This document shows positions 1-64,000 of a DNA stretch of 64,000 nt, piece by piece (positions within the stretch are counted from its first letter, which is position 1; each line of letters begins with the position of its first letter). The DNA lies in NCBI GenBank assembly GCA_016795205.1, contig JAEUHZ010000006.1:1-64000 (forward strand), written 5' to 3'. The notes below the pieces were generated by a model. It made no database searches, was not told the origin of the DNA, and worked only from the letters and a program-made list of their open reading frames with translations. Both the position numbers and the translations under genes were made by a program. This DNA comes from Planctomycetota bacterium. Lineage in GTDB: Bacteria; Planctomycetota; UBA1135; GCA-002686595.

Positions 1-189
1 GGCCGAGAGGAAGTCGAGCTCCGCGCAGCGCGCGAGGCCCTCGGGCATGAAGGGCTTCGAGAAGTCGAAGTCCTGGCCTGGGCCGATGAGGTCCTCGGGT
101 GTCCAGGTGACGCGCTCGGATGCCTTCAGGATGGCGGCGAAGTTGGGCGTGCGCGCGCGCTCGGCGCGGGTGGTCAGCGTGGCGGTCAT
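1..189 (-). CDS. Unidentified protein, N-terminal 63 residues only
   Basis: The minus strand opens with ATG at 189, preceded by GGAGAGAG four bases upstream, and stays open to the window edge. The peptide begins MTATLTTRAERARTP and contains a stretch around WTPEDLIGPGQDF. Codon use is coding-like (G or C at third positions). I do not recognise the family securely. The short segment is vaguely like the start of ferritin-like or diiron-oxygenase proteins, but no catalytic part is present to test that. It is transcribed divergently from the S9 peptidase. The 3' end lies outside the window. Confidence 0.6.
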   Translation of the reverse strand, partial: MTATLTTRAERARTPNFAAILKASERVTWTPEDLIGPGQDFDFSKPFMPEGLARCAELDFLSA

Positions 190-589
190 CGTGCTCTCTC
201 CGTGGATGGCGTGTGTCGGCGGCGCCAGTGCCGCCCGGAGGACATGGCGGCAAAGCGCCCCACGGGCTGACACGCGAAACGACCGGACCCTGTGTGCTCG
301 GCCCGCAGGCACGGGCGGTCGTCACCAACCCGTCGCTTGCGACGGGCAGGATCTCGCGTCGGGCAGCGTCGCGGTCGCCGGCCGCGACGAGCAGGCGGGA
401 GACCTCCCGAGTGCGCGCTCCACCGGCACCCGGCTGCCGCGTGCGGGTCGCGGCTGGCGTCGTCGGATCCTGCGCCCGCGTCACGCGCGGTTCGAAGCGG
501 GTTTCGCGCGGGAGCGGCCTCGACCTGGAGGGCCCGCCGCGCGATGCTCCACGCTGCGGCACCCGGACTCCCGCCGCTCGAGCCTGCCC
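190..589. other. Divergent intergenic region, no gene seen
   Basis: This 400-base stretch separates two divergently transcribed genes. Every reading frame across it gives Arg/Ala-rich peptides typical of random GC-rich DNA. It should hold both promoters, but I cannot point to convincing -35/-10 boxes. A GGTTCGAA motif near 490 resembles a tRNA T-loop by chance; no cloverleaf surrounds it. Confidence 0.5.
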
Positions 590-2656
590 ATGAACCGCCT
601 GACCTGCCTCGTCGCGCTCGTCGCGAGCGCGCCCTCCGCCTGGCCCCAATCCAAGGTCCCCTTCAGCGCCGAGCGCTCGTGGGAGATCCAGCGCATCGGC
701 GCGCCGACGATCGCGCCCGACGGGTCCTTCGTCATTTCGGCCGTGACGCGCTACGACGTGCCGGCGGACAAGGCGCTGGCGGACCTGTGGCTGTTCCCGA
801 CGGACGGCTCCGAGCCGCGGCGGCTCACGACGCACAGCGCGAGCGAGAGTTCGCCGGTGATCTCGCCGGATGGCGCGCACGTGGCCTTCGTCGCCCAGCG
901 CGACGACGACAAGGCGGCGCAGATCTACGTGCTGCCGCTCGCGGGCGGCGAGGCGCGGCGCGTCACGAACGTGCCGACGGGCGTCGCGCAGCCCAAGTGG
1001 TTTCCCGACGGCACGCGGATCGCGTTCCTGTCGCGCGTGTGGCCCGACCTCGCGACGTTCGAGGAACAGGGCAAGCGCCTCAAGGAGCGCGAGGACGCGA
1101 AGAGCAAGGCGCAGATCTGGGATGCGGCACCCGTGACCGCCTGGGACGTGTTCGTCGACGACCGCGAGCTCCATCTGTGGTCCGTCGCCGTGGCCGGTGG
1201 CGAGCCCGAGGCGATCACGCGCGGCACCGGGCTGCAGCTCTCGCGGCGCGCCGTGCCACTCGAGGGTCCGCTCTACGACATCGCGCCGGACGGCCGCGAG
1301 GTGGCTTTCGCCGCGGACACGGATCCCGCGGTGAACACGACGAACATGGACGTGCACGTGCTCGCGATCGGCTCGCAGAGCGCGCGGAACCTGACGCCCG
1401 CCAACAAGGCCTCCGACGGGAGCGCCACCTACAGTCCGGACGGCCAGTGGCTGGCCTACACGCGCCAGTCGATCGTGGGCTTCTACGGCGACACGCGCAA
1501 GCTCGTGTTGGTCGAGCGCGCCAGCGGTACAGAGCGCGCCGTGGCGGCCGAGTGGGACCGCAGCGCGGACAACCTCGTGTGGGCGCCCGATTCGAAGCGC
1601 TTGTACGGCGCGATCGACGACGCGGGCACGGTGCGCGCGTACGAGATCCCGCTGGAGGGGAAGCCGCGCCCGATCACGCGCGAGTCGAGCTTCGGCGGGC
1701 TGGCCGTGGCGGAGCGCGCGCCGAGCGTGCTGGTCGCGCTGCGTCAGAGCTTCGTCGAGCCGCCGACGCTCGTGAAGCTCGATCCGACGAGCGGCGCGGC
1801 GACCAAGCTCTCCAAGGTCAACGACGAGCTGCTCGCGCAGACCGACCTCGGGACGTTCGAGAGCGTGACCTACGCCGGCGCGAACGGCGCGCCGATCCAG
1901 ATGTGGGTCAACTACCCGCCGGGCTTCGACAAGACGAAGAAGTACCCGCTCTTCCTGTTGATCCACGGCGGGCCGCACAACGGCATCACGAACGGCATGC
2001 AGTTCCGCTGGAACGCGCAGGTCTTCGGCTCGTGGGGCTGCGTGACCGGCTGGCCGAACTTCCACGGCTCGAGCGGCTTCGGGCAGGCCTTCACGGACTC
2101 GATCAACCCGCAGCAGGACGCGCTGCCCTACGAGGACGTGATCCGCGCGGCGCAGTGGTTCGCGGAGCAGCCCTGGATCGACAGCGAGCGCCTGGCGGCC
2201 GGCGGCGGCAGCTACGGCGGCTACCTCACGTCGATCCTCCTGGGCCGCCCGCACCCCTTCCGCGCGCTGGTCGCGCACGCCGCCGTCTACAACTGGTTCA
2301 CGCAGATGGGCGCGGACTACTCGAGCGAGGTGCGCCGCTTCGGCCCGTTCTGGGATCCCGCGCAGCGCAAGGTGTTCGAGCAGGGCTCACCGCACTTCGG
2401 CGCGGCGAACTTCGCGACGCCCACGCTCGTGCTCCACGGCCAGAAGGACTACCGCGTGCCCGTGAATCACGGGCTCGAGCTGTACCACGCGCTGCTGCAG
2501 AAGGGCGTGCCCACGCGCTTCGTGTACTTCCCCGACGAGAACCACTGGATCCTGAAGGCCCAGAACTCGCTCGTCTGGTACCGGGAAGTGAAACGCTGGC
2601 TCGACGAGCACGCGCTCGCGCCCAAGGACGCGAGCGCGGGCGCGGCCGGCGGTTGA
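590..2656 (+). CDS. S9 family (prolyl oligopeptidase-type) serine peptidase
   Basis: This 688-residue protein starts at ATG 590 with a likely signal peptide (MNRLTCLVALVASAPSAW followed by PQ), so it is probably exported. The N-terminal two thirds are a WD40/TolB-like beta-propeller with repeated SPDG-type motifs (ISPDGAHVAF, YSPDGQWLAY, WFPDGTRIAF). The C-terminal third is an alpha/beta-hydrolase. The nucleophile is Ser541 in GGGSYGGYL, the acid is Asp620 in HGQKDYRVP, and the base is His652 in FPDENHWIL. In this family the propeller restricts access so that peptides are preferred over folded proteins; acylaminoacyl- or dipeptidyl-peptidase activity is possible. The in-frame region upstream of 590 has no coding character. 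The stop codon lies inside a hairpin shared with the convergent sigma-factor gene. A related C-terminal fragment sits at 5022-5120. Confidence 0.93.
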   Translation: MNRLTCLVALVASAPSAWPQSKVPFSAERSWEIQRIGAPTIAPDGSFVISAVTRYDVPADKALADLWLFPTDGSEPRRLTTHSASESSPVISPDGAHVAFVAQRDDDKAAQIYVLPLAGGEARRVTNVPTGVAQPKWFPDGTRIAFLSRVWPDLATFEEQGKRLKEREDAKSKAQIWDAAPVTAWDVFVDDRELHLWSVAVAGGEPEAITRGTGLQLSRRAVPLEGPLYDIAPDGREVAFAADTDPAVNTTNMDVHVLAIGSQSARNLTPANKASDGSATYSPDGQWLAYTRQSIVGFYGDTRKLVLVERASGTERAVAAEWDRSADNLVWAPDSKRLYGAIDDAGTVRAYEIPLEGKPRPITRESSFGGLAVAERAPSVLVALRQSFVEPPTLVKLDPTSGAATKLSKVNDELLAQTDLGTFESVTYAGANGAPIQMWVNYPPGFDKTKKYPLFLLIHGGPHNGITNGMQFRWNAQVFGSWGCVTGWPNFHGSSGFGQAFTDSINPQQDALPYEDVIRAAQWFAEQPWIDSERLAAGGGSYGGYLTSILLGRPHPFRALVAHAAVYNWFTQMGADYSSEVRRFGPFWDPAQRKVFEQGSPHFGAANFATPTLVLHGQKDYRVPVNHGLELYHALLQKGVPTRFVYFPDENHWILKAQNSLVWYREVKRWLDEHALAPKDASAGAAGG

Positions 2657-2681
2657 CGAACGAGCCAGGCTCGCTCGTCAA
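2653..2681. terminator. Hairpin overlapping both convergent stop codons
   Basis: TTGACGA..CGAGCC pairs with GGCTCG..TCGTCAA across a tight turn, with one A-C mismatch. The hairpin contains the TGA of the S9 peptidase (2654-2656) and, on the other strand, the TGA of the sigma-factor gene (2678-2680). It probably acts as a bidirectional terminator or 3'-end protector. No U-tract is visible. Confidence 0.5.
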
Positions 2682-4897
2682 TCGCGCGCCGTCACGGGCC
2701 ACGTCTTCAGGATCCTCCAGGCGATGACGGCGCCGTGCTCGTCGCGCGACGCGACGTGCAAGGCCGCCAGGAGGTCCCGTTCGCCGAAGTGGACGGAGCG
2801 CAGCGCGAACGTGCGGCCCACGATCGCGCTGGCCCTGGCCGAGCTGCCGAGCTCTCCGACGCGCGAGCGGAAGGCCTTCGCCGCCGCGCTCTCGCGATTG
2901 CGTGCGGCGCTGATCGCCTGGTCGCGCGCCGGTTGGACGGCGGGCAGTTCGGTCGCGCGCGGGAACTCGTACCCCGAGACGTAGGCGCCGAGCTCGCCCT
3001 GCGCGGCGACGAGGTCCAGCGTGACCGAATCGAGCGGCGTCGTCCCGAGGTCCACGAACGCGCCGGCGCTGCCGCCGTGCGGCGCGGCGCTGAGGGAGGC
3101 CTGGTCGCCGACGCCTTGGAACAGCACGTCACCGCTCGCGTCCTGTTGCCGCGTGAGGAACGCGACGTCCGCGCGGCCCGTACGGCTGGTGGTGAGCTCG
3201 GCCCACACGGAGAAGTAGGGCACGAGCCGCGCGAGGCCCGCGTCGGGCTGGTCGCGCAAGGCACCGAAACGCGCTTCGACCTCGGGCGGGATGCGATCGA
3301 AGAGGACCTCCTCCGCACGCCGGCGCACGACGTCGAGCGCGGCGCGGAGCTCGGGCTCGGACCGGCGCGCGAGCTCCGCCGGGGCAGGCGGGAGCACCAC
3401 GCGGTAGTCGTCGGGCACGTGGACGCCGCGCTGGTTCGCGACCGGGCGCGATTCCAGGATCCGGTACGCGATCGTGCACTGGTCCTCAGCGACCTCGAGC
3501 ACCTTCACGGCGACGAGGACGTCGTGATCTTCCCGCGAGATCGAGCGCAGCAGGTACGCGTGGCCCGCCCGTGCCCTGGGATCTGTGCTGCGCGCGGCGC
3601 GGGCCTCGTCGGGCTTCAGCATCCCGGTCCCCTCGGCCTCCTGGACGCGCGACTCACGCAGCGCGTGGAGGCCCGCCGCGCCCGGATCGACGTCCGCCGA
3701 GGCGACTTCCCACAGGAGCCTCTGAACCGGCGTGAGATCGGCCGGCGCGCCGCGGGCGGCGGAGATGTCGGCGAGGCTGCGTTCGCCGAGGTCCACGAGC
3801 AGGCCCTGAGGGCCGACGCCCAGGTTGCCCCCCTCGAGGCTGACCTGCGGCCGGCGATTGAAGTCGTGCGCGCGCTCCGTGAAGGAGTAGTAGGCGCCGC
3901 CCTCGCGCATCCACGGCAGCGAGTAGGCCAGGCCGAACGCGTTGCGATCGAGCAAGCGCACGACGCCGCTCGTCGACGAGTCCTCCCGGATCCCCGCGCG
4001 CGCGCGCTCGTCGGGCGTGACGGCAAGCCGGCGGTCGAGGATCAGCTGCTTGATCTGCCGAGACTGCTGGAGGAGCTGCGCGGGCTCGTCGGCGGGAGTG
4101 AACCAGGAAACCTCCGCGGACTGCGCGTCCGGCGAGGCCGCGGCCGCGACGCGCGCCGAGTCCGGTGACGTCGGGTGGAGGGCCGGGGGTGTCAGCGTTC
4201 CGACCGGCGCGACGAGCGGCTCGACGGCCGCGAGCTCCACCGCGCCCGGCGGCGCGAAAGCGGCGCGCACGACGAACACGGCCGCGATGCAGGCCGCGAC
4301 GCCCGCGCCGATCGCGAGCGAGCTTCCGAGGGCAGCCGGACCGGCGCTGGCAACCGGCGCGTCGTGCAGGGTGAGCAGCCCCGTGAGCCCACGCATCCAG
4401 CTCGCCCGCTCGCCGTGTTCGCGATCGAGCTTCGTGCGCAACAGCTCGTGCGCGCGGCTGAGCTGGGAGCGCACGGTGCCCGCCGGCACGCCGCGGCGCT
4501 CCGCGATCTCGGCCGGCGTGAGGCCCTCGTAGTACGTCGCGACGACGACGCTGCGGTACGGATCGTCGAGCGACAGCACGGCGCGCACGACACCGTGCTC
4601 CATCTCGAGACGCTCCATCGCGCTCTCGGCCGCGGGCACAGCCTCGGGCCGCGCTGCCGCGACCTCGCGCGCGGTGCGCCGGCGGGCGGAGCGGTGCAGC
4701 TCGTGCGCGTGGTTGCGCGTCACGTGCGCGAGCCAGGCACGCACGCCGGCGTGCTTGGGCGGATGCTCGACGGCGGACGCGAGCGTGCGTTGCGCGACCT
4801 CCTCGGCGTCGGCCTCGCCGCGCACGAGCGTGCGCGCGAGCCGCAGCACGAAGGCTTCGTGTCGCAGGAGGGATTCGTGGGTCAGTCCGTGTTCCAT
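2678..4897 (-). CDS. RNA polymerase sigma factor (ECF-type) fused to a membrane anchor and large C-terminal domain
   Basis: The 739-residue protein starts at ATG 4897, with GGAGAA seven bases upstream of it. A longer in-frame start exists but lacks this site. Residues about 10-75 look like sigma-70 region 2 (RTLVRGEADAEEVAQRTL) and about 105-157 like region 4, with the helix-turn-helix LTPAEIAERRGVPAGTVRSQ. A hydrophobic helix at about 190-215 follows, then roughly 520 residues with no domain I recognise. These contain several conserved-looking blocks but no cysteine pair or obvious enzyme motif. The sigma part would be cytoplasmic and the tail periplasmic. Planctomycetes are known for ECF sigma factors with long C-terminal extensions. 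A plausible reading is that the tail senses an envelope signal and release or a conformational change frees the sigma part. No separate anti-sigma factor lies alongside. Confidence 0.85.
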   Translation of the reverse strand: MEHGLTHESLLRHEAFVLRLARTLVRGEADAEEVAQRTLASAVEHPPKHAGVRAWLAHVTRNHAHELHRSARRRTAREVAAARPEAVPAAESAMERLEMEHGVVRAVLSLDDPYRSVVVATYYEGLTPAEIAERRGVPAGTVRSQLSRAHELLRTKLDREHGERASWMRGLTGLLTLHDAPVASAGPAALGSSLAIGAGVAACIAAVFVVRAAFAPPGAVELAAVEPLVAPVGTLTPPALHPTSPDSARVAAAASPDAQSAEVSWFTPADEPAQLLQQSRQIKQLILDRRLAVTPDERARAGIREDSSTSGVVRLLDRNAFGLAYSLPWMREGGAYYSFTERAHDFNRRPQVSLEGGNLGVGPQGLLVDLGERSLADISAARGAPADLTPVQRLLWEVASADVDPGAAGLHALRESRVQEAEGTGMLKPDEARAARSTDPRARAGHAYLLRSISREDHDVLVAVKVLEVAEDQCTIAYRILESRPVANQRGVHVPDDYRVVLPPAPAELARRSEPELRAALDVVRRRAEEVLFDRIPPEVEARFGALRDQPDAGLARLVPYFSVWAELTTSRTGRADVAFLTRQQDASGDVLFQGVGDQASLSAAPHGGSAGAFVDLGTTPLDSVTLDLVAAQGELGAYVSGYEFPRATELPAVQPARDQAISAARNRESAAAKAFRSRVGELGSSARASAIVGRTFALRSVHFGERDLLAALHVASRDEHGAVIAWRILKTWPVTARD

Positions 4898-5021
4898 GGG
4901 GTTCTCCGGGGGATGGGCCGCCCCCGGAGACGGCGCCGCCGCACCGCCGCTGCGAGTTTCCACGAAATCCGAGCGCTGCGCACCTGCGGACCCCCCCTAC
5001 GTTCACCGCCAACGCGCCAGC

Positions 5022-5120
5022 TTCCCCGACGCGAACCACTGGATCCTGAAGGCTCGCGACTTGGTCGTCTGGTACCGCGAAGTGAAGCTCTGGCTCGACG
5101 CGCAGGCGCTCGCGCCGGAC
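5022..5120 (+). pseudogene. Relic of the C-terminus of a second S9 peptidase
   Basis: The plus strand encodes 33 residues, from FPDANHWILK to LDAQALAPD, that match the C-terminal end of the S9 peptidase at 590-2656 at 24 of 33 positions with no gap. It includes the catalytic-histidine motif DxNHWILK. Nothing upstream in any frame supplies the rest of a hydrolase, and downstream the frame runs into non-coding-like sequence without a stop at the expected place. It therefore looks like the remaining tail of a duplicated gene whose body was lost, with the inverted sigma-factor gene now in between. Apart from the inverted repeat at 5298-5365, I see nothing else in the gene-free stretch 4898-5399. 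Confidence 0.8.
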
Positions 5121-5297
5121 TGCTGGGCGAACTCGTTCCGCGCGCCAGCCGCGCGTGCCTCGCCGTTGCGGCGCGCCGCGCGAGGTAGGAAGCCAGGAGT
5201 CCTCGCAGCTTGCGCCCCCGGGCTCGGCGACCCGGACGCCGGCTGCGCGACTCCAGGCCGGCTCGCAAGTCGACTCGAGCAGGTCATGAGCACTGAG

Positions 5298-5365
5298 CGG
5301 CACTCCGGCCGAGCGAGGCGACGCGTCCGTACGCGGTCGCGCGGCCTCGCTCGGCCGGAGTGCCG
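5298..5365. terminator. Perfect 22-bp inverted repeat, 24-base loop
   Basis: The arms at 5298-5319 (starting CGGCACTCCGGCCGAG) and 5344-5365 are exact reverse complements. The structure lies 35 bases beyond the stop codon of the minus-strand choice-of-anchor protein, so it is most likely its terminator. The arms are longer than most terminators here and could also be a copy of a dispersed palindromic repeat; no second copy was noticed in the window. Confidence 0.6.
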
Positions 5366-5399
5366 GCCTGTCATCCGTTGGTCGCTCAGCGCATCCAGG

Positions 5400-7103
5400 T
5401 CAGGGCGCCCAGGTGACCTCGAGCGCGTTCGTGAGGTTGAACGTGCTCGCCGTGCAGTAGTCGGCTGCGTTGCGATACCAGACTTGGTACATGCGTGTGG
5501 CCCCAGAGGTCACGGCGCCACGGACCGAGAGCAGCGGATCGCCGTTGCTCGGGAACTGCGACTTGCCGGCGACGTTGGTCTTCGTCGCCAGTCGGATCAC
5601 TGCGCCACCGGCGCACTGCAGGCCGTCACCGAAGACCGCGCCCGCTCCGCCGTTCACGCGCGCGGTGCCCTGGAAGTACAGGGCCGAGCTGTTCGGCATC
5701 TTCTCGCCTTCGAGGGTGGCCGTGTCATTGCCCACGGAGGGCGTGCCGGCGAGTTTCAGCAGCCCGCCCTTGCCGGTCGAGTTCAGGCAGCCTTGGCCCT
5801 CGCCGGTCTGGCTGTGGTTCCCGCAGGGGCACGCGGTTCCGGATCCGTCGCCGAAGCAGTACGCGTGGATCTGTGACGGCACCACGTCGATCCAGACGTC
5901 GCAGGTGGTGAACTGCCCGAGCTGGTCCGTGGAGGTGAACACCAGGTGGTGCAGGCCGAGGTCCGCGCCGGTCGGAGACCAGTGGAACTCCGTGCGCACG
6001 GAGGCCGCGGGACCGGCCGGCAGCGGCGGAACGAACGCTCCGCCCGAGAGCGGAGCCGGGTCGCCCGCGACGCTCAGGACCACCGTCTGGCCGGGCATGC
6101 CGCTCGTGGCGATCGTCTCCACCTCGAACGCCAGCGTCGCGCCGACGAAGGCGACCAGGGTCTGGCCGCACGGTGACGGCGGGTCGAACGCGGGACCGGC
6201 CGGGGCGCACACGAAGCTCTCGCCGCGGATGAAGACATTCGAGTCGTAGATGCGATCACCGCGGTCCGCGATCGCCAGCTTGATGTGGTTCGGCCCGGGG
6301 TGCAGCGTCCCGGTCGCGGAGAAGACGACCGTCAGCCCGTCCATCTCCGTGGCCAGACCCGTGCAGGGGTAGCCGAGACCCAGCGAGGTGCAGTCGTTCG
6401 TGGTGTACAGCGCGCAGTTCTGGCCCGACCCGGGGTTGTAGGGGTTGTCGCAGTTGACGTTGTTGATCGCGACCGGAGTGCTCGTTCCCGGGATCAGGGC
6501 GATGTTCTGGCCGTTGAGGAAGAACGCGAACACGTCGTTGTACTGCGTGTTGACCCACTCGTCGTACTCCTCGGAGGTGAACACGTACTGGAACGAGAAC
6601 ACGCTGGTCGTCGGGCACTCGAAGTCGAACTCGAGCACGGTCGCGTCCTCCGTCAGCCCGCCGACGAGCGCGTCGAGGTCGGCGTCGCCGGGCCGCAGGT
6701 TGTCGGTGCTCGTCGCAGGGTCCACGTTCGACGGGCCCGCGACCGAGGCCACGTTCCCGGAGCTGAGCACCACGCCCTGCGCGAATCCGATGATGCCCGT
6801 GCCGCCGGCAAACGTGCCGGCCGCGACCGGGGCGCCGGTGTACTGCACGTTCGTGATCGTGACGCCGGGCCCGACGAGCGCCTGGACGACTCCGGCCGGG
6901 GTCAGGCCGCCCGTGCCGATGCTCGTCGTCGTGAGGCCCGCGACGAGCGATTGCTGCGGGACCCAGTTGGAGCCTCCGGGCGGCAGCTCCAGTCGACGCT
7001 GGGCCAGGCCTGGCAAGGCCAAACCGAGCACCGCCGCGCTCGTGACGAGCAACGGCACCAGGGACGAGCAGAACGATGAGTGCGGAGAGAGCTGGAGATT
7101 CAT
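5400..7103 (-). CDS. Choice-of-anchor L domain exported protein with Cys-rich C-terminal domain
   Basis: This 567-residue protein starts at ATG 7103, preceded by GAGGAG. It has a signal peptide (hydrophobic run ending ALPGLAQ). The middle part carries hallmarks of the choice-of-anchor L domain, including VLSSGNV, FSFQYVFTSEEYDEW and DVFAFFLNGQNIALIPG. A bacterial Ig/cadherin-like segment follows. Residues 415-567 form a 153-residue C-terminal domain beginning YCFGDGSGTACPCGN and ending TFNLTNALEVTW, with six cysteines. The same domain, without gaps and about 60% identical by my alignment, ends the exported protein at 39654-41684. Choice-of-anchor domains usually precede a cell-surface sorting signal, so this protein is probably secreted or surface-attached. 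Its substrate or partner is unknown. The gene appears monocistronic and is closed by a large inverted repeat. Confidence 0.9.
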   Translation of the reverse strand: MNLQLSPHSSFCSSLVPLLVTSAAVLGLALPGLAQRRLELPPGGSNWVPQQSLVAGLTTTSIGTGGLTPAGVVQALVGPGVTITNVQYTGAPVAAGTFAGGTGIIGFAQGVVLSSGNVASVAGPSNVDPATSTDNLRPGDADLDALVGGLTEDATVLEFDFECPTTSVFSFQYVFTSEEYDEWVNTQYNDVFAFFLNGQNIALIPGTSTPVAINNVNCDNPYNPGSGQNCALYTTNDCTSLGLGYPCTGLATEMDGLTVVFSATGTLHPGPNHIKLAIADRGDRIYDSNVFIRGESFVCAPAGPAFDPPSPCGQTLVAFVGATLAFEVETIATSGMPGQTVVLSVAGDPAPLSGGAFVPPLPAGPAASVRTEFHWSPTGADLGLHHLVFTSTDQLGQFTTCDVWIDVVPSQIHAYCFGDGSGTACPCGNHSQTGEGQGCLNSTGKGGLLKLAGTPSVGNDTATLEGEKMPNSSALYFQGTARVNGGAGAVFGDGLQCAGGAVIRLATKTNVAGKSQFPSNGDPLLSVRGAVTSGATRMYQVWYRNAADYCTASTFNLTNALEVTWAP

Positions 7104-7774
7104 GGGGTACTCCTCGAGTTGGAGAGAGAGATTCGCAGCGGACTGCTCTGGCCGCGCTCCTCGCGACGGATCAGGGCGCGCAGGACTGCCGGGCTGCGCT
7201 CGGTCGCTGTGGACCAGGCGAAAGTCGTTCCGCCGTGGCGCGAGCGCGCGCCGCCGAGGTGCATGGCGCCTCCCGCGGCCCTTCCTCGCGGGGTGCGTAC
7301 GACGGAGTGCGCAGGCAAGGCCCGACGCCGTCGAGGGGACCCGCTGCAAGAACGCGCCTGCGCTTGTCGTTTCGAGAGCGTGCGGGCGGCGACCGGGAGG
7401 CGTGGGCGTGGGGTCACTGGAGTGCCGCGGAGCGAACCTTGGCCGCCATCCTGGGCTGCGTCCACTTGCGCCTCCATGCGGCATGGTGGGTAGCGGGCAC
7501 GCTTCAAGCGCGCGGAACAGCACCTCGCGTCTGCTGGCGATTTCGAGGTCAGCGCCGTCACGCGCCACGCCGCGCCACCCGAGCGCTCGGGCGAGACCCG
7601 TTGAGCCGCGCTCGACGCCCGTGGACGAGCAGGGTCAGATGCGTTCGGAGCCGCCCGAGTGGCACGCCGACGACGCGACCGACGTCGCAGCGCTGCCCTG
7701 CCACCGACCGTCGAGCACTCCGCGTTGCGGCACGACGTGCGCTTCAGTGCGCCTCGCTGGAGGGCGGCTTCTGC
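7104..7774. other. 671-base gap without a convincing gene
   Basis: The stretch lies between the start of the choice-of-anchor gene and the stop of the beta-helix gene, both on the minus strand. Open frames crossing it give Arg/Ala/Gly-rich peptides without hydrophobic cores or recognisable motifs. A perfect 14-base palindrome, CCCGAGCGCTCGGG, sits at 7578-7591 and could belong to the terminator of the beta-helix gene. The promoter of the choice-of-anchor gene should lie near the left end. Confidence 0.45.
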
Positions 7775-9430
7775 TCAGGGCGCGACGATGACCGTCGCCG
7801 CGTTGCTCCAGGCCGCGTCCGGCACCGCAACGGTCGAAGCGATGCGCGCCTGGAAGCTGATGCTGCGCCCGATGAGCCCAGGGTTCGACGAGAGCGGCAG
7901 CGTCACGAGCGCCGGCGGTCCGGAACCCACCGTGTAGCGCCCGAGCCGCACCACGTCCCCGCCCAGGTCGAACTGCCCGAAGGGGGTCGAGCGCGGCACG
8001 GCGAGCAGCCCGTCGCGTGTGCCAGCCAGGATGGCGCCGCCTCCCGCGGGGCCCCAGATCCACAGCGACAGCGGGACGCCGACGTGGGCCGGCCCAGCCT
8101 CGAGCGGGGTGAACTCCAGCGCGCCGATGTCCGCGCGCTCCAGCGCGTCGAGGTCGCCGTCCACGGGCCGCGCGGTGCGCGCCAGGTCGAGGACGCCCAG
8201 CGGCGTCGCCGGGTCGCCCGCGTCGATGCAGGGGCTGCCGAACGCGAGCCGCCAGTCGCCCGCCGCGGGCGCGCGGAAGAGCGGGTCGGCCGAGAAGTTC
8301 CCGTTCGCGCCGGCGAAGTCGCCGTCGCCGATGTCGCAGTAGCTCACGGACACGAACCCGGGCAGGCCTGGGTCCTCGATCAGGTCGTCGGCGTTCCCGT
8401 GCACGATGCAGCCGGTCAGGGTCGTGGGCACGGCGCCGTGCGCGCCGCTCGCGATGGCGATCACGCCGATGCCGCCGTTCGAGGCGATCGTGCAGCGCGT
8501 CAGCGTCGTGGTGGTCGGGGCCGAGGCCAGCACGAACGTGTTCGGCTTCAGCTCGAGACCATGGGTCGCGTTGCCGGAGATCGAGCAGTCCTCCCACGTG
8601 CTGTCCAGGTAGAGCGCCGTGCAAGAGCCGACGTGCAACGGCTGCTCGGTGCGCACGCCTTCCGCGTTCCGCTCCACGCGCGTCCGGCGCGCGCGGAAGC
8701 TCACGCCGCCCCCCCCATTGGCCAGGTGCACGCCGATGGACGAGCACTCGGAGATCACGCAATCGTCGAGCCACGCGTAGGACGGGCCGACGCAGATGTC
8801 GATGTCGTTGACGAGCTGGAACCCGATCGGGCAGCGTCGGATCTCGACGCCCTGCAATCGCAGGCCGACCCAGGTGACGGAGGATCCAGCCGACGTGTCA
8901 CCCGCGGCGATGCCGGCGACCAGCATGTCCTGCACTAGCAGGTTGACGAGCGTGGGCTCCTGCGGTCCGCACGAACGCTGCGTCTGCACGCCGTAGCCCG
9001 CGTTGACGAGTTCGAGCCCCTCGATCCGAGTGTCGGGATCCGCGTCGTTCCCGCCCAGGTGGCAGATCAGCGCGAACAGGAACAGCGGCGACGTCGTTCC
9101 CTCGCCATCGATCCGCGGTCGAGCGCCGCCGGGTTGGCCGACGACCTGGAACCGGCGTTTCGGCCGCAGCGGGAAGGACTCGCCGGAGGCGAGGGAGTAC
9201 GTGCCGGGCGCCACGTGGATGACCTCCGTCGCGTCACCCTCCACGTGGGGCAAGACCCCGATCGCGTGGGTGATCGTCTTCCACGCGGTCGCGGGTGTTG
9301 CGCCGTCGTTCGCGTCATTGCCCCGGACGACGTCCACGTAGTGGTCCGCCGCCCGCGCCGGCAAGGCCAGCGCGAGGAATGCGAAGCCGAGAGCGGGAAC
9401 CGAAAGGCTGCTGGACGACCACCTCGTCAT
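7775..9430 (-). CDS. Exported right-handed beta-helix (DUF1565-like) protein
   Basis: This 551-residue protein starts at ATG 9430 with a strong AGGAGG site six bases upstream. A signal peptide ends near ALALPARA. The mature protein begins DHYVDVVRGNDANDG followed by TPATAWKTITHAI, the classic opening of DUF1565/parallel beta-helix proteins. Short repeated strands follow with alternating Gly/Asn/Ile patterns (VTWVGLRLQGVEIRRC, HGLELKPNTFVLAS, LTGCIVHGNADDL). About 100 residues from the end comes a typical planctomycete closing block, GSPCIDAGDPATPLGVLDL then DIGALEF. Such proteins are extracellular; some are polysaccharide lyases, but I see no catalytic motif, so a structural or binding role is as likely. 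It lacks the CFGDGSG domain of the downstream gene. Confidence 0.87.
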   Translation of the reverse strand: MTRWSSSSLSVPALGFAFLALALPARAADHYVDVVRGNDANDGATPATAWKTITHAIGVLPHVEGDATEVIHVAPGTYSLASGESFPLRPKRRFQVVGQPGGARPRIDGEGTTSPLFLFALICHLGGNDADPDTRIEGLELVNAGYGVQTQRSCGPQEPTLVNLLVQDMLVAGIAAGDTSAGSSVTWVGLRLQGVEIRRCPIGFQLVNDIDICVGPSYAWLDDCVISECSSIGVHLANGGGGVSFRARRTRVERNAEGVRTEQPLHVGSCTALYLDSTWEDCSISGNATHGLELKPNTFVLASAPTTTTLTRCTIASNGGIGVIAIASGAHGAVPTTLTGCIVHGNADDLIEDPGLPGFVSVSYCDIGDGDFAGANGNFSADPLFRAPAAGDWRLAFGSPCIDAGDPATPLGVLDLARTARPVDGDLDALERADIGALEFTPLEAGPAHVGVPLSLWIWGPAGGGAILAGTRDGLLAVPRSTPFGQFDLGGDVVRLGRYTVGSGPPALVTLPLSSNPGLIGRSISFQARIASTVAVPDAAWSNAATVIVAP

Positions 9431-9612
9431 GTGAACCTCCTGGCCGCGGGTGCCCTGCGTGCAGGCCGCGCGCCGCGTGCAGGTTCGATCCACCCCGCCG
9501 CAGGCGCCATGACCAGAAGTGGGTAGGCTTGGCCGGCAACCTCCGCACGTGGCGTGCTCCGCGCTCGGCCGGGTTGCAGACCGTCACGGCCGCGGAGTCG
9601 TGCGCAGGCGCG

Positions 9613-9678
9613 ACGGGCTCCGCCGAGATCGTGCGCCCCGACCGCCCAAGAGCAGCCGTCGAGGCGGACGGAGCCCGT
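9613..9678. terminator. Candidate terminator stem, long loop
   Basis: ACGGGCTCCG at 9613-9622 pairs exactly with CGGAGCCCGT at 9669-9678. It lies just beyond the stop of the minus-strand gene at 9685. The 46-base loop makes simple intrinsic termination uncertain. Confidence 0.35.
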
Positions 9679-9684
9679 GACGAG

Positions 9685-10131
9685 TCAACCCGGCGCTGCC
9701 CCCAGGAGCTCGCGGGCCGCAGCGCGGCGTTCCAGGCTCTCGGTCGCGTTGACGCGCTCCAGGCCCGCGTCGAACTCGCGGCGGACGTCCGGGGGGTAGG
9801 CGTCGCGGTCGAAGCCGTGCTTCAGCCGCATGGCTTTCAGGTGGTGGTTGCGCTCGCGGTCGAGAGCGTCCTGGCGCACGACCCAGGCGCTCATCACGGC
9901 GCGCACCCGCTCCAACGAGGCGCCGTCGAGACCCGCGGGCCACAGCGCGTTCGCGAGCTCGACGCCGCGCGGCGACAGATCGAGCTCGACAGCGGCCTTC
10001 TCGCCCAGGCCGCAGGTCCCGCCGCCCGGCCGCCTGAGCGCCAGCGCGACCGAAGCCGCCTGGCGCTCGCGGGAGCGGTAGACGGCTTCGCGCAGGAAGG
10101 CCTCGGCCAGCTCGAGCCGGGCGTCGCTCAT
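9685..10131 (-). CDS. Hypothetical 148-residue protein
   Basis: A soluble, charged, probably helical protein (begins MSDARLELAEAFLREAVYRS) with no signal peptide, membrane segment or motif that I recognise. It lies three bases downstream of the bacilliredoxin gene on the same strand, so the two are almost certainly cotranscribed. The family is unknown to me. Codon use is coding-like and the amino-acid composition is balanced, which separates it from the antisense frames. A functional link to thiol redox control is only suggested by position. Confidence 0.65.
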   Translation of the reverse strand: MSDARLELAEAFLREAVYRSRERQAASVALALRRPGGGTCGLGEKAAVELDLSPRGVELANALWPAGLDGASLERVRAVMSAWVVRQDALDRERNHHLKAMRLKHGFDRDAYPPDVRREFDAGLERVNATESLERRAAARELLGAAPG

Positions 10132-10134
10132 CGC

Positions 10135-10545
10135 TCAGCAGTGCTCGTTGAACGCCTCGACGAGCGCCTTGGCGACGTCAGCGGGCTGGCGGCCCTCGAT
10201 GTCCTGGCGCTGGACCATCTTGACCAGCTTGCCGTCCTTGAGGAGCGCGATCTGCGGTGAGCTCGGCCGGTACGGCTTGAAGAACTCGCGCGCCTTCTCG
10301 GTCGCCTGCGTCTCCATGCCGGCGAAGACCGTGACCAGGTTCGCGGGCTTCTTGGCGTTCATGAGCGCGAGTCGCAGGCCCGGGCGGGCGCCGCCAGCGG
10401 CGCAGCCGCAGACCGAGTTCACGAACACGAGGGTGGTCCCCGGCTTCTGCAGCGCCGCCTCGACGTCGGCGGGGGTCTTCAGCTCCTGGAGTCCCAGGCG
10501 GGTGACCTCGTCGCGCATCGGCTGGACCAGTTCGGGGTCGTACAT
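10135..10545 (-). CDS. BrxA/BrxB family bacilliredoxin
   Basis: The 136-residue protein has a thioredoxin-like fold signature with the active site Cys46-Gly47-Cys48 in FVNSVCGCAAGGARPG. This CGC motif and the overall length are characteristic of the YphP/BrxA-BrxB family (formerly DUF1094). In Bacillus these proteins remove bacillithiol from mixed disulfides or act as disulfide isomerases. Whether this organism makes bacillithiol cannot be told from the window. The gene starts at ATG 10545, with AGGACGAG upstream, and is followed after three bases by a small hypothetical gene. It is cytoplasmic, with no signal peptide. Confidence 0.93.
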   Translation of the reverse strand: MYDPELVQPMRDEVTRLGLQELKTPADVEAALQKPGTTLVFVNSVCGCAAGGARPGLRLALMNAKKPANLVTVFAGMETQATEKAREFFKPYRPSSPQIALLKDGKLVKMVQRQDIEGRQPADVAKALVEAFNEHC

Positions 10546-10640
10546 CGGGGCTCGTCCTCGGGCTTCTGGGTGCGGGGCCGGGCTGGGCCGGCGAATCGGG
10601 CGGAGAGTCTAGGGTCGTCGGCCGCGGCCCGCCAGGGAAT

Positions 10641-11633
10641 CTAACGTGCGCGTGAGGTTTGAGGGAGGGGGCCGCCCGCGCTGCCCGCCCGCGGCGCCGC
10701 AGGCCACGTCCGCCGCCCGAGGCCCTCAGGCGCGCCAGGCGGTCCCGCTCGGCACTCGCGCGGCGGCGGGAACCCTTCCCGCGCAGATCGATCGGAACGC
10801 ACACCGCGCCGCGCAGCACGAGGTCGAGGGCTGCGAAGGCCACCGTCACGGGCGGGGCTCCCGTCGGCTGGAGCTCCAGCGCGCGGACGCGTGCGATGCC
10901 GTGGGGGCCGTCCGTCGTGCCGACCCACAGCTCGCCCATGGAGTCGAGGTGCGGCACCTCGCGCAGACAGACGGGCACGCCCGCGACCGGCGCGCCGCTC
11001 CCGTCGACCACCTGGATCGCGAGGCCCAGGTCGGGCGCGATCTCGACCCGGATCGGTTGCGCGTTCGGATCGTGGGCGCTGGCACGTCCGAAGCGGTCGC
11101 CATGTCGCGCGAGCACCGAGCCGGGAAACACGCGCGAGTCGATGCGTGCCAATCCCTGTTCCTCGGTCATGGCGCGGCGCGCGGTGGCGAAGTGCGCGAT
11201 CGGGTCGGGCCTCCAGCGCGGGCGCTGGGGACCGTGGAATTCGAGCTCGGCGAGATTGGCCCACTGGACGCGCGCGCCGACCACGGGTGCGCCCGTCGCC
11301 CGGTCGACGACGAGCACCTCGACGGGCTCGCAGGCGTCCTGACCGGGACCCACTTCGACGAGCCCCAACTCGAGCCAGTCGTCTCCGGTGGGGGCCACCT
11401 CCGTCGCCTTGCGCTCAGCGGACAGCCCGACGGCGCTGGCGTCCTCGAGCGCGGGGCCCACGCCGAGCGCGGACGCACGATCGGTCCCCTGGGAAGGCTC
11501 GAGAACCGCATCCGGTGCGCTCGAGTCGCAGCGCGAGGATCGCGACCACGGCCGCCAATGCCACGAGCACGACGAGGGCGCGCCCCTGGGACCGAGTCGC
11601 AGCCGTCGGGAGACGTTCTGCGGAGCGTGACAT
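10641..11633 (-). pseudogene. Frameshifted membrane-anchored carboxypeptidase-regulatory-like protein gene
   Basis: From ATG 11633 the minus strand encodes MSRSAERLPTAATRSQGRA and a transmembrane helix (LVVLVALAAVVAILALRL). That frame then degenerates. A neighbouring frame picks up at about 11520 with good coding sequence: CEPVEVLVVDRATGAPVVGARV, then IRVEIAPDLGLAIQVVDGSGAPVAGVPV, two carboxypeptidase-regulatory-like (Ig-fold) repeats. One indel between about 11490 and 11560 would join them. At the other end the second frame has no stop before running out of frame through the bacilliredoxin gene, while another frame stops at 10641, so the 3' end also looks damaged. The gene may be a true pseudogene or carry sequencing errors. 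The architecture resembles the intact gene at 54222-55358. Confidence 0.65.
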
Positions 11634-11714
11634 CCGGGCCTCCGGAGTCGCCCGCGTCGCGGCGCGTGCAACCCGTGGCGCCCGAGGGGGGGCCTGGCCC
11701 TGACGCCGGCGGCA

Positions 11715-11733
11715 GTCGTCGAAGTTCGACGAC
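11715..11733. promoter_or_regulatory. 19-base palindrome upstream of nhaA
   Basis: GTCGTCGAA and TTCGACGAC form a perfect palindrome around a single G, 48 bases before the nhaA start and between two divergent genes. Its position suits an operator, but no regulator is identified. Confidence 0.35.
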
Positions 11734-11780
11734 GGTTTCGCTCGCGCGCGCCCGGGCCCGACCCTAGCTTGCGCGCCACG

Positions 11781-13124
11781 ATGAGCGCCCACGACGACCG
11801 CCTGCGCGTCGATCTGCCCGACGAGCCGATCGACCGTCTCGCCCAACCCATCGGCCGGTTCCTGCACATCGAGGCCGCCAGCGGCTTCGTGCTCCTGGCC
11901 TGCACGGTCCTGGCGCTGGCGCTGTCGAACACGGCGGCGGCCGAGGGCTTCCTGGGCTTCTGGAGCACGCCGGTGCGCATCGGGTTCGGCGACGCCAGCG
12001 TGGAGCACTCGCTCCAGCACTGGATCAACGACGGGTTGATGGCGGTCTTCTTCTTCGTGATCGGCCTGGAGGTCAAGCGCGAGCTCGCGCTGGGCGAGCT
12101 GCGCGACATGCGCCGTGCCGCGCTGCCGATCGCCGCGGCGCTGGGCGGCATGGCGGTGCCCGCGGCCCTCTACCTGGCGTTCGTGAACGAGGGGCCCGGG
12201 GCGCGCGGCTGGGGGATTCCCATGGCGACGGACATCGCGTTCGTCGTCGGTTGCATGGCCGTGCTCGGGCGCCGGGTCCCGCCGAGCCTGCGCATCCTGC
12301 TGCTCTCGTTGGCGGTGGCGGACGACATCGGGGCGATCCTGGTCATCGCGATCGGCTACACCGAGACGATCCACCTCCTCCCGCTCGGCGTCGGCGCCGC
12401 CGGCATCGCCGCGATCTCGATCCTCGCGCGCCTGGGCGTGCGGAACTTCATGACGTACGTGCTGCTGGGCGTCGTCGTGTGGGTCGGCTTCTACGCCTCG
12501 GGCGTGCACGCGACGATCGCCGGCGTGATCCTCGGGATCCAGACCCCGGCCAGGGCCTATCTGCGTGGAGACCGCTTCGCGGAGGTGCTCGAGCGCGCGC
12601 GCGCCGTGTTCCAGAGCGGAGACTGGAGCTCGATCGAGCGGCGAGCCGAGAAAGTGCGCGCGCTCCAGCACGCCGCGCGGGAGACGATCTCGCCGCTGGA
12701 GTACCTGGAGTCGCTGCTGCACCCCTGGGTCGGCTTCGTGATCATGCCGCTCTTCGCGCTGGCGAACGCCGGCGTGACGATCACCGCCTCGGGCTTCGCG
12801 GATCCGATCGCCACGGCCGTCGGCGTCGGGCTCCTGGTCGGCAAGCCCGTGGGGATCGTGCTGTTCTCGTTCCTCGCCGTGCGCCTCGGGCTGGCCGCGC
12901 TGCCCGCCGGCGTGGGTTGGCGCCAGATGACCGGCGCAGGTTTCCTGGCAGGCATCGGGTTCACGATGGCGCTGTTCATCGCGGGGTTGGCGCTCGTCGG
13001 CCCGGCCCTCGATGCGGCCAAGGTGGGCATCCTGGCGGGATCGGCGCTCGCGGCGACCATCGGCATGGTCATGCTCGCGATGCCGGCGCGCGGCGCGTCG
13101 CCCGCGGACCCGAGTCGGGCCTAG
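11781..13124 (+). CDS. nhaA: Na+/H+ antiporter NhaA
   Basis: The 447-residue polytopic inner-membrane protein has clear NhaA signatures: SGFVLLACTVLALALSNT in the first helix, GLMAVFFFVIGLEVKREL, MATDIAFVVGCMAVLGRRVP, and the ion-binding double aspartate in LAVADDIGAILVI. NhaA exchanges sodium or lithium for protons and controls internal pH and sodium load. ATG 11781 is chosen over an upstream in-frame TTG because it directly precedes the conserved N-terminus. It is longer than the E. coli protein (388 residues), mainly through a cytoplasmic insert (about residues 255-305) and an N-terminal extension, both common in family members. It ends in a strong hairpin facing a convergent gene. Confidence 0.96.
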   Translation: MSAHDDRLRVDLPDEPIDRLAQPIGRFLHIEAASGFVLLACTVLALALSNTAAAEGFLGFWSTPVRIGFGDASVEHSLQHWINDGLMAVFFFVIGLEVKRELALGELRDMRRAALPIAAALGGMAVPAALYLAFVNEGPGARGWGIPMATDIAFVVGCMAVLGRRVPPSLRILLLSLAVADDIGAILVIAIGYTETIHLLPLGVGAAGIAAISILARLGVRNFMTYVLLGVVVWVGFYASGVHATIAGVILGIQTPARAYLRGDRFAEVLERARAVFQSGDWSSIERRAEKVRALQHAARETISPLEYLESLLHPWVGFVIMPLFALANAGVTITASGFADPIATAVGVGLLVGKPVGIVLFSFLAVRLGLAALPAGVGWRQMTGAGFLAGIGFTMALFIAGLALVGPALDAAKVGILAGSALAATIGMVMLAMPARGASPADPSRA

Positions 13125-13177
13125 GAGCGCGCGGGGCGGCGGCACTGGGACCGTGCACGAAACGAACTCGGAGCCGT

Positions 13178-13202
13178 GTCGCGGCCGGACGCCGGCCGCG
13201 AC
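13178..13202. terminator. GC-rich bidirectional hairpin
   Basis: GTCGCGGCCGG and CCGGCCGCGAC form a perfect 11-bp stem with an ACG loop, in the 93 bases between convergent nhaA and the small zinc-protein gene. It probably terminates both. Confidence 0.6.
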
Positions 13203-13217
13203 GCGCCAGCGCCAGAG

Positions 13218-13565
13218 CTACGAGGCGGGCGGCCCGTCCGGCCACAGCTCCGCGCGTCGCTGGGCCATCTGGGCGTAGAGTCGCTGGACGACCTGGTCCT
13301 CGCCCAGGAGCTGGATCGCGTCGACGTTGAGCTGGCACACCGCGCAGACGGGACGCTCGCCGCGATAGCTCATGATGTCGGAGGCGTCGAGCACGATGTC
13401 CTCGAGCCCATGGCGGGCGGCCTCGATCGCCACGCCGTCCTCGTCGAAGCCGAAGAAGCGCTTGACCTCGGCCGGAGTGCGACGACACAGGAAGCAGCGA
13501 TCCTCCTGGCCCGAGCGATCGAGTGCGGCAAAGTACTCGTGGAAGTGCTCGTCGATCCGGCTCAC
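13218..13565 (-). CDS. Small protein with two CxxC motifs (possible zinc protein)
   Basis: The 115-residue protein starts at GTG 13565, which overlaps the TGA of the upstream ATPase gene in a GTGA arrangement, implying translational coupling. Cys24/Cys27 (CFLC) and Cys74/Cys77 (CAVC) could bind one zinc ion. The rest is acidic and helical (RIDEHFHEYFAALDRSG). I do not recognise the family. The tight coupling suggests that it works with the ATPase, perhaps as a partner or effector, but no toxin or nuclease motif is visible. Confidence 0.7.
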   Translation of the reverse strand: MSRIDEHFHEYFAALDRSGQEDRCFLCRRTPAEVKRFFGFDEDGVAIEAARHGLEDIVLDASDIMSYRGERPVCAVCQLNVDAIQLLGEDQVVQRLYAQMAQRRAELWPDGPPAS

Positions 13566-14911
13566 TTCAGGACTCCCTCGGGGAGCCGCTCGACGAGGAG
13601 CGGCTCGTCGCCACGTTCCGCGACGCGATAGACGAGTGTGATGAGGCGCGAGCCGAGCGCGGGCTTCAGCGCCGCGAGCTCGGCGGCCAGGCCGGGGAGC
13701 CCCAGCGACCCGTGCGGCACGAGAGCCGCTGCGACGCCGAGTCCCGAGCTGGTGCGCGCGACCGCCCGCACCAGGGCGCCCGAGTTCCGCGCCGTGTCGA
13801 CGACCTCGTCGCCCACGAGCTCGGCCGAGCTCGTGCGCAGGTGGTCGATCGCGCAGTCGACCAGCGCATCGGCGTGCAGGCGCGGGAGGTCGGGCTCGAC
13901 CGCACGCTCCCAGACCGCCTGGCCGCGCCCAGACTGGATCAGCGCGGCGTTGGGCTGCACGTGGCGGAAGTGGAAGGCCAGGAAGCGGTCGGCGACCCGG
14001 TAGGTGCCGCGCCGCGAGCGCAGGGGATCCGGGTCGGTGAGCGGCACCTCGCGCTCGACGAGCTGCAGCTCGCGCAGCGTGGTCAGGTACTTGTTCGCGG
14101 TGGGGGAGTCCACGCCGACCGTCAGCGCGACGTCGCCGAGCTTCTCCGCGCCGCGCGCCACGGCCGCGAGGATGCTGTTGTAGGTCGCCGGGCTCGTGAG
14201 CTCGGCGCGCAATAGGAAGTTGACCTCGTCGAACAGGTAGCCCTCCGGACGCAGCACCTCGCGCCAACAGTTCTCGCGCAAGCTGCGCGCCGGGTCGAAG
14301 CGCCGCAGGTACGCCGGCATGCCGCCCAGGATCGCGTAGCCCAGCACGCGCTCGCGCAGGGGCCAAGCATCGAAGAAGCGCAGCGCGTCCGGGGGGCGCA
14401 GGGGCTCGAGTCGACGCTGGCCCGTACGGCGCCCGAAGAGCGGCGACGTCTCGGCCAGCACCTCGCTCTCCATGAAGGAGACCTGGCTGCCGCACAGGAC
14501 GAGCATCAACTGCGAGGCCTTCGCGCGCGTGTCCCAGAAGCGCTGGACGATGGACGGCAGGCCCTTCGTCGCCTCGCACAGGTAGGGGAACTCGTCGAGC
14601 ACGAGGACCAAGCGCTCCTCGCGCGCGCGCTCGGCGGCGAAGCTGAGCGCCGCGCCCCAGTCGGGGAAGTCGACGTTCGCCGCGAGCGGGTCGTTCAAGC
14701 CCTCGACGAGCGCGTCGCGGAAGGCGCGCAGGTTGTCCTTCTCGCGCACCTGCGCCGCCAGGAAGTAGACGGCGCGGCGGCCGCGGCAGAACTGCTGGAG
14801 GAGCTCGGTCTTCCCGACGCGGCGGCGGCCGTACAGGACGAAGAGCTCGGGACGGGGGGAGGCGGCCAGCTCGGCGAGGACGTCGAGCTCGCGGGTGCGA
14901 CCGAGGAACAT
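13562..14911 (-). CDS. AAA-type ATPase of the ATPase_2/DUF234 family
   Basis: The 449-residue protein starts MFLGRTRELDVLAEL at ATG 14911, the usual opening of this family. Walker A is LYGRRRVGKTEL (about residues 26-37) and Walker B is LVLVLDEFPYL. A central ILGGMPAYLRRFD segment and a winged-helix stretch follow, then a C-terminal DUF234-type region (YRVADRFLAFHFRHVQP) rich in predicted helices and ending in a nuclease-like fold in some relatives. Members are STAND-like ATPases, common in archaea and scattered bacteria, patchily distributed and mostly without known function. Upstream in-frame codons to 15031 cross an AT-rich promoter and are not coding. The gene is followed by an overlapping CxxC protein gene, giving a two-gene unit. 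Confidence 0.88.
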   Translation of the reverse strand: MFLGRTRELDVLAELAASPRPELFVLYGRRRVGKTELLQQFCRGRRAVYFLAAQVREKDNLRAFRDALVEGLNDPLAANVDFPDWGAALSFAAERAREERLVLVLDEFPYLCEATKGLPSIVQRFWDTRAKASQLMLVLCGSQVSFMESEVLAETSPLFGRRTGQRRLEPLRPPDALRFFDAWPLRERVLGYAILGGMPAYLRRFDPARSLRENCWREVLRPEGYLFDEVNFLLRAELTSPATYNSILAAVARGAEKLGDVALTVGVDSPTANKYLTTLRELQLVEREVPLTDPDPLRSRRGTYRVADRFLAFHFRHVQPNAALIQSGRGQAVWERAVEPDLPRLHADALVDCAIDHLRTSSAELVGDEVVDTARNSGALVRAVARTSSGLGVAAALVPHGSLGLPGLAAELAALKPALGSRLITLVYRVAERGDEPLLVERLPEGVLK

Positions 14912-14921
14912 GTCCAGGAGT

Positions 14922-14939
14922 ATACTCTCGAGTATTATA
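14922..14939 (-). promoter_or_regulatory. AT-rich promoter with embedded palindrome
   Basis: On the minus strand, 14939-14934 reads TATAAT, a perfect -10 box and very rare in this GC-rich window, about 22 bases before the ATPase start codon. It partly overlaps the inverted repeat ATACT-CTCG-AGTAT (14922-14935), which could be an operator allowing self-repression. No good -35 box is visible. The implied leader is very short and has no clear ribosome-binding site. Confidence 0.5.
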
Positions 14940-15163
14940 CGGGCAAGCGGTGGGGTCCTGGCGTTCCTAGCGACAGCGGGCAGCACGTCTGTACCCATCT
15001 CGTAACAGCGGCCTAGAACTTGCCGGAACACTTTCCCCGACTGGACCGGTCGCCAGGGGCCTGCTCAGGGGCGATCCTGGTCGGCACGATCGGTGCACGT
15101 CGCGATGGTCCTGGCGATCGCTCCGCTCCCGGGCCCGGCCTCCTCGACTTCTTGAGCCCCGTG

Positions 15164-16534
15164 ATGACCCTCCTCACAGCAGCCCTGCTCGCCGCGACCC
15201 CGCTCGCGGGCCAGGACGCCTACCCGACGACCGGGGCGGGCGCGAACCCTGGACACCAGCCTGGCGCCGCCGTCACGACGCCCCAGCGCACCCAGTCGTT
15301 GCCGAAGGTCCGGCTCGAGCGCCTGAACGCCGGGATCCCCTGGCCGCGAGGCATCGCGCAGGTCGACGACAAGCTCGTGGTCGTGACCCGCGGCCGCCAC
15401 CGCAACTACGGCGGACCGGCGCGGAGCTACGAGGACTTCGCTGGCCACCTGTACCTGGTCGACCCGGACGTCTTCGAGCCCTACGAGGCCGGCAAGGTTC
15501 CGGGCCAGGCGATCCTCGAGAACCAGGTCGTGCTGGCCACTCCGGACGAGTCCGTCGTCCACGTCTACGACCGCAGCAAGGAGCCGGTCGAGGACGCGCT
15601 GATGAACCGACCGTACTGCACGCTCGTGTACGACCCGCCCTCGCGCAACGTGATCTTCTGCGCGTTCTCGGGCGTCGACCTGGGGACGGCGCCGTTCTTC
15701 CGCAAGAACGCCACCGACGCGCTGTACCGCTACGACCTGCGCTCGCGCCGCTGGGGCATCGTCGAGCTGCATCGCGACGACGTGGTCCCGGCCGAGGCGC
15801 GCACCGAGGTCATCTCGAACGAGTACTACCCGCACCACGACCCGCGGAAGAACCCGCCGCCGCACGGGTTCCTGAACGGGCCGAACAGCTGCACGGTGGC
15901 GGGGCAGTGGCTCTATGCGGTGGGCAAGGACAACCACACGCTCGCCCGCTACGACCTGACCGAGATCCGCAAGGACCCCCAGGCCGGCGCGCCGCGCGCC
16001 GAGTTCGTCCTGGGCGACCGGGCGCGGGTGAGGGTCAAGGGCGTCGAGCAGGAGGTCGAGCTCCTGGGGCACAGCGCCCTCGCGGCGAACGACGAATGGC
16101 TCTACCTCGGCACCCGCACGAACAGCGTGGTGGTGCGCTTCCCGATCGACGCGCAGGGCAACCTCGTGAAGCCGGTCGTCGGCGAGCTGATCGCGGAGTT
16201 CGAGCCCTGGACGAGCGAGTCCAAGCGCAGCGCAGACATCTGGGACATGACGCTGGATTCGGCTGGCAACCTGTACGTCTCGTGCGCGCGCGCCGGCCGC
16301 GTCTGGAAGATCGAGCCGGATCCCGCCCACCCCTTCGACGGCGACGACCACCGCAAGGACCCGCCGACGCCGAACAAGCCCTACCTGGACGGCCCGCTCT
16401 TGACCGGCGCCAAGAACGCGCGCATCTCGAACCTGACCTTCGACTCCGAGGGGCGCCTGGTGTTCTGCGCCACGTTCACGGAATCGCACACGGACCGCGC
16501 TGGCGGCGTGTTCCGGGTGATCGAGCAGCACTGA
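15164..16534 (+). CDS. Secreted hypothetical protein, beta-propeller-like
   Basis: The 456-residue protein starts at ATG 15164 with a signal peptide (MTLLTAALLAATPLAGQ). A GTG immediately before it is an alternative start; the in-frame extension upstream is not coding-like. The mature protein has recurring blade-like segments (DKLVVVTRGRHRNYGG, GQWLYAVGKDNHTLARYDL, DEWLYLGTRTNSVVVRFPID, AGNLYVSCARAGRVWKIEPD), suggesting a six- or seven-bladed propeller of the NHL/SMP-30-like kind. No catalytic residues are evident. It resembles many planctomycete secreted proteins annotated only as hypothetical. It is monocistronic, with a strong terminator 13 bases beyond the stop. Confidence 0.8.
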   Translation: MTLLTAALLAATPLAGQDAYPTTGAGANPGHQPGAAVTTPQRTQSLPKVRLERLNAGIPWPRGIAQVDDKLVVVTRGRHRNYGGPARSYEDFAGHLYLVDPDVFEPYEAGKVPGQAILENQVVLATPDESVVHVYDRSKEPVEDALMNRPYCTLVYDPPSRNVIFCAFSGVDLGTAPFFRKNATDALYRYDLRSRRWGIVELHRDDVVPAEARTEVISNEYYPHHDPRKNPPPHGFLNGPNSCTVAGQWLYAVGKDNHTLARYDLTEIRKDPQAGAPRAEFVLGDRARVRVKGVEQEVELLGHSALAANDEWLYLGTRTNSVVVRFPIDAQGNLVKPVVGELIAEFEPWTSESKRSADIWDMTLDSAGNLYVSCARAGRVWKIEPDPAHPFDGDDHRKDPPTPNKPYLDGPLLTGAKNARISNLTFDSEGRLVFCATFTESHTDRAGGVFRVIEQH

Positions 16535-16546
16535 CCAGAGCACGAC

Positions 16547-16594
16547 GAGCGGCGGCCGGGAGCCCGACCCTGATCGGACTCCCGGCCGCCGCTC
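16547..16594. terminator. Bidirectional terminator hairpin, 16-bp stem
   Basis: GAGCGGCGGCCGGGAG (16547-16562) pairs perfectly with CTCCCGGCCGCCGCTC (16579-16594), with a 16-base loop. It lies between the convergent stops of the propeller-like gene and clpB. Confidence 0.7.
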
Positions 16595-16606
16595 TGCCTG
16601 CGTGCC

Positions 16607-19165
16607 TCAGGCCCCGGCCGGCTCCGCCTCGCGCTTCTCGGCCTTGCGCGGGGCGACCCAGAAACGCTCGCCGGCGTTGTCGACGACCGCGGCGTCGCCG
16701 CGCGCGATCCGGCCAGCGAGGATCGCGTCCGCCAAGGCGTTCTGGACGTTCTTCTGGATCGCGCGCTTGAGCGGACGGGCGCCGTACTCGGGGCTCCAGC
16801 CCTGGCGCGCGAGCTCGTCCTTGGCTCCCTCGGTGACCTCCAGGCCGATCTCCTGTTCGGCGAGGTGCTTGGCGATGCGCGCGATCTGCACGTCCACGAT
16901 CCGGCGGATCTGCTCCCGGGTGAGTGCCTGGAAGACGAGCACCTCGTCGAGGCGGTTCACGAACTCGGGGCGGAAGAAGTCGCGCACCTGGCTCTCGTCG
17001 CGCAGGTTGCTGGTCATGAGCACGAGCGTCTGCGTGAAGTCGACCGTGCGGCCCTGGCCGTCGGTCAGACGACCGTCGTCGAGGATCTGGAGCAAGACGT
17101 CGAACACGTCCGGGTGCGCCTTCTCGACCTCGTCGAACAGGATCACGGAGTGCGGCTTGCGGCGCACGGCCTCCGTCAGGGCGCCGCCCTCGTCGTAGCC
17201 CACGTAGCCGGGAGGCGCGCCGAGCAACCGCGCGACGGCGTGCTTCTCCATGTACTCGCTCATGTCGACGCGCACGAGGTTCTGCTCGTCGTCGAACAGG
17301 AACTCCGCCAAGGCCTTGGCGAGTTCCGTCTTGCCGACGCCCGTGGGGCCGAGCAGCAGGAAGCTGCCGAGCGGCCGCGTCGTCTCCTGCAGGCCGGCAC
17401 GAGCGCGGCGCACGGCCTGGGCGATGGCCTGGATGGCGTGCTCCTGCCCGATGACCCGCTCGCCGATGCGGGACTCCATCGAGAGCAGCTTCTCGCGCTC
17501 GGTCTCCAGCAGCCGCGTGGCGGGGATGCCCGTCCAGCGACTGATGACCTGAGCGATCATCTCGGCATCCACGGCCTCGGGCAGCAGCGCTCCCTGCTCC
17601 TGGACCTTGGCGAGCTTCGCGACGTTCGCGTCCAGGTCCTTCTGCGTCGCGGGCAGCTCACCGTAGCGGATCTCGGCCACGCGCTGCAGCGCCCCCTCGC
17701 GCTCCTTCTTCTGAGCCTCGTCGCGCAACGCCTCGAGGCGCAGCTTGCCGGCGCGGATCGCCGTGATCAGCTCCTTCTCGCTCGACCAGCGCGCGCGCAG
17801 CCCTGACGACTGCTCCTGCAGCTCGGCCAGTTCCTTCGCGATGCGCGCCACGCGCTTCTTCGAGTCGGGATCGTCCTCCTTCGCCAGGGCCGAACGCTCG
17901 ATCTCGAGCTGGCGCACCTTGCGCTCGACGCTGTCGAGCTCGGGCGGCAGCGAGTCGATCGCCGTGCGCAACTGCGCCGCGGCCTCGTCCACGCAGTCGA
18001 TCGCCTTGTCGGGCATGAAGCGGTCCGACACGTGTCGGTCCGCGAGCCGCGCCGCGGCCACGACGGCCTCGTCGAGCACGCGTACGCCGTGGTGGACCTC
18101 ATAGCGCTCCTTGAGGCCGCGCAGGATTGCGATCGTGTCGTCGACGCTGGGCTCGCCCACCAAGACCGGCATGAAGCGACGCTCGAGTGCCGGATCCTTC
18201 TCGACGTGCTTGCGGTACTCGTCCAGCGTGGTCGCGCCGATGCAGTGCAGCTCGCCGCGCGCCAGAGCCGGCTTGAGCATGTTGGCCGCGTCGACCGCGC
18301 CTTCCGCGCCACCCGCGCCGACGATCGTGTGCATCTCGTCGATGAACAGGATCACCTGGCCCTGCGCCTCGGCGACCTCCTTGAGCACGGCCTTGAGCCG
18401 CTCCTCGAACTCGCCGCGGTACTTCGCACCCGCCAGCAGCGAGCCGACGTCCAGCGCCAGCACGCGCTTCTCCTTCAGGCCCTCGGGCACGTCGCCGGCG
18501 ACGATGCGGTTCGCCAGCCCCTCCGCGATCGCGGTCTTGCCCACACCCGGTTCGCCGATCAGCACGGGGTTGTTCTTGCGGCGTCTCGACAGCACCTGGA
18601 TCACGCGCCGGATCTCCGCGTCACGGCCGATGACGGGGTCGAGCTTCCCGGCGCGCGCTTCCGCGGTCAGGTCCCGCGCGTACTTCTTCAGGCTCTCGAA
18701 GCTCGCCTCGGGGTCCTGCGTCTCGACCTTCCGGCCCTTGCGCACCTCCTGGATCGCAGCCTCGATGCGCTCCGGACGCGCGCCGCGCGCGGCGAGGAGG
18801 CCCGCGACCTCGGGTCCGCCCTTGCGCGCGAGCGCCAGCAGGAGGTGCTCGGTCGACGTGAAGGCGTCGCCCATCTTCTTGGCGGTCGCCTGCGCCTCCT
18901 GGAGCACTTCCGCGAGCGCGCGCGACATGGCGAGCTGGGAGCCGCTTGCCCGGGGCAGCTTCTCGAGCCCGCGCCCGATCTCCGTCGAAAGCACGCGGGG
19001 ATCGCAGTCGAGCTTCTGGAGCAGCGCCGCGGTCACGCCCTCGGGTTCCGCGAGCAGCGCCACGGCGAGGTGGGCCGGTGTCAGCTCGGGGTGTCCGGCC
19101 GCGAGGGCTGCTTGCTGGGCGGCCGCGAGGGCTTCCTGGGACTTGCGGGTGAACGAGTCGTGCAT
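16607..19165 (-). CDS. clpB: ATP-dependent disaggregase ClpB
   Basis: The 852-residue Hsp100 protein starts at ATG 19165 after AGGAG. It has the Clp N-domain ([30 protein letters not shown]), a first AAA+ module with Walker A GEPGVGKT and Walker [10 protein letters not shown], the long coiled-coil middle domain (from about residue 400 to 520), and a second AAA+ module with GPTGVGKTE and [13 protein letters not shown]. The middle domain and the lack of a ClpP-binding loop in its usual place favour ClpB over ClpA or ClpC. With DnaK it would rescue aggregated proteins after stress. No CIRCE element is visible upstream. The extra C-terminal [12 protein letters not shown] tail is unremarkable. Confidence 0.97.
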
Positions 19166-19327
19166 GGGTGGCGTCTCCTGGGCGCGAGCGGCCTGGGGCA
19201 ATGCCCATGCCGGGCGGGAAACCACATTCCAGGGCCCTGGGGTGGGCCTGCACCGCCATTCCGGCGGGGCGCTGCCGAAGTGGCATCGAGCCTCGGCGCT
19301 CCGGCACCGCACGCTGCGGGTCGACGC

Positions 19328-19834
19328 TCAGTCCATGATCTCGAGCAACTCGTCGAGGTCCATCAGCGCGCACTGCTCACGCAGATCCGCACGCCGGACC
19401 CGCCTGCGCGCGCGCACCTCGACGCGCTCCTGGTCTACCCGTCCGCCATAGTCGTGGACGAGCACGCCACACTCCCCAGTCGCGGCGTAGACGGCGAGGG
19501 CGAGTTCCACGATCACCTCGTGGAGCCCAGCGCCCTGCTCAGGTTTCCGCCTGGCCTGCGCCAGCGAGCGCTCGATCTTGGCGTTGCTCCAGCCCAGCCG
19601 CGCGTAGCGCTGGCGAGCTCTCTCGCGCCCCGCGTCCGAGCGGGCGGAGCGCGGTCGGCGGTACCACCCGCAGGCGCAGCCGCCGGCCGACACGAGCAGG
19701 GGTGCGGACCGGGGCGTGAGCCCGGTGAACAGCTCCAGGGCCGCCGGCTCGAGGGTGAGGTCGTGCGCGGAGAAGCGCTCGACGACGCCGGGTGCGAGCC
19801 TCGGAGGGACGACCAGCACGATGAAGAAGCACAT
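19328..19834 (-). CDS. Hypothetical 168-residue protein
   Basis: It starts [18 protein letters not shown] at ATG 19834 with GAGGAG upstream. Residues 40-80 contain [15 protein letters not shown], with a Cys-x-Cys pair. Further on are an Arg-rich helix and the acidic end [10 protein letters not shown]. The N-terminal hydrophobic stretch is short and interrupted by prolines, so it is more likely a buried beta-strand than a signal peptide. I do not recognise the family. It lies between pdxH and clpB on the same strand, 59 bases after pdxH. Confidence 0.7.
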
Positions 19835-19893
19835 GGGGCTCGGCTCCTCGGATCGTGAACCACTCTCTCCGCGCGCGTCGGCCTGGGCCGTGG

Positions 19894-20526
19894 TCAGGGC
19901 GCGAGCCGCACGAGCTCCCAACCCTCGCCCGCGCGCCGGAACCGCAGCCGGTCGTGGAGTCGGCTCGGGCGACCCTGCCAGAACTCGACCTCGGTAGGGA
20001 CGATGCGGAAGCCGCCCCAGTGGGTCGGCAGGGGGATCTGGTCCCGAAAGCGTGCGCGCGCGGCGTCGACTTGCTGCTCGAGCTCCTGGCGACCGGCCAG
20101 GATCGCGGTCTGGATCGAGGCCCAGGCGCTCAGGCAGCTCTCGATCGGGCGCGAGGCGAAGTAGAGCGCGGACTCGGTCCGGCTGAGCTTCTCGACGGTC
20201 CCGCGGACGCGGACCTGGCGCTCGAGCTCCTTCCAGAAGATGCAGGCCTCGGCGCGCGGGTTCAGCCCGAGCTCGCGACCCTTCTGGCTGCGGTAGTCCG
20301 TGAAGAACGAGAACCCGCGCTGGTCGTAGCCCTTGAGGAGCACCATGCGCACGGAGGGCGCGCCGTCCGGCGTCGCCGTGGCGAGGGCCATGGCATTCGG
20401 CTCGTCGATCTCGGCCTTCAAGGCCTCGTCCATCCAGCGGCGGAACTGCGCCAGCGGGTCGGCCGCCACGTGCGACTCGTCCAGAGCGGCCTTGCGGTAG
20501 TCGCGGCGCAGGTCGGCGAGGTTCAT
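19894..20526 (-). CDS. pdxH: Pyridoxine/pyridoxamine 5'-phosphate oxidase
   Basis: The 210-residue FMN-dependent enzyme converts pyridoxine or pyridoxamine 5'-phosphate to pyridoxal phosphate, the last step of the DXP-dependent B6 pathway and of salvage. Family motifs are clear: DPLAQFRRWMDEA, AMALATATPDGAPSVRMVLLK (FMN-binding strand; residues 52-72), FFTDYRSQKGREL and ESCLSAWASIQT. The C-terminal PTHWGGFRIVPTEVEFWQG ends RLHDRLRF. ATG 20526 gives the usual family length; a longer frame to 20613 adds unconserved residues. Its pathway partner pdxJ is 15 kb away. Confidence 0.96.
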   Translation of the reverse strand: MNLADLRRDYRKAALDESHVAADPLAQFRRWMDEALKAEIDEPNAMALATATPDGAPSVRMVLLKGYDQRGFSFFTDYRSQKGRELGLNPRAEACIFWKELERQVRVRGTVEKLSRTESALYFASRPIESCLSAWASIQTAILAGRQELEQQVDAARARFRDQIPLPTHWGGFRIVPTEVEFWQGRPSRLHDRLRFRRAGEGWELVRLAP

Positions 20527-20676
20527 GCGGATGGGGGCGGGCCTCACAGGGGCCTGCCCGCAGCCTGCGCAGGATACCGCTCGCGCCGCCCGCGGCCGCC
20601 CGGGCCCGCTCACACTGCGATGTTATCCTGACTGCGAGGCTCGGCGCCCGCCCGACTTCGACCGGCAGACCTGCGC

Positions 20677-22626
20677 ATGATCCGAATCCCCCCCCGGGTG
20701 CTGCTGCCACTCACGGTGCTCGTCTTCGCGCTCTCGGCGTGGTACGGCGCCAGTCTCGATCTCTCGGACTTCGTCACGGACGACGGCGGCATCACCCTGC
20801 GCTACGCCGAGCGCATCGCCGAGGGCCGGGGGTTCAACTACAACGACGGCGAGGCGATCAACGGCTCCTCGAACCCGCTGTACACGCTGGTCCTGGCCGG
20901 TCTCCTGGCCCTGGGGCTCTCCCCGCAGGCCGCGATCCTCGCCATCGCGATCCCGGCCCTGGCGGCCACCACGGCGCTGCTCTTCCATGCCTTCGCGCGC
21001 TACTGGTCGCTGTTCGCCGCGCTGCTCTCGATCCCGGTCTACTGGAGCGCCGAGTTCGTCCTGAACTACCAGTTCGACGCGCTCGAGCCGACGTTCACGA
21101 TCCTGTTCGCGGCGCTCCTGTTCCTGGCGTTGCACACCCACAGCCGCACGTTCCAAGGCGTCTGCCTGGGCCTGCTCGTCGCGAACAAGCTGGACGGCGC
21201 CCTCGCGCCGATCGCCTTCACGCTCCTGTGGATCGTGCTCGAGCGTCGCTTCCCGTGGCGTCAGGCCGTGTCGGCGTTGGCGGCCGCGGCGCCGGTCTTC
21301 CTGGTGCTGCTCGTGTCCTTTGGCTCGATCCTGCCGAACTCGATGCTGACCAAGCTCGGCGCGGAGACGGTCAAGGGCTTCGATCCGTTCTGGATGGTCA
21401 ACAACCTGCGCTACAACCTGCCTGAGTTCGCGATCCCCGCGCTGCTGTCCTTCCTCCTGCCCGTGCCCGAGCCCGGACCGGCCCGCCTGGCGCGCGGCGT
21501 CGTGCAACTCTGGCTGACGCTGGTCCTCGTGGCCTACGCCACGATCGACCTGGGCGACCCGTACCCCTGGTACATCGCACTGCCCGCGTTCCTGATCGTG
21601 ATCCTGGCCGTGATCACCGTCCATTCGATCTTCCATGGGGTGGCGACGGTCACCGCAGCGGGCGCCGCGGCGCTGCGGGCCTCCACGGGCCAGCGGATCG
21701 CGCGGGTGCTGGGCGTGGGCATGCTGGCGATCTACGGCTTGTACGAGCCGCTACCGGCGATCCTGGATAGGGTGCGTGATCCCGAGCGGCCCGATCGGGT
21801 CAAGGACATCTATGCCTCCGAGATCGCGCGGCAGGCGGGCGGCGCCTGGCTGCGCAAGTACACGGACGGCACCGAGGTCTTCTGGTCGCACTTCGGGCTC
21901 CCGAGCTTCGAGTACAAGGGCCCCGTCTTCGACGGCTCGCGCCTGAACTCACCCGACGACCCCACGGCGCTGGAGCGCGCGCCTTACGCCATGTTCGGGC
22001 CCTACGTGGGCGACATGAAGCCTCCGCCGACGTACTTCGGCAAGGACCTCGTCGGCCTGTTCCGCTACAGCCCCAAGGCTCAGGCCTACGCGGTCTATGC
22101 GCGCGCCGACAGCCAGATCGCGCGCGCCGGCCGCACCCACTTCGGGTTCCACTTCCAGCCGCGGGAAGCCTTCGACGCGTTGGCCCGCACTCCGGCCGTT
22201 CCGGGTCAGCACTTCCGCATCGTCGAGGGCGTCCTGCACCAAACCGTCCCCTCCGCGCTGGCCTTCGTGTTCGAGGCACCGGACGAGACCGTCCTGACGT
22301 TCACGCCGCGCCATCCGCGGCGCGAAGTTGGCGCGGACGGCGGAGCGTCCTGGAGTGTTCAACTCGATGGACAGATCGTCGCCAGCGGCGAGCTCCGACC
22401 GGGCGAGCCCACGCGGCTCCACCGCGTGAAGATCGACACGGAGAGTCCGCGCGGCCTGCACCGGATCCTCTTTCGCGTCGATCCGATCGACCCGGATCGA
22501 CCGCCGCGGCACTTCGCGTGGGCGCACCTGTCGGGCGCTCCGGACGCACCGCTCACGAGCGACGACTTCCGGGTGCTCTGCGACCCGTGGGCCCGGCGGA
22601 TCGACGCGGTCGAGGGTGCGCGCTGA
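20677..22626 (+). CDS. Polytopic membrane protein, GT-C glycosyltransferase-like
   Basis: The 649-residue protein has about ten hydrophobic helices in residues 1-360 and a soluble C-terminal portion of about 290 residues. Near the N-terminus, DFVTDDGGITLRYAERIAEGRGF carries the acidic pair after the first helix that in GT-C enzymes (ArnT/PMT/PglB-like) lies in the first periplasmic loop and is catalytic. GEAINGSSNPLYTLVLAGL matches the usual continuation in planctomycete and cyanobacterial relatives. Such enzymes move sugars from polyprenyl-phosphate carriers to lipids or proteins. The acceptor is unknown. It faces another GT-C-like gene convergently, only 30 bases apart. Confidence 0.8.
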   Translation: MIRIPPRVLLPLTVLVFALSAWYGASLDLSDFVTDDGGITLRYAERIAEGRGFNYNDGEAINGSSNPLYTLVLAGLLALGLSPQAAILAIAIPALAATTALLFHAFARYWSLFAALLSIPVYWSAEFVLNYQFDALEPTFTILFAALLFLALHTHSRTFQGVCLGLLVANKLDGALAPIAFTLLWIVLERRFPWRQAVSALAAAAPVFLVLLVSFGSILPNSMLTKLGAETVKGFDPFWMVNNLRYNLPEFAIPALLSFLLPVPEPGPARLARGVVQLWLTLVLVAYATIDLGDPYPWYIALPAFLIVILAVITVHSIFHGVATVTAAGAAALRASTGQRIARVLGVGMLAIYGLYEPLPAILDRVRDPERPDRVKDIYASEIARQAGGAWLRKYTDGTEVFWSHFGLPSFEYKGPVFDGSRLNSPDDPTALERAPYAMFGPYVGDMKPPPTYFGKDLVGLFRYSPKAQAYAVYARADSQIARAGRTHFGFHFQPREAFDALARTPAVPGQHFRIVEGVLHQTVPSALAFVFEAPDETVLTFTPRHPRREVGADGGASWSVQLDGQIVASGELRPGEPTRLHRVKIDTESPRGLHRILFRVDPIDPDRPPRHFAWAHLSGAPDAPLTSDDFRVLCDPWARRIDAVEGAR

Positions 22627-22656
22627 GTCCGCTGGGGTGCTGCCCGCGGGCTCGGT

Positions 22657-24576
22657 TCAGTCACCGCCCTCCATCCGCAGGAGCTCCGCCCGCGCCGCGC
22701 GCGCGAGCTCTGCGAACGCCGGGTCGAGGCCGCACAGCTCCAGCGCGCGCTCCAGGGCCGCGCGCGCGCTGTCACGCTGGCCAGCGTAGCTGCGGAAGGT
22801 CCCCAGGCGCAGCCACAGGACGGGCTCCTGCGGCTGGCTGCGCAGCGCGACCTCGACGTGGTGCGCAGCGTCCTCGAAGCGGCCCTGTGCCGCGCGGGCC
22901 AGGGCCAGCACGCGCTGTCCCTGCGGGTTGTCGGGCCAGTCGCGCACGACCTGCTCGAGCTCGCGCGCCGCGTCGTCGGATCGGCCGGACTCCAGCAGCG
23001 CGGCCCCGAGCTGGAAGCGCCAGGCGGTCTCCACGCGTCCGAGGGCCTCACCCCAGCGCACGCCGCCTTCGATGCGCGCGAGCGCCTCGCGGCGCAGGGC
23101 GTCGGCTCGCTCGGGCTCCAGCGCCGCCAGCTCCCCGGCCACGACGCCCAACCCCACCTCGAACTTCGGCGCGGGCGCGGCACGCGCACCGCGCTCGAAG
23201 AGCGCGCGCGCCTCCTGGAGCAGCGCGCGCCGGGCCGGGGCGTCAGGGGCCGTGGCCGATTGCACCAGGCACCACGAGCCGAGGTTGTGCAGCGCCACGC
23301 CGCAGTCCGGATCGACCGCGAGTGTGTGCTCCCACAGGGCGCGCGTGTCCCGCCAGACGCGCGTCTGTACGTGTGTCGCCCAGCACAGTGCCCCGGCCAG
23401 GACCAGGAGAACCGTGCGTGCAACACCTGCGTTCCTGCGCGCCAGAACCGCCAGCGCCGCGCCGGCCAGGATCGCGAATGGCATCGTGGAGAAGTAGCTG
23501 TAGCGGTCGGCCACGAGCTGCGGACCCGCCTGCGCGACGCCGCTGACCGGAGAGAGGATCACGGCGAACGCGGTCCACGCAGCCAGCAGCGCGGGCGCGC
23601 GCCCACGCAGCCCGACCAGGATGAGCGTGAGCGCCACGGCAGCCGCGGCCGGGATCAGGAGGCGAGGCGTGAGCAGCGAGGCAGGCAGCTCGTGGATCGG
23701 CACGAGGTTCACCGGCCACAGCGTCTTCGCGGTGTAGAACGCCAGGCCATACGCCGCCTGGACTGCGCGTTCCGCCAGGCCATGGCGCTCGATGTCGATC
23801 AGCGCGGCTTGCGTCGAGGCCTGTGCCGCCAGCGCCAGGGCGCCGAAGACCCCCGAGAGCAGCACGAATGGCAGCTTGTCGAGCAGCGCGAGCCGCGCCT
23901 GGCGCTCCAGGCGGCGCAGCGGCCAGACGTCCAGGACGAGCAGCAGGGCCGGGAGGACGATCGCGGCAGCCTTGGCGCACAACGACAGGAGAGCGAACAC
24001 GAGCGCAGCCGCGTACCAGCGTGCCCTGCGACCCGCGGTCGCCGTCGCGTAGCGGATCCAGGCCTGGATCGCGAGCACGAAGAACATCCCCCCCAGGACG
24101 TCACGGCGCTCCGTGATCCAGGCCACGGACTCGACCCGCAATGGATGCACGGCGAAGCTCGCCGCAGCGCAGAGCGCACCCAACTCGACCGAGGGCTCGT
24201 GGAGATCGGCCGCCAGTCCGATCGCGAGCAGGCGCCGCGCGAGCTGGAACAACGCCAGCGCGGTCGCGGCATGCAGCGCGACGTTCGTGAGGTGATAGCC
24301 GCGTGCGTCGAGACCCCACAGCTCCCAGTCGAGCCCCAGAGTCAGCCAGGAAAGCGGCTGGTAGTGCCCCATGTGGAAGGTCGTCGCCATCCACGCCAAG
24401 TGGTCCGGGGTCAGTCCGCGCCAGGCCCAGTTCTCGGTGAAGTTGCGGTCGTCGTCCCACTGCACCCAATCCGCCCCCAGGGCCGGCGCGAACGCCGCGG
24501 CGACGAGCAGCAGCAACGCCACAGGAGCGGCCCAGGCTTGGCGGCCACCGGGCACGGCCACGGACGCGCTGGGCAT
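22657..24576 (-). CDS. Polytopic membrane protein with TPR tail (TMTC-like)
   Basis: The 639-residue protein has around ten hydrophobic helices in residues 1-400 and TPR repeats in the last 200 residues (LEQVVRDWPDNPQGQRVLAL, HHVEVALRSQPQEPVLWLRLG). Motifs typical of the TMTC/DUF1736-like group are present: ADWVQWDDDRNFTEN after the first helix, and HPLRVESVAWITERRDVLGG. The conserved YSYFST follows later. Eukaryotic TMTC proteins are O-mannosyltransferases of cadherins; bacterial homologues are largely uncharacterised but are expected to glycosylate exported substrates. The catalytic Asp pair (DD in the first loop) is retained. ATG 24576 begins a short cytoplasmic leader before the first helix. 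Confidence 0.82.
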   Translation of the reverse strand: MPSASVAVPGGRQAWAAPVALLLLVAAAFAPALGADWVQWDDDRNFTENWAWRGLTPDHLAWMATTFHMGHYQPLSWLTLGLDWELWGLDARGYHLTNVALHAATALALFQLARRLLAIGLAADLHEPSVELGALCAAASFAVHPLRVESVAWITERRDVLGGMFFVLAIQAWIRYATATAGRRARWYAAALVFALLSLCAKAAAIVLPALLLVLDVWPLRRLERQARLALLDKLPFVLLSGVFGALALAAQASTQAALIDIERHGLAERAVQAAYGLAFYTAKTLWPVNLVPIHELPASLLTPRLLIPAAAAVALTLILVGLRGRAPALLAAWTAFAVILSPVSGVAQAGPQLVADRYSYFSTMPFAILAGAALAVLARRNAGVARTVLLVLAGALCWATHVQTRVWRDTRALWEHTLAVDPDCGVALHNLGSWCLVQSATAPDAPARRALLQEARALFERGARAAPAPKFEVGLGVVAGELAALEPERADALRREALARIEGGVRWGEALGRVETAWRFQLGAALLESGRSDDAARELEQVVRDWPDNPQGQRVLALARAAQGRFEDAAHHVEVALRSQPQEPVLWLRLGTFRSYAGQRDSARAALERALELCGLDPAFAELARAARAELLRMEGGD

Positions 24577-24715
24577 GGCGTGAGCCTAGCACTGGCGCGC
24601 ACAGCGCGGAGGCACAGGCCGGAGGCACGCGTGCCGGGCGCGGGCTCGAGGTGCGTCCTCGCGCTGCCAGCGGCGTGCGCACGCACGCTGCGCAGCCGGC
24701 GGCCGTCGCGCACAC

Positions 24716-27145
24716 TCAGCGCTCGCGCATGCGCCCGGCGGTCAGGTCCACCTGCTGGAGTCCGCCCTTCGTGACGCGCAGCGGGAAGGGCGGGCCCGGC
24801 TCGCGCGCGGGGTGCAACGCGATCAGCCACAGCGCGCGATCGCACGGGACGTGTGGCAGTGCGAAGACTCCACCCGGGCGAGCGCGCACGGCTCCGCTGG
24901 GCCCTGGACCCCTGCCGCCGCTGGCGCTCAACTCACGGTCGGCTTCGGCCAGGTCCCGACGCGAGAGCTCGCCGGCGCCGGTCAGGAGCACCCAAGCACC
25001 ATCCAGGGGATCGCCGCGTTCGTCGAGCACGCGCCCTTCGATACGCGCGCCGCGGTCGACGGAGATCTCGATCGGTCCGGTCAACTCGCGCGCGCCCAGC
25101 TCGATCGGTCCCGCACAGGTCGGGGCGTGGCCGGGCACGGTCACCGCGACGAGGTAGCGTCCCGGCGCGAGCCCATCGAACGCGAAGGTGTGCGTGCGCG
25201 GTGGCGGCTCGCCACCGAACCCCAGCGAGACCTGTGCGCGGCTGCGTGCCGCGAACAGCGGCCAGAAGTCGCCGTCCAGCAGCCCGGGCGAGCCGTCCTC
25301 GATGGGACGTACGACGACGTCCAGGAAGTCCAGCAGCACCGGCGTGCGTCCCGCGGACTCCACGATCCGCCCGTGGATCTCAGCGTCGTGAGTGCCGCCT
25401 GGCCGCGGATCGGTGCGGCGCTTCAGCCGCACCTCGATCGGCGCTCCGCCGGGCACGACGCCCTCGAGCGTGAACGCCGAGTGCGTGGCCGAGTGGAACC
25501 GCAGCGTGTGCGGCCGCGCAGCGAGCGCCGGGATGCGCGCATGCTCGGAGTCCTGCACCTCGGCGGGCAGCCAGTGGTTGGGGTCGCCATCGAAAGCATG
25601 GAGCTGGACGGCGGGCTCGCCGACCGCCGCTTCCGCCGCGGGGCGTCCGGACTCGTCGAGCACGCGTAGCACGATCTCCGCGCCCGGCGCGAGCTGCACC
25701 TCGAGCTCGGTACGATCCGGTGCGTCGAGCGTGCGTCGCTGCTCGTGGATCGCGAACCCTGCTGCGCGCGCATCGACGCGCACGAGCTTGGGGCCCAGTC
25801 GTGTCCCGGCGAGCTCGGCGCGGCCGGAGGCGTCGGCCTGCGCGCCATCCTCGCGCTCGAGCCAGCTCGCGCCGCCGCTCTGCACCGGGCGCAGCGCGTG
25901 GACCAGCGCGCCGGGCACGGGCGCCCCGCGCGGGTCGCGAACCACGACCGCGAGGGTCCAGACCCCGGGCCGATCCAGGACCTCTTCGGGGAGCTGGATG
26001 CGGCGCGTGGGGAGCACCAGCGCCGGCCGGACGCGTGCCGGTTCGTCGGTGTGGCGCAGGGTGCCCGTGTCGACCGTGATCGCGTACTCCTCGCCAGCGG
26101 GCGTGCCGACCGGCAGCACGAGCGCGAACACGCCGTGCGCGTCCGTCACGGCTTCGACGCTGGACACCGGGAACTTGCCCTCGCGCGCGGCCGACGCGGC
26201 GCGCACGCGCGCGCCCTCGACCGCCAGGCCCAGCACGTCCACGACGCGTCCGGCGAGGTGCGCGGGAGCGAGCGGAGCCGGAGCCGTCCGACCCGCCGGC
26301 CCGACGTCCGGGCGACCTTCGTCCACGACGGGTGCGATCGCGGCGCGCAGGCCGGACGACGCGTCGTTTCCCGCCTCTGCGTCGAACGCGGTGAGCGGCT
26401 CGCGGTCGCGGGGAGCGTCCGCCGCGCGCGCGATTTCCGCCGGGTGCGGCGGGGCCTCGTGGCGTCGCACCAGGACGAGAGCCACCGCACCCGCGACGAA
26501 CACGGCGGCGCCGACCAGCAGGCTGGGCGCGGCGGCCGCGGAGATCCATGGCGACGAGCGCAGCGCGCACAGTCGCGCCTCGAGGTCCGCCGGCGTGCGC
26601 GGAGCCTCGAGCTCGCGCAGGCTGCCCGCGACCGCGCCCGCCGAGAACGCGTAGCCCAGGTGCGCCAGGCGCTCGCGCAGCCGCTCCAGCCCGCGCTGCA
26701 CGCGCTCGTGCGCGGTCGAGGCGCCGATCCCCAGTGCCGAGCCGATCTCGGCATAGCCGAACTCCTCCGTGCAGCGCAGCACGACCGCGCCACGCAACTC
26801 GTCGGGGAGCTCGGAGAGCTCGCGCGCCAAGAGCGCCTCGAGCTCGCGCCGCTCCACCTCGTCCTCTCGGCGTGATTCCGTGCGTCCCATCGCGATGTCG
26901 GCCTCCCGCCGCGCGCGGGACGTCTCGGATCGGCGCGCCGCGAGCACCTCGTGCACGGCGGCGCAGGCCAGCAAGGCCCCGGGATCGCGCGCCTCGCGCG
27001 CCGGGATGCGACCTTCGAGCAGCCGCCGGAACACCTCGCTCACGGCGTCCAGCGCCTCGGCGTCGTCGCGAGCCGCGCGGCGCGCGGCTCGATGGACTCG
27101 GGCATGGTGCTCGCGCACCAGCCGTTCGAACTCGCTGCGCTCCAT
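24716..27145 (-). CDS. ECF-type sigma factor fused to a membrane helix and carboxypeptidase-regulatory-like domains
   Basis: The 809-residue protein starts at ATG 27145; an in-frame GTG at 27157 is an alternative. Residues about 5-75 are sigma region 2-like (FERLVREHHARVHRAARRAA) and about 105-160 region 4-like, with the recognition helix in YAEIGSALGIGASTAHERVQ. One transmembrane helix spans about 201-226. The remaining 580 residues hold several Ig-like carboxypeptidase-regulatory repeats (LAGRVVDVLGLAVEGARV, VVRDPRGAPVPGALV, VLDESGRPAAEAAV, EGRVLDERGDPLDGAWV). The layout copies the gene at 2678-4897 with an unrelated outer part. The likely role is an envelope-sensing, membrane-tethered transcription factor. 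No dedicated anti-sigma gene adjoins it. Confidence 0.87.
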   Translation of the reverse strand: MERSEFERLVREHHARVHRAARRAARDDAEALDAVSEVFRRLLEGRIPAREARDPGALLACAAVHEVLAARRSETSRARREADIAMGRTESRREDEVERRELEALLARELSELPDELRGAVVLRCTEEFGYAEIGSALGIGASTAHERVQRGLERLRERLAHLGYAFSAGAVAGSLRELEAPRTPADLEARLCALRSSPWISAAAAPSLLVGAAVFVAGAVALVLVRRHEAPPHPAEIARAADAPRDREPLTAFDAEAGNDASSGLRAAIAPVVDEGRPDVGPAGRTAPAPLAPAHLAGRVVDVLGLAVEGARVRAASAAREGKFPVSSVEAVTDAHGVFALVLPVGTPAGEEYAITVDTGTLRHTDEPARVRPALVLPTRRIQLPEEVLDRPGVWTLAVVVRDPRGAPVPGALVHALRPVQSGGASWLEREDGAQADASGRAELAGTRLGPKLVRVDARAAGFAIHEQRRTLDAPDRTELEVQLAPGAEIVLRVLDESGRPAAEAAVGEPAVQLHAFDGDPNHWLPAEVQDSEHARIPALAARPHTLRFHSATHSAFTLEGVVPGGAPIEVRLKRRTDPRPGGTHDAEIHGRIVESAGRTPVLLDFLDVVVRPIEDGSPGLLDGDFWPLFAARSRAQVSLGFGGEPPPRTHTFAFDGLAPGRYLVAVTVPGHAPTCAGPIELGARELTGPIEISVDRGARIEGRVLDERGDPLDGAWVLLTGAGELSRRDLAEADRELSASGGRGPGPSGAVRARPGGVFALPHVPCDRALWLIALHPAREPGPPFPLRVTKGGLQQVDLTAGRMRER

Positions 27146-27266
27146 GCGTGTGGGCACTTCCGACCGTCCTGCGCGCGCCGCCCGCGCCGGCGCTCGCCGC
27201 CGTGGGATGCCGCCGCGCCCGGGATCTTCGCCGAAAACGCGAAGAAACGCCGCGGAGGGCCGGCCC

Positions 27267-28244
27267 TCACTCCGCGCGCGCTGCGATCCAGGCCGAAGTC
27301 GCCAGGAACGCCGCGTAGGACCCGAGCAACACCAAGCCCTCGATGCGTGAAACGGTGCGCCCGAACGTCCGTGTGATCGGGATCAAAGCGATGGCCAGCA
27401 CGGCCATGTAGCCCAAGGGGAGCTTCAGCGCGGCGTCGATCGTGGGCGGCGCCATGAGGGCCGTGATCGAGAAGATCGCTCCGGCGTTGAACATGCAGGA
27501 TCCGATCGCGTTGCCCAGCGCGAGGTCGGTCTGCCCGCGCCGCACGGCCAGGATCCCCGTCACGAGCTCGGGCATCGTCGTCCCGATCGACACGACCGTG
27601 ACGCCGACGACGGCCGGATCGACTCCCAGGCCCAAGGCGATGGCCGTGGCGCCGTCGCTGGCGAACGAGCCGCCGCCGGCCAAGAGCGCCAAGCCGCCCG
27701 CGAACGCCGCGGCGATCAGGACCCAGCCCATCGGGGGACCCTCGTGGGTCGGGTCCTCGCCGAGCGTCGTCTCCGGCGCGTGTGCGGCATCGCCCTGGCG
27801 CAGAGCCGCCATGACGGTCCACATGCTGTAGAGACCGAACGCGAAGAGCAGCAGCGCCGGCTCCCAGCGTTGGATGCCGCCGGTCAGCCCGATCGCCGCC
27901 AGGAAGCACAGCATCAGCGCGCACAGGCGCACCTCGACCCGGATCAGCCGCTCTTGCACGAAGAGCGGCCGGATCAGCGCGCAGCAACCCACGACCAGCG
28001 CGATGTTGCAGACGTTCGCACCCACGACGTTGCCCAGCGCCAGCTCGCCGCGACCCTTCGCGGCCGAGACCAGGTTCAGAGCCAGCTCGGGCGCCGACGT
28101 GCCCCACGCGACCAGCGTGAGCCCCACGACGAGCGGGGACACGCGCAGCCGGCGCGCGGTGTCCACGGAGGCCGCGACGAGCAGCCGGCCGCCCACGAGC
28201 AGCAGCACGAGACCGAGCAGGAACCAGCCCACGGCGGCGACCAT
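27267..28244 (-). CDS. Calcium/sodium antiporter, CaCA family (YrbG-like)
   Basis: The 325-residue inner-membrane protein has the two inverted halves of the cation/Ca2+ exchanger family. The alpha-1 repeat includes VAWGTSAPELALN and GNVVGANVCN. The alpha-2 repeat includes VSIGTTMPELVTG and GNAIGSCMFN. The glutamates in both PEL motifs bind the ions. A short acidic loop (around residue 155) separates the halves. It probably exports calcium in exchange for sodium or protons. It is transcribed divergently from an SRPBCC protein gene, 60 bases away. Confidence 0.95.
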   Translation of the reverse strand: MVAAVGWFLLGLVLLLVGGRLLVAASVDTARRLRVSPLVVGLTLVAWGTSAPELALNLVSAAKGRGELALGNVVGANVCNIALVVGCCALIRPLFVQERLIRVEVRLCALMLCFLAAIGLTGGIQRWEPALLLFAFGLYSMWTVMAALRQGDAAHAPETTLGEDPTHEGPPMGWVLIAAAFAGGLALLAGGGSFASDGATAIALGLGVDPAVVGVTVVSIGTTMPELVTGILAVRRGQTDLALGNAIGSCMFNAGAIFSITALMAPPTIDAALKLPLGYMAVLAIALIPITRTFGRTVSRIEGLVLLGSYAAFLATSAWIAARAE

Positions 28245-28304
28245 GATGGGCGCCGATGCTAGCCTGCTCCGCTCCGCTCTTCACAGCGGATCCACGGCTC
28301 CGGC

Positions 28305-28820
28305 ATGCACCCGCTCCTCGTCGCAGCACTCGTCGTGCTGGGCCTCGCGGCCCTGATCCAGACCGCCGGGATGTTCGTCCCGCGCAACCACTCGGTCTCC
28401 GTGCGCGCGCGTTACGCGCGGCCTCCGGGGGAGGTGTGGGCGGCGATCACGGACATCGACGCGCTGCCGAGTTGGCGCAGCGACGTGCGCGCGGTCGAGC
28501 GCCGCCCCGACGTCGACGGCCGGCCGGCCTGGGTCGAGCGCACGCGCCATGGAAAGCTGCCGCTCGAAGCCGTGGAGTGGGATCCCCCGCGGCGGCTCGT
28601 GACGCGCATCGCGGACGACGCGCGGCGACTGCCGTTCGGCGGCACGTGGACCTGGACGCTGCGCGAGGTCCCCGGCGGGACCGAGCTCACGATCGCGGAG
28701 AACGGCTTCATCCGGTCGGCGCTGTTCCGCGTGCTGGCGCACTTCGTGCTCGGGTACAGGCGGACGATCGAGACCCTGCAGCGCGACCTGGCCCGCCGCT
28801 TGGCGGGGCCACGAGCCTGA
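28305..28820 (+). CDS. SRPBCC (START-like) domain protein with N-terminal membrane helix
   Basis: The 171-residue protein starts with a membrane helix (PLLVAALVVLGLAALIQTAG), followed by a polyketide-cyclase/SRPBCC domain. The domain opens with ARYARPPGEVWAAITDIDAL and PSWR, has the central WDPPRRLVTRI, and shows the TWTLREVPGGTELTIAENG strand pair. These domains bind hydrophobic ligands; the ligand is unknown. The helix would anchor the domain at the membrane. Confidence 0.88.
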   Translation: MHPLLVAALVVLGLAALIQTAGMFVPRNHSVSVRARYARPPGEVWAAITDIDALPSWRSDVRAVERRPDVDGRPAWVERTRHGKLPLEAVEWDPPRRLVTRIADDARRLPFGGTWTWTLREVPGGTELTIAENGFIRSALFRVLAHFVLGYRRTIETLQRDLARRLAGPRA

Positions 28821-28900
28821 GTCGGCGGTCGCGCCGGCGGCTTGCTGGGAGCGCGCGTCGTCGACCACGATCCTCGGATCGCGCCTGATCGACGCGCGTC

Positions 28901-28932
28901 CTCACGGCCGACCGGCGTCGCGCCGTCGTGAG
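28901..28932. terminator. Possible two-part hairpin between convergent genes
   Basis: CTCACG (28901-28906) pairs with CGTGAG (28927-28932), and within it CGGCG-TCG-CGCCG (28913-28925) forms a second stem. It lies between the convergent SRPBCC and AlkD-like genes. The rest of 28821-28983 holds nothing I recognise. Confidence 0.35.
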
Positions 28933-28983
28933 CGGCACGTCGAAAGTCAGCGCGCCCCATCCGAACGGCGGCGGGCCTGCTCC

Positions 28984-29787
28984 TCAGCACCTCCGCCGCG
29001 GCGTCTCGCGCGTCCGCTCGAGCGCGGCTGGCGACGGCGAGCCCTTCGAGGTCGCGTAGGCCCACGCCTTCTCGATGGTCGCCGCGGCGTCGGGCGTCTT
29101 GCAGGCCGTGTCGCCGTGGTCGATCTCGACCCGGCCGACGCGCTTGGCCGCCGCGGTCGCGGCCTTGCGCAGCGCGGCGCCGCGGCAGCCGATCGCGATC
29201 AAGGCGAGGTTCATGTTCCCGCGCTCGCAGTTGGGCGCGGCGTGGATTCCGCGCTCGATCCTGGCGAGCAGTGGCTCGAAGAAGGTGTCGGGAGCCGCGT
29301 CGTCGCGCTGCGCGAGGTGCGCGACGAGCGACCAGCCGGCGCAGCGCACGTTCTCCGCCCGCGCTTCCAGCCAACGCTCGGCCTTCCGGCGCGCGTGCGG
29401 TCCCTCGGCCGCGACCATGCCCACGTAGCTCCCGCAGGTGCGCGAGGCGATGCTCTCCTTCGCCCAGCGGTCGAGGTCCGCGGACGCCATGCGCGCCGGA
29501 TCGACGATCTTGACCGCGAGGTTGCGCGCGTCGAGGTTGCCTGTCTGCCACAAGGCCAACGCCAGCTCGTGATCGACGCCGATGCGCTTCGTCAGTTCCT
29601 TGAGCGTCGCGAAGCTGACGCCGAACATCGGACCGATCGCGCCGTGGCGCGCGTAGGTCTTGCGCGTCTGCGCGGAGCCCGCCTTCTCGAGCGCGGACAG
29701 CGCTTGCGCGAGCGTCATCCGCGGCGCGGCGGCCTTGGTCGCCTTGGCGGCGGTCGTCTTCTTCGTCGAGGCGCGCGTGGTGGGCAT
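28984..29787 (-). CDS. DNA alkylation repair (AlkD-like) HEAT-repeat protein
   Basis: The 267-residue protein begins with a lysine/alanine/threonine-rich tail (residues 1-24) that may help DNA binding. The helical repeats of the AlkC/AlkD superfamily follow: ARHGAIGPMFGVSFATLKELTKRIG, DHELALALWQTGNLDARNLAVKI, then WAKESIASRTCGSYVG. AlkD enzymes excise bulky or cationic alkyl bases without base flipping. Many relatives of this variant with the GxxxxFGVxFxxLKxL opening are uncharacterised, and one should not assume glycosylase activity. It is likely cytoplasmic and monocistronic. Confidence 0.85.
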   Translation of the reverse strand: MPTTRASTKKTTAAKATKAAAPRMTLAQALSALEKAGSAQTRKTYARHGAIGPMFGVSFATLKELTKRIGVDHELALALWQTGNLDARNLAVKIVDPARMASADLDRWAKESIASRTCGSYVGMVAAEGPHARRKAERWLEARAENVRCAGWSLVAHLAQRDDAAPDTFFEPLLARIERGIHAAPNCERGNMNLALIAIGCRGAALRKAATAAAKRVGRVEIDHGDTACKTPDAAATIEKAWAYATSKGSPSPAALERTRETPRRRC

Positions 29788-30084
29788 CGATCGTCCTTCG
29801 GGAAGGTGCGCGAGTGCGTCCCGTGGCCGACGGCCGGTGGACGCTCGCGCGGGTCTCCGCTGAAGCTACCGCGGGGCCGTCGGGTCGGGCCAGGCGGACA
29901 CCCCGCGCCAGGTTCATCGCGCAGGCTGGGGTCCGGCCACCGCCGGTGCAGGGGCGCGCGGGCGGCGCTCGCGCCGACGACCACGCCGCGCGAGCCAGTG
30001 CTGCTGGTCGGGCCCCACGGACCCGAGCCGCCGGGCGCGCGCACGTTACTCTGCATGCTCTTCCACGTTCCGGAGTCGCCGACC

Positions 30085-33000
30085 ATGCCGATCGTAGTCC
30101 TCGCCCTCCTGGCGCTCCTCGCGGGCCAGGCTGCCGGGCCCGCACCCAACGCGCGCCGCGCGCCGGATCCTGCCCTGCTTCCCGGGGGCGCCCTGCACGA
30201 CGACCTGATGGCCGGCTTCGAGGCCGGTAGCGCGGCCTTGCGATCCAAGGATCCCGCCGAGGCGCGCCGGCACCTGACCCTCGCCGCCGAGCGACTGGAA
30301 CCCGTGCTGCGCGGCACGCGGGACGTCGAGCTCCTGGGGATCGCGGCGGGCCTCGCCACGCGCGCGTTCGAGGTTGGCGACCTCCCCGCGGCCGAGCGCT
30401 TCTACCGCGCCCTTGCCGAGGCCCGCGCGCGGCTCCAGGGACCCGAGCACGCCGAGACCCTGAAGGCGCGCTCGAACCTCGCGTCCGCCGTCCACGCGCG
30501 CGGGGATCGGGCGGCCGCGCTGGAGATCCTGGAGGAGCTCCTGCCGATCGCCCAACGCACGCTGCCGCCGGACGATCCGCTCGTGCTGGGCACGCGCCTG
30601 AACTTGGCGACCTCGCGCAAGCTGTCCGGGGACTTGCCCGGCGCGCGGTCCCTGCTCGAGGAGTTGGTCGCGGACTATGAGCGCGCGCTGCCCGCGGACC
30701 ACGAGCATTTGCTCTCGGCACGCCAGACGCTGGCGCAGGTCGTGCACGCGCAGGGCCACTTGAAGCAGGCGCTGGAGTTGCAGGAGTCCCTGCTCGGGAT
30801 CTGGTTGCGGACGCGCGACCCCGACGACGCCAGCGTGTTGACCTCGCGTCAGGATCTGGCCGAGACGCTCTCATCGCTGGGTGACCTGGATGGCGCCCAC
30901 GAGCAGGCGGTCCGGGCGCTGGAGGGCTTCGAGCGCAAGCTGCCGCCCGATCACGTGCAGCTCCTGGGGGCGCGCGCTCGGGTGGGGGTGACGAAGCGGC
31001 TGATGGGCGACCTGGAAGGCTCACGGGCGCTGCTCGAGAGCGTCCTGTCGGCCTGTGAGCGCCAGGGTGTCCCGACGCACCCCTTGCTCTCGGGGGCGCG
31101 CAGCAACTTGGCCAGCACGCTCCTGGACATGGGGGACCTCGCCCGCGCTCGGGCGCTCCTCGAGATCGTGCTCCAGGAGGACGCGCTCCGGCTGTCGCCC
31201 GACGACTACCAGCTCCTGTTGAGCCGGCAGGCCCTGGCCAGCGTGCTCTTCCTCTCCGGCGAGCAGGCGCGCGCGCGCGAGCTGCTCGAAGCCGTGGTGA
31301 TCGACGGACAGCGCATCCTGCCCGAGGAGCATCCCCACCTGCTCAGCGCGCGCATGAACCTGGCCTCCGTCCTGCGTTCAGGGGGCGAGGTCGAGCGCGC
31401 GCGAGAGATCCAGCAATCCGTCCTGGAGATCACGCAGCGCACGCGGCCGCTCGATCGCTTCGCGATCCTGGCCCTGTGCCAGAACCTGGCGATCTCGCTC
31501 AAGTCGCTGGGCGATCTCGCCGCGGCGCGCGCGGTCGAGGAAGCCACGCTGGCGGAGTACGAGACGCTCTTGCCAGAGCACCACCCCGACCTCGTCATCG
31601 CCCGGAACAACCTGTCCACGACGCTCGCGACCGAGCGCGCGCACCGACGCCTGGCTGGGGAAGCGGACTCGCAGCTCGAAGCAGACCGTGTGCGCATCGC
31701 GGAGCTCACGCGTGCCAACGTGCGCGCCCGGATCACCCAGGCGCGGCTCAGTGCCCTGTCCGCCTCGGCGCGCGAGGCCGAGGAGCGCGGCGCGGTCGAC
31801 GAGAGCATCCTGAGCGTCGTGCTCGGCTACGTCCTGCCGGGCAGGGCCTGGGGCTCGTTCCCCGAACTGGCGCAGGACGCCTTCCAAGTGTCCGAGTCGA
31901 CGCGCGCCGCGGCACTGGCGGTCTCTGCGCTGCGGCGCGCGGCGGCGGGCTCCGCCGAGTACGCCGCGCTGCGGGCGGACTTGCTGCGCGCCAGCCGCGA
32001 GCTCGCCAGCCTGGGGCGCTCGGGCGGCACGGCCGAGACCTACCACGCCGCGCGAGCCCACCGTGAGGCCATCGAGCGGCAACTGGCCGCGAGCGCACGC
32101 GGGCTGGACCAGCGCGCCGTGGGTGGGTTCGACCTGACGCTCCCCGAGCTCGCCGCGCGACTCGGGCCACAACGCGTCGTCGTGGCGCTGCGCGCCGTCA
32201 AGCTCCACGACGTCCGCTTCGAACAGGCTCCCGAGGGGGCCGGACCGCAGCGGCCGCGCTGGGACGGAGAGCGCCGGCTGGTGGCCTTCGTGCTGCGCGG
32301 CGGGGAGCGCGGCGACGAGCAAGGTCTGCGCATCATCGACCTCGGCCGCACCGACGAAATCGAGCAGCACGTGCGCGCTTGGCGCGCCGCGCTGCGCGTG
32401 GACACGCCACGCGGCCTCGCGGCATCGGCCGATGCCACGGACCCCGCGCGCGAGGCTGGCTTGCGACTGCGCCGCGCCGTCTGGGACCCGCTGCTCGCGG
32501 AGGTGGCCGAGGCCCAGCGCGTGGTGTTCGTGCCCGACGATGTGCTGCATCTCGTTCCGCTCGACGCCCTGCCGCTCGACGAGCCGGGCTCGTGCCTGGG
32601 AGACCGCTGGCGCGTCGAGACCCGGCTCGCGCTCTGGGACCTCGGCCGCGCGCCCGGGCCCGCGTCCACCGCTGGATCGTTGGTGGCCTTGGGCGGAGCC
32701 GCGTTCAACTCCGCGCCGGCGGAACTCGACGACGAGGACCACATGGCCCCCGCGGAGACGTCGGCCGCGCGCGGCGCGGGATCCAGCCTGCTGCGCGGCG
32801 GCGCCTGGGAGCGGGGATTCTCTCCGCTGGCCCACACCGGGCCCGAGGCGCTCGAGGTGGCCGAGCTCCACCGGGAGGTCTTCGGCGAGGAGGCGTCCGC
32901 CCTGGTCCTGGAGCGTCGCCGGGCCTCGCGCGCGGCGCTCGAAAGTGTGGCGCCACGCGCGCGCTGGCTGCACCTCGCGACCCACGGTTGGTTCGCGCCC

Positions 33001-33525
33001 GAATCCGTGCGCTCCTGGACGGACGCTGAGCCGGGCACGCGTAGCTCGCTCCTGGCGGCTCAGTCGAGCGGCGAGGTCGTGCGTGGGATGAGCCCGATGC
33101 TCTTGTGCGGGTTGGCGTTGGCGGGCGCGAACCTCCCGGCCGACGATGCCGGCCACGTGCCGGGGCTCGTGACCGCGGAGGAGCTGTCCGCGCTGGATCT
33201 GTCGCTGTGCCGGCTGGCCGTGCTGTCGGCCTGCGAGACGAACGTCGGCGAGCGCCGTGCCGGACAGGGCGTCGCCTCGCTGCAGAAGGCGCTGCACATG
33301 GCCGGCGCGCAGAGCGTCGTGACGTCGCTGTGGAGGGTGCCCGACGAGGCTACCCGCGCGCTGATGCTCGACTTCTACCGCCGGCTGTGGGTCGAGCGGA
33401 AGCCGGCGGGTCAAGCCTTGTGGGAGGCCAAGCGCTTCCTGCGCAACGCCCGCGACGAGCAGGGTGCGCCGCGCTACGCCGTGCGCGACTGGGCGGCCTG
33501 GGTGCTGAGCGGAGATCCCGGCTGA
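30085..33525 (+). CDS. Probably exported TPR-CHAT protein (caspase-like peptidase)
   Basis: The 1146-residue protein starts at ATG 30085, nine bases after GGAG. An in-frame ATG at 30055 is an alternative. The N-terminus (PIVVLALLALLAGQAAG) looks like a signal peptide, though it lacks basic residues. Residues about 90-520 hold about ten tandem TPRs of the kinesin-light-chain spacing (42-residue period). The C-terminal third is a CHAT domain with the catalytic pair His967 in LHLATHGWF and Cys1050 in LAVLSACETNVG. CHAT is a clan CD cysteine peptidase. The TPRs would bind a regulator or substrate. Known relatives include separase and the Cas-associated TPR-CHAT (Csx29), but no cas gene is nearby. 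The stop overlaps the start of a GNAT gene (TGATG). Confidence 0.92.
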   Translation: MPIVVLALLALLAGQAAGPAPNARRAPDPALLPGGALHDDLMAGFEAGSAALRSKDPAEARRHLTLAAERLEPVLRGTRDVELLGIAAGLATRAFEVGDLPAAERFYRALAEARARLQGPEHAETLKARSNLASAVHARGDRAAALEILEELLPIAQRTLPPDDPLVLGTRLNLATSRKLSGDLPGARSLLEELVADYERALPADHEHLLSARQTLAQVVHAQGHLKQALELQESLLGIWLRTRDPDDASVLTSRQDLAETLSSLGDLDGAHEQAVRALEGFERKLPPDHVQLLGARARVGVTKRLMGDLEGSRALLESVLSACERQGVPTHPLLSGARSNLASTLLDMGDLARARALLEIVLQEDALRLSPDDYQLLLSRQALASVLFLSGEQARARELLEAVVIDGQRILPEEHPHLLSARMNLASVLRSGGEVERAREIQQSVLEITQRTRPLDRFAILALCQNLAISLKSLGDLAAARAVEEATLAEYETLLPEHHPDLVIARNNLSTTLATERAHRRLAGEADSQLEADRVRIAELTRANVRARITQARLSALSASAREAEERGAVDESILSVVLGYVLPGRAWGSFPELAQDAFQVSESTRAAALAVSALRRAAAGSAEYAALRADLLRASRELASLGRSGGTAETYHAARAHREAIERQLAASARGLDQRAVGGFDLTLPELAARLGPQRVVVALRAVKLHDVRFEQAPEGAGPQRPRWDGERRLVAFVLRGGERGDEQGLRIIDLGRTDEIEQHVRAWRAALRVDTPRGLAASADATDPAREAGLRLRRAVWDPLLAEVAEAQRVVFVPDDVLHLVPLDALPLDEPGSCLGDRWRVETRLALWDLGRAPGPASTAGSLVALGGAAFNSAPAELDDEDHMAPAETSAARGAGSSLLRGGAWERGFSPLAHTGPEALEVAELHREVFGEEASALVLERRRASRAALESVAPRARWLHLATHGWFAPESVRSWTDAEPGTRSSLLAAQSSGEVVRGMSPMLLCGLALAGANLPADDAGHVPGLVTAEELSALDLSLCRLAVLSACETNVGERRAGQGVASLQKALHMAGAQSVVTSLWRVPDEATRALMLDFYRRLWVERKPAGQALWEAKRFLRNARDEQGAPRYAVRDWAAWVLSGDPG

Positions 33526-34199
33526 TGGCCCGTCGAGCGATCGTCCCGGGCAATCCGCGCCCGCGCTCCGTGCGGCGCCCGGCGACCGGCACGGCCAGCG
33601 CGCGCGGCGCGCGCTTCTCCGTGCACCCGCTCAGCGCCGCGCGCTGGAGCGATTTCGAGCGGCTGTTCGGCCCGCGCGGCGCATGCGGCGGCTGCTGGTG
33701 CATGACGCCGCGCCTCCCGCGTCGGGAGTACGAGCGCTCGAAGGGGGAGCCGAACCGGCGCGCGCTGCGGAAGCTGGTCGCTTCCGGCGCCGAGCCGGGC
33801 CTGCTCGGCTACCTCGGGCGCGAGCCGGTCGCCTGGCTGGCGCTCGCTCCGCGCGCGGACTACCGCGGCCTGGCGCGCTCGCGCGTGCTGCGGCCGATCG
33901 ACGCGCGGCCGGCCTGGACGATCGCCTGCCTGTTCGTCGCCCCGGCCCACCGCGGCGGCGGGATCTCGGCGCGGATGATCGCCGCAGCGCTCACGCACGC
34001 GCGCGCTCGCGGCGCGACGCTGGTCGAGGCCTGCCCGCACGAGCCGCGCGCGGGGCGCATGCCCGACGTATTCGCCTGGACGGGGATCGCCTCGAGCTTC
34101 CTCGCGAACGGCTTCGTCGAGGTCGCGCGGCGCACACCCTCGCGACCGTACCTGCGACGGACGCTGGCCGCCGGGCGGCCGGCGCGCGGGAGTTCCTGA
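33525..34199 (+). CDS. GNAT family N-acetyltransferase
   Basis: The 224-residue protein starts at ATG 33525, overlapping by one base the stop of the TPR-CHAT gene, so translation is probably coupled. It has the acetyl-CoA fold: WTIACLFVAPAHRGGGISARMI contains the (R/Q)xxGx(G/A) pyrophosphate loop. The upstream CGGCWCM motif is typical of one GNAT subfamily with unknown substrates. A basic N-terminal 30-residue tail precedes the domain. It is cytoplasmic by sequence, so a direct link to an exported CHAT protein is uncertain. Confidence 0.88.
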   Translation: MARRAIVPGNPRPRSVRRPATGTASARGARFSVHPLSAARWSDFERLFGPRGACGGCWCMTPRLPRREYERSKGEPNRRALRKLVASGAEPGLLGYLGREPVAWLALAPRADYRGLARSRVLRPIDARPAWTIACLFVAPAHRGGGISARMIAAALTHARARGATLVEACPHEPRAGRMPDVFAWTGIASSFLANGFVEVARRTPSRPYLRRTLAAGRPARGSS

Positions 34200-34221
34200 G
34201 CCGGCGCCGCGGACCGCGCCG

Positions 34222-35121
34222 TCAGAGCAGCCCGGCCGTGCGCAGCGTGGTCTCCAGCCGCGCGCGGTTCGCGGGCTCGAGCGGCACCAAGGGCAGCCGC
34301 ACCTCGTCGCGCAGCGCCGGGATCAGGAGCGCCACGGCGGTCTTGACCGGCACCGGGTTCGTCTCGATGTACAGGTCGGTCACGATCGGGCGCAACCACT
34401 CGACGAGGTCGGCGGCGCGTCGCGCGTCCTGTCCGGGGATCGAGCAACGCACGAGCTCGGCGATCTTCTCGGGCACGACGTTGCCCACGACGTCGATCGC
34501 GCCGACGGCACCCAGGCTGACGAAATCGGCGATCGAGGCGTCGTCGCCCGCCAGCAGCGCGCAGGGGGTCTCGCCGACGATCGCCCGGGCGCGCTCGGTC
34601 GAGGGCAGCGCCTCCTTGACCGCGACGACGTGCGGGAAGCGCTCACCGATCGCGGCCGCGGTCGCGGGCAGGAGGTCGCAGCCGGTGCGCGAGGGCACGT
34701 TGTAGAGCACGATCGGCTGCGCGACCGCCTCGGCCACCGCGCCGAAGTGCGCCTCCAGGCCGCGCTGGGTCGGCCGGTTGTAGTAGGGCGTCACGACGAG
34801 CAGCCCGTCGGCGCCCAGCTCGGCCGCGGCGCGCGCGTGGGCCACGGTCGAGCGCGTGTCGTTCGTGCCGACGCCCGCGATCACCGGCAAGCGGCCGCGC
34901 GCGCGCGCCAGCGTGGCCTCCAGCACGGCCCGGCGCTCCCAGTCCTCGAGCGTCGGCGCCTCGCCCGTCGTGCCGCACACGACCAAGCCATCCGTGCCGC
35001 GGTCCAGGTGGAAATCGACCAGCGCGTGGAGCGCGGGGAGATCGACGCGTCCCTCGCGGAACGGCGTCGGGAGCGCCACGAGGCTGCCTTGGAAGGCACA
35101 GCGGGGGTGGGGGACGATCAC
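34222..35121 (-). CDS. dapA: 4-hydroxy-tetrahydrodipicolinate synthase
   Basis: The 299-residue aldolase condenses pyruvate with aspartate semialdehyde, the first committed step to lysine and diaminopimelate. Hallmarks are CGTTGEAPTL (Thr51-Thr52), Tyr140 in VLYNVPSRTG and the Schiff-base Lys169 in VAVKEA. The start is GTG 35121, with GGAGAG four bases upstream, forming a GTGA overlap with the pdxJ stop; the frame also runs on upstream but inside pdxJ. The C-terminus (VRLPLVPLEPANRARLE) is complete. N-acetylneuraminate lyases share the fold, but the context and motifs fit DapA. Confidence 0.95.
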   Translation of the reverse strand: MIVPHPRCAFQGSLVALPTPFREGRVDLPALHALVDFHLDRGTDGLVVCGTTGEAPTLEDWERRAVLEATLARARGRLPVIAGVGTNDTRSTVAHARAAAELGADGLLVVTPYYNRPTQRGLEAHFGAVAEAVAQPIVLYNVPSRTGCDLLPATAAAIGERFPHVVAVKEALPSTERARAIVGETPCALLAGDDASIADFVSLGAVGAIDVVGNVVPEKIAELVRCSIPGQDARRAADLVEWLRPIVTDLYIETNPVPVKTAVALLIPALRDEVRLPLVPLEPANRARLETTLRTAGLL

Positions 35122-35867
35122 GATGCTCTCCGGCTCGACGTCGCGCGCGCGCGGCGGCCCCGCACCAGCCGGGCCATCTCGCCGACCGCTCGCTCGACAC
35201 CGTCGAAGACCGCGCGGGCCACGATCGCGAATCCGATGTTGAGCTCCTCGACGTGGGGCAGCGCGGCGACGGCCGCCACGTTGTCGTAGTCGAGCCCGTG
35301 GCCGGCGTTGACGCGCAGGCCGATCGCGCGCGCGTGCAGCGCGGCCTCGGCCAGGCGCGCCAGCTCCTTCGCCCGCGCGCGACCCGTGGCGCGGGCGTAG
35401 GCTCCGGTGTGCAGCTCGACGAACTCCGCCCCCGCGGCGCACGCGGCCTCGATCTGGCGCGTGTCGGGGTCGACGAACAGGCTGACCTCGGCGCCGGCTC
35501 GGACCAGGCGCGGGACGACACGCGCCAGCCGGCGCGCCTCGCGCACGGCGTCCAGCCCGCCCTCGGTGGTCACCTCGGCGCGGTTCTCGGGCACGATGCA
35601 CACGGCCTCCGGCCGCGTGCGCAGCGCGATCGCCACGATGTCGGCTTCGAGGCTCATCTCGAAGTTGAGGCGCGTGCGGAGCGAGCGACGCAAGCGCTTC
35701 ACGTCGTCGTCCTGGATGTGGCGCCGGTCCATGCGCAGGTGCGCGGTGATGCCCTGCGCGCCGGCTCGCTCGGCCGCCAGGGCCCAGGCGACGGGGTCCG
35801 GGAAGCTCTCGCGGCGGGCCTGACGCAAGGTTGCGACGTGGTCGATGTTGACGTGGAGGCGCGGCAT
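35118..35867 (-). CDS. pdxJ: Pyridoxine 5'-phosphate synthase
   Basis: The 249-residue TIM-barrel enzyme joins 1-deoxyxylulose 5-phosphate and 3-amino-2-oxopropyl phosphate to give pyridoxine 5'-phosphate. The start LHVNIDHVATLRQARR and the segments GITAHLRMDRRHIQDDDV, ICIVPE-type VCIVPENRAEVTTEGGLD and VNAGHGLDYDN are diagnostic. It overlaps dapA by four bases, so the two are cotranscribed although the pathways differ. With pdxH it indicates the DXP-dependent B6 route. Confidence 0.97.
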   Translation of the reverse strand: MPRLHVNIDHVATLRQARRESFPDPVAWALAAERAGAQGITAHLRMDRRHIQDDDVKRLRRSLRTRLNFEMSLEADIVAIALRTRPEAVCIVPENRAEVTTEGGLDAVREARRLARVVPRLVRAGAEVSLFVDPDTRQIEAACAAGAEFVELHTGAYARATGRARAKELARLAEAALHARAIGLRVNAGHGLDYDNVAAVAALPHVEELNIGFAIVARAVFDGVERAVGEMARLVRGRRARATSSRRAS

Positions 35868-35935
35868 GGAAGACGGCGGATCCTAGCGCAAGCGCGCCGT
35901 TCCTTCCCGCTGGTCGCGCGCTACGCTCCGCCGCC

Positions 35936-36520
35936 GTGCGGATCATCGCGGGGGACCTGGGCGGGCGGCGGATCCGCGCGCCGGAGGGTGACGGCACGCG
36001 GCCGATGCTCGACCGCGTGCGCGAGGCCGTGTTCGCGCGCATCGAGGGCCGTCTGCCCGAGGCGCGCGTCCTGGACCTCTTCGCGGGCAGCGGCAGCCTG
36101 GGCCTCGAAGCGCTGTCGCGCGGTGCCGCGCACGTGCGCTTCGTCGAGCGCGGGAAGGAGGCCCTGGAGGCGCTCACGCGCAACGTGCAGGACCTCGGGG
36201 TCGCGCAGCGCGTGCGGATCTGGCGCGGTGACGCGCTGCGCGCCGAGAGCTGGCGCGACCGCCGGGCCGAGGAGCCGCCCTACGACGTGGTCTTCTTCGA
36301 CCCGCCGTACAAGCTGGTCACGAACCCCGACACGAGCCCGTTGCTGGTGCGCGCCCTGCAGGCGTTGGTGCGCGACCACGTGGCGCCGGGCGGTGTGGTC
36401 GTCGTCCACGCGCCGGCGCGCGACGTGGGCGCGCTCAGGCCTGGGCCCGATTGGGGCTTCGATCTGCGCGAGTACGGGGGCTCGGGGATCGCGCTCGTCA
36501 CGGCGCCGCCGGGTGGATGA
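35936..36520 (+). CDS. rsmD: 16S rRNA (guanine966-N2)-methyltransferase
   Basis: The 194-residue RsmD-type enzyme starts at GTG 35936. It shows the family opening MRIIAGDLGGRRIRAP, RPMLDRVREAVFA, the SAM-binding VLDLFAGSGSLGLEALSRGA, and the catalytic DPPY in VFFDPPYKL. It methylates G966 of 16S rRNA in the 30S subunit. It is transcribed divergently from pdxJ, 68 bases away, and followed by a gene-free stretch holding a possible relic. Confidence 0.95.
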   Translation: MRIIAGDLGGRRIRAPEGDGTRPMLDRVREAVFARIEGRLPEARVLDLFAGSGSLGLEALSRGAAHVRFVERGKEALEALTRNVQDLGVAQRVRIWRGDALRAESWRDRRAEEPPYDVVFFDPPYKLVTNPDTSPLLVRALQALVRDHVAPGGVVVVHAPARDVGALRPGPDWGFDLREYGGSGIALVTAPPGG

Positions 36521-36521
36521 C

Positions 36522-36759
36522 CCGCGCGGGCGAGGCTGACCTCCGCTCCAGGGGCGGCCGCCGGGGAGTCGCCCGGGATGCTCCCCGCGACGGACCCGAG
36601 ATGCGCTGGTCCATCGGCGCCGCGCGTCGCTGCTGTCAGCGACAGGTACCTCGGGGCCAGGCTGGCTGCCAACGCCGCGATCACCAACGCCAGCACGGTG
36701 ACGAGCGTCACGAGCTTGGCTGAGACGCGTGCGGATCTCCGGTCGATGGAAGGGCTCAG
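36522..36759 (-). pseudogene. Possible relic of a membrane-anchored protein gene
   Basis: The minus-strand frame reads LSPSIDRRSARVSAKL followed by a convincing transmembrane helix (LVTLVTVLALVIAALAAS) and a Ser/Ala/Pro-rich linker. It opens with CTG at 36759, five bases after GGAGG, as if an ATG had mutated to CTG. It then runs without a stop into the antisense of rsmD. The N-terminal design matches the anchors of carboxypeptidase-regulatory-like genes in this window. No globular domain follows, so at best it is a fragment. The rest of the gap up to 37033 holds nothing I recognise. Confidence 0.35.
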
Positions 36760-37033
36760 CGGTGCCTCCAGAAACCCAAGAGGGCGAGACTGCAGAGTCT
36801 TGATGCTGGCCGTGGGAGGCTCCTGCCCCGCGAGGAGGGGCACGCGGGACGAGGAAGTCCCGGCGGCTTCGCTCGCGAGAGGGGGGTCGTTGCGGCTGCG
36901 TGAGGCTGCGTGTCCACGCGCGGGCTCCAGGCTCGGTTCTGCGAACGACACTGCCGAGCTGACTGCGCGCAGGCGTGAGGTCGATCGCGCGTCCCCGATT
37001 GACCCCGCGCGCAAAACGTGCGACGAAACGCGC

Positions 37034-38179
37034 GTGGAAGGCCTGCGCGGACGCTTGCTCGTCGACGGGAAGCTCCTGACGGGCACCCTGTCCTGGGATG
37101 GCGGTCGCATCGCAGCCGTCGCGACCGAGGGCGAGATCGGCGGCGCCGACCTGCCGGTGATCGCGCCGGGCCTCGTCGACCTGCACGTGCACGGGTTCGG
37201 CGGCTTCGATCCGCTCGAGGACCTGGCCGGCATGGCGCGCGCGCTGGCGCTCGCGGGAACGACCGCCTTCCAGCCGACGCTGTTTCCCAGTCGACCGGTG
37301 ACCCTGGGCGCGGCCTGCGAGGACCTCGGGCGCCGCGCGCGCGCGCTGGCCAGCGGCAGCGGCGCGCGGGTCGCGGGCATCCACCTGGAAGGCCCGTTCG
37401 TGAACCGGCTCGCGGCCGGTGCGCTGCCGCCGTCGGACCTGTGCGATCCCTCGCCGCAGGCCTTGCGCGAGATCCTCGGGCCAGCGACCGGTGGCGGCCG
37501 CGGCGTGCGCACCATGACGCTCGCTCCGGAGCTCGCGGGCGCCGCCGACCTCGTGCGCGAGCTCGCTCGCAGCGGCGTGCGCGTGTCGTTGGGTCACAGC
37601 CGCGCGACCTGCGCCGAGGCGCGCGCGGCGGCGTTGTCGGGCGCGGTGGGGGCCACGCACCTCTTCAACGCGATGCCGCAGTTGCACCACCGCGAGGTCG
37701 GTCTGGCGGGCTTCGCGCTGACGGATGCGGCGCTGTTCGCCGAGATCATCGGCGACCTCGTGCACGTCGGCCCCGAGATGTTCGAGCTCGCGCTGCGCGC
37801 GCGCGGGCCCGAGGGGCTGTGTCTGGTCAGCGACGCGTTGCGCGGCGCCGGCACCGGCTGCGAGCGCTTCGCGAGCCACGGCCGCGACCACGTCCAGGTC
37901 GGCGGCAGCGCGTACTACCCGCCGCAGGAAGCCGGCGGGGCGCCGCGGCTCGCGGGCTCGGCGATGAGCCAGCTCGAGATGGTGCGCCGACTCGTCGAAC
38001 GCGGCGTCGTGGGGCTGGTCGAGGCGCTGACCATGGCCAGCACGTCGCCAGCGCGCGCGCTGGGCCTCGAGCGCGAGATCGGCGCGCTGCGACCGGGATT
38101 GTCGGCCGACTTCCTGGTGCTGCGCGGCGCGGGCCTCGCGCTGGAGGCCGTGTACGTCGCGGGCGCGCGCCTCGTCTGA
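37034..38179 (+). CDS. nagA: N-acetylglucosamine-6-phosphate deacetylase
   Basis: The 381-residue amidohydrolase-family protein removes acetate from GlcNAc-6-phosphate in amino-sugar recycling. It has the metal-site opening APGLVDLHVHGFGGFD, IHLEGPFVN with the metal-binding glutamate, VSLGHSRATCAEA, THLFNAMPQLHHREVG, and the catalytic aspartate in LVSDALRGAG. The start is GTG 37034, chosen because upstream in-frame sequence is not coding-like and the domain begins at once. It may be specific for a related sugar. No nagB is present nearby. Its stop is only seven bases from the convergent lipoprotein gene. Confidence 0.92.
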   Translation: MEGLRGRLLVDGKLLTGTLSWDGGRIAAVATEGEIGGADLPVIAPGLVDLHVHGFGGFDPLEDLAGMARALALAGTTAFQPTLFPSRPVTLGAACEDLGRRARALASGSGARVAGIHLEGPFVNRLAAGALPPSDLCDPSPQALREILGPATGGGRGVRTMTLAPELAGAADLVRELARSGVRVSLGHSRATCAEARAAALSGAVGATHLFNAMPQLHHREVGLAGFALTDAALFAEIIGDLVHVGPEMFELALRARGPEGLCLVSDALRGAGTGCERFASHGRDHVQVGGSAYYPPQEAGGAPRLAGSAMSQLEMVRRLVERGVVGLVEALTMASTSPARALGLEREIGALRPGLSADFLVLRGAGLALEAVYVAGARLV

Positions 38180-38186
38180 GCCCGGA

Positions 38187-39506
38187 TCACCAGGGGTCGC
38201 CGAGCCCGGCGCGGATCTCGCGGATGCGCTTCTCGAGGCTCTCGTCGGGCCGCAGGCCCTGGACGACCATGGAAGCGATCGTGGCCACGAGGTCGTCGGC
38301 GCGCGGGCGCGAGTTCGGATTGACCACGGCCTCCTCGAGCGCGCGCGCGTAGATCGCGCGGGCCCGGGCCTCGTCGCCCATCGCGACGCAGGCCTCCGCC
38401 AGCGGGCGCAAGACTCCGCCACGGTACATGTTCACGATGCGCTCACGTTCCTTGGCGTACGCATCGAGTGCGAACTCGACCTCGCCGGAAGCAGCCTCGC
38501 GATCGCCCGCGCGCGCGCGCAGGGTGGCCACCCGCGCCACGAGCGGGATGCTCGTCTCCGCGTCCCAGCGAGCGGCCTCGATCGCAGCGCGCGCGAGGTC
38601 GAGCAGCTCGCGGGCCTTCGACGCGGACTCGTGCGCCAGGGCGTGCCCGGCCAGTGCACAGTAGGCGTCGACCCGCAGTTGGACGGGCATCTTGGCCAGG
38701 GCGGTCGCCACGCGTTCCTCGAGCAGCGCGCGCTTCTCGGCGTCGAGGAAGAACCGGCCGTACAACTCGGCATAGGCGCCGAGCGCGGCCCGCAGGGGGT
38801 CGAAGGAGCCGGCCGCGACGAGCGCATCGAGGCGGCGCACTTCGGCTTCGAACTCGGCCTCAGGCGCCGAACGGGCGCGCTGTGCGTGGATCGGGACGCT
38901 CTCGGCGTCGATCGTGCCCTCGGCGGCGCCGTCCGCGCGGGTCGACTGGCCCAGGACCAGGTAGGTGCGCGCGATCCAGGCGCGGATGCGGTCGCGCCGC
39001 CACTCCTGTGAGACCTCGATCCCGTCGCCACCCGCGGTCGGATCGGCGGGCAGGCCTCCTCCATCGGCGATTCGTTGGGCCTCGTCGAGGAACTCCTGCA
39101 CGCGCGCCAGTCGACCATGGCGGGCCTGATGGTGCGCGAACGCGCCCAGCGCTTCGCCGCGTCGCCAGTTCGCGATGCCCGCGGCGTAGCGCAAGGCCAG
39201 ATCGGGCTGGTCGACTTCGAGCGCCGCGAGAACGACCTCGACCTGCGCGCGCGAGCGATTCTTGATGTGTGGATTGACCGGGAACGCGCTGGCCACGTCG
39301 AACGCCAAGTCGAGGAACTCGATGCGCCAGGGCTCGACGACCGGGACCGGCGCGCCAGTGGACGCCGCCTGCGCGGAGCCCGGCGCGACGTCGACTTGCG
39401 CGGCGGAGGCCGAGTCGCGCTGGGGAGCCACCGCACTCGATTCGGTGCAGCCGAGGGTGGCGAGGCAAGTGGCGAGGAGCAGGGTGAACCGGTGCGCAGG
39501 CTTCAT
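38187..39506 (-). CDS. Predicted lipoprotein with TPR-like helices
   Basis: The 439-residue protein starts at ATG 39506 with a lipoprotein-type signal (RFTLLLATCLATLGC, cysteine at about residue 20). The mature part, after a low-complexity Ser/Ala/Gln linker, is all-helical with TPR-like pairs (VEVVLAALEVDQPDLALRYA, RARAIYARALEEAVVNPNSR). It is the last gene of the Ton-related minus-strand array, 147 bases after the Cys-rich exported protein. I do not know its family. It could be a membrane-tethered adaptor of the Ton module, like the TPR lipoprotein at 41922, but the spacing allows a separate promoter. Confidence 0.78.
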   Translation of the reverse strand: MKPAHRFTLLLATCLATLGCTESSAVAPQRDSASAAQVDVAPGSAQAASTGAPVPVVEPWRIEFLDLAFDVASAFPVNPHIKNRSRAQVEVVLAALEVDQPDLALRYAAGIANWRRGEALGAFAHHQARHGRLARVQEFLDEAQRIADGGGLPADPTAGGDGIEVSQEWRRDRIRAWIARTYLVLGQSTRADGAAEGTIDAESVPIHAQRARSAPEAEFEAEVRRLDALVAAGSFDPLRAALGAYAELYGRFFLDAEKRALLEERVATALAKMPVQLRVDAYCALAGHALAHESASKARELLDLARAAIEAARWDAETSIPLVARVATLRARAGDREAASGEVEFALDAYAKERERIVNMYRGGVLRPLAEACVAMGDEARARAIYARALEEAVVNPNSRPRADDLVATIASMVVQGLRPDESLEKRIREIRAGLGDPW

Positions 39507-39653
39507 CGGCGGTGGGCTGTCGAGGCAGGGCGTCCGGCAGGGACGCGAAGAGGAGGGAGAAGCAGGCGACCCCCGGCGGCGCGATGGGACTCGCTCACGA
39601 GCCCAGCGCACGGCCGGAGGCCGACGTCGGTCAGGAACGATCGCGGCGGTCGA

Positions 39654-41684
39654 TCACAGCTCCCAGGTGAGCTGCAGGCCGTTCGTCAGGTTGAAGGTGT
39701 CGGCCGTGCAGAACGCGGCCGCGTTGCGATACCAGACCTGGTAGGTGCGCGTGCCGGGCACGGCCACGAGGCCGCGGACGGAGACCGCGAGGTCGGCACC
39801 GACCGGGTACGAGGAAGCGCCGGCGGCGTTGGCCTTCGTGCCCAGGCGGATGATGGCACCGGCGGCGCAGCGCTTGCCGTCGCCGAAGGCCACACCGTTG
39901 CCGCCACCGGCCTGCGTCGTGCCCTGGAAGTACAGCGCCGAGCTGTTCGGCATCTGCGTGCCGATCAGGACGACGGTGTCGTTCGAGAGGCTCGAGCAGC
40001 CCGTGGCGCGCAGCTTGCCGCCCACGTTCAGCGAACTCAGGCAGCCGACGTTGTCGCCGACCGCGCTGCTGTTGCCGCACGGGCAGGCCACGCCACTTCC
40101 GTCACCGAAGCAGTACTGCGTGCCCAGGTCTGCGGCCGGCGTCAGGCCGTACGCGAACGTGGCCGTCCAGTCGCACAGCCAGTGCTGCACGTCGCCCGGG
40201 GCGAACGCGCCGCGGTACTGGGCCGGCGTGAAGAACCCGTCGTTCGGCGCGGCGTTGACGCTCGTGAGCGCAGCGGCGGCCGGACGCGGGTCGAGTTGGA
40301 TGACGGGCAGCATCGTGAGGGCGCCCGCCGGCGTCGCCGGACCACGCGTGATCGAGCGGATCGGCTGATTGGCGGGGTTCGCGGCAAACGTGCCGGCGTT
40401 GACGTTGTTGTTCGTCGCATTGCCCGGCAGGACGCCGCGCGCCGTGGCCTCGGTGTAGGCCGCCCCGTTCAGGTTGTTGTAGAAGACGCTGTCGGTGATC
40501 TCGGCCAGCTTGCCATTGGTCTGCGCCGGGTAGCCCAGCCAGCCACCGAGGCCCGGAGCCGGGTCATTCGCGTGCGCCGGCGCCGCGTTCCAGTTCGTGG
40601 TCCAGGTGTCGGCCCACGAGAGCGTGCCGTTGAAGCCGTAGCCGTTGCCGCCGTCGCCATCGATGTTGTCGAAGGCCACCAGGCGCTCGCCGAGGTCCAT
40701 GAAGATCGAGTTGCGGATCTGGGCGCGGGCGTTGTCACGCCAGGCCGTGCCGTGGTCGCCGCTGATCGGCTGACCGATCACGGTCATGTTGTAGAGCGCG
40801 GTCGTCGTGACCGGCTGGTAGTCCGACTGCTCCGCGCCGTCGATCTCGATCGCGTTGTCGCCCACGCCCGAGCCTTGGGGCGCGGCCGCGCTGAAGCCTT
40901 GGACGATGAGCCCGAACTGCGCCTTGCCGCGCCAGCCCTGGTCGACGTCGAGGCTGTCGTCGCCGATGTTCCAGATGCTGAAGTACTTCAGGTTGACCGT
41001 GCCGCCCCAGATCTCGATGCCGTCGTCGACGTTGTTGAAGATCTCGACGTGGCTGATGTCCGTGCCGCGGCCGATGCCGCCCAGCGACAGGCCGTTCAGC
41101 TCGTTGTTCAAGCCGATGACCCGGCCGCCGTAGCGGAACGAGACGTAGCGCAGCGAGCCGCTGTCGTCATCGTCGTTGCCGCCGCCGTAGCGCACGCGCG
41201 TGTCGCCCGGGAAAGCCTCGGTCAGGCCTTCCATGATCGCGTAGTTGGCGGCGCTGGGAGCGGCGGTGTTGCCCGGCGTCGCGTTCTCGGAGACGTACGC
41301 GTTGCCGCAGATCGTCAGGTTGCCCCACTCGTTGACACCCAGGCGGGCCGTTCCGGTCTTGGGATCACCGCCGACCCACGTCGCCACGTCGGCCTTCGAC
41401 GTGAAGATGATCGGGTTCGCGGCCGTGCCATTGGCGATGATCTGCGCGCCACGGGTGACCGCCAGGCTGCCGCCGATGCCCGTGTCGCTGGCGATGATCG
41501 TGCCGGCTTCGATCGTCAGCGTCGCGCCGGGCAGGACGTAGATCTGGGTCTGGAGGTTGTAGGTGTTGTTGGCGGTCCAGGTCGTCGACGTCGCGATGTC
41601 CGACGTGACCAGGATCTCCGCCGCGTTGGCCGCGCCGGCGAAGCAGAGGCCGGCGATGGCCGTGTGGAGAACGTACTTCTTCAT
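39654..41684 (-). CDS. Exported beta-helix-like protein with Cys-rich C-terminal domain
   Basis: The 676-residue protein starts MKKYVLHTAIAGLCFAGAANA, a clear signal peptide. Next comes TLTIEAGTIIASDTGIGGSL and AQIIANGTAANPIIFTS, the repeating pattern of parallel beta-helix surface proteins. Many Asn/Gly/Asp-rich turns follow (RYGGGNDDDDSGSLRYVSFRYGG, NNVDDGIEIWGG). Residues 524-676 form the YCFGDGSGVACPCGN domain, seven cysteines, the same length as and ungapped against that of the choice-of-anchor protein at 5400. The gene lies just beyond a complete TonB motor/receptor set on the same strand, so it may be the surface protein that this system handles or a partner that captures its ligand. 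No enzyme motif is seen. Confidence 0.85.
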   Translation of the reverse strand: MKKYVLHTAIAGLCFAGAANAAEILVTSDIATSTTWTANNTYNLQTQIYVLPGATLTIEAGTIIASDTGIGGSLAVTRGAQIIANGTAANPIIFTSKADVATWVGGDPKTGTARLGVNEWGNLTICGNAYVSENATPGNTAAPSAANYAIMEGLTEAFPGDTRVRYGGGNDDDDSGSLRYVSFRYGGRVIGLNNELNGLSLGGIGRGTDISHVEIFNNVDDGIEIWGGTVNLKYFSIWNIGDDSLDVDQGWRGKAQFGLIVQGFSAAAPQGSGVGDNAIEIDGAEQSDYQPVTTTALYNMTVIGQPISGDHGTAWRDNARAQIRNSIFMDLGERLVAFDNIDGDGGNGYGFNGTLSWADTWTTNWNAAPAHANDPAPGLGGWLGYPAQTNGKLAEITDSVFYNNLNGAAYTEATARGVLPGNATNNNVNAGTFAANPANQPIRSITRGPATPAGALTMLPVIQLDPRPAAAALTSVNAAPNDGFFTPAQYRGAFAPGDVQHWLCDWTATFAYGLTPAADLGTQYCFGDGSGVACPCGNSSAVGDNVGCLSSLNVGGKLRATGCSSLSNDTVVLIGTQMPNSSALYFQGTTQAGGGNGVAFGDGKRCAAGAIIRLGTKANAAGASSYPVGADLAVSVRGLVAVPGTRTYQVWYRNAAAFCTADTFNLTNGLQLTWEL

Positions 41685-41921
41685 GGAGCTACTCACTCGA
41701 TCCGTCACAGGAGGGAGCCCGCGCAGCACGGGGGGATCCGCTCCCCGCCACGCATGCTGCGCGTGCGGCGAGGAGGATCCGGGCAGGCTGTTGGCATCCG
41801 ATGAAGAGTCGATGCAGGTCCGCCGAATGGTCGCGCATCACAGCCCGCGGCACACGGGCACGAAGCAGCCAGCGCGTGCCCACGGCTGGGCGCGCTCGGT
41901 CTCGCGGCCCGGATTCCGTGC

Positions 41922-43385
41922 TCAGCGCGTCTGCGCGACGCGCTCGACCTGCTCGAGGTACTGCTGGATGTTCTCCCGCGGCTTGATCGTCTGCGCGCGG
42001 CGCAAGAGCGGCAGTGCTTCGGAGTAGCGACCTTTCCCCACCAAGAGCTGCGCGTGCCGCACCTTGGCGTCGGCCTCGAATGCCTCGAGGCTGGCGGCGC
42101 GCTCGAACCAGAAGATCGCCTTCTCGACGTCCCCGGCGCGACCTTGTTGCTGGCCGAGGAGGATCAGCGCTTCGCCGTCCAGTGGATCGAGCGCGACGAT
42201 CTCCTCCAGGATGCGCGCTTCCTCGGCTCCAGCGCCTTCCGCGACGGCGTGGCGCGCGCGCAGCTTGAGCACGTCCTTGCGTTCCTCGGCCGACAGGCGG
42301 CCGGCGTGGACGTCCTCGATCGCCTCCACGAGGCGCTTCACCGCGGCGCTCGCACCACGCGCGGTCAAGGCCTTGGCGGCGCGGATCGCGCGGTTCGATC
42401 CGACACGAGGGTCGAGCTGCATGGCGCGCACGTAGGCGTCGACGGCCAGGTCGTAGAGCTCGTCGTTCACGTAGATGTCGGCCAGCGTGTTCAGCGAGTC
42501 TGGAGTCGAGCGTCCGAGCCCGTCGACGAGTTCGTAGTTCTCCGCGGCGCGCTTGGGCTGGTTCAGGCCGATGAAGGCGTTGGCCTGCAGCAGCCACAGG
42601 TCCGCGCGTTCGGGATCCGCTGCCAATAGCTGATCGCACAGCGCCGCCGCATCGGCGTAACGGCGCTGCTCGAAGAAGCTGCGCGCGAGCCCCATCTTCC
42701 AGTCGAGCGTCTGCGGGTCGAGCATCGACGCCAGGCGGAAGCCCGACTCGGCTGCCAGGTGGTCACCCAGGTTCGAGTACGCGTAGGCCAGGAGGCCGTA
42801 GGTCACCGCGTCGCCGCTGCCCAGCTCAACGACGCGCACGAACGCACGCGCGGCGTCGGCGTACTCACCTTGGCGCACACGGATGAGGGCCAGGTTGCGC
42901 CAAGCTCGACGGAACTTGGGGAACTTCTGCGTCGCGACCGTGTAGGCCTGCGCGGCCTCCGGAAGTCGGTCGGCCTGGAAGTGCAGGTTCGCCAGCGTGA
43001 AGTCGAACACGGCGCTGCTCGCGCCCGACGTCGACTTCACGATCAGCGCGATGGCCTCGTCGGGCTTGTTCGCGCCCATGAGGTCCAGGATCTTCTGCAT
43101 CGTCTCGCGTTCGGGCGTCGCCAACCGCGGCTCGATCTCGGTCTCCGCTGCGTAGCTCTCGACGAACTGCCGCCGGAACACCGGGTCGTTCCAGATCCAG
43201 AGCTCGAAGGCACGGCCGCCGACGTCACGCCGACTCGCGCCGGCATCCGCGGAGAGGAGCGGCGCGACGGGCAGCGGCGCGCTCGACACGGCCGGTGCGG
43301 TCGCAGCACGCAGGTCCGCGTCGGGCCGTTCGACAGATGCGCACGCCGCGACGAGCCACAGGACGGGGAGCAGGGCACGGATCAT
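41922..43385 (-). CDS. TPR lipoprotein of the Ton module
   Basis: The 487-residue protein starts at ATG 43385, two bases after the tonB stop, with a lipobox (LPVLWLVAAC, Cys at about residue 15). It contains at least seven TPRs, for example YTVATQKFPKFRRAWRNLALIRV and VRAMQLDPRVGSNRAIRAAK. A TPR protein at the end of exbB-exbD-tonB operons is a known companion in TonB2/TtpC-type systems of Vibrio and Xanthomonas relatives, where it supports energy-dependent uptake. Here it would sit in the periplasm on either membrane. Confidence 0.88.
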   Translation of the reverse strand: MIRALLPVLWLVAACASVERPDADLRAATAPAVSSAPLPVAPLLSADAGASRRDVGGRAFELWIWNDPVFRRQFVESYAAETEIEPRLATPERETMQKILDLMGANKPDEAIALIVKSTSGASSAVFDFTLANLHFQADRLPEAAQAYTVATQKFPKFRRAWRNLALIRVRQGEYADAARAFVRVVELGSGDAVTYGLLAYAYSNLGDHLAAESGFRLASMLDPQTLDWKMGLARSFFEQRRYADAAALCDQLLAADPERADLWLLQANAFIGLNQPKRAAENYELVDGLGRSTPDSLNTLADIYVNDELYDLAVDAYVRAMQLDPRVGSNRAIRAAKALTARGASAAVKRLVEAIEDVHAGRLSAEERKDVLKLRARHAVAEGAGAEEARILEEIVALDPLDGEALILLGQQQGRAGDVEKAIFWFERAASLEAFEADAKVRHAQLLVGKGRYSEALPLLRRAQTIKPRENIQQYLEQVERVAQTR

Positions 43386-43387
43386 GG

Positions 43388-44077
43388 TCAAGAGCCTTTC
43401 GGGAACGTGATCGGCACGCGCATGCGGAAGCGGACGGGCTGGCCGTTGCGCTTCCCAGGTTCGAACTTCCACTGCTTCACGGCGGCCAACGCCGGCCGCT
43501 CGAAGACCGGATCGGTCGAGCTTTGGGCGATCGGCGACTCGACGCGCCCGTCCTGGCCCACGACGAAGAGCACGTAGACGCTGCCCGGCAGCCTCTTGCG
43601 CGCTTCCTTGTCCAGGATCGGACTGGGCTGGTGGATGACCCGTGGCTTCTGGTCGAGGTCCTGCAGCGAGAAGAGCGCGTCGGCATCGGCGCCAGTCGCG
43701 GCCTTGGTGTCGAGCTTCACCGCGAAGTCACCGCCCAGCCAGCCGTCGCCGACGCCGCCGCCGAGCGCCAGTTCGAGCTGCGAGAGATCGAGCGGCGGCG
43801 CATCCTCCAGCAACTCGGGCGGCTGCTCCTCGGGTTCGGGCTCCTCTTCTTCCTTCTCCTCCTCGGGCGGGGGTGGAGGCGGAGGCGGGAGGTTCGCGGT
43901 GTCGACGCCGCGCAGGTCCGTGTCGGCCAGCGGGCTCTGCGAGATCGCTTGGATGAGCGGCAGCACGAGGAACAGCGCCAACGCGAACACGAACGCGCCG
44001 GCGACGACGAGCACGCCGTGCAGCACGACCCTCGCCGCGGAGCGTGCGCCGCTCCGCGCTTCGGCCGCCGTGGACAT
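43388..44077 (-). CDS. tonB: TonB energy transducer
   Basis: The 229-residue protein has one N-terminal transmembrane helix (about residues 18-45), a Pro/Glu-rich rigid spacer (about 62-92, poly-Pro then acidic), and a C-terminal TonB domain (about 130-229) with PRVIHQPSPILDKEARKRLPG, VYVLFVVGQDGRV and AALAAVKQWKFEPGKRNGQPV. The YP motif often seen in TonB is replaced. The start overlaps the exbD stop by one base (TGATG). It passes proton-motive energy from the ExbB/ExbD motor to the outer-membrane receptor encoded upstream in the array. Confidence 0.94.
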   Translation of the reverse strand: MSTAAEARSGARSAARVVLHGVLVVAGAFVFALALFLVLPLIQAISQSPLADTDLRGVDTANLPPPPPPPPEEEKEEEEPEPEEQPPELLEDAPPLDLSQLELALGGGVGDGWLGGDFAVKLDTKAATGADADALFSLQDLDQKPRVIHQPSPILDKEARKRLPGSVYVLFVVGQDGRVESPIAQSSTDPVFERPALAAVKQWKFEPGKRNGQPVRFRMRVPITFPKGS

Positions 44078-44490
44078 CAGCCGCCCTGACTCCGCGTGGC
44101 GACGCTGACCTTCGTCGCGCCGCCCAGCTTGGCCTCGTCGACGATGCGCACGAGCAGCCCGGAATGCGCGAGGCTGTCCGCCTGGACGATGACCGGCAGG
44201 TCTTCTTTCTGGAGCAGGCGCTTCACGAGCGCCTGGACGCCGCCGATGCCGATGTCGCGACCGCCGTACACGACCTCTCCGCTGGCCGTGAGCGCGATCA
44301 GGATGCTGGTCTTCTCCAGCCGCACCGCGGAGGCCGCCTGCGGCTTGTCGACCTGCACGCCGGTTTCCTCGACGAAGGTCGTCGTGACGATGAAGAAGAT
44401 GAGCAGGATGAAGACGCAGTCGATCATCGGCGACATGTCGATGCCGACGTCGTTGCCATCCTCGGAAGCCAGGTCGCGGAATCGTCCCAT
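44077..44490 (-). CDS. exbD: Biopolymer transport protein ExbD/TolR
   Basis: The 137-residue protein has a single transmembrane helix (about residues 18-42) carrying the essential aspartate in [18 protein letters not shown], then a periplasmic domain ending in [29 protein letters not shown]. This is the usual ExbD layout. With the two ExbB-type proteins it forms the proton-driven motor. It is nine bases after exbB and overlaps tonB. Confidence 0.95.
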
Positions 44491-44499
44491 GTGCGGCTC

Positions 44500-45255
44500 C
44501 TAGGGCAGTGCCGCGGCCGTTGCGCCGCGCGCCTGCTTGGCCCGTGCGCGGGCCGGATCGGGTTGAGCTGGGGTGCCTGCTTCGGCAACGCCCGGCACGG
44601 AGCTCGACGCGCGCGCTGCGCTGGCCGCGCGCTCGACGCCGAGCCGGCGGTAGAGGTTCTGGGTGCACACGGTCTCCATGTGCGCCAGGAAGGCCTTGTA
44701 GCGTTCGTGCTTGCGCGCGAGCTGGTACTGGAAGAAGAGCCCTGGCAGCGCCACCACCAGACCGGTCATCGTGGTGATCAGCGCCTCGGAGATGCCGGCC
44801 GCGATCAGCGCCATGGTCTGATCGCCGCCCGAGCCGGTCGCCAGCGCGCCGAAGGTCGCCAGCATGCCGGTGACCGTCCCGAACAAGCCTACGAGCGGCG
44901 CGGCTCCGATGCAGACCTTCATGACGCGCAGATCGCGTTGGAACGGGGCGATCTCTCTCGCGCGCAGCTCCTGAAAGGCGCGCGCGATCTCGTCCAGGTC
45001 GCGCGCAGCGGTCACGAACGCGATCTGCGCGCCGACGTACCCCGCGCGCTCCTCGGGGTGGTCGATCCAGCGGCGCCAGCGCGATTCGGGGACGGACTGG
45101 AAGCCTGTTTCCTGCAAGCGCAGGAACACGTGCACGCCCAGACCGAACAAGAGCAGCGCGATGACCGCGATGGCGATCATCGCCCAGCCACCCGCGACCC
45201 AGATCGCGATGGCACGGTCCCAGATCTCGATCGCGCGCGTGAAGACGGCTTCCAT
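44500..45255 (-). CDS. exbB: MotA/TolQ/ExbB proton channel protein (ExbB)
   Basis: The 251-residue protein has one N-terminal helix (WAMIAIAVIALLLFGLGV), a cytoplasmic domain, then the channel helices with the family motif GAAPLVGLFGTVTGML and ISEALITTMTGLVVALPGLFF. It is the shorter of two ExbB-family proteins in the array. A C-terminal Ala/Arg-rich tail of 40 residues is unconserved. It forms a pentameric pore with ExbD in related systems. Confidence 0.94.
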   Translation of the reverse strand: MEAVFTRAIEIWDRAIAIWVAGGWAMIAIAVIALLLFGLGVHVFLRLQETGFQSVPESRWRRWIDHPEERAGYVGAQIAFVTAARDLDEIARAFQELRAREIAPFQRDLRVMKVCIGAAPLVGLFGTVTGMLATFGALATGSGGDQTMALIAAGISEALITTMTGLVVALPGLFFQYQLARKHERYKAFLAHMETVCTQNLYRRLGVERAASAARASSSVPGVAEAGTPAQPDPARARAKQARGATAAALP

Positions 45256-45271
45256 CGTGGCTCCTCGGGCT

Positions 45272-46759
45272 TCAGGCCACCGCGACGAGCGGCTTGGGCT
45301 CTGGAACGAGCGCGGGAGTGGGCTCGGGGTCCGGCGTGATCGCCGGCCCGGCCTTCGCGAGCTGGTTCAGGAAGCCGACCGCGGCCGTCTCCATGTCGTC
45401 GACGACGCGCTTGGCCTTGCGCGTCAGGAACGCGTGGATGAGCAACGACGGGATCGCCACGATCAACCCGAACTCGGTCGTGATCAAGGCCTCCGAGATG
45501 CCGCTCGAAAGCGTCTTCACGTCACCCGTGCCGAACACGGTGATGAGCTGAAACGTGTTCATGATGCCCGTCACCGTGCCCAACAAGCCGAGGAGCGGCG
45601 CGGCTGCCGCGCTGATCGCGATGAAGGGCAGGAAGCGCTGCAGGCGCAGCCGCGTCGTGAGCACGTTCTCGAAGAGCACCTCCTCGACCAGCTCGCGCGG
45701 CTCGTCCAAGTGCGCGACACCGACCACCAGCATCGCGCCGACCGGTCCGCCGATGGCGGCCGCCTTGGCCTGCGCCGCCGCGTGGTCGCGCCGTGCCACG
45801 GCGGCGTGCAGTTCCTGGATCCGCGCGCGAGAAGGGGAGCGCAAGAAGGCCAGGCCGAGCCAGCGGTACAGCGCCACGAGGAAGGCCGCGCCGGCCAAGA
45901 GGAAGATCGGCACCAGCACGGGGCCGCCCTTCTTCACGTGCTCGACGAACGTCTCCTGGGTCGCGGCCACCTTGTGCGCGTTGCCCAGCGTCGTGTCGAT
46001 CGGCGCGAGGCCCGCGCCGCTGGCGACGAACGCGGCGGCAGCATCGTGGTCCTCGGGACGCTCGAAGGGGATCTGCGCCGGTTCCAGCGATCCGAGCCGC
46101 TGTTCGGCCGTGCCCACCGCGGCTCCGTCCGCCGAGCGGAACCAGGCCGCGGGGCCCACCAGCGCGAACGTTCCGTGCCGCACGGCCCCGTCCGGGCCGA
46201 CGGCCGTGCCTTCGAAGCGCGTGCCGCCCACGGCGTCCTCGAGGCGCGTGATCGAGGTCGCCAGCAACGCGGCCTGCCGCGCCAGCACCTCGTCACCGGT
46301 CAGCGTCGTGTTCTCGTGCGCCAGCTTGGCCTGCTCCAGTGGGCCGGCATGACGCTGCAACTCGGCGACGTGCAGGCGCGACTCGAAGTTGCGCGCGTAC
46401 TCGCTCAGCAGGTTCGAAAGGTAGGATTTCTCCTCCTGCCGCGCCTTGATCTCGTTGCGCAGGTTCGAGAGATCGAGCGTGCGGCCGTCGAGCAGCCGCG
46501 TGGTCTGCTGGTGCTCCTGTCGCGCCTTCTGCAGGTCGCCCTCGAGCTCGCTCAGGCGGCGCGACAGCGGAATCTTCTCCTCGGCGATCCTCTTGCGGAG
46601 CGAGTCCAGCTCGGCCACGGCCTCGTCGAGGCGTCGCTGCAGGTCGGCCTGGGCGTCCTCGAACGTGCGCTTCGCTGTGGCCGGACCGGCGTCCGATTGC
46701 GCCTGGAGCGATGCGGGAAACGCCAGCAGCGCCAGGAGGAGTGCGTGGAAGTCTTTCAT
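45272..46759 (-). CDS. TtpC-like MotA/TolQ/ExbB protein with periplasmic coiled coil
   Basis: The 495-residue protein has a signal peptide (MKDFHALLLALLAFPASLQAQ), a long coiled coil (about residues 30-130, with SLRKRIAEEKIPLSRRLSELE), and a small periplasmic domain. C-terminally comes a full ExbB-type channel part with AAAAPLLGLLGTVTGIMNTF and SSGISEALITTEFGLIVAIP. Upstream in-frame sequence overlaps DUF3450 and is not used. In Vibrio, TtpC is the fourth essential member of the TonB2 complex and has this same architecture. A second ExbB follows 16 bases downstream, as in Vibrio. Confidence 0.92.
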   Translation of the reverse strand: MKDFHALLLALLAFPASLQAQSDAGPATAKRTFEDAQADLQRRLDEAVAELDSLRKRIAEEKIPLSRRLSELEGDLQKARQEHQQTTRLLDGRTLDLSNLRNEIKARQEEKSYLSNLLSEYARNFESRLHVAELQRHAGPLEQAKLAHENTTLTGDEVLARQAALLATSITRLEDAVGGTRFEGTAVGPDGAVRHGTFALVGPAAWFRSADGAAVGTAEQRLGSLEPAQIPFERPEDHDAAAAFVASGAGLAPIDTTLGNAHKVAATQETFVEHVKKGGPVLVPIFLLAGAAFLVALYRWLGLAFLRSPSRARIQELHAAVARRDHAAAQAKAAAIGGPVGAMLVVGVAHLDEPRELVEEVLFENVLTTRLRLQRFLPFIAISAAAAPLLGLLGTVTGIMNTFQLITVFGTGDVKTLSSGISEALITTEFGLIVAIPSLLIHAFLTRKAKRVVDDMETAAVGFLNQLAKAGPAITPDPEPTPALVPEPKPLVAVA

Positions 46760-46776
46760 GGTCGCGGGCTCGCTCT

Positions 46777-47562
46777 TCACTGGATGCGCATGGGCAGCGG
46801 CACGAACTCCGCCACGTGCTCGTTCTTCAGCACCGCGATGGCTCGCGCGATACGCGACGCGGCGTCGTTCGCGGGCGTCCAGACCCAAGCCTCGGCGCCG
46901 GACGTGCCGGTGCCGGCCGACAGGCCGCTCGCCGTGACGAAGTAGCCCTGGGAGATGCCCAGGTAGATCGCCGTGACCTCCGCCGTCGTCCCGTCGCCGA
47001 GTTGGCGCACCTCGCTCGTCAACGTGATCGTGCGGTGGAACTTGTCGATCTCGTTCAGGATCCCGACCACGTTCTGGAAGCGCTCCGAGAGCGTGCTGCG
47101 CGCCTCGGCGGTCTCGTCGGGCAACCGTTGACTGAGCGGCTTCACGCGTTCGCGGATCGGGTCGGGCAGTCGCCTCAGGAGGGCGCGCGTCCGGGCCTCG
47201 AGGCCGGCGACCGTCGTGGCGAGCGAGGCCGAGGCTTCCTTGAGCCGGGCGTTCTCCTCGAGCAACGCCTCGCGCTTCTTGTCGGCCTCCGCGATGCTGC
47301 CGCGCGCGTCGCCGATGCGACCCTGGAGCGCCTCGATCTCGCGCAGCAACACGGCGGCGCGGCTCTCGAGCACCTCCTTCCCGACCTGCCAGTCGCTCTG
47401 CTCGAGCGAGATCACGCGGCGCGTCTCGACCCACCTCTCCAGAGTGGTGCGGGCCGTCGCGATCTCGGGCCCCGCCTGCGGCGGGAAGGTGGCGCTCGAG
47501 CAGACGAAGCCGGCCGCGACGGCGGCCGCGGTCCGAGCCGGGATGAGCGTGGTCTTCTTCAT
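46777..47562 (-). CDS. DUF3450 periplasmic coiled-coil protein
   Basis: The 261-residue protein starts MKKTTLIPARTAAAVAAGF at ATG 47562 after GAGGA, with a signal peptide. The body is a coiled coil (EALQGRIGDARGSIAEADKKR) followed by a conserved C-terminal block: RVKPLSQRLPDE, RFQNVVGILNEIDKFHRTITL, AIYLGISQGYFV and WVWTP. These match DUF3450, which almost always precedes ttpC-like genes. Its role is unknown, but it is presumed to work with TtpC in the periplasm. It is 17 bases ahead of the ttpC-like gene. Confidence 0.92.
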   Translation of the reverse strand: MKKTTLIPARTAAAVAAGFVCSSATFPPQAGPEIATARTTLERWVETRRVISLEQSDWQVGKEVLESRAAVLLREIEALQGRIGDARGSIAEADKKREALLEENARLKEASASLATTVAGLEARTRALLRRLPDPIRERVKPLSQRLPDETAEARSTLSERFQNVVGILNEIDKFHRTITLTSEVRQLGDGTTAEVTAIYLGISQGYFVTASGLSAGTGTSGAEAWVWTPANDAASRIARAIAVLKNEHVAEFVPLPMRIQ

Positions 47563-47611
47563 GATGGGTCCTCGTGCTGCGTCGTGCTGCATCGTGCGCG
47601 CCCCTGCGGGC

Positions 47612-50600
47612 TCAGAAGGTGAAACTGGCTCCCAGGGCGATCGAGTACTCGATGCCCTTCGTGTAGGAGGTCTTGAGCACGTCGTCGCCGATGTACTCGG
47701 AGCGGTAGACCTCCTGGATCTCGGGGTTCGTCAGGTTCTTGATCGCGACATCGAGTCGGAAGAACCGGCCGAGCTTCTGGCGCACCGAGAAGTTCAGCGT
47801 GTCGTAGTCCTGCGCGTAGACGTTCGGCACGAAGTTGCCATCGTCCACGCCGGCACCCGCCACGAGCGTGTCGCCCTGGATCGTGTAGAAGAGCGAGAGT
47901 TGCGTGCCGGTCGACTCGATGTCGTAGGTCCCGTAGAGATTGAGCAGGAACTCGGGCGCGTTCGTCATGTCCCGTGTGCTCATGGGAGCCTCGACGCCCG
48001 GCAACGAGAACATGGCCGCCTCGTCGTCGGGCAGTGTCACCTGCGAGTCGATCAGCGTGCCGTTGGCTCCGACAGAGAAGCCGCGCAGCGAGTCCGCGAA
48101 GCGCTGCAGGTCCTGACGGACTTCCAGCTCGACACCCGTGAGACGGCCCTTGGGGTAGTTCACGGGCGTCGTGAACGTGAAGTCGAGTGGCCGCTGGACG
48201 TACTCGATCGCGTCCCTGACGTCCTTGTGGAACCAGGAGGCAGAGACGAAACCACCCTGATACGGGCGCCAGTCCACGCGCACGTCGTAGTTCACGAGCT
48301 CGCTGGTGGAGAGCTCAGGGTTCCCGATGAAGATCGGCCCCCCCAGGTACTCCTGTTGGAGGATCGGCGTGAGCTCCTTGAACGTCTGGCGGGCGATCGT
48401 CCGACTCACGGAGGTGCGCAGCGTGACCTGCTCGGCTGGCGTCCAGTTCAAGGCCAGGGATGGCAGCACGTCGCTCTGGTCCAGGGCCACGTCGGCGTCG
48501 CCCGGGTTGAGGTCGACCGGCGCTGACGCCCCCGGCGGGTACCAGACCGCGTCGGGTCCCGGGTCGTTGACCACGGAGATCTTCGTGCTCTCGACGCGGG
48601 CGCCCGTGATCACGTCGACCGTCGAGGACAGCGGCAGATCGACCATCCCGTACCAGGCGAAGATGTCGATCTCGCCTCGGTAGTCGACGTCGTACGTCGA
48701 TTGCGAGATCGGGTGGTTCTCCTGGTCGAAGACCGCGCTCCACGGCTCGTTCCATCCAGCCTGGTAGGACGCGCCCGCGTCGCCGAAGTTGCTGAAGGTG
48801 TCCTGGTCGAACGTGCGGTCGACCTTGTCGTCGAACAACCCGAACTTCACGTAGCCTTGCTCGTTGCCCCACTGTTGGAAGGGGAACGTCAGATCGAACG
48901 AGGCCTGTTGGCTGTCCTCGTCGATGTCCTTCCAGATCCGCTGGAAGTTCCCCAGGTTGAAGTTGGCGGCGGGCGTGAACGGCAGCCACACCGCCGGCGA
49001 AGTGAACGGCGGCACGAAGGGGGGGAAGCCGGGGTTCAGCGAGGCGGCCTGCCACAGCGCCCCGAACTGGCGCTTGTCGGGCTGGTACAGCTCGGCGTAG
49101 CTCTGCGAGAGAGTCCAGCGCAGGGTCGGCTCGTCGAAGCGGAACGCTCCGATCTCGAAGCCGCCCATCGGCACGAGGTGTCGGCCGGACAACTGCAGGC
49201 TGCCCGTCTGGCGCTCCGTGTACTCCAGCGTCTCCGTGCGCAGGTACGGCGCGGCCAGCACCGTGTCCGGCGTGTTGCCGGGGGCCGTCGGATCACGTCG
49301 GTTGTAGCCCGGGAAGTAGTACTCCTTCCCGCGCGTGTCCGTCGCCAAGGTCGCGGTGTCCTCGGTCGAGCTGGAGTACAGGAACGTCGCCACCAACGCG
49401 TGGTTCTCGGACTCGATCCCGATGGTCGCCAGCCCGCCCCACTGCACGGATTGCGAGCCCTTCGTCACGTCGAACAGGGACGTCTTGAACTCGCCCTGCG
49501 AGGGCGCGCCCTGGCTGTACTGCGGCGTCATCGGGTCGCCGGCGTTCTCGACCCAGTACGAGTCGTCACGGCCGTTGTCGTAGAACGAGCTGTCGCGCTC
49601 GTAGAAGAAGCTCGCGAAGCCCCCGATACGCACGTCGTCGGAGATCTGGCGCTGGCCGCCCCCCGAGAGCGACCACTTCCAGTCGATCGGGGCGTCGTCC
49701 GTGATCGTGCCCGCGGCCCCGGTCCAGTTGCCGCCCAGGTTGTCGTACTGGATCTCCCGACTGCTGCTCTCGCGGCCCCAGGGGCCAACGCCGCCACCGC
49801 GGTAGGTCAAGAAATCGCTGCGCCCCGCGACCTGCGAGTTCTCGCTGTATTGCACGCTGAAGGCCACCGAGGCCTCCTCGGGAATGCCGCGCAGCCGCAC
49901 GTCGACCGCTCCGCCCGAAGCGTCGCCCTGCTGATCGGGCGTGAAGGTCTTCGAGACCTGGATCGACTGGATGACCGGAGAGGGGAACTGGTCCAGCTCG
50001 ACCGCGCGCTTGTCCTCGTCCGCCGTCGGCAGGCGCACGCCGTTCAACTGCGAGCTGACGTAGCGATCCGGCAGCCCGCGGATCACCGCGTACTTGCCGT
50101 CCTGGACCGAGGCTCCCGCGACGAGGCGCAGCGCGCTGGCCGCGTCGCTCGCGCCGGCGCGGCTCATCAGGTCCGCGCCGATCGAATCGAGCAGCGCGGG
50201 GCTCTCCAGTCGCAATGAAAGGAGCGCGGCCTCGGTGCCCGCTCCCAGGTCGAGGACGTCCTGGACGACGAATTCCTCCATCTCGGTGAACTCGCCGGTC
50301 AGGTAGGCGTCGACGTCGGTCAGTTGACCTGCCGACACGATCACGTCGGCCCTCACTTGCCGGACGTAGCCCGCCTTCGAGACGACGATCGTGTAGCGAC
50401 CGGGAGGCAGGCCCTCGATCAGGTACTGACCCTGGTCGCTCGTCTGGACCTGGCGTCCGGTCTCGAGCGCGAGCACCGTGGCTGCTCCCAGCGGCGCGTC
50501 GAAGTCCTGGTCGAACACGACACCGCGGATCGAACCGACCCCGCTCTCCTGCTGGGCGCGCGCGCGCGCCGACGCGAACAGAGCCCCGAGCAAGATCCAG

Positions 50601-50665
50601 CACAGTGGTCGCAGGTAGCGCAGCGCCGGCCAGGTGCTCGAAACACCCGATCCGTGGTGGGGCAC
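47612..50665 (-). CDS. TonB-dependent outer-membrane receptor with N-terminal carboxypeptidase-regulatory domain
   Basis: The 1017-residue protein probably starts at GTG 50665 ahead of a signal peptide (LRPLCWILLGALFASARARA); no ATG fits well and the start is the least certain part. An Ig-like domain follows (VGSIRGVVFDQDFDAPLGAAT, GLPPGRYTIVVSKAGY). A TonB-box-like EMEEFVVQ comes next, then the plug (AASALRLVAGASVQDGKYAV, IRGLPDRYVSSQLNGVRLP). A 22-strand-type barrel ends in YSIALGASFTF with the terminal Phe needed for outer-membrane insertion. The extra N-terminal domain resembles SusC-like receptors, but no SusD is present. The ligand is unknown. It is the first gene of the array and lies 49 bases from DUF3450. 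Confidence 0.94.
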   Translation of the reverse strand: MPHHGSGVSSTWPALRYLRPLCWILLGALFASARARAQQESGVGSIRGVVFDQDFDAPLGAATVLALETGRQVQTSDQGQYLIEGLPPGRYTIVVSKAGYVRQVRADVIVSAGQLTDVDAYLTGEFTEMEEFVVQDVLDLGAGTEAALLSLRLESPALLDSIGADLMSRAGASDAASALRLVAGASVQDGKYAVIRGLPDRYVSSQLNGVRLPTADEDKRAVELDQFPSPVIQSIQVSKTFTPDQQGDASGGAVDVRLRGIPEEASVAFSVQYSENSQVAGRSDFLTYRGGGVGPWGRESSSREIQYDNLGGNWTGAAGTITDDAPIDWKWSLSGGGQRQISDDVRIGGFASFFYERDSSFYDNGRDDSYWVENAGDPMTPQYSQGAPSQGEFKTSLFDVTKGSQSVQWGGLATIGIESENHALVATFLYSSSTEDTATLATDTRGKEYYFPGYNRRDPTAPGNTPDTVLAAPYLRTETLEYTERQTGSLQLSGRHLVPMGGFEIGAFRFDEPTLRWTLSQSYAELYQPDKRQFGALWQAASLNPGFPPFVPPFTSPAVWLPFTPAANFNLGNFQRIWKDIDEDSQQASFDLTFPFQQWGNEQGYVKFGLFDDKVDRTFDQDTFSNFGDAGASYQAGWNEPWSAVFDQENHPISQSTYDVDYRGEIDIFAWYGMVDLPLSSTVDVITGARVESTKISVVNDPGPDAVWYPPGASAPVDLNPGDADVALDQSDVLPSLALNWTPAEQVTLRTSVSRTIARQTFKELTPILQQEYLGGPIFIGNPELSTSELVNYDVRVDWRPYQGGFVSASWFHKDVRDAIEYVQRPLDFTFTTPVNYPKGRLTGVELEVRQDLQRFADSLRGFSVGANGTLIDSQVTLPDDEAAMFSLPGVEAPMSTRDMTNAPEFLLNLYGTYDIESTGTQLSLFYTIQGDTLVAGAGVDDGNFVPNVYAQDYDTLNFSVRQKLGRFFRLDVAIKNLTNPEIQEVYRSEYIGDDVLKTSYTKGIEYSIALGASFTF

Positions 50666-50867
50666 AGGGCCCTGGCGGAACCGATCGCGCGTGCGCAAGG
50701 GGGGGGAGACTCCGCCCGTCGGGGGGGACGCAGCGAAGGCCGGAACGGTAGGCACGGGGCGCGAGGATCCCGTGAAGCCCTGATCCCCTGCCGGTGAAGC
50801 CCGCGCGAAGGGCCGATCAAGGGCCGTGGCCCATGAGTTCGCGGAAGGTCCTTCCGATAGGGGGAGC

Positions 50868-51548
50868 ATGAAGGAACGGCTCCTCGCGTCTGGCGGTCTG
50901 CTGCTCGCCGCGCTCGCCGCGGCGGGGAGTCCGGCGAGCACCCCGGAAGCCGACCGCGCCGGGGTCACGCCCGCCGCCGAGGGGCCCGTGGATGTCACCT
51001 GGTCCGAGCTGGCCGATCTGCCCTGCCTGCACCACGGGTCCGAGGTCCGCTTCCGGATCCAGGTCCAGGGGCGCCTGGATCGCTGGCGGCCGGGCCCGAC
51101 GCGGTTCGGCCCGGGCGCCTACGCGGCGGTCGCGGCCTGGGCGGACGAGCAGTTCCCCTGGGACGAGGCCGAGTTCGAGAACCCCAGGGTGCGCGTGTTC
51201 GTGCGGCGGGGGGCCGAGCTGGATCGCACGCTCGCGAGCGCGCGGGCGCACCAGCGCTTCGAGGTCCGAGGGATCGTCCGCGAGGTCTGGAACGACCGCC
51301 CCTGGGTCGAGCTCGTCGCGGTGAAGCCCCTCCCGGAGGAGATCGGCGAGGCCAGCGTGTTCCACGCGGCGCGCGCCTTGGAGCGGATGGCGGACGGCGC
51401 CTTCCAGCTCGCGGAAGAGGCGCTCCAGCAGGCGCTCTCGGCCCCCCTCCCGGCGCACGCCCGCGAGGAGCTGGGCCGGCTTCGCACGATCTGCGCCGCG
51501 GAGATCGCCGATCCGAAGCCGACGCCGATCCGCCCGCGGAAACGCTGA
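50868..51548 (+). CDS. Exported hypothetical protein
   Basis: The 226-residue protein starts MKERLLASGGLLLAALAAAG at ATG 50868 after GGGGAG, with a signal peptide. The mature part has an OB-like beta segment (CLHHGSEVRFRIQVQGRLDRW, NPRVRVFVRRGAEL, FEVRGIVREVWNDRPWVELVAVKPL). A helical region with a TPR-like pair follows (AFQLAEEALQQALSAPLPA). I do not recognise a named family. It is divergent from the TonB receptor gene and separated from it by about 200 bases, so a shared regulatory region is possible. Confidence 0.75.
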   Translation: MKERLLASGGLLLAALAAAGSPASTPEADRAGVTPAAEGPVDVTWSELADLPCLHHGSEVRFRIQVQGRLDRWRPGPTRFGPGAYAAVAAWADEQFPWDEAEFENPRVRVFVRRGAELDRTLASARAHQRFEVRGIVREVWNDRPWVELVAVKPLPEEIGEASVFHAARALERMADGAFQLAEEALQQALSAPLPAHAREELGRLRTICAAEIADPKPTPIRPRKR

Positions 51549-51660
51549 ACGAAATTCCAGAGTGCGCGTTCGCGCCGCGCGCGCCAGGGCCTTTCCAGGG
51601 AGTCGGGTCATCCGCCCGGCGATCGGACTCCCCGCTCCCCTGCGATCCCTGGAGGCTCCC

Positions 51661-52146
51661 ATGCTCCGCTCGTCCCTCGTCCTCCTGCTCCTGTCCGCCG
51701 TCCCCCTGGCCGGAGAGCGCATCGCGCTGCGCCCCGTCCCGCTCGCCGATCCCTGCGAGAACGCCATCGTCCACGAGCCGCTCGTCGTCTTCGAGCGCAC
51801 CGGTGGCACGCTGCTCGGCCCGGTCGACCTGCACCTGACGGTCAGCTCGAGCGGGACCGCCCGGATCGTCGACCTCTCGGACCCGTTCGTGCCGCGTGGG
51901 GCGCGCGCCTACGTGGACCTCGAGGCCGTCGTCGACCTGGCGCGCGACCTCGAGCGCGCCGGGGCCTTCCTGATGTGCGATCCCTCGACCGGCGTGACCG
52001 ACGTGCCGCTGAACACGCTGACGATCCTGCGCCCCGGCACCGAGGGTCGCGCGCACACCCACTCCTGGTGGCTGCCCGAGGGCACGAACGGCGCGATCGA
52101 GGACCGCATCGATCAGTTCATCGCCGAGGTCTTCCCCGAGTTCTGA
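51661..52146 (+). CDS. Exported hypothetical protein
   Basis: The 161-residue protein starts MLRSSLVLLLLSAVPLAG at ATG 51661 after GGAGG, with a signal peptide. The mature protein contains VHEPLVVFERTGGTLLGPVDLHL and one Cys-containing loop (FLMCDPSTGV), then RAHTHSWWLPEGTNGAIEDRI. The HTHSWW motif might bind metal, but this is a guess. No family recognised. It lies 112 bases after the preceding exported protein gene. Confidence 0.72.
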   Translation: MLRSSLVLLLLSAVPLAGERIALRPVPLADPCENAIVHEPLVVFERTGGTLLGPVDLHLTVSSSGTARIVDLSDPFVPRGARAYVDLEAVVDLARDLERAGAFLMCDPSTGVTDVPLNTLTILRPGTEGRAHTHSWWLPEGTNGAIEDRIDQFIAEVFPEF

Positions 52147-52369
52147 TCGGCCTCCGGCGCGCGCGGCGCGCCGGTCGCACGGGTCCAGGGACCGGCCGCG
52201 GGGCGCGCGCTCCGCGGCCGGTCCGCGTTGGGTGGCGGTGCGGGATCCGCCGAAGTGCGCAGGTCCGGCACCGCCACGTGGGGGGGGGCCGGGATCGGCC
52301 CGCGGGGTCTCGGGGTGCTTTCCCCGCACGCGGCGGACCGTCGCGCCGCGGGTAGGATCGGCCCACACG

Positions 52370-54076
52370 ATGCTCAGCGACCTGGCCCTCGAGAACCTGG
52401 CCCTGTTCGACCGCGCCGCGTTGGAGCTCGGGCACGGACTGCATGCGATCACGGGCGAGACCGGGGCGGGGAAGAGCCTGATCGTCGGGGCCCTGGAGCT
52501 CCTGTTGGGCGAACGGCCCCGCACCGGAATCGTGCGCACCGGTGCCGAGGAAGCCCGCGTCGAAGGGCGTTTCCTGCTCCCGCCGCGCCAGGCGTCCGGG
52601 CGCGAGCTCGTCGACACCTTGCGCGACGTCGCACCGGCGGTGCTCGAGGACTGGGACTCCCTCGGGAAGGCGGACGAGCGCGAGCTCGTGCTGGCGCGCG
52701 CCGTCGGCGCGTCGGGCCGCACGCGCGCCTGGATCAACCACCGACCCGCGACGCTCGCCGCGCTGAAACGCGTCGCGGGCCACCTCGTCGAGATCCACGG
52801 GCAGAACGATCACCAGCGCCTCTTCGAGCCGGCCGAGCAGACGCGCGTCCTGGACGAGTTCGGGGGCCTCGGGCCGCTCGCGGATCGCTGGCGCGCCGCG
52901 AAGAGCGCTTACGAAGCGGCGCGTGCCGAGCTCGAGGGCTTCGACGCGCGGGCCCGCGAACGGGCCGAGCGTCTCGACCTCCTGCGCTTCCAGGCGGGCG
53001 AGCTGGAGGCCGCGCGCATCACGCCCGAGCAGCACGCCGACCTGCTCGCGGAGCGCGACCGCCTGCGCTGGGCCGACGACCTGTCCCGCGACCTGGGTGC
53101 CCTGGCGCGCGGTCTCGGCGGCGAGGACGGCGGCGCGCTCGACGAGCTGCGCCGCGCGCGGCGCGTCCTCGAGAGCTGGACGGGCCGCGTCGCCGAGCTC
53201 TCCGACATCCACGCCGACGCCGAAAGCGCGCTGGTCTCCGCCCAGGAGGCGTCGGCGAAGCTCGAGCGCTTCCTGGCCGGGCTCGAGGCCGATCCCGCGC
53301 GACTCGAGTCGATCGAGGAGCGCCTGTACAAGCTCGAGACGCTCTCGAAGAAGCACCGCACCGACGTCGCCGGGCTCGTCGCGCGCGCCAGCGCGGTGCG
53401 CGCGGAGCTCGCCGAGCTCGAAGCGCGCGACGAGTCCGCCGACGTGCTCGCCGCACGCGTCGACGCGGCGCGGCGCGCGGCCGCCGCTGTCGCCAAGGAC
53501 CTGACGAAGAAGCGCGCCACCGCCGCGGCCAAGCTCGTCGTCGCCGTGCACGGAAGCCTCGTCGAGCTGGGCCTCGCGCAGGCCGATTTCCGCCACGCGC
53601 CGTGCGAAGCCACGAAGCCCGCGCCCGACGCCGTTGATCCGCCCGCGTCCGAGTTCTTCCTGGCCGCGAACCCGGGCGAGCCCGCGCGCCCGTTGCGCCA
53701 CGTCGCATCGGGCGGCGAGGCCGCGCGCATCCTGCTCGCCGTGCGCGTCGCGCTGGCGCTCGAAGCGGCGATCCCGACGCTGGTCTTCGACGAGGTCGAC
53801 GCCGGCGTGGGCGGCCGCCTCGGCCCGCAGGTTGGCGCGCACCTCGCGAAGCTCGCGAAAGGCCATCAGGTCCTGTGCGTGACGCACCTGCCCGCGATCG
53901 CCGCGCTGGCCGATCGCCACTACCGCGTGTCGAAGGCGGTCAAGAAGGGCCGCACGACGACCGAGGTCGCGCTGCTCGCCCCCGACGCGCGCGTCGACGA
54001 GGTGGCCGACATGATCGCCGGCGGCGCCGCGCACGCGACGGCGCGCGCGGAAGCTCGGCGGTTGCTCGGGGTCTGA
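52370..54076 (+). CDS. recN: DNA repair protein RecN
   Basis: The 568-residue SMC-like ATPase acts in double-strand break repair with RecA. It opens LSDLALENLALFDRAALELG, with Walker A GETGAGKS at about residues 30-37, then HGQNDHQRLF, a coiled-coil arm (about 150-380), the ABC signature VASGGEAARILLAV, and Walker B TLVFDEVDAGVGGR. The end has VLCVTHLPAIAALADRHYRV. The signature VASGGE is normal for RecN. ATG 52370 is the first codon of the conserved part; no SOS (LexA) box is recognised upstream. Confidence 0.96.
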   Translation: MLSDLALENLALFDRAALELGHGLHAITGETGAGKSLIVGALELLLGERPRTGIVRTGAEEARVEGRFLLPPRQASGRELVDTLRDVAPAVLEDWDSLGKADERELVLARAVGASGRTRAWINHRPATLAALKRVAGHLVEIHGQNDHQRLFEPAEQTRVLDEFGGLGPLADRWRAAKSAYEAARAELEGFDARARERAERLDLLRFQAGELEAARITPEQHADLLAERDRLRWADDLSRDLGALARGLGGEDGGALDELRRARRVLESWTGRVAELSDIHADAESALVSAQEASAKLERFLAGLEADPARLESIEERLYKLETLSKKHRTDVAGLVARASAVRAELAELEARDESADVLAARVDAARRAAAAVAKDLTKKRATAAAKLVVAVHGSLVELGLAQADFRHAPCEATKPAPDAVDPPASEFFLAANPGEPARPLRHVASGGEAARILLAVRVALALEAAIPTLVFDEVDAGVGGRLGPQVGAHLAKLAKGHQVLCVTHLPAIAALADRHYRVSKAVKKGRTTTEVALLAPDARVDEVADMIAGGAAHATARAEARRLLGV

Positions 54077-54221
54077 CCGGCGGTCCAGTGGGGGCGCCGG
54101 CCGCCATGGGCCCGAGAACTCGCACGCGGCCGGCCGTGTCCACGGGCCGCACGCGATCACCATCCCGCGATTTCTGCCGGGGCGCTCACGGGCGTCGACA
54201 CCGGGCGTAGGCTGGCATGCG

Positions 54222-55358
54222 ATGTCCCCTCGCACCGGTTCTCCCGGGCTGCTCGTCGCGCTCGCCGTGACGGCGGGGGCGGTGGCCTTCGGCGTCTGGT
54301 GGGTGGCTCCAGGTGGCGATCTTCGCGCGGTTGCGGCCGTGGATCGCGATGCGACGACTTTCGCGGGACGCACCACGGAACGAGCGGGCCTCGAGCTGGC
54401 AGCAGCGCGCGCTGCTCCCGAGCGCGTGAGCACGGTCACGTCCGCCGACGAGGTTCCCTGTCTCGAGCCCGGCCACTGCTCGATCACCGGTCGCATCGTC
54501 GCCGCGGACGGAACGCCCGTGGCCGATGCGCGCGTCGCGATCCTGGCGGCGCCGCACGCGCCCGACGGGCTTGCCGTGCGCGGCGAGACGCGCGTCGATG
54601 CGCTCGGTCGCTTCGACGTGCGCACTGCGCAGCCCGGCGACGTGTGGCTCGTCGCATGGAAGCCCGGGCTGCGGCCGTCCCTGCGGAGGCTCGCTGTCGA
54701 CGAGGGCTTCGTGGAGCTCGCGGAGTCGCTCGAACTCGGTCCGGGCGTCGGGCTCGAGGGCCGCGTGCTCGCGAGCGGTGCGCCGCTCGCCCGCGTCGAG
54801 CTCGAGGCCGCCGTGCCGCGCCATGCGCGCCGCGTGCGCATCGGGGAGGACGAGCTCGCGCTACTCGACGGCGCGCTCGAGTGGGCCACCCCGCGCTCCA
54901 TCACCGCCGAGGATGGCTCATGGTCCTTTCGCGGCTTGGCACCTGGACCGCGCATCGTGCGGCCGTACGCGTTTCGCTGCCCGAACGCGGTTCTCCCGCC
55001 CAGCGCGCTCTCGCCCGCGACGCTGGGGGCGCCGGCGCGCGGTGTCGACCTGCTGATTCCGAGCGCGAGACTCGCGTTGGCGATCGTCGCCGACGGTGCG
55101 CCGGTCCCGTGGGCCGAGGTCGAGGTCGAGTACCGCGGCGTTCGCGGCCTGCGGCGCGCCGATCCGCGAGGCCAGCTCGAGCTCGACGTCATGCCGGGTG
55201 AGGTGCTCGCGCTCGTCGTGCGCGCGCACAGGCGCGTGCCACGGCGTGAGGTCGTGAACGCCTTGCGCCGTGGCGAGCGGCGCGAGTTGCAGGTCGCCGC
55301 CGGCGCACCCGCGCCGGTGCCCGGATCCCAAGCGCCCATGATCTGGCGGGACAAATGA
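54222..55358 (+). CDS. Membrane-anchored carboxypeptidase-regulatory-like protein
   Basis: The 378-residue protein has an N-terminal membrane helix (GLLVALAVTAGAVAFGVWWV) and then at least two Ig-like carboxypeptidase-regulatory repeats (SITGRIVAADGTPVADARVAI, LEGRVLASGAPLARVELEA) with the WSFRGLAPG strand that closes such domains. It would sit in the periplasm, anchored to the inner membrane. It lacks sigma-factor regions, unlike the gene at 24716. Function unknown. The frameshifted gene at 10641-11633 looks like a damaged relative. Confidence 0.8.
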   Translation: MSPRTGSPGLLVALAVTAGAVAFGVWWVAPGGDLRAVAAVDRDATTFAGRTTERAGLELAAARAAPERVSTVTSADEVPCLEPGHCSITGRIVAADGTPVADARVAILAAPHAPDGLAVRGETRVDALGRFDVRTAQPGDVWLVAWKPGLRPSLRRLAVDEGFVELAESLELGPGVGLEGRVLASGAPLARVELEAAVPRHARRVRIGEDELALLDGALEWATPRSITAEDGSWSFRGLAPGPRIVRPYAFRCPNAVLPPSALSPATLGAPARGVDLLIPSARLALAIVADGAPVPWAEVEVEYRGVRGLRRADPRGQLELDVMPGEVLALVVRAHRRVPRREVVNALRRGERRELQVAAGAPAPVPGSQAPMIWRDK

Positions 55359-55784
55359 CCGTGCCAGGGCGCTCGGAGCCGGGGGTCGGCGGCTGGCCGG
55401 GATCGTGTGCCGGGGTCGCGCGTGCCTCCGCTAGCATCGCCGGCCCAGGGAGGAAGAGGATGGAAGCGACGCACAGCGCCCAGCAGCTCACCGCGCAAGG
55501 GACGACGCTCACACGCAGGGGATCGGCCGCGGGCCTGAGGCCCGCAGCGAGCTCGAAGTGCGAGGACGGCCCCTCCGCCGCCCGCCACGTGGACGGCGCC
55601 GTGCGGTGCACGGGCCTCAGCGCGCAGGGCCTGAAGGCCGGCACCAGGCGCTGCCACGCGGACGAGAAGCTGCTCGACGCGGGCACGTTTCGCCTGAGCA
55701 GGCGCGTCGGTGGCTGGAGGACCGGCAACGCGCGAGGCGCGTTGCAGAGGACGCAGACGTTCCCGGGCTGAGCCCGAGCCGGCC
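55359..55784. other. 426-base leader region with two small hairpins
   Basis: No frame here has coding character. Two perfect hairpins lie near the right end: CGCCT-GAGC-AGGCG (55691-55704) and CAACGCGC-GAG-GCGCGTTG (55726-55744), the latter 41 bases before the prolyl aminopeptidase start. They may be a terminator of the preceding gene or a structured 5' leader. Confidence 0.45.
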
Positions 55785-56759
55785 ATGACGACGTCGCTCC
55801 AGCGCGATCCGATCTCGTTCCTCTACCCCACGCCGGAGCACTTCCGCACGGGTCGCCTGCGCGTGTCGCGCCTGCACGAGATCTACTGGGAGGAGTCGGG
55901 CAATCCGGGCGGAAAGCCCGTGGTGTTCCTGCACGGTGGGCCGGGCGGCGGCACGACGAGCGCGCACCGCCGCTTCTTCGACCCGCGGGCCTACCGCATC
56001 GTGCTGTTCGACCAGCGCGGCTGCGGGCAGAGCACGCCCTACGCCGAGGTGCGCGAGAACACGACCTGGGACCTCGTCGCGGACATCGAGAAGCTGCGCG
56101 CACACCTTGGGATCGAGCGCTGGCAGGTGTTCGGCGGCTCGTGGGGCAGCACCTTGGCCCTGGCCTACGCCGAGAAGCACCCCGATCGCGTCACGGAGCT
56201 CGTGCTGCGCGGCATCTTCCTCCTGCGCAAGAGCGAGATCGACTGGTTCTACCAGGAGGGCGCGAGCTGGCTGTTCCCCGAGGCGTGGCAGCACTACCTC
56301 GCGGCGATTCCGCCCGCGGAGCGTGGCGATCTCGTGCGGGCCTACGCGCAGCGGCTCTTCAGCGACGATCCGGCCGTGAACCTGCCGGCCGCGAAGGCCT
56401 GGAGCATCTGGGAAGGCTCGACCTCGAAGCTGCTGCCCGACACGGAGTTCGCCGCGAAGTTCGGCGCCGACGCCACGACCCTGGCCTTCGCGCGCATCGA
56501 GTGCCACTACTTCGTGAACCAGGGCTTCTTCGACGTCGACGGCCAGCTCCTGCGCGACGTCGAGCGTATCCGCCACCTCCCGTGCGTCATCGTGCAGGGC
56601 CGCTACGACGTCGTGTGCCCGATCCAGAGCGCCTACGACCTGTCGCGCGCCTGGCCCGAGGCGGACCTGTTCGTCGTGCCCGACGCGGGCCACAGCGCGT
56701 TCGAGCCCGGGATCGCGCGCGCGCTGGTCGCTGCGACGGACCGCTTCGGGCGCGGCTGA
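55785..56759 (+). CDS. pip: Prolyl aminopeptidase
   Basis: The 324-residue alpha/beta-hydrolase removes N-terminal proline from peptides (MEROPS S33). It has the oxyanion HGGPGGG motif (about residues 51-57), DQRGCGQSTP, and the nucleophile Ser119 in FGGSWGSTLAL. The acid is Asp275 in GRYDVVCP and the base is His303 in DAGHSAFE. All match the proline iminopeptidase family in order and spacing. ATG 55785 fits the usual length; the frame upstream is not coding. It is cytoplasmic. The stop codon lies in the loop of a 12-bp hairpin. Confidence 0.96.
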   Translation: MTTSLQRDPISFLYPTPEHFRTGRLRVSRLHEIYWEESGNPGGKPVVFLHGGPGGGTTSAHRRFFDPRAYRIVLFDQRGCGQSTPYAEVRENTTWDLVADIEKLRAHLGIERWQVFGGSWGSTLALAYAEKHPDRVTELVLRGIFLLRKSEIDWFYQEGASWLFPEAWQHYLAAIPPAERGDLVRAYAQRLFSDDPAVNLPAAKAWSIWEGSTSKLLPDTEFAAKFGADATTLAFARIECHYFVNQGFFDVDGQLLRDVERIRHLPCVIVQGRYDVVCPIQSAYDLSRAWPEADLFVVPDAGHSAFEPGIARALVAATDRFGRG

Positions 56760-56771
56760 GCCGCGCCCGAA
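56745..56771. terminator. Hairpin with stop codon in the loop
   Basis: TTCGGGCGCGGC and GCCGCGCCCGAA form a perfect 12-bp stem whose three-base loop is the TGA stop (56757-56759) of the prolyl aminopeptidase gene. It lies between convergent genes and would serve both. Confidence 0.6.
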
Positions 56772-56799
56772 CGGGCCGCGGCCCGCGCGACCGCCCGTT

Positions 56800-57543
56800 T
56801 CAGCGCTTCTTCTTGGCGGGCTCGGCCCGCAGGCCGCCGAGCAGCAGCGCGACGACTCGCGCCAGGGTGCGCTCGATCTCGCGACGCGAGCCGAGCTCCT
56901 TCGTCGACAGCGAGTAGGGGATCAGGGAGTTCGTCGCCGAGATCAGGGCGCGGGCCGTCTCGCCCGCGTCCTCGAAGGACAAGAGCCCGGCCGCGCGCCC
57001 CTGCTCCAGCACGCGTGCGAGCACCGTGGCCTCGACCGCGAACCACGCGGAGCGCCGCTCCAGGTAGGGGCTGCGCAAGGCCGCGAAGATCTCGTCGAGG
57101 CTCTTCGCGTAGTCCTTCACGACGTCGAGCCGGTAGACGACCCGATGCGTGAGGAGCTGCGCCAGACGCTTCCGGGCATCCCCGGGCCCGTCGGCGATGC
57201 GCTTCTCCTCGGCGAGCAGCCGCTCGACGACGCGATCGATGCGCGCCAGGAAGATGTCGTCCTTGCAGCGGAAATGCAGGTACAGCGTGCGTCGCGCGAT
57301 CCCTGCTTCCGTGGCCAGGTCGTCCATCGTCGTCTTGTGGTAGCCGTAGCGGCCCAGCAGCACGCCCGCGGCGTCCAGGATGGCGTCGCGGGTGTTCACC
57401 GGCCCTCCCGGGCCGGCGAGCGCACCGGCCCGGACGGCGGCCGCGGCCGGGCGCGGCGCCCCGGGCGCGGGTGGGCGGCCGAAGGTCGCGTGGGGCGGGT
57501 TCGGCCGGAGAGGGGCAGGGTTCGAAGGGGACGGGCGGATCAT
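56800..57543 (-). CDS. TetR/AcrR family transcriptional regulator
   Basis: The 247-residue protein starts at ATG 57543 with AGGAG upstream. A Pro/Ala-rich N-terminal tail of about 45 residues precedes the DNA-binding domain TRDAILDAAGVLLGRYGYHKTTMDDLA, with the helix-turn-helix continuing to GIARRTLYLHFRCKDD. The C-terminal helical ligand domain is generic. Targets are not known; it is convergent to the prolyl aminopeptidase gene and 140 bases downstream of pepE on the same strand. The tail is unusually long for the family, and a start nearer to VNTRDAI is possible. Confidence 0.9.
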   Translation of the reverse strand: MIRPSPSNPAPLRPNPPHATFGRPPAPGAPRPAAAAVRAGALAGPGGPVNTRDAILDAAGVLLGRYGYHKTTMDDLATEAGIARRTLYLHFRCKDDIFLARIDRVVERLLAEEKRIADGPGDARKRLAQLLTHRVVYRLDVVKDYAKSLDEIFAALRSPYLERRSAWFAVEATVLARVLEQGRAAGLLSFEDAGETARALISATNSLIPYSLSTKELGSRREIERTLARVVALLLGGLRAEPAKKKR

Positions 57544-57683
57544 CGGGGCTCCTGGACGAGTGCACACGAACTGAGATGTCGTGCACCTCGAGTTCCAGTC
57601 TGCCCCCGGCTCGCGCCGGCCGCGGTCCGCAGTGCGTAAGTCCCCTGGATCGCGCGTGTTCAGGCGCGCTGGAGTCGCCGGGC

Positions 57684-58394
57684 TCAGGACCCGAGCAGGG
57701 CGCGCAGGTCGCCCCCGGGCTGGACCTCGCAGGCCTCCGAGCCGTGCCGGAAGAGGCGCGCCGGCTCGTCACCGACGAGCTCGAGCGCGTCGCCCTCCAC
57801 GCGCAGCAGCGTGCCCTCGCGCAGACCCACCACGGTCGCACGCGGGTTGGCCTCCAGGTACTCGCGGATGCGCTCCTCGCGCGTCTCGCCCTGGAAGCCC
57901 GGCGGGTTGCCGTGCAGGTAGTGCGGGTTGATCTGGAACGGCACCAGCCCCAATGCGTCGAAACCCAGCGGATCGACGATCGGCATGTCGTTCGTCGTCT
58001 GGAACGTGGGGCAGGCCACGTTCGATCCCGCGCTCCAGCCCACGTACGGGGTTCCACCGCGCACCGCGCGCCGGATCGGGTCCATGAGGCCCAGGAGGTG
58101 CAGCGACCGCGCGAGCTGCCAGGTGTTCCCGCCGCCCACCACGATCAGCTCGGCCGCCGCGACCGCGGCCTGCGGCTCCGCGGCCCGGTGGAGGCCCTCG
58201 ACCTCCAGCCCCAGCTCGCGGAACGGGCGCCGCACGAGTTCGACGTAGTCGTCATGGCTGCGCGTCACGATCGCGTAGGGCACGAACAGCGCGCGCCGCA
58301 CGCGGCCGCCCAGGAAGGACTGGAGGGTCGGCTTGGCCCACTCCAGGTAGCCGAAGCCCGACTTCTTCGAGTTGCTCAGCAGCAGGAGTCGCAC
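57684..58394 (-). CDS. pepE: Dipeptidase E (alpha-aspartyl dipeptidase)
   Basis: The 236-residue S51-family peptidase splits Asp-X dipeptides. It starts at GTG 58394. The nucleophile is Ser121 in YVGWSAGSNVA; VVGGGNTWQL and TTNDMPIVDP (Asp136) match the family, as does His158 in INPHYL. The E. coli enzyme has the same triad order (Ser-Asp/Glu-His) and length. It is cytoplasmic and divergent from manA. Confidence 0.95.
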   Translation of the reverse strand: MRLLLLSNSKKSGFGYLEWAKPTLQSFLGGRVRRALFVPYAIVTRSHDDYVELVRRPFRELGLEVEGLHRAAEPQAAVAAAELIVVGGGNTWQLARSLHLLGLMDPIRRAVRGGTPYVGWSAGSNVACPTFQTTNDMPIVDPLGFDALGLVPFQINPHYLHGNPPGFQGETREERIREYLEANPRATVVGLREGTLLRVEGDALELVGDEPARLFRHGSEACEVQPGGDLRALLGS

Positions 58395-58504
58395 GTCGGC
58401 CTCGCGGGCGCGCGATCCTAACCGCCCGCGCGCGGTCGGGGAGGCGTCTCCCGGGCCGCGGCGGCGGGATCGGGCCCGCGGACGCTACGCTCTCCGTTCC
58501 GCCG

Positions 58505-59488
58505 ATGACACCCGCGATCCAGCCGCTGCCGCCCCTGCGCTTCGAGCGCCACACCTTCGAGAAGGTGTGGGGTGGCCGCCGCCTCGCGCCGTTCTTGGGC
58601 CTCCCGGGCTCCGACCGGCCGTGGGGCGAGAGCTGGGAGGTCTGCGACCGCGACGAAGCACCCTCCGTCGTCCGCGACGGGCCGTTGACCGGCACGCGCC
58701 TGCGCGACCTCGTCGCGCGACGCGGGGTCGAGCTGCTGGGGCACGCGCGCCCGGCGGCCGGTGGGCGCTTCCCGCTGCTCGTCAAGTTCCTCGACACGGC
58801 CGCGCCGCTCTCCGTGCAGGTTCACCCGAGCGCGAGCGACCCGGCCGGGGGGGAGGCCAAGACCGAGGCGTGGTGCTTCCTCGATGCCGCGCCGGACGCG
58901 CAGGTCTGGCTCGGCCTCGCGCCCGGCACGGCGCCCGACGCGCTGCGGCGCGCGGCGGGCAGCGCGCAGATCGTCCCGCTGCTCGCCGCCTGGCCCGCGC
59001 GCCCCGGTGAGTGTGCCCTCGTTCGCGGCGGCACGGTGCACGCGATCGGGGCGGGCGTCCTGCTGCTCGAGGTGCAGGACAACTCGGACACGACGCACCG
59101 CCTCTACGACTGGGACCGACCCGGCCTCGACGGACGGCCACGTCCGATCCACGTCGAGTCCGCCCTGCGCGTCGCGCAGGCCGCCCCGCACGAGGGACCG
59201 CGCGCCCCCCAGTGGAGCGTGGTGCCTGGCGGGCGCCGCGCGCGGCTGGCCGACTGCGAGAGCTTCACGCTCGACCGCGTCGAGGCCGCGGGTGGCGCCG
59301 ACGACGACACGCGCGACTTGGCCATCTTGTGGGTCGTGCTCGCCGGCCGCGGTCGCTTGTCGTGCGGCGCGGGGACCGTCGAGCTCGCGCCGGGCGACGT
59401 CTGGCTCGTGCCGGCCGCCACCGGCCGTCATCGCCTCGAGCCCACCGGCGGGACGCTCTCGCTCTTGCGCATCGGAACCACACCATGA
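58505..59488 (+). CDS. manA: Mannose-6-phosphate isomerase, class I type
   Basis: The 327-residue zinc enzyme interconverts mannose- and fructose-6-phosphate. It shows RFERHTFEKVWGGRRL, the WGESWEV stretch, the zinc site in SVQVHPSASDP and EAWCFLD, and RGGTVHAIGAGVLLLEVQDNSDTTHRLYDW. The length fits the short bacterial class. A C-terminal cupin strand pair follows. The stop overlaps the next start in an ATGA arrangement, so it is the first gene of a four-gene coupled unit. Confidence 0.94.
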   Translation: MTPAIQPLPPLRFERHTFEKVWGGRRLAPFLGLPGSDRPWGESWEVCDRDEAPSVVRDGPLTGTRLRDLVARRGVELLGHARPAAGGRFPLLVKFLDTAAPLSVQVHPSASDPAGGEAKTEAWCFLDAAPDAQVWLGLAPGTAPDALRRAAGSAQIVPLLAAWPARPGECALVRGGTVHAIGAGVLLLEVQDNSDTTHRLYDWDRPGLDGRPRPIHVESALRVAQAAPHEGPRAPQWSVVPGGRRARLADCESFTLDRVEAAGGADDDTRDLAILWVVLAGRGRLSCGAGTVELAPGDVWLVPAATGRHRLEPTGGTLSLLRIGTTP

Positions 59489-60630
59489 AGAAGAAGCAGG
59501 AATCCCCGCCGTCCGCGGCGCCCGATCCGGCCGGGCCCGCCGAGAGCCCGCGGCTCGTGCGGCTCAACAAGTTCCTGGCGGAGCACGGAGTCGCAGCGCG
59601 TCGGCGCTGCGACGAGCTCATCGCCGAAGGCAAGGTGTCCGTGGACGGCGAGCCAGCGCGCGAGCTGGGGCTGAAGATCGATCCCACGCGGCAGGAGGTC
59701 GAGGTCGACGGCTTCGTGTTCAAGGCGCGCAGCGCTCGACGGCGCTACTACGTCTTGAACAAGCCTTCCGGCGTGGTGTGCACGAACGAGGCCCGCGAGA
59801 CTCGTCCGCGCGCCGTCGACCTGATCACGGATCCGTTCAAGGGCCGCATCTACACGGTCGGGCGGCTCGACGAGGAGTCGAAGGGCCTGGTCCTGCTCAC
59901 GAACGACGGCGACTTCGCCCACCGCATCCAGCACCCGCGCTACGGCGTCGAGAAGACGTACCTGGTCAAGGTCTCGGGCGAGATCGACGACGCGGCGCTC
60001 AAGGAGATCCGCGAGGGCGTGCACCTCTCGGAGGGTCGCACGGCCGGAGCACGCATCGTCGTCCACGATCGCGGGCGCTCGCACTCACTCCTGTCCGTCT
60101 CGATCCGCGAGGGCATGAACCGCGAGATCCGGCGCGTGTTCGCGCGCTTTGGCTTCAAGGTCACGGAGCTCAAGCGCATCCGGATCGGCGCGCTCACGGA
60201 CCGCGGCCTCAAGCCAGGACGCTGGCGCGAGCTCGCGCCGGCGGAGGTGGCGGCACTGCTCGCGAACGAGCCGGCGCGCGCGGCCGCCATCGCTGCCAAC
60301 CCCAAGCCCTCCGGCGCGCGCCGGGGCCGCGGGGGTGAGCTGCGGCCGCGCGGCGCGGCGCCTCTCGGCCAGCCCAAGCGACGCGGCTACGCGCGCCACT
60401 TGGTGCAAGGCGGCCGCGCGGTCGAGCGACGCCCGGACGCGCCGCCGCGCTTCGCGGAGCGCGGTCTCGCCGGCGGGCCGGGCGTGGGCGGCCGCCGCGG
60501 TGCCGGAAGCCCACGCGGGCCCAGCACTGCGCGCGGGCCGGGAGCGTCACGCGGCGCCGGCGGTGCGGCGCGCTACGGTCCGGCGAAGAAGCCCAAGGTG
60601 GGACGCACGCAGCGTGGAGGCGGACGATGA
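59485..60630 (+). CDS. RluB/RsuA-family pseudouridine synthase with Arg/Gly-rich tail
   Basis: The 381-residue protein has an N-terminal S4 RNA-binding domain (RLNKFLAEHGVAARRRCDELI), then the RsuA/RluB catalytic part with the active-site aspartate in YTVGRLDEESKGLVLLTNDGDF. EGMNREIRRVFARFGFKV closes the core at about residue 235. Residues about 260-381 are a low-complexity Arg/Gly/Pro/Ala-rich extension, likely disordered and RNA-binding. It isomerises uridine in rRNA, probably 23S U2605 or a nearby site; the exact target cannot be told. ATGA overlaps on both sides couple it to manA and the M16 gene. Confidence 0.92.
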   Translation: MKKKQESPPSAAPDPAGPAESPRLVRLNKFLAEHGVAARRRCDELIAEGKVSVDGEPARELGLKIDPTRQEVEVDGFVFKARSARRRYYVLNKPSGVVCTNEARETRPRAVDLITDPFKGRIYTVGRLDEESKGLVLLTNDGDFAHRIQHPRYGVEKTYLVKVSGEIDDAALKEIREGVHLSEGRTAGARIVVHDRGRSHSLLSVSIREGMNREIRRVFARFGFKVTELKRIRIGALTDRGLKPGRWRELAPAEVAALLANEPARAAAIAANPKPSGARRGRGGELRPRGAAPLGQPKRRGYARHLVQGGRAVERRPDAPPRFAERGLAGGPGVGGRRGAGSPRGPSTARGPGASRGAGGAARYGPAKKPKVGRTQRGGGR

Positions 60631-62159
60631 GCACCGAGCTGCCCGTCCTGGCGGTGAAGGCCGGCGCGGCGATTCGCGAGCACGTGCTCGCGAACGGGCT
60701 GCGCGTGCTGCTCGTCGAGCGACACCTCGATCCGGTCGTGGCCGTGATGCTGTGGTACCGCGTCGGATCACGCGACGAGGTCGACGAGATCGCCGGCGTG
60801 TCGCACTTCCTGGAGCACATGATGTTCAAGGGCAGCGCGCGCTTCGGCAAAGGCGAAGTGGACCGCGTGACGACGCTCTTGGGCGGCAGCAACAACGCGT
60901 TCACCACGAACGACCACACGGCCTACTGGTTCGAGCTGGCTTCGGACCGCTTCGAGGCGGCGCTGGAGATCGAAGCCGATCGCATGCGCGCCTTGCTGCT
61001 GGATCCGGTCGAGTTCGCGGCCGAGAAGGACGTCGTGCTCGAGGAGCTCGCCATGGGCCGCGACGACCCGTGGCGGCGTCTCACGGAGCTGGTCCAGGAA
61101 GGGGTCTTCGGGCGCCACCCGTATCGACGCCCGATCATCGGGCACGCGGACGCCCTGAAGCGCCTCTCCGTCGAGGAGCTGCGCGCGCACCACTCCCGGC
61201 ACTACCGGCCGTCGAACGCGATCCTGGTCCTGTCCGGGGACTTCCAGCCGGAGCGCGCGCTCGAGCTCGTCGAGCGCCACCTGGGCACGGTCGCGCCGCC
61301 GCCCCTGGCCGTGCGCGAGACCTTCCGGCCCGCGATCGAGGAACCGCCGGGCGAGAAGCGCCTGTCGATGACCTGGGACGACGAGGGCCAGCGCCTGTGC
61401 ATGGCGTGGCCGAGCGGCGCGGTCGGCACGCCGACGGATTGGACCCTCGACGTCGTGTCGACGTTGCTCACCGGGGGGCGCCTGTCGCGCCTGCACCGGC
61501 GGCTCGTGCTCGAGCAGGGCCTCGCGACGACCGTGTCGACCCAGAACGACGCGCGCGTCGACGGCGGTGCGTTCTGGCTCATGGCCGAGTGTGCCCAGGG
61601 CACGGCCCCGAGCGTGCTCGAGGCCGCGATCGACGCCGAGCTGGCGCGGCTGTGGGAGGAGGCCGTGCCGGCGGCCGAGCTCGAGCGCGCCAAGCGCATC
61701 CTGATCAGCGGTGAGGCCTACGACAGCGAGACCGTGAGCGATCTGGCCGAGGAGCTCGGCGAGTTCGCCATCGACGCGGATTGGCGGCTCTCGCTCCAGA
61801 CCGTCGACCGCATCCGCGCGGTGACGGCGCGCGACGTGCGCGAGACCGCCCGGACGATCCTGTCCGCCGCCCGCCGGACGCTGGCCTGGAGCCTGCCGCG
61901 GGAGCGGAGCATCGCGGCGCGCCGGTCGCCCCGCAAGGCGGCGAAGCGCAGCCCGAGGGGCACGGCCCCGCGCATCCCGAAGCGCTCGGCGCAGGGCGCG
62001 CCGAAGAGCGCAGCGACGAGCGCGCCGAAGAGGAAGACGCCTGCGGCCAAGCGCACGGGGCGACGCACGGCGCCGGGGGCGCGGCGCGGCGCGCCGGCCA
62101 CCGCGCGCTCGACGGCGCGCGGCGCCGCGGGCTCGCAGGCCGAGCGGAGCGGCCGATGA
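60627..62159 (+). CDS. M16 family metallopeptidase (active subunit) with basic tail
   Basis: The 510-residue protein has the inverted zinc motif His60-Phe-Leu-Glu-His64 in VSHFLEHMMFKG, with the third ligand expected in the later EKDVVLEELAM block. The C-terminal M16 half includes GGRLSRLHRRLVLEQGLA. Residues about 425-510 form a very basic Lys/Arg/Ala/Pro tail resembling histone H1 tails. No signal peptide is visible, which suggests a cytoplasmic enzyme. It pairs with the next gene, as active and inactive M16 subunits do in mitochondrial processing peptidase-like and bacterial heterodimers. ATGA overlaps on both sides. Confidence 0.93.
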   Translation: MSTELPVLAVKAGAAIREHVLANGLRVLLVERHLDPVVAVMLWYRVGSRDEVDEIAGVSHFLEHMMFKGSARFGKGEVDRVTTLLGGSNNAFTTNDHTAYWFELASDRFEAALEIEADRMRALLLDPVEFAAEKDVVLEELAMGRDDPWRRLTELVQEGVFGRHPYRRPIIGHADALKRLSVEELRAHHSRHYRPSNAILVLSGDFQPERALELVERHLGTVAPPPLAVRETFRPAIEEPPGEKRLSMTWDDEGQRLCMAWPSGAVGTPTDWTLDVVSTLLTGGRLSRLHRRLVLEQGLATTVSTQNDARVDGGAFWLMAECAQGTAPSVLEAAIDAELARLWEEAVPAAELERAKRILISGEAYDSETVSDLAEELGEFAIDADWRLSLQTVDRIRAVTARDVRETARTILSAARRTLAWSLPRERSIAARRSPRKAAKRSPRGTAPRIPKRSAQGAPKSAATSAPKRKTPAAKRTGRRTAPGARRGAPATARSTARGAAGSQAERSGR

Positions 62160-63505
62160 GCACGACCTTCGCGCCCCCGCGCACGATCCCCGTGCTGTCG
62201 GTGCCGTTCGAGCGCCACCTCCTGTCCTGCGGCGCGACGCTGCTCGTCTCGCGCCGCCCGGGTGCCCCGGTCTGCGCGATCCAGGCCCACGTGCGCGGCG
62301 GGCCGGCGCTGGATCCGGCGGGCAAGGAAGGTGTCGCGTGGCTGACCGGAGCGCTGGCCGAGCAGGGCACGCAGCGGCGTACGGAGACGCAGATCGCCGA
62401 TCTCCTGGAGCCCGCCGGTGGCGAGATCTCGGGCGACGCCTCGGGCCTCGCCGGCACGATCGTGAACGGCGAGTGGGAGCTGCTCGCGGATCTGGTGTGC
62501 GACGCGCTGTCCGGGGCGACGTACCCAGCGGAGGAGGTGCGCCGGCAGAAGCGCCGCGTGCTGGACCGCCTGCTCTTGGAGCGCGACGATCCACGCCAGC
62601 AGGGCGGCTTGCGCTTCCGCAAGCTCGTCTACGGCAGCCATTGGCTGGGGCGTGCGGCCTACGGGAGCCTGGCCAGCGTCGCGCGGATCGGCGCGGCGGA
62701 CCTGCGCGCGCATCGTCAGGCGAACTGGGTCGGCCGGCGCGCGATCCTGTCCGTCTGCGGCGACGTCGATCCGGCGCGCGTGAAGCGCGTCTTCGAGCGC
62801 CACCTCGCGCGCTGGAGGCCGGGGACGCTGCTCGCCACGACGCCGCCCGAGCTGCCGCCGATCGCGCCGCGCGTCGACCACTTCCACGCCGACCGCCAGC
62901 AGGTGCACCTGTACCTGGGCCACCTCGGCATCCGGCGCGGCGATCCCGACTACGCCGCGCTGGTCGTCATGGACCACGTGCTCGGCACGGGTCCGGGCTT
63001 CACGAACCGCATCTCGCGCCGGCTCCGGGACGAGCTCGGGCTGGCCTACACGGTCCACGCCGCGATCCACCCCTCGGCCGGCATCCTGCCCGGCACGTTC
63101 ACGGCCTACATCGGCACGTCACCCCAGAACGCGCGCACGGCGATCGAGGGTTTCCGGGCCGAGATCCGCCGCATCCAGACCGAGGCGCCGGCCGCGGAGG
63201 AACTCGAGCTCGTCAAGGGCTACCTCTTGGGTTCATTCCCGCTCGGGTTCGAGCGCGCCTCACGCCGCACGAGCTACCTCGTCGCGGCGGAGCTCCATGG
63301 CTTCCCGCCCGATCACCTGACGCGGCTGCTCGCGGAGTTCGCCGCCGTGACGCCCGAGGACGTGCGGCGCGTCGCGGCGCGCCACCTGCACCCCACCGCG
63401 AGCTGCATCGCGGCCTCGGGGCCGCTCACGCGCGCAGTGCTCGCGGAGATGGCCGGACTGTCCCCCAAGCCGCGCGCCGCGCGGCGCCGACCAGCTACGA
63501 CGTAG
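62156..63505 (+). CDS. M16 family protein lacking the zinc motif (partner subunit)
   Basis: The 449-residue protein aligns in layout with M16 (LLVSRRPGAPVCAIQAHVRGG; RISRRLRDELGLAYTVHAAI). At the place of HxxEH it has GVAWLTGALAEQG, so it cannot bind zinc in the usual way. It is most likely the non-catalytic partner of the upstream peptidase. DHVLGTGPGFTNRI and LKG-type KGYLLGSFPLGFE complete the C-terminal half. It starts at ATG 62156, overlapping the upstream stop (ATGA). Confidence 0.92.
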   Translation: MSTTFAPPRTIPVLSVPFERHLLSCGATLLVSRRPGAPVCAIQAHVRGGPALDPAGKEGVAWLTGALAEQGTQRRTETQIADLLEPAGGEISGDASGLAGTIVNGEWELLADLVCDALSGATYPAEEVRRQKRRVLDRLLLERDDPRQQGGLRFRKLVYGSHWLGRAAYGSLASVARIGAADLRAHRQANWVGRRAILSVCGDVDPARVKRVFERHLARWRPGTLLATTPPELPPIAPRVDHFHADRQQVHLYLGHLGIRRGDPDYAALVVMDHVLGTGPGFTNRISRRLRDELGLAYTVHAAIHPSAGILPGTFTAYIGTSPQNARTAIEGFRAEIRRIQTEAPAAEELELVKGYLLGSFPLGFERASRRTSYLVAAELHGFPPDHLTRLLAEFAAVTPEDVRRVAARHLHPTASCIAASGPLTRAVLAEMAGLSPKPRAARRRPATT

Positions 63506-63613
63506 TCCGTAGTCCGCGGCCGAGAAGCCCGGCCCGCGCGGGATCCCTGGGCCCACGCTCCTCGCAGCGGACGCCGGCCGTCATCATGAGCTGCAGCCCT
63601 GGAGAACGCCGCC

Positions 63614-64000
63614 ATGCGCGCCCTGACCATCGACGACCTGCGCACGCTGATCGCCCACGAAGCCGCTCCTTGTGTCTCGCTCTACCTGCCGACGCACCGC
63701 ACCGGCAGTCCGGACGATCGGGCGCGCTTCGCCGGGCTCGTGCGACGCGCGCGCGAGCTGCTCGCGTCCTCCTACGGCGCGGCTCAGGTCGATGCCGTGT
63801 GTGCGCCGCTCGAGGCGCTCGGGCAAGACGATCTGTGGAACCACGGGCTGGATGGTCTGGCCGTGTTCCGCTCGCAGGACTTCAGCGTCTACTACCAGCT
63901 TCCGATCGCGCTCCAAGAGTTGGTGGTCGTCGCCGACAGCTTCCACATCCGTCCGCTGCTGCGGTACCTGCAGTCCAACGAACGCTACTTCCTGCTCAAC
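63614..64000 (+). CDS. baeRF-like protein, N-terminal part only
   Basis: From ATG 63614 (GGAG nine bases upstream) the frame is open to the window edge, 129 residues. The opening TIDDLRTLIAHEAAPCVSLYLPTHRTG and the later GLDGLAVFRSQDFSVYYQLPI, then FHIRPLLRYLQSNERYFLL, match the bacterial archaeo-eukaryotic release-factor-like (baeRF) families, probably baeRF7 or a neighbour. These are thought to act on ribosomes or RNA, but their function is not established. It lies 108 bases after the M16 pair on the same strand. The 3' part is outside the window. Confidence 0.85.
   Translation, partial: MRALTIDDLRTLIAHEAAPCVSLYLPTHRTGSPDDRARFAGLVRRARELLASSYGAAQVDAVCAPLEALGQDDLWNHGLDGLAVFRSQDFSVYYQLPIALQELVVVADSFHIRPLLRYLQSNERYFLLN

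Follow-up and report, generated by a model that had tools for sequence, protein, structure and literature searches.

Most knowledge of TtpC-type Ton systems comes from iron uptake in Vibrio. The motor genes of the Vibrio TonB2 and TonB3 systems are arranged in the order ttpB-ttpC-exbB-exbD-tonB-ttpD, and the TonB3 operon is headed by a receptor gene (PMC6957404). In Myxococcus xanthus, the receptor Oar, which consists of CarboxypepD_reg, plug, and barrel domains, acts with a Ton system in secretion of the protease PopC (PMC6434023). A further receptor with a partner protein has been described in Caulobacter. ElpS (CC0170) is a lipoprotein of the outer membrane that is exposed on the cell surface and produced during phosphate starvation; the type II secretion system (T2SS) is required only for its release, and ElpS reaches the outer membrane independently of T2SS (PMC2996285). 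Overproduction of ElpS raises the activity of secreted alkaline phosphatase; ElpS itself lacked this activity (PMC2996285). The authors of that study noted that ElpS co-occurs with homologues of the receptor CC0171, and proposed that the two proteins interact functionally, with CC0171 taking part in uptake together with ElpS; ElpS was still produced in a cc0171 deletion strain, for which no uptake phenotype was reported (PMC2996285). T2SS and several TonB-dependent receptors belong to the PhoB regulon of Caulobacter (PMC11208175).

The locus described here lies in the window, by which we mean the whole 64,000-nucleotide stretch of Planctomycetota DNA that was analysed. Nine ORFs, all on the minus strand, follow each other contiguously from 50665 to 38187, and the ORFs together with Pfam matches confirm the gene order and spacing given in the initial annotation. 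The features are as follows.

47612..50665, minus strand: TonB-dependent receptor of CC0171/Oar-like architecture, GTG start, signal peptide (PF13620, PF07715, PF00593)
46777..47562, minus strand: DUF3450 protein, TtpB (PF11932, E 1.4e-24)
45272..46759, minus strand: TtpC, an exported coiled-coil part plus a MotA/ExbB channel domain (PF01618, residues 352-457)
44500..45255, minus strand: ExbB (PF01618)
44077..44490, minus strand: ExbD (PF02472)
43388..44077, minus strand: TonB (PF03544, TIGR01352)
41922..43385, minus strand: TPR lipoprotein in the TtpD position (TPR_2, E 8.7e-28; lipobox VAAC)
39654..41684, minus strand: exported beta-helix protein of the ElpS-type family, signal peptide, no lipobox (AlphaFold2 model; family alignments A1 and A5)
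40140..41621, minus strand: conserved beta-helix domain of that protein, residues 22-515, 55-90% identical between cassettes
39657..40127, minus strand: lineage-specific C-terminal domain of the same protein, residues 520-676, common to ca. 105 other proteins of the genome
38187..39506, minus strand: small TPR-like (alpha-solenoid) lipoprotein (AlphaFold2), conserved as the immediate neighbour of the beta-helix gene at 39/39 covered loci

The gaps are 49 bases between the receptor and DUF3450 genes, 17 between DUF3450 and TtpC, 16 between TtpC and ExbB, and 9 between ExbB and ExbD; the ExbD and TonB genes overlap, and TonB is separated from the TPR gene by 2 bases. Larger gaps precede the exported protein (237 bases) and the end lipoprotein (147 bases). 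The DUF3450, TtpC, ExbB, ExbD, TonB, and TPR genes are consecutive, which supports the earlier description of a self-contained TtpC-type Ton module, and MotA_ExbB is found by Pfam in TtpC as well as in ExbB. The likeness to the Vibrio TonB2/TtpC motor order is likewise borne out and, with the receptor gene included, the order is that of TonB3 (PMC6957404). According to Pfam, the receptor is composed of CarboxypepD_reg, plug, and TBDT barrel domains, and the SusD family is absent among the nine proteins, in line with the earlier remark on a receptor that has a SusC-like N-terminal domain and no SusD. The beta-helix protein and the end lipoprotein match no Pfam family. A scan of the window returned no sigma-70 promoters, and terminators at the level of shuffled sequence. 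The source genome (4.62 Mb, 84 contigs, ca. 90% complete) contains a single DUF3450 gene. The arrangement is not an assembly fault, because a complete chromosome, that of Planctomycetes bacterium Poly30, carries all nine genes in an identical order. Including genes on contigs C66, C47, and C78, the source genome encodes five TonB-dependent receptors and three TonB proteins; the remaining two TonB genes are located less than 6 kb from other receptors, and each TonB of this genome seems to have its own receptor.

To describe the wider distribution of the locus, 84,980 species genomes were scanned, and from the 198 relatives obtained a set of 80 was retained. The record titles of these 80 name mainly Planctomycetota; some of the records are MAGs assigned to Omnitrophota, Sumerlaeota, or Deltaproteobacteria, and these could be misbinned. 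All nine genes are present at each of the 39 loci for which 18 kb or more of sequence exists (covered loci), and are arranged in five block orders: beta-helix-lipoprotein-receptor-motor (21 loci), receptor-motor-beta-helix-lipoprotein (nine, the window type), motor-beta-helix-lipoprotein-receptor (six), beta-helix-lipoprotein-motor-receptor (two), and one divergent arrangement. Since the order of the blocks is reshuffled and their content is kept, the data favour a functional link over inheritance of position. The beta-helix domain is encoded in 45 of 294 Planctomycetota genomes, mostly as a single copy, and DUF3450 in 36, all of which belong to the 45 (hypergeometric P ~4e-38, kinship being ignored). 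In 34 of these 36 genomes, the two genes lie on one contig within ca. 9 kb of each other; in the other two, they are on separate short contigs. Thus, the tie of the last two genes to the Ton genes, placed on position alone by the initial annotation, is upheld by conserved neighbourhood, which is complete at the 39 covered loci, and by co-occurrence of the beta-helix protein with the Ton locus; the outcome named beforehand as a refutation, relatives in which these two genes are not conserved next to the Ton genes, did not occur. The receptor, motor, beta-helix protein, and lipoprotein genes are one set that travels together. The nine-gene cassette and its conserved TPR-like companion are new; a literature search conducted outside most subscription journals found no published account of the cassette.

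At L106, the TPR-like lipoprotein is encoded twice (2-616 and 2838-3677), on either side of the beta-helix gene. An apparent lipoprotein-receptor fusion at L133 (11608-15903) was rejected: a frameshift joins two ORFs, and the lipoprotein ends in another frame before the receptor start. In L133, the lipoprotein stop and the receptor start share bases (CCATGGTAG), a hint of possible translational coupling.

Pairwise distance matrices were compared for 43 loci, and the coefficients that follow are raw correlations in which species distance was not partialled out. The beta-helix protein correlated with the receptor at r = 0.74 and the lipoprotein with the receptor at 0.70; values within the group of these three proteins were 0.54-0.74, and values among motor genes were 0.55-0.94. 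Between the surface group and the motor group, r was 0.23-0.44 (0.28-0.36 for the beta-helix protein and the motor genes). We read this as two units, a putative surface unit and an exchangeable energiser. The receptors of the cassettes are 40-98% identical to each other. Four distant Planctomycetota copies combine the beta-helix protein, the TtpC-type motor, and the receptor, with the lipoprotein and DUF3450 undetected, and in one further distant copy the beta-helix gene occurs with the receptor alone. The distant Planctomycetota copies L160, L162, and L163 have the order beta-helix, TtpC, ExbB, ExbD, TonB, receptor, with DUF3450 and the TPR-like lipoprotein undetected.

A plasmid search found distant relatives of the beta-helix protein in 21 records. 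A receptor of the same type adjoins in 20 of them, the exception being a Marinobacter plasmid, and when the 13 plasmid proteins closest to the window receptor are considered, 12 are encoded in beta-helix records. Beta-helix genes beside same-type receptors occur in Alphaproteobacteria, Gammaproteobacteria, and Bacteroidota. By homology, the beta-helix part of the exported protein falls into a family that spans phyla and is paired with one receptor type, a point that the initial annotation had missed. The surroundings of the pair differ: in Alteromonas and Pseudoalteromonas it is accompanied by a DUF3450-TtpC-ExbB-ExbD-TonB-TPR operon, in Sphingomonas and Indioceanicola by T2SS genes, and in Bacteroidota it is found alone. 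All 13 plasmid DUF3450 loci of Alteromonas and Pseudoalteromonas are in beta-helix records, compared to none of nine in Vibrio, Salinivibrio, Photobacterium, and Aeromonas, which implies that the siderophore-type TonB2 is a different branch from the window type. The small TPR-like lipoprotein had no match on any plasmid record searched. The beta-helix domain and the receptor are kept across phyla, and the tail, lipidation, motor, and TPR-like lipoprotein change. In one Alteromonas macleodii plasmid copy (L142, 7375-11445), encoded directly after phoB, phoR, and the gene of a phosphate-binding protein, the protein has three beta-helix domains in tandem together with a lipobox.

The AlphaFold2 model of the exported protein is mostly beta-strand (pLDDT 83.6, pTM 0.90). 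Its best fold matches in the PDB are right-handed beta-helices (enzymes such as lyases and glycosidases, and tailspikes), none of them significant (no match with E <0.001), and a search of PDB sequences with the beta-helix profile gave no match. In the family alignment, 28 positions are invariant across phyla. Ten of these are acidic (E131, E174, D199, D200, E203, D221, D222, D225, E259, and D261), and several are ca. 22-25 residues apart (E174, D199/D200, D221/D222), as if they were stacked on successive coils of the predicted beta-helix. The ten acidic residues suggest possible binding of a metal ion or a metal-bridged anion. A simple-pattern lipobox is found in 0/80 cassette-type beta-helix proteins and is present in the Sphingomonas and Alteromonas proteins. 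The end lipoprotein is modelled by AlphaFold2 as a confident all-helical solenoid with 19 helices (pLDDT 91.9). Up to 17 of 47 homologues match TPR models, and no family library searched names it as more than a TPR protein.

The Cys-rich C-terminal tail of the exported protein was considered separately. It is ca. 155 residues long (39657-40127; L003-L031), starts with CFGDGSG...CPCGN and ends with NLTNGLQ-TW, and has no Pfam or NCBIfam match. The same domain is C-terminal in the ca. 105 other proteins of the source genome, ending, in those that could be read, 0-2 residues from the C-terminus. In appearance this hitherto undescribed domain resembles sorting or anchoring domains, and its abundance is comparable to that of T9SS tails. 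A genome of the same family without beta-helix or DUF3450 matches (G030) has 38 such domains. Among 80 homologous beta-helix proteins, the window-type tail is present in five and other tails in most others; 24 have tails that are dockerin-like by eye, and two (L125 and L139) have almost no tail. The dockerin-like motif NxDGxVxxxDLxxxLxxWG ends the proteins of L071, L076, L080, L086, and L101, among others. Judged from the sequences, the tail is a lineage-level feature and no part of the machine. Thus, of the dedicated machine proposed in the initial annotation, the Ton module and the tie of the last two genes stand, and the Cys-rich tail as a special mark of the locus does not: it is widespread in the genome, abundant in cassette-free G030, and replaced in most homologous loci. 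A role of the cassette in exporting every Cys-rich-tailed protein was likewise rejected, as G030 has its 38 tail domains without a cassette.

The beta-helix protein, the TPR-like lipoprotein, and the CC0171-type receptor are one co-inherited unit coupled to a TonB3-type motor. Because the beta-helix protein and the receptor are constant and the other parts vary across phyla, the simplest reading is that of an outer partner serving the receptor in uptake. The beta-helix protein would be extracellular or exposed on the cell surface, and would capture or prepare a scarce ligand for the receptor, much as SusD-like proteins and hemophores do; the dedicated Ton motor would then drive import of the ligand, and the TPR-like lipoprotein may scaffold the receptor in the envelope. 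Evidence against this reading is that pho, iron, and sugar genes do not recur in the neighbourhood, that Pho-boxes are not in excess at the beta-helix promoters, and that the cc0171 deletion had no reported uptake phenotype (PMC2996285). We give this dedicated TonB-powered uptake machine an approximately even chance of being correct.

Transport in the opposite direction is also conceivable, with the beta-helix protein as the cargo that the receptor and its private TtpC-type motor carry through the outer membrane or flip to the surface, as in the Oar-PopC case. The window receptor has the Oar domain order of CarboxypepD_reg, plug, and barrel (PMC6434023), the beta-helix gene is its constant neighbour, and ElpS reaches the Caulobacter outer membrane by a T2SS-independent route (PMC2996285). 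However, ElpS is still produced in the absence of cc0171, though it was production and not surface location that was reported (PMC2996285). The occurrence of the tail throughout the source genome and in cassette-free G030 implies that proteins bearing the tail are handled without the machine. The CarboxypepD_reg domain, moreover, is common in importers also. We therefore regard export, the main rival of uptake, as unlikely. If true, it would reveal a widespread TonB-powered pathway of protein export or surface assembly, and would explain how ElpS surfaces without T2SS.

Scavenging of phosphate under PhoB control, as was proposed for Caulobacter ElpS, was evaluated from neighbouring genes and promoter regions. 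It would agree with the production of ElpS under phosphate starvation (PMC2996285), with the presence of T2SS and several TonB-dependent receptors in the Caulobacter PhoB regulon (PMC11208175), and with the position of the Alteromonas copy immediately after phoB, phoR, and a gene for a phosphate-binding protein. However, no pho, iron, sugar, or carbohydrate-active genes recur as neighbours at 64 Planctomycetota-type loci, the other plasmid loci examined likewise have no pho genes, and there is no excess of Pho-boxes upstream of 79 beta-helix genes, as scored with the E. coli-type box, the only one tested. Neither neighbours nor Pho-boxes, then, provide a phosphate link in Planctomycetota, and a role in phosphate scavenging appears about as doubtful as export. 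Less probable still is a secreted polysaccharide-active enzyme simply encoded beside a general receptor: the best-scoring PDB structures are lyases and glycosidases of the beta-helix type, but none reaches E <0.001, the protein belongs to no Pfam or NCBIfam enzyme family, carbohydrate-active neighbours do not recur, and the link to one receptor type is too constant across phyla.

With uptake as the preferred reading, the locus raises a testable question, namely, whether the Ton motor imports a ligand, assisted by the beta-helix protein, or moves the beta-helix protein itself. In either case, a TtpC-type system is bound up with a single family of exported proteins and a single type of receptor, in Planctomycetota as well as in a few further phyla, and the Caulobacter pair noticed in 2010 becomes a defined module with invariant residues.

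Compared to Vibrio TonB3, the six motor genes are identical in order, and the window receptor gene is also at the operon head, 49 bases before DUF3450; the window type adds the beta-helix gene, which is found at none of the nine Vibrio, Salinivibrio, Photobacterium, and Aeromonas plasmid DUF3450 loci. The Oar-PopC system is similar in receptor domain order, in having a dedicated Ton system, and in having an exported partner, but PopC is a protease, whereas the window partner is a predicted beta-helix. Like SusC-SusD of Bacteroidota, the window system combines a CarboxypepD_reg receptor with a partner that probably resides outside the outer membrane; the partner, however, is a beta-helix protein and not the all-helical SusD lipoprotein. 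In the ElpS/CC0171 pair, too, a putative member of the beta-helix family is encoded next to a receptor of this type. In Sphingomonas and Indioceanicola, a beta-helix lipoprotein gene followed by the receptor gene, gspN, gspD, and gspE reproduces the published cc0170-cc0171-T2SS order, their beta-helix proteins are ca. 30% identical to the window protein, and the window receptor aligns with the partner receptors of beta-helix genes. By gene order and by homology to these syntenic relatives, the window pair probably corresponds to the ElpS/CC0171 pair. ElpS, however, is itself a lipoprotein encoded beside T2SS genes, whereas the window type has no lipobox and comes with a C-terminal domain, a Ton motor of its own, and an extra TPR-like lipoprotein.
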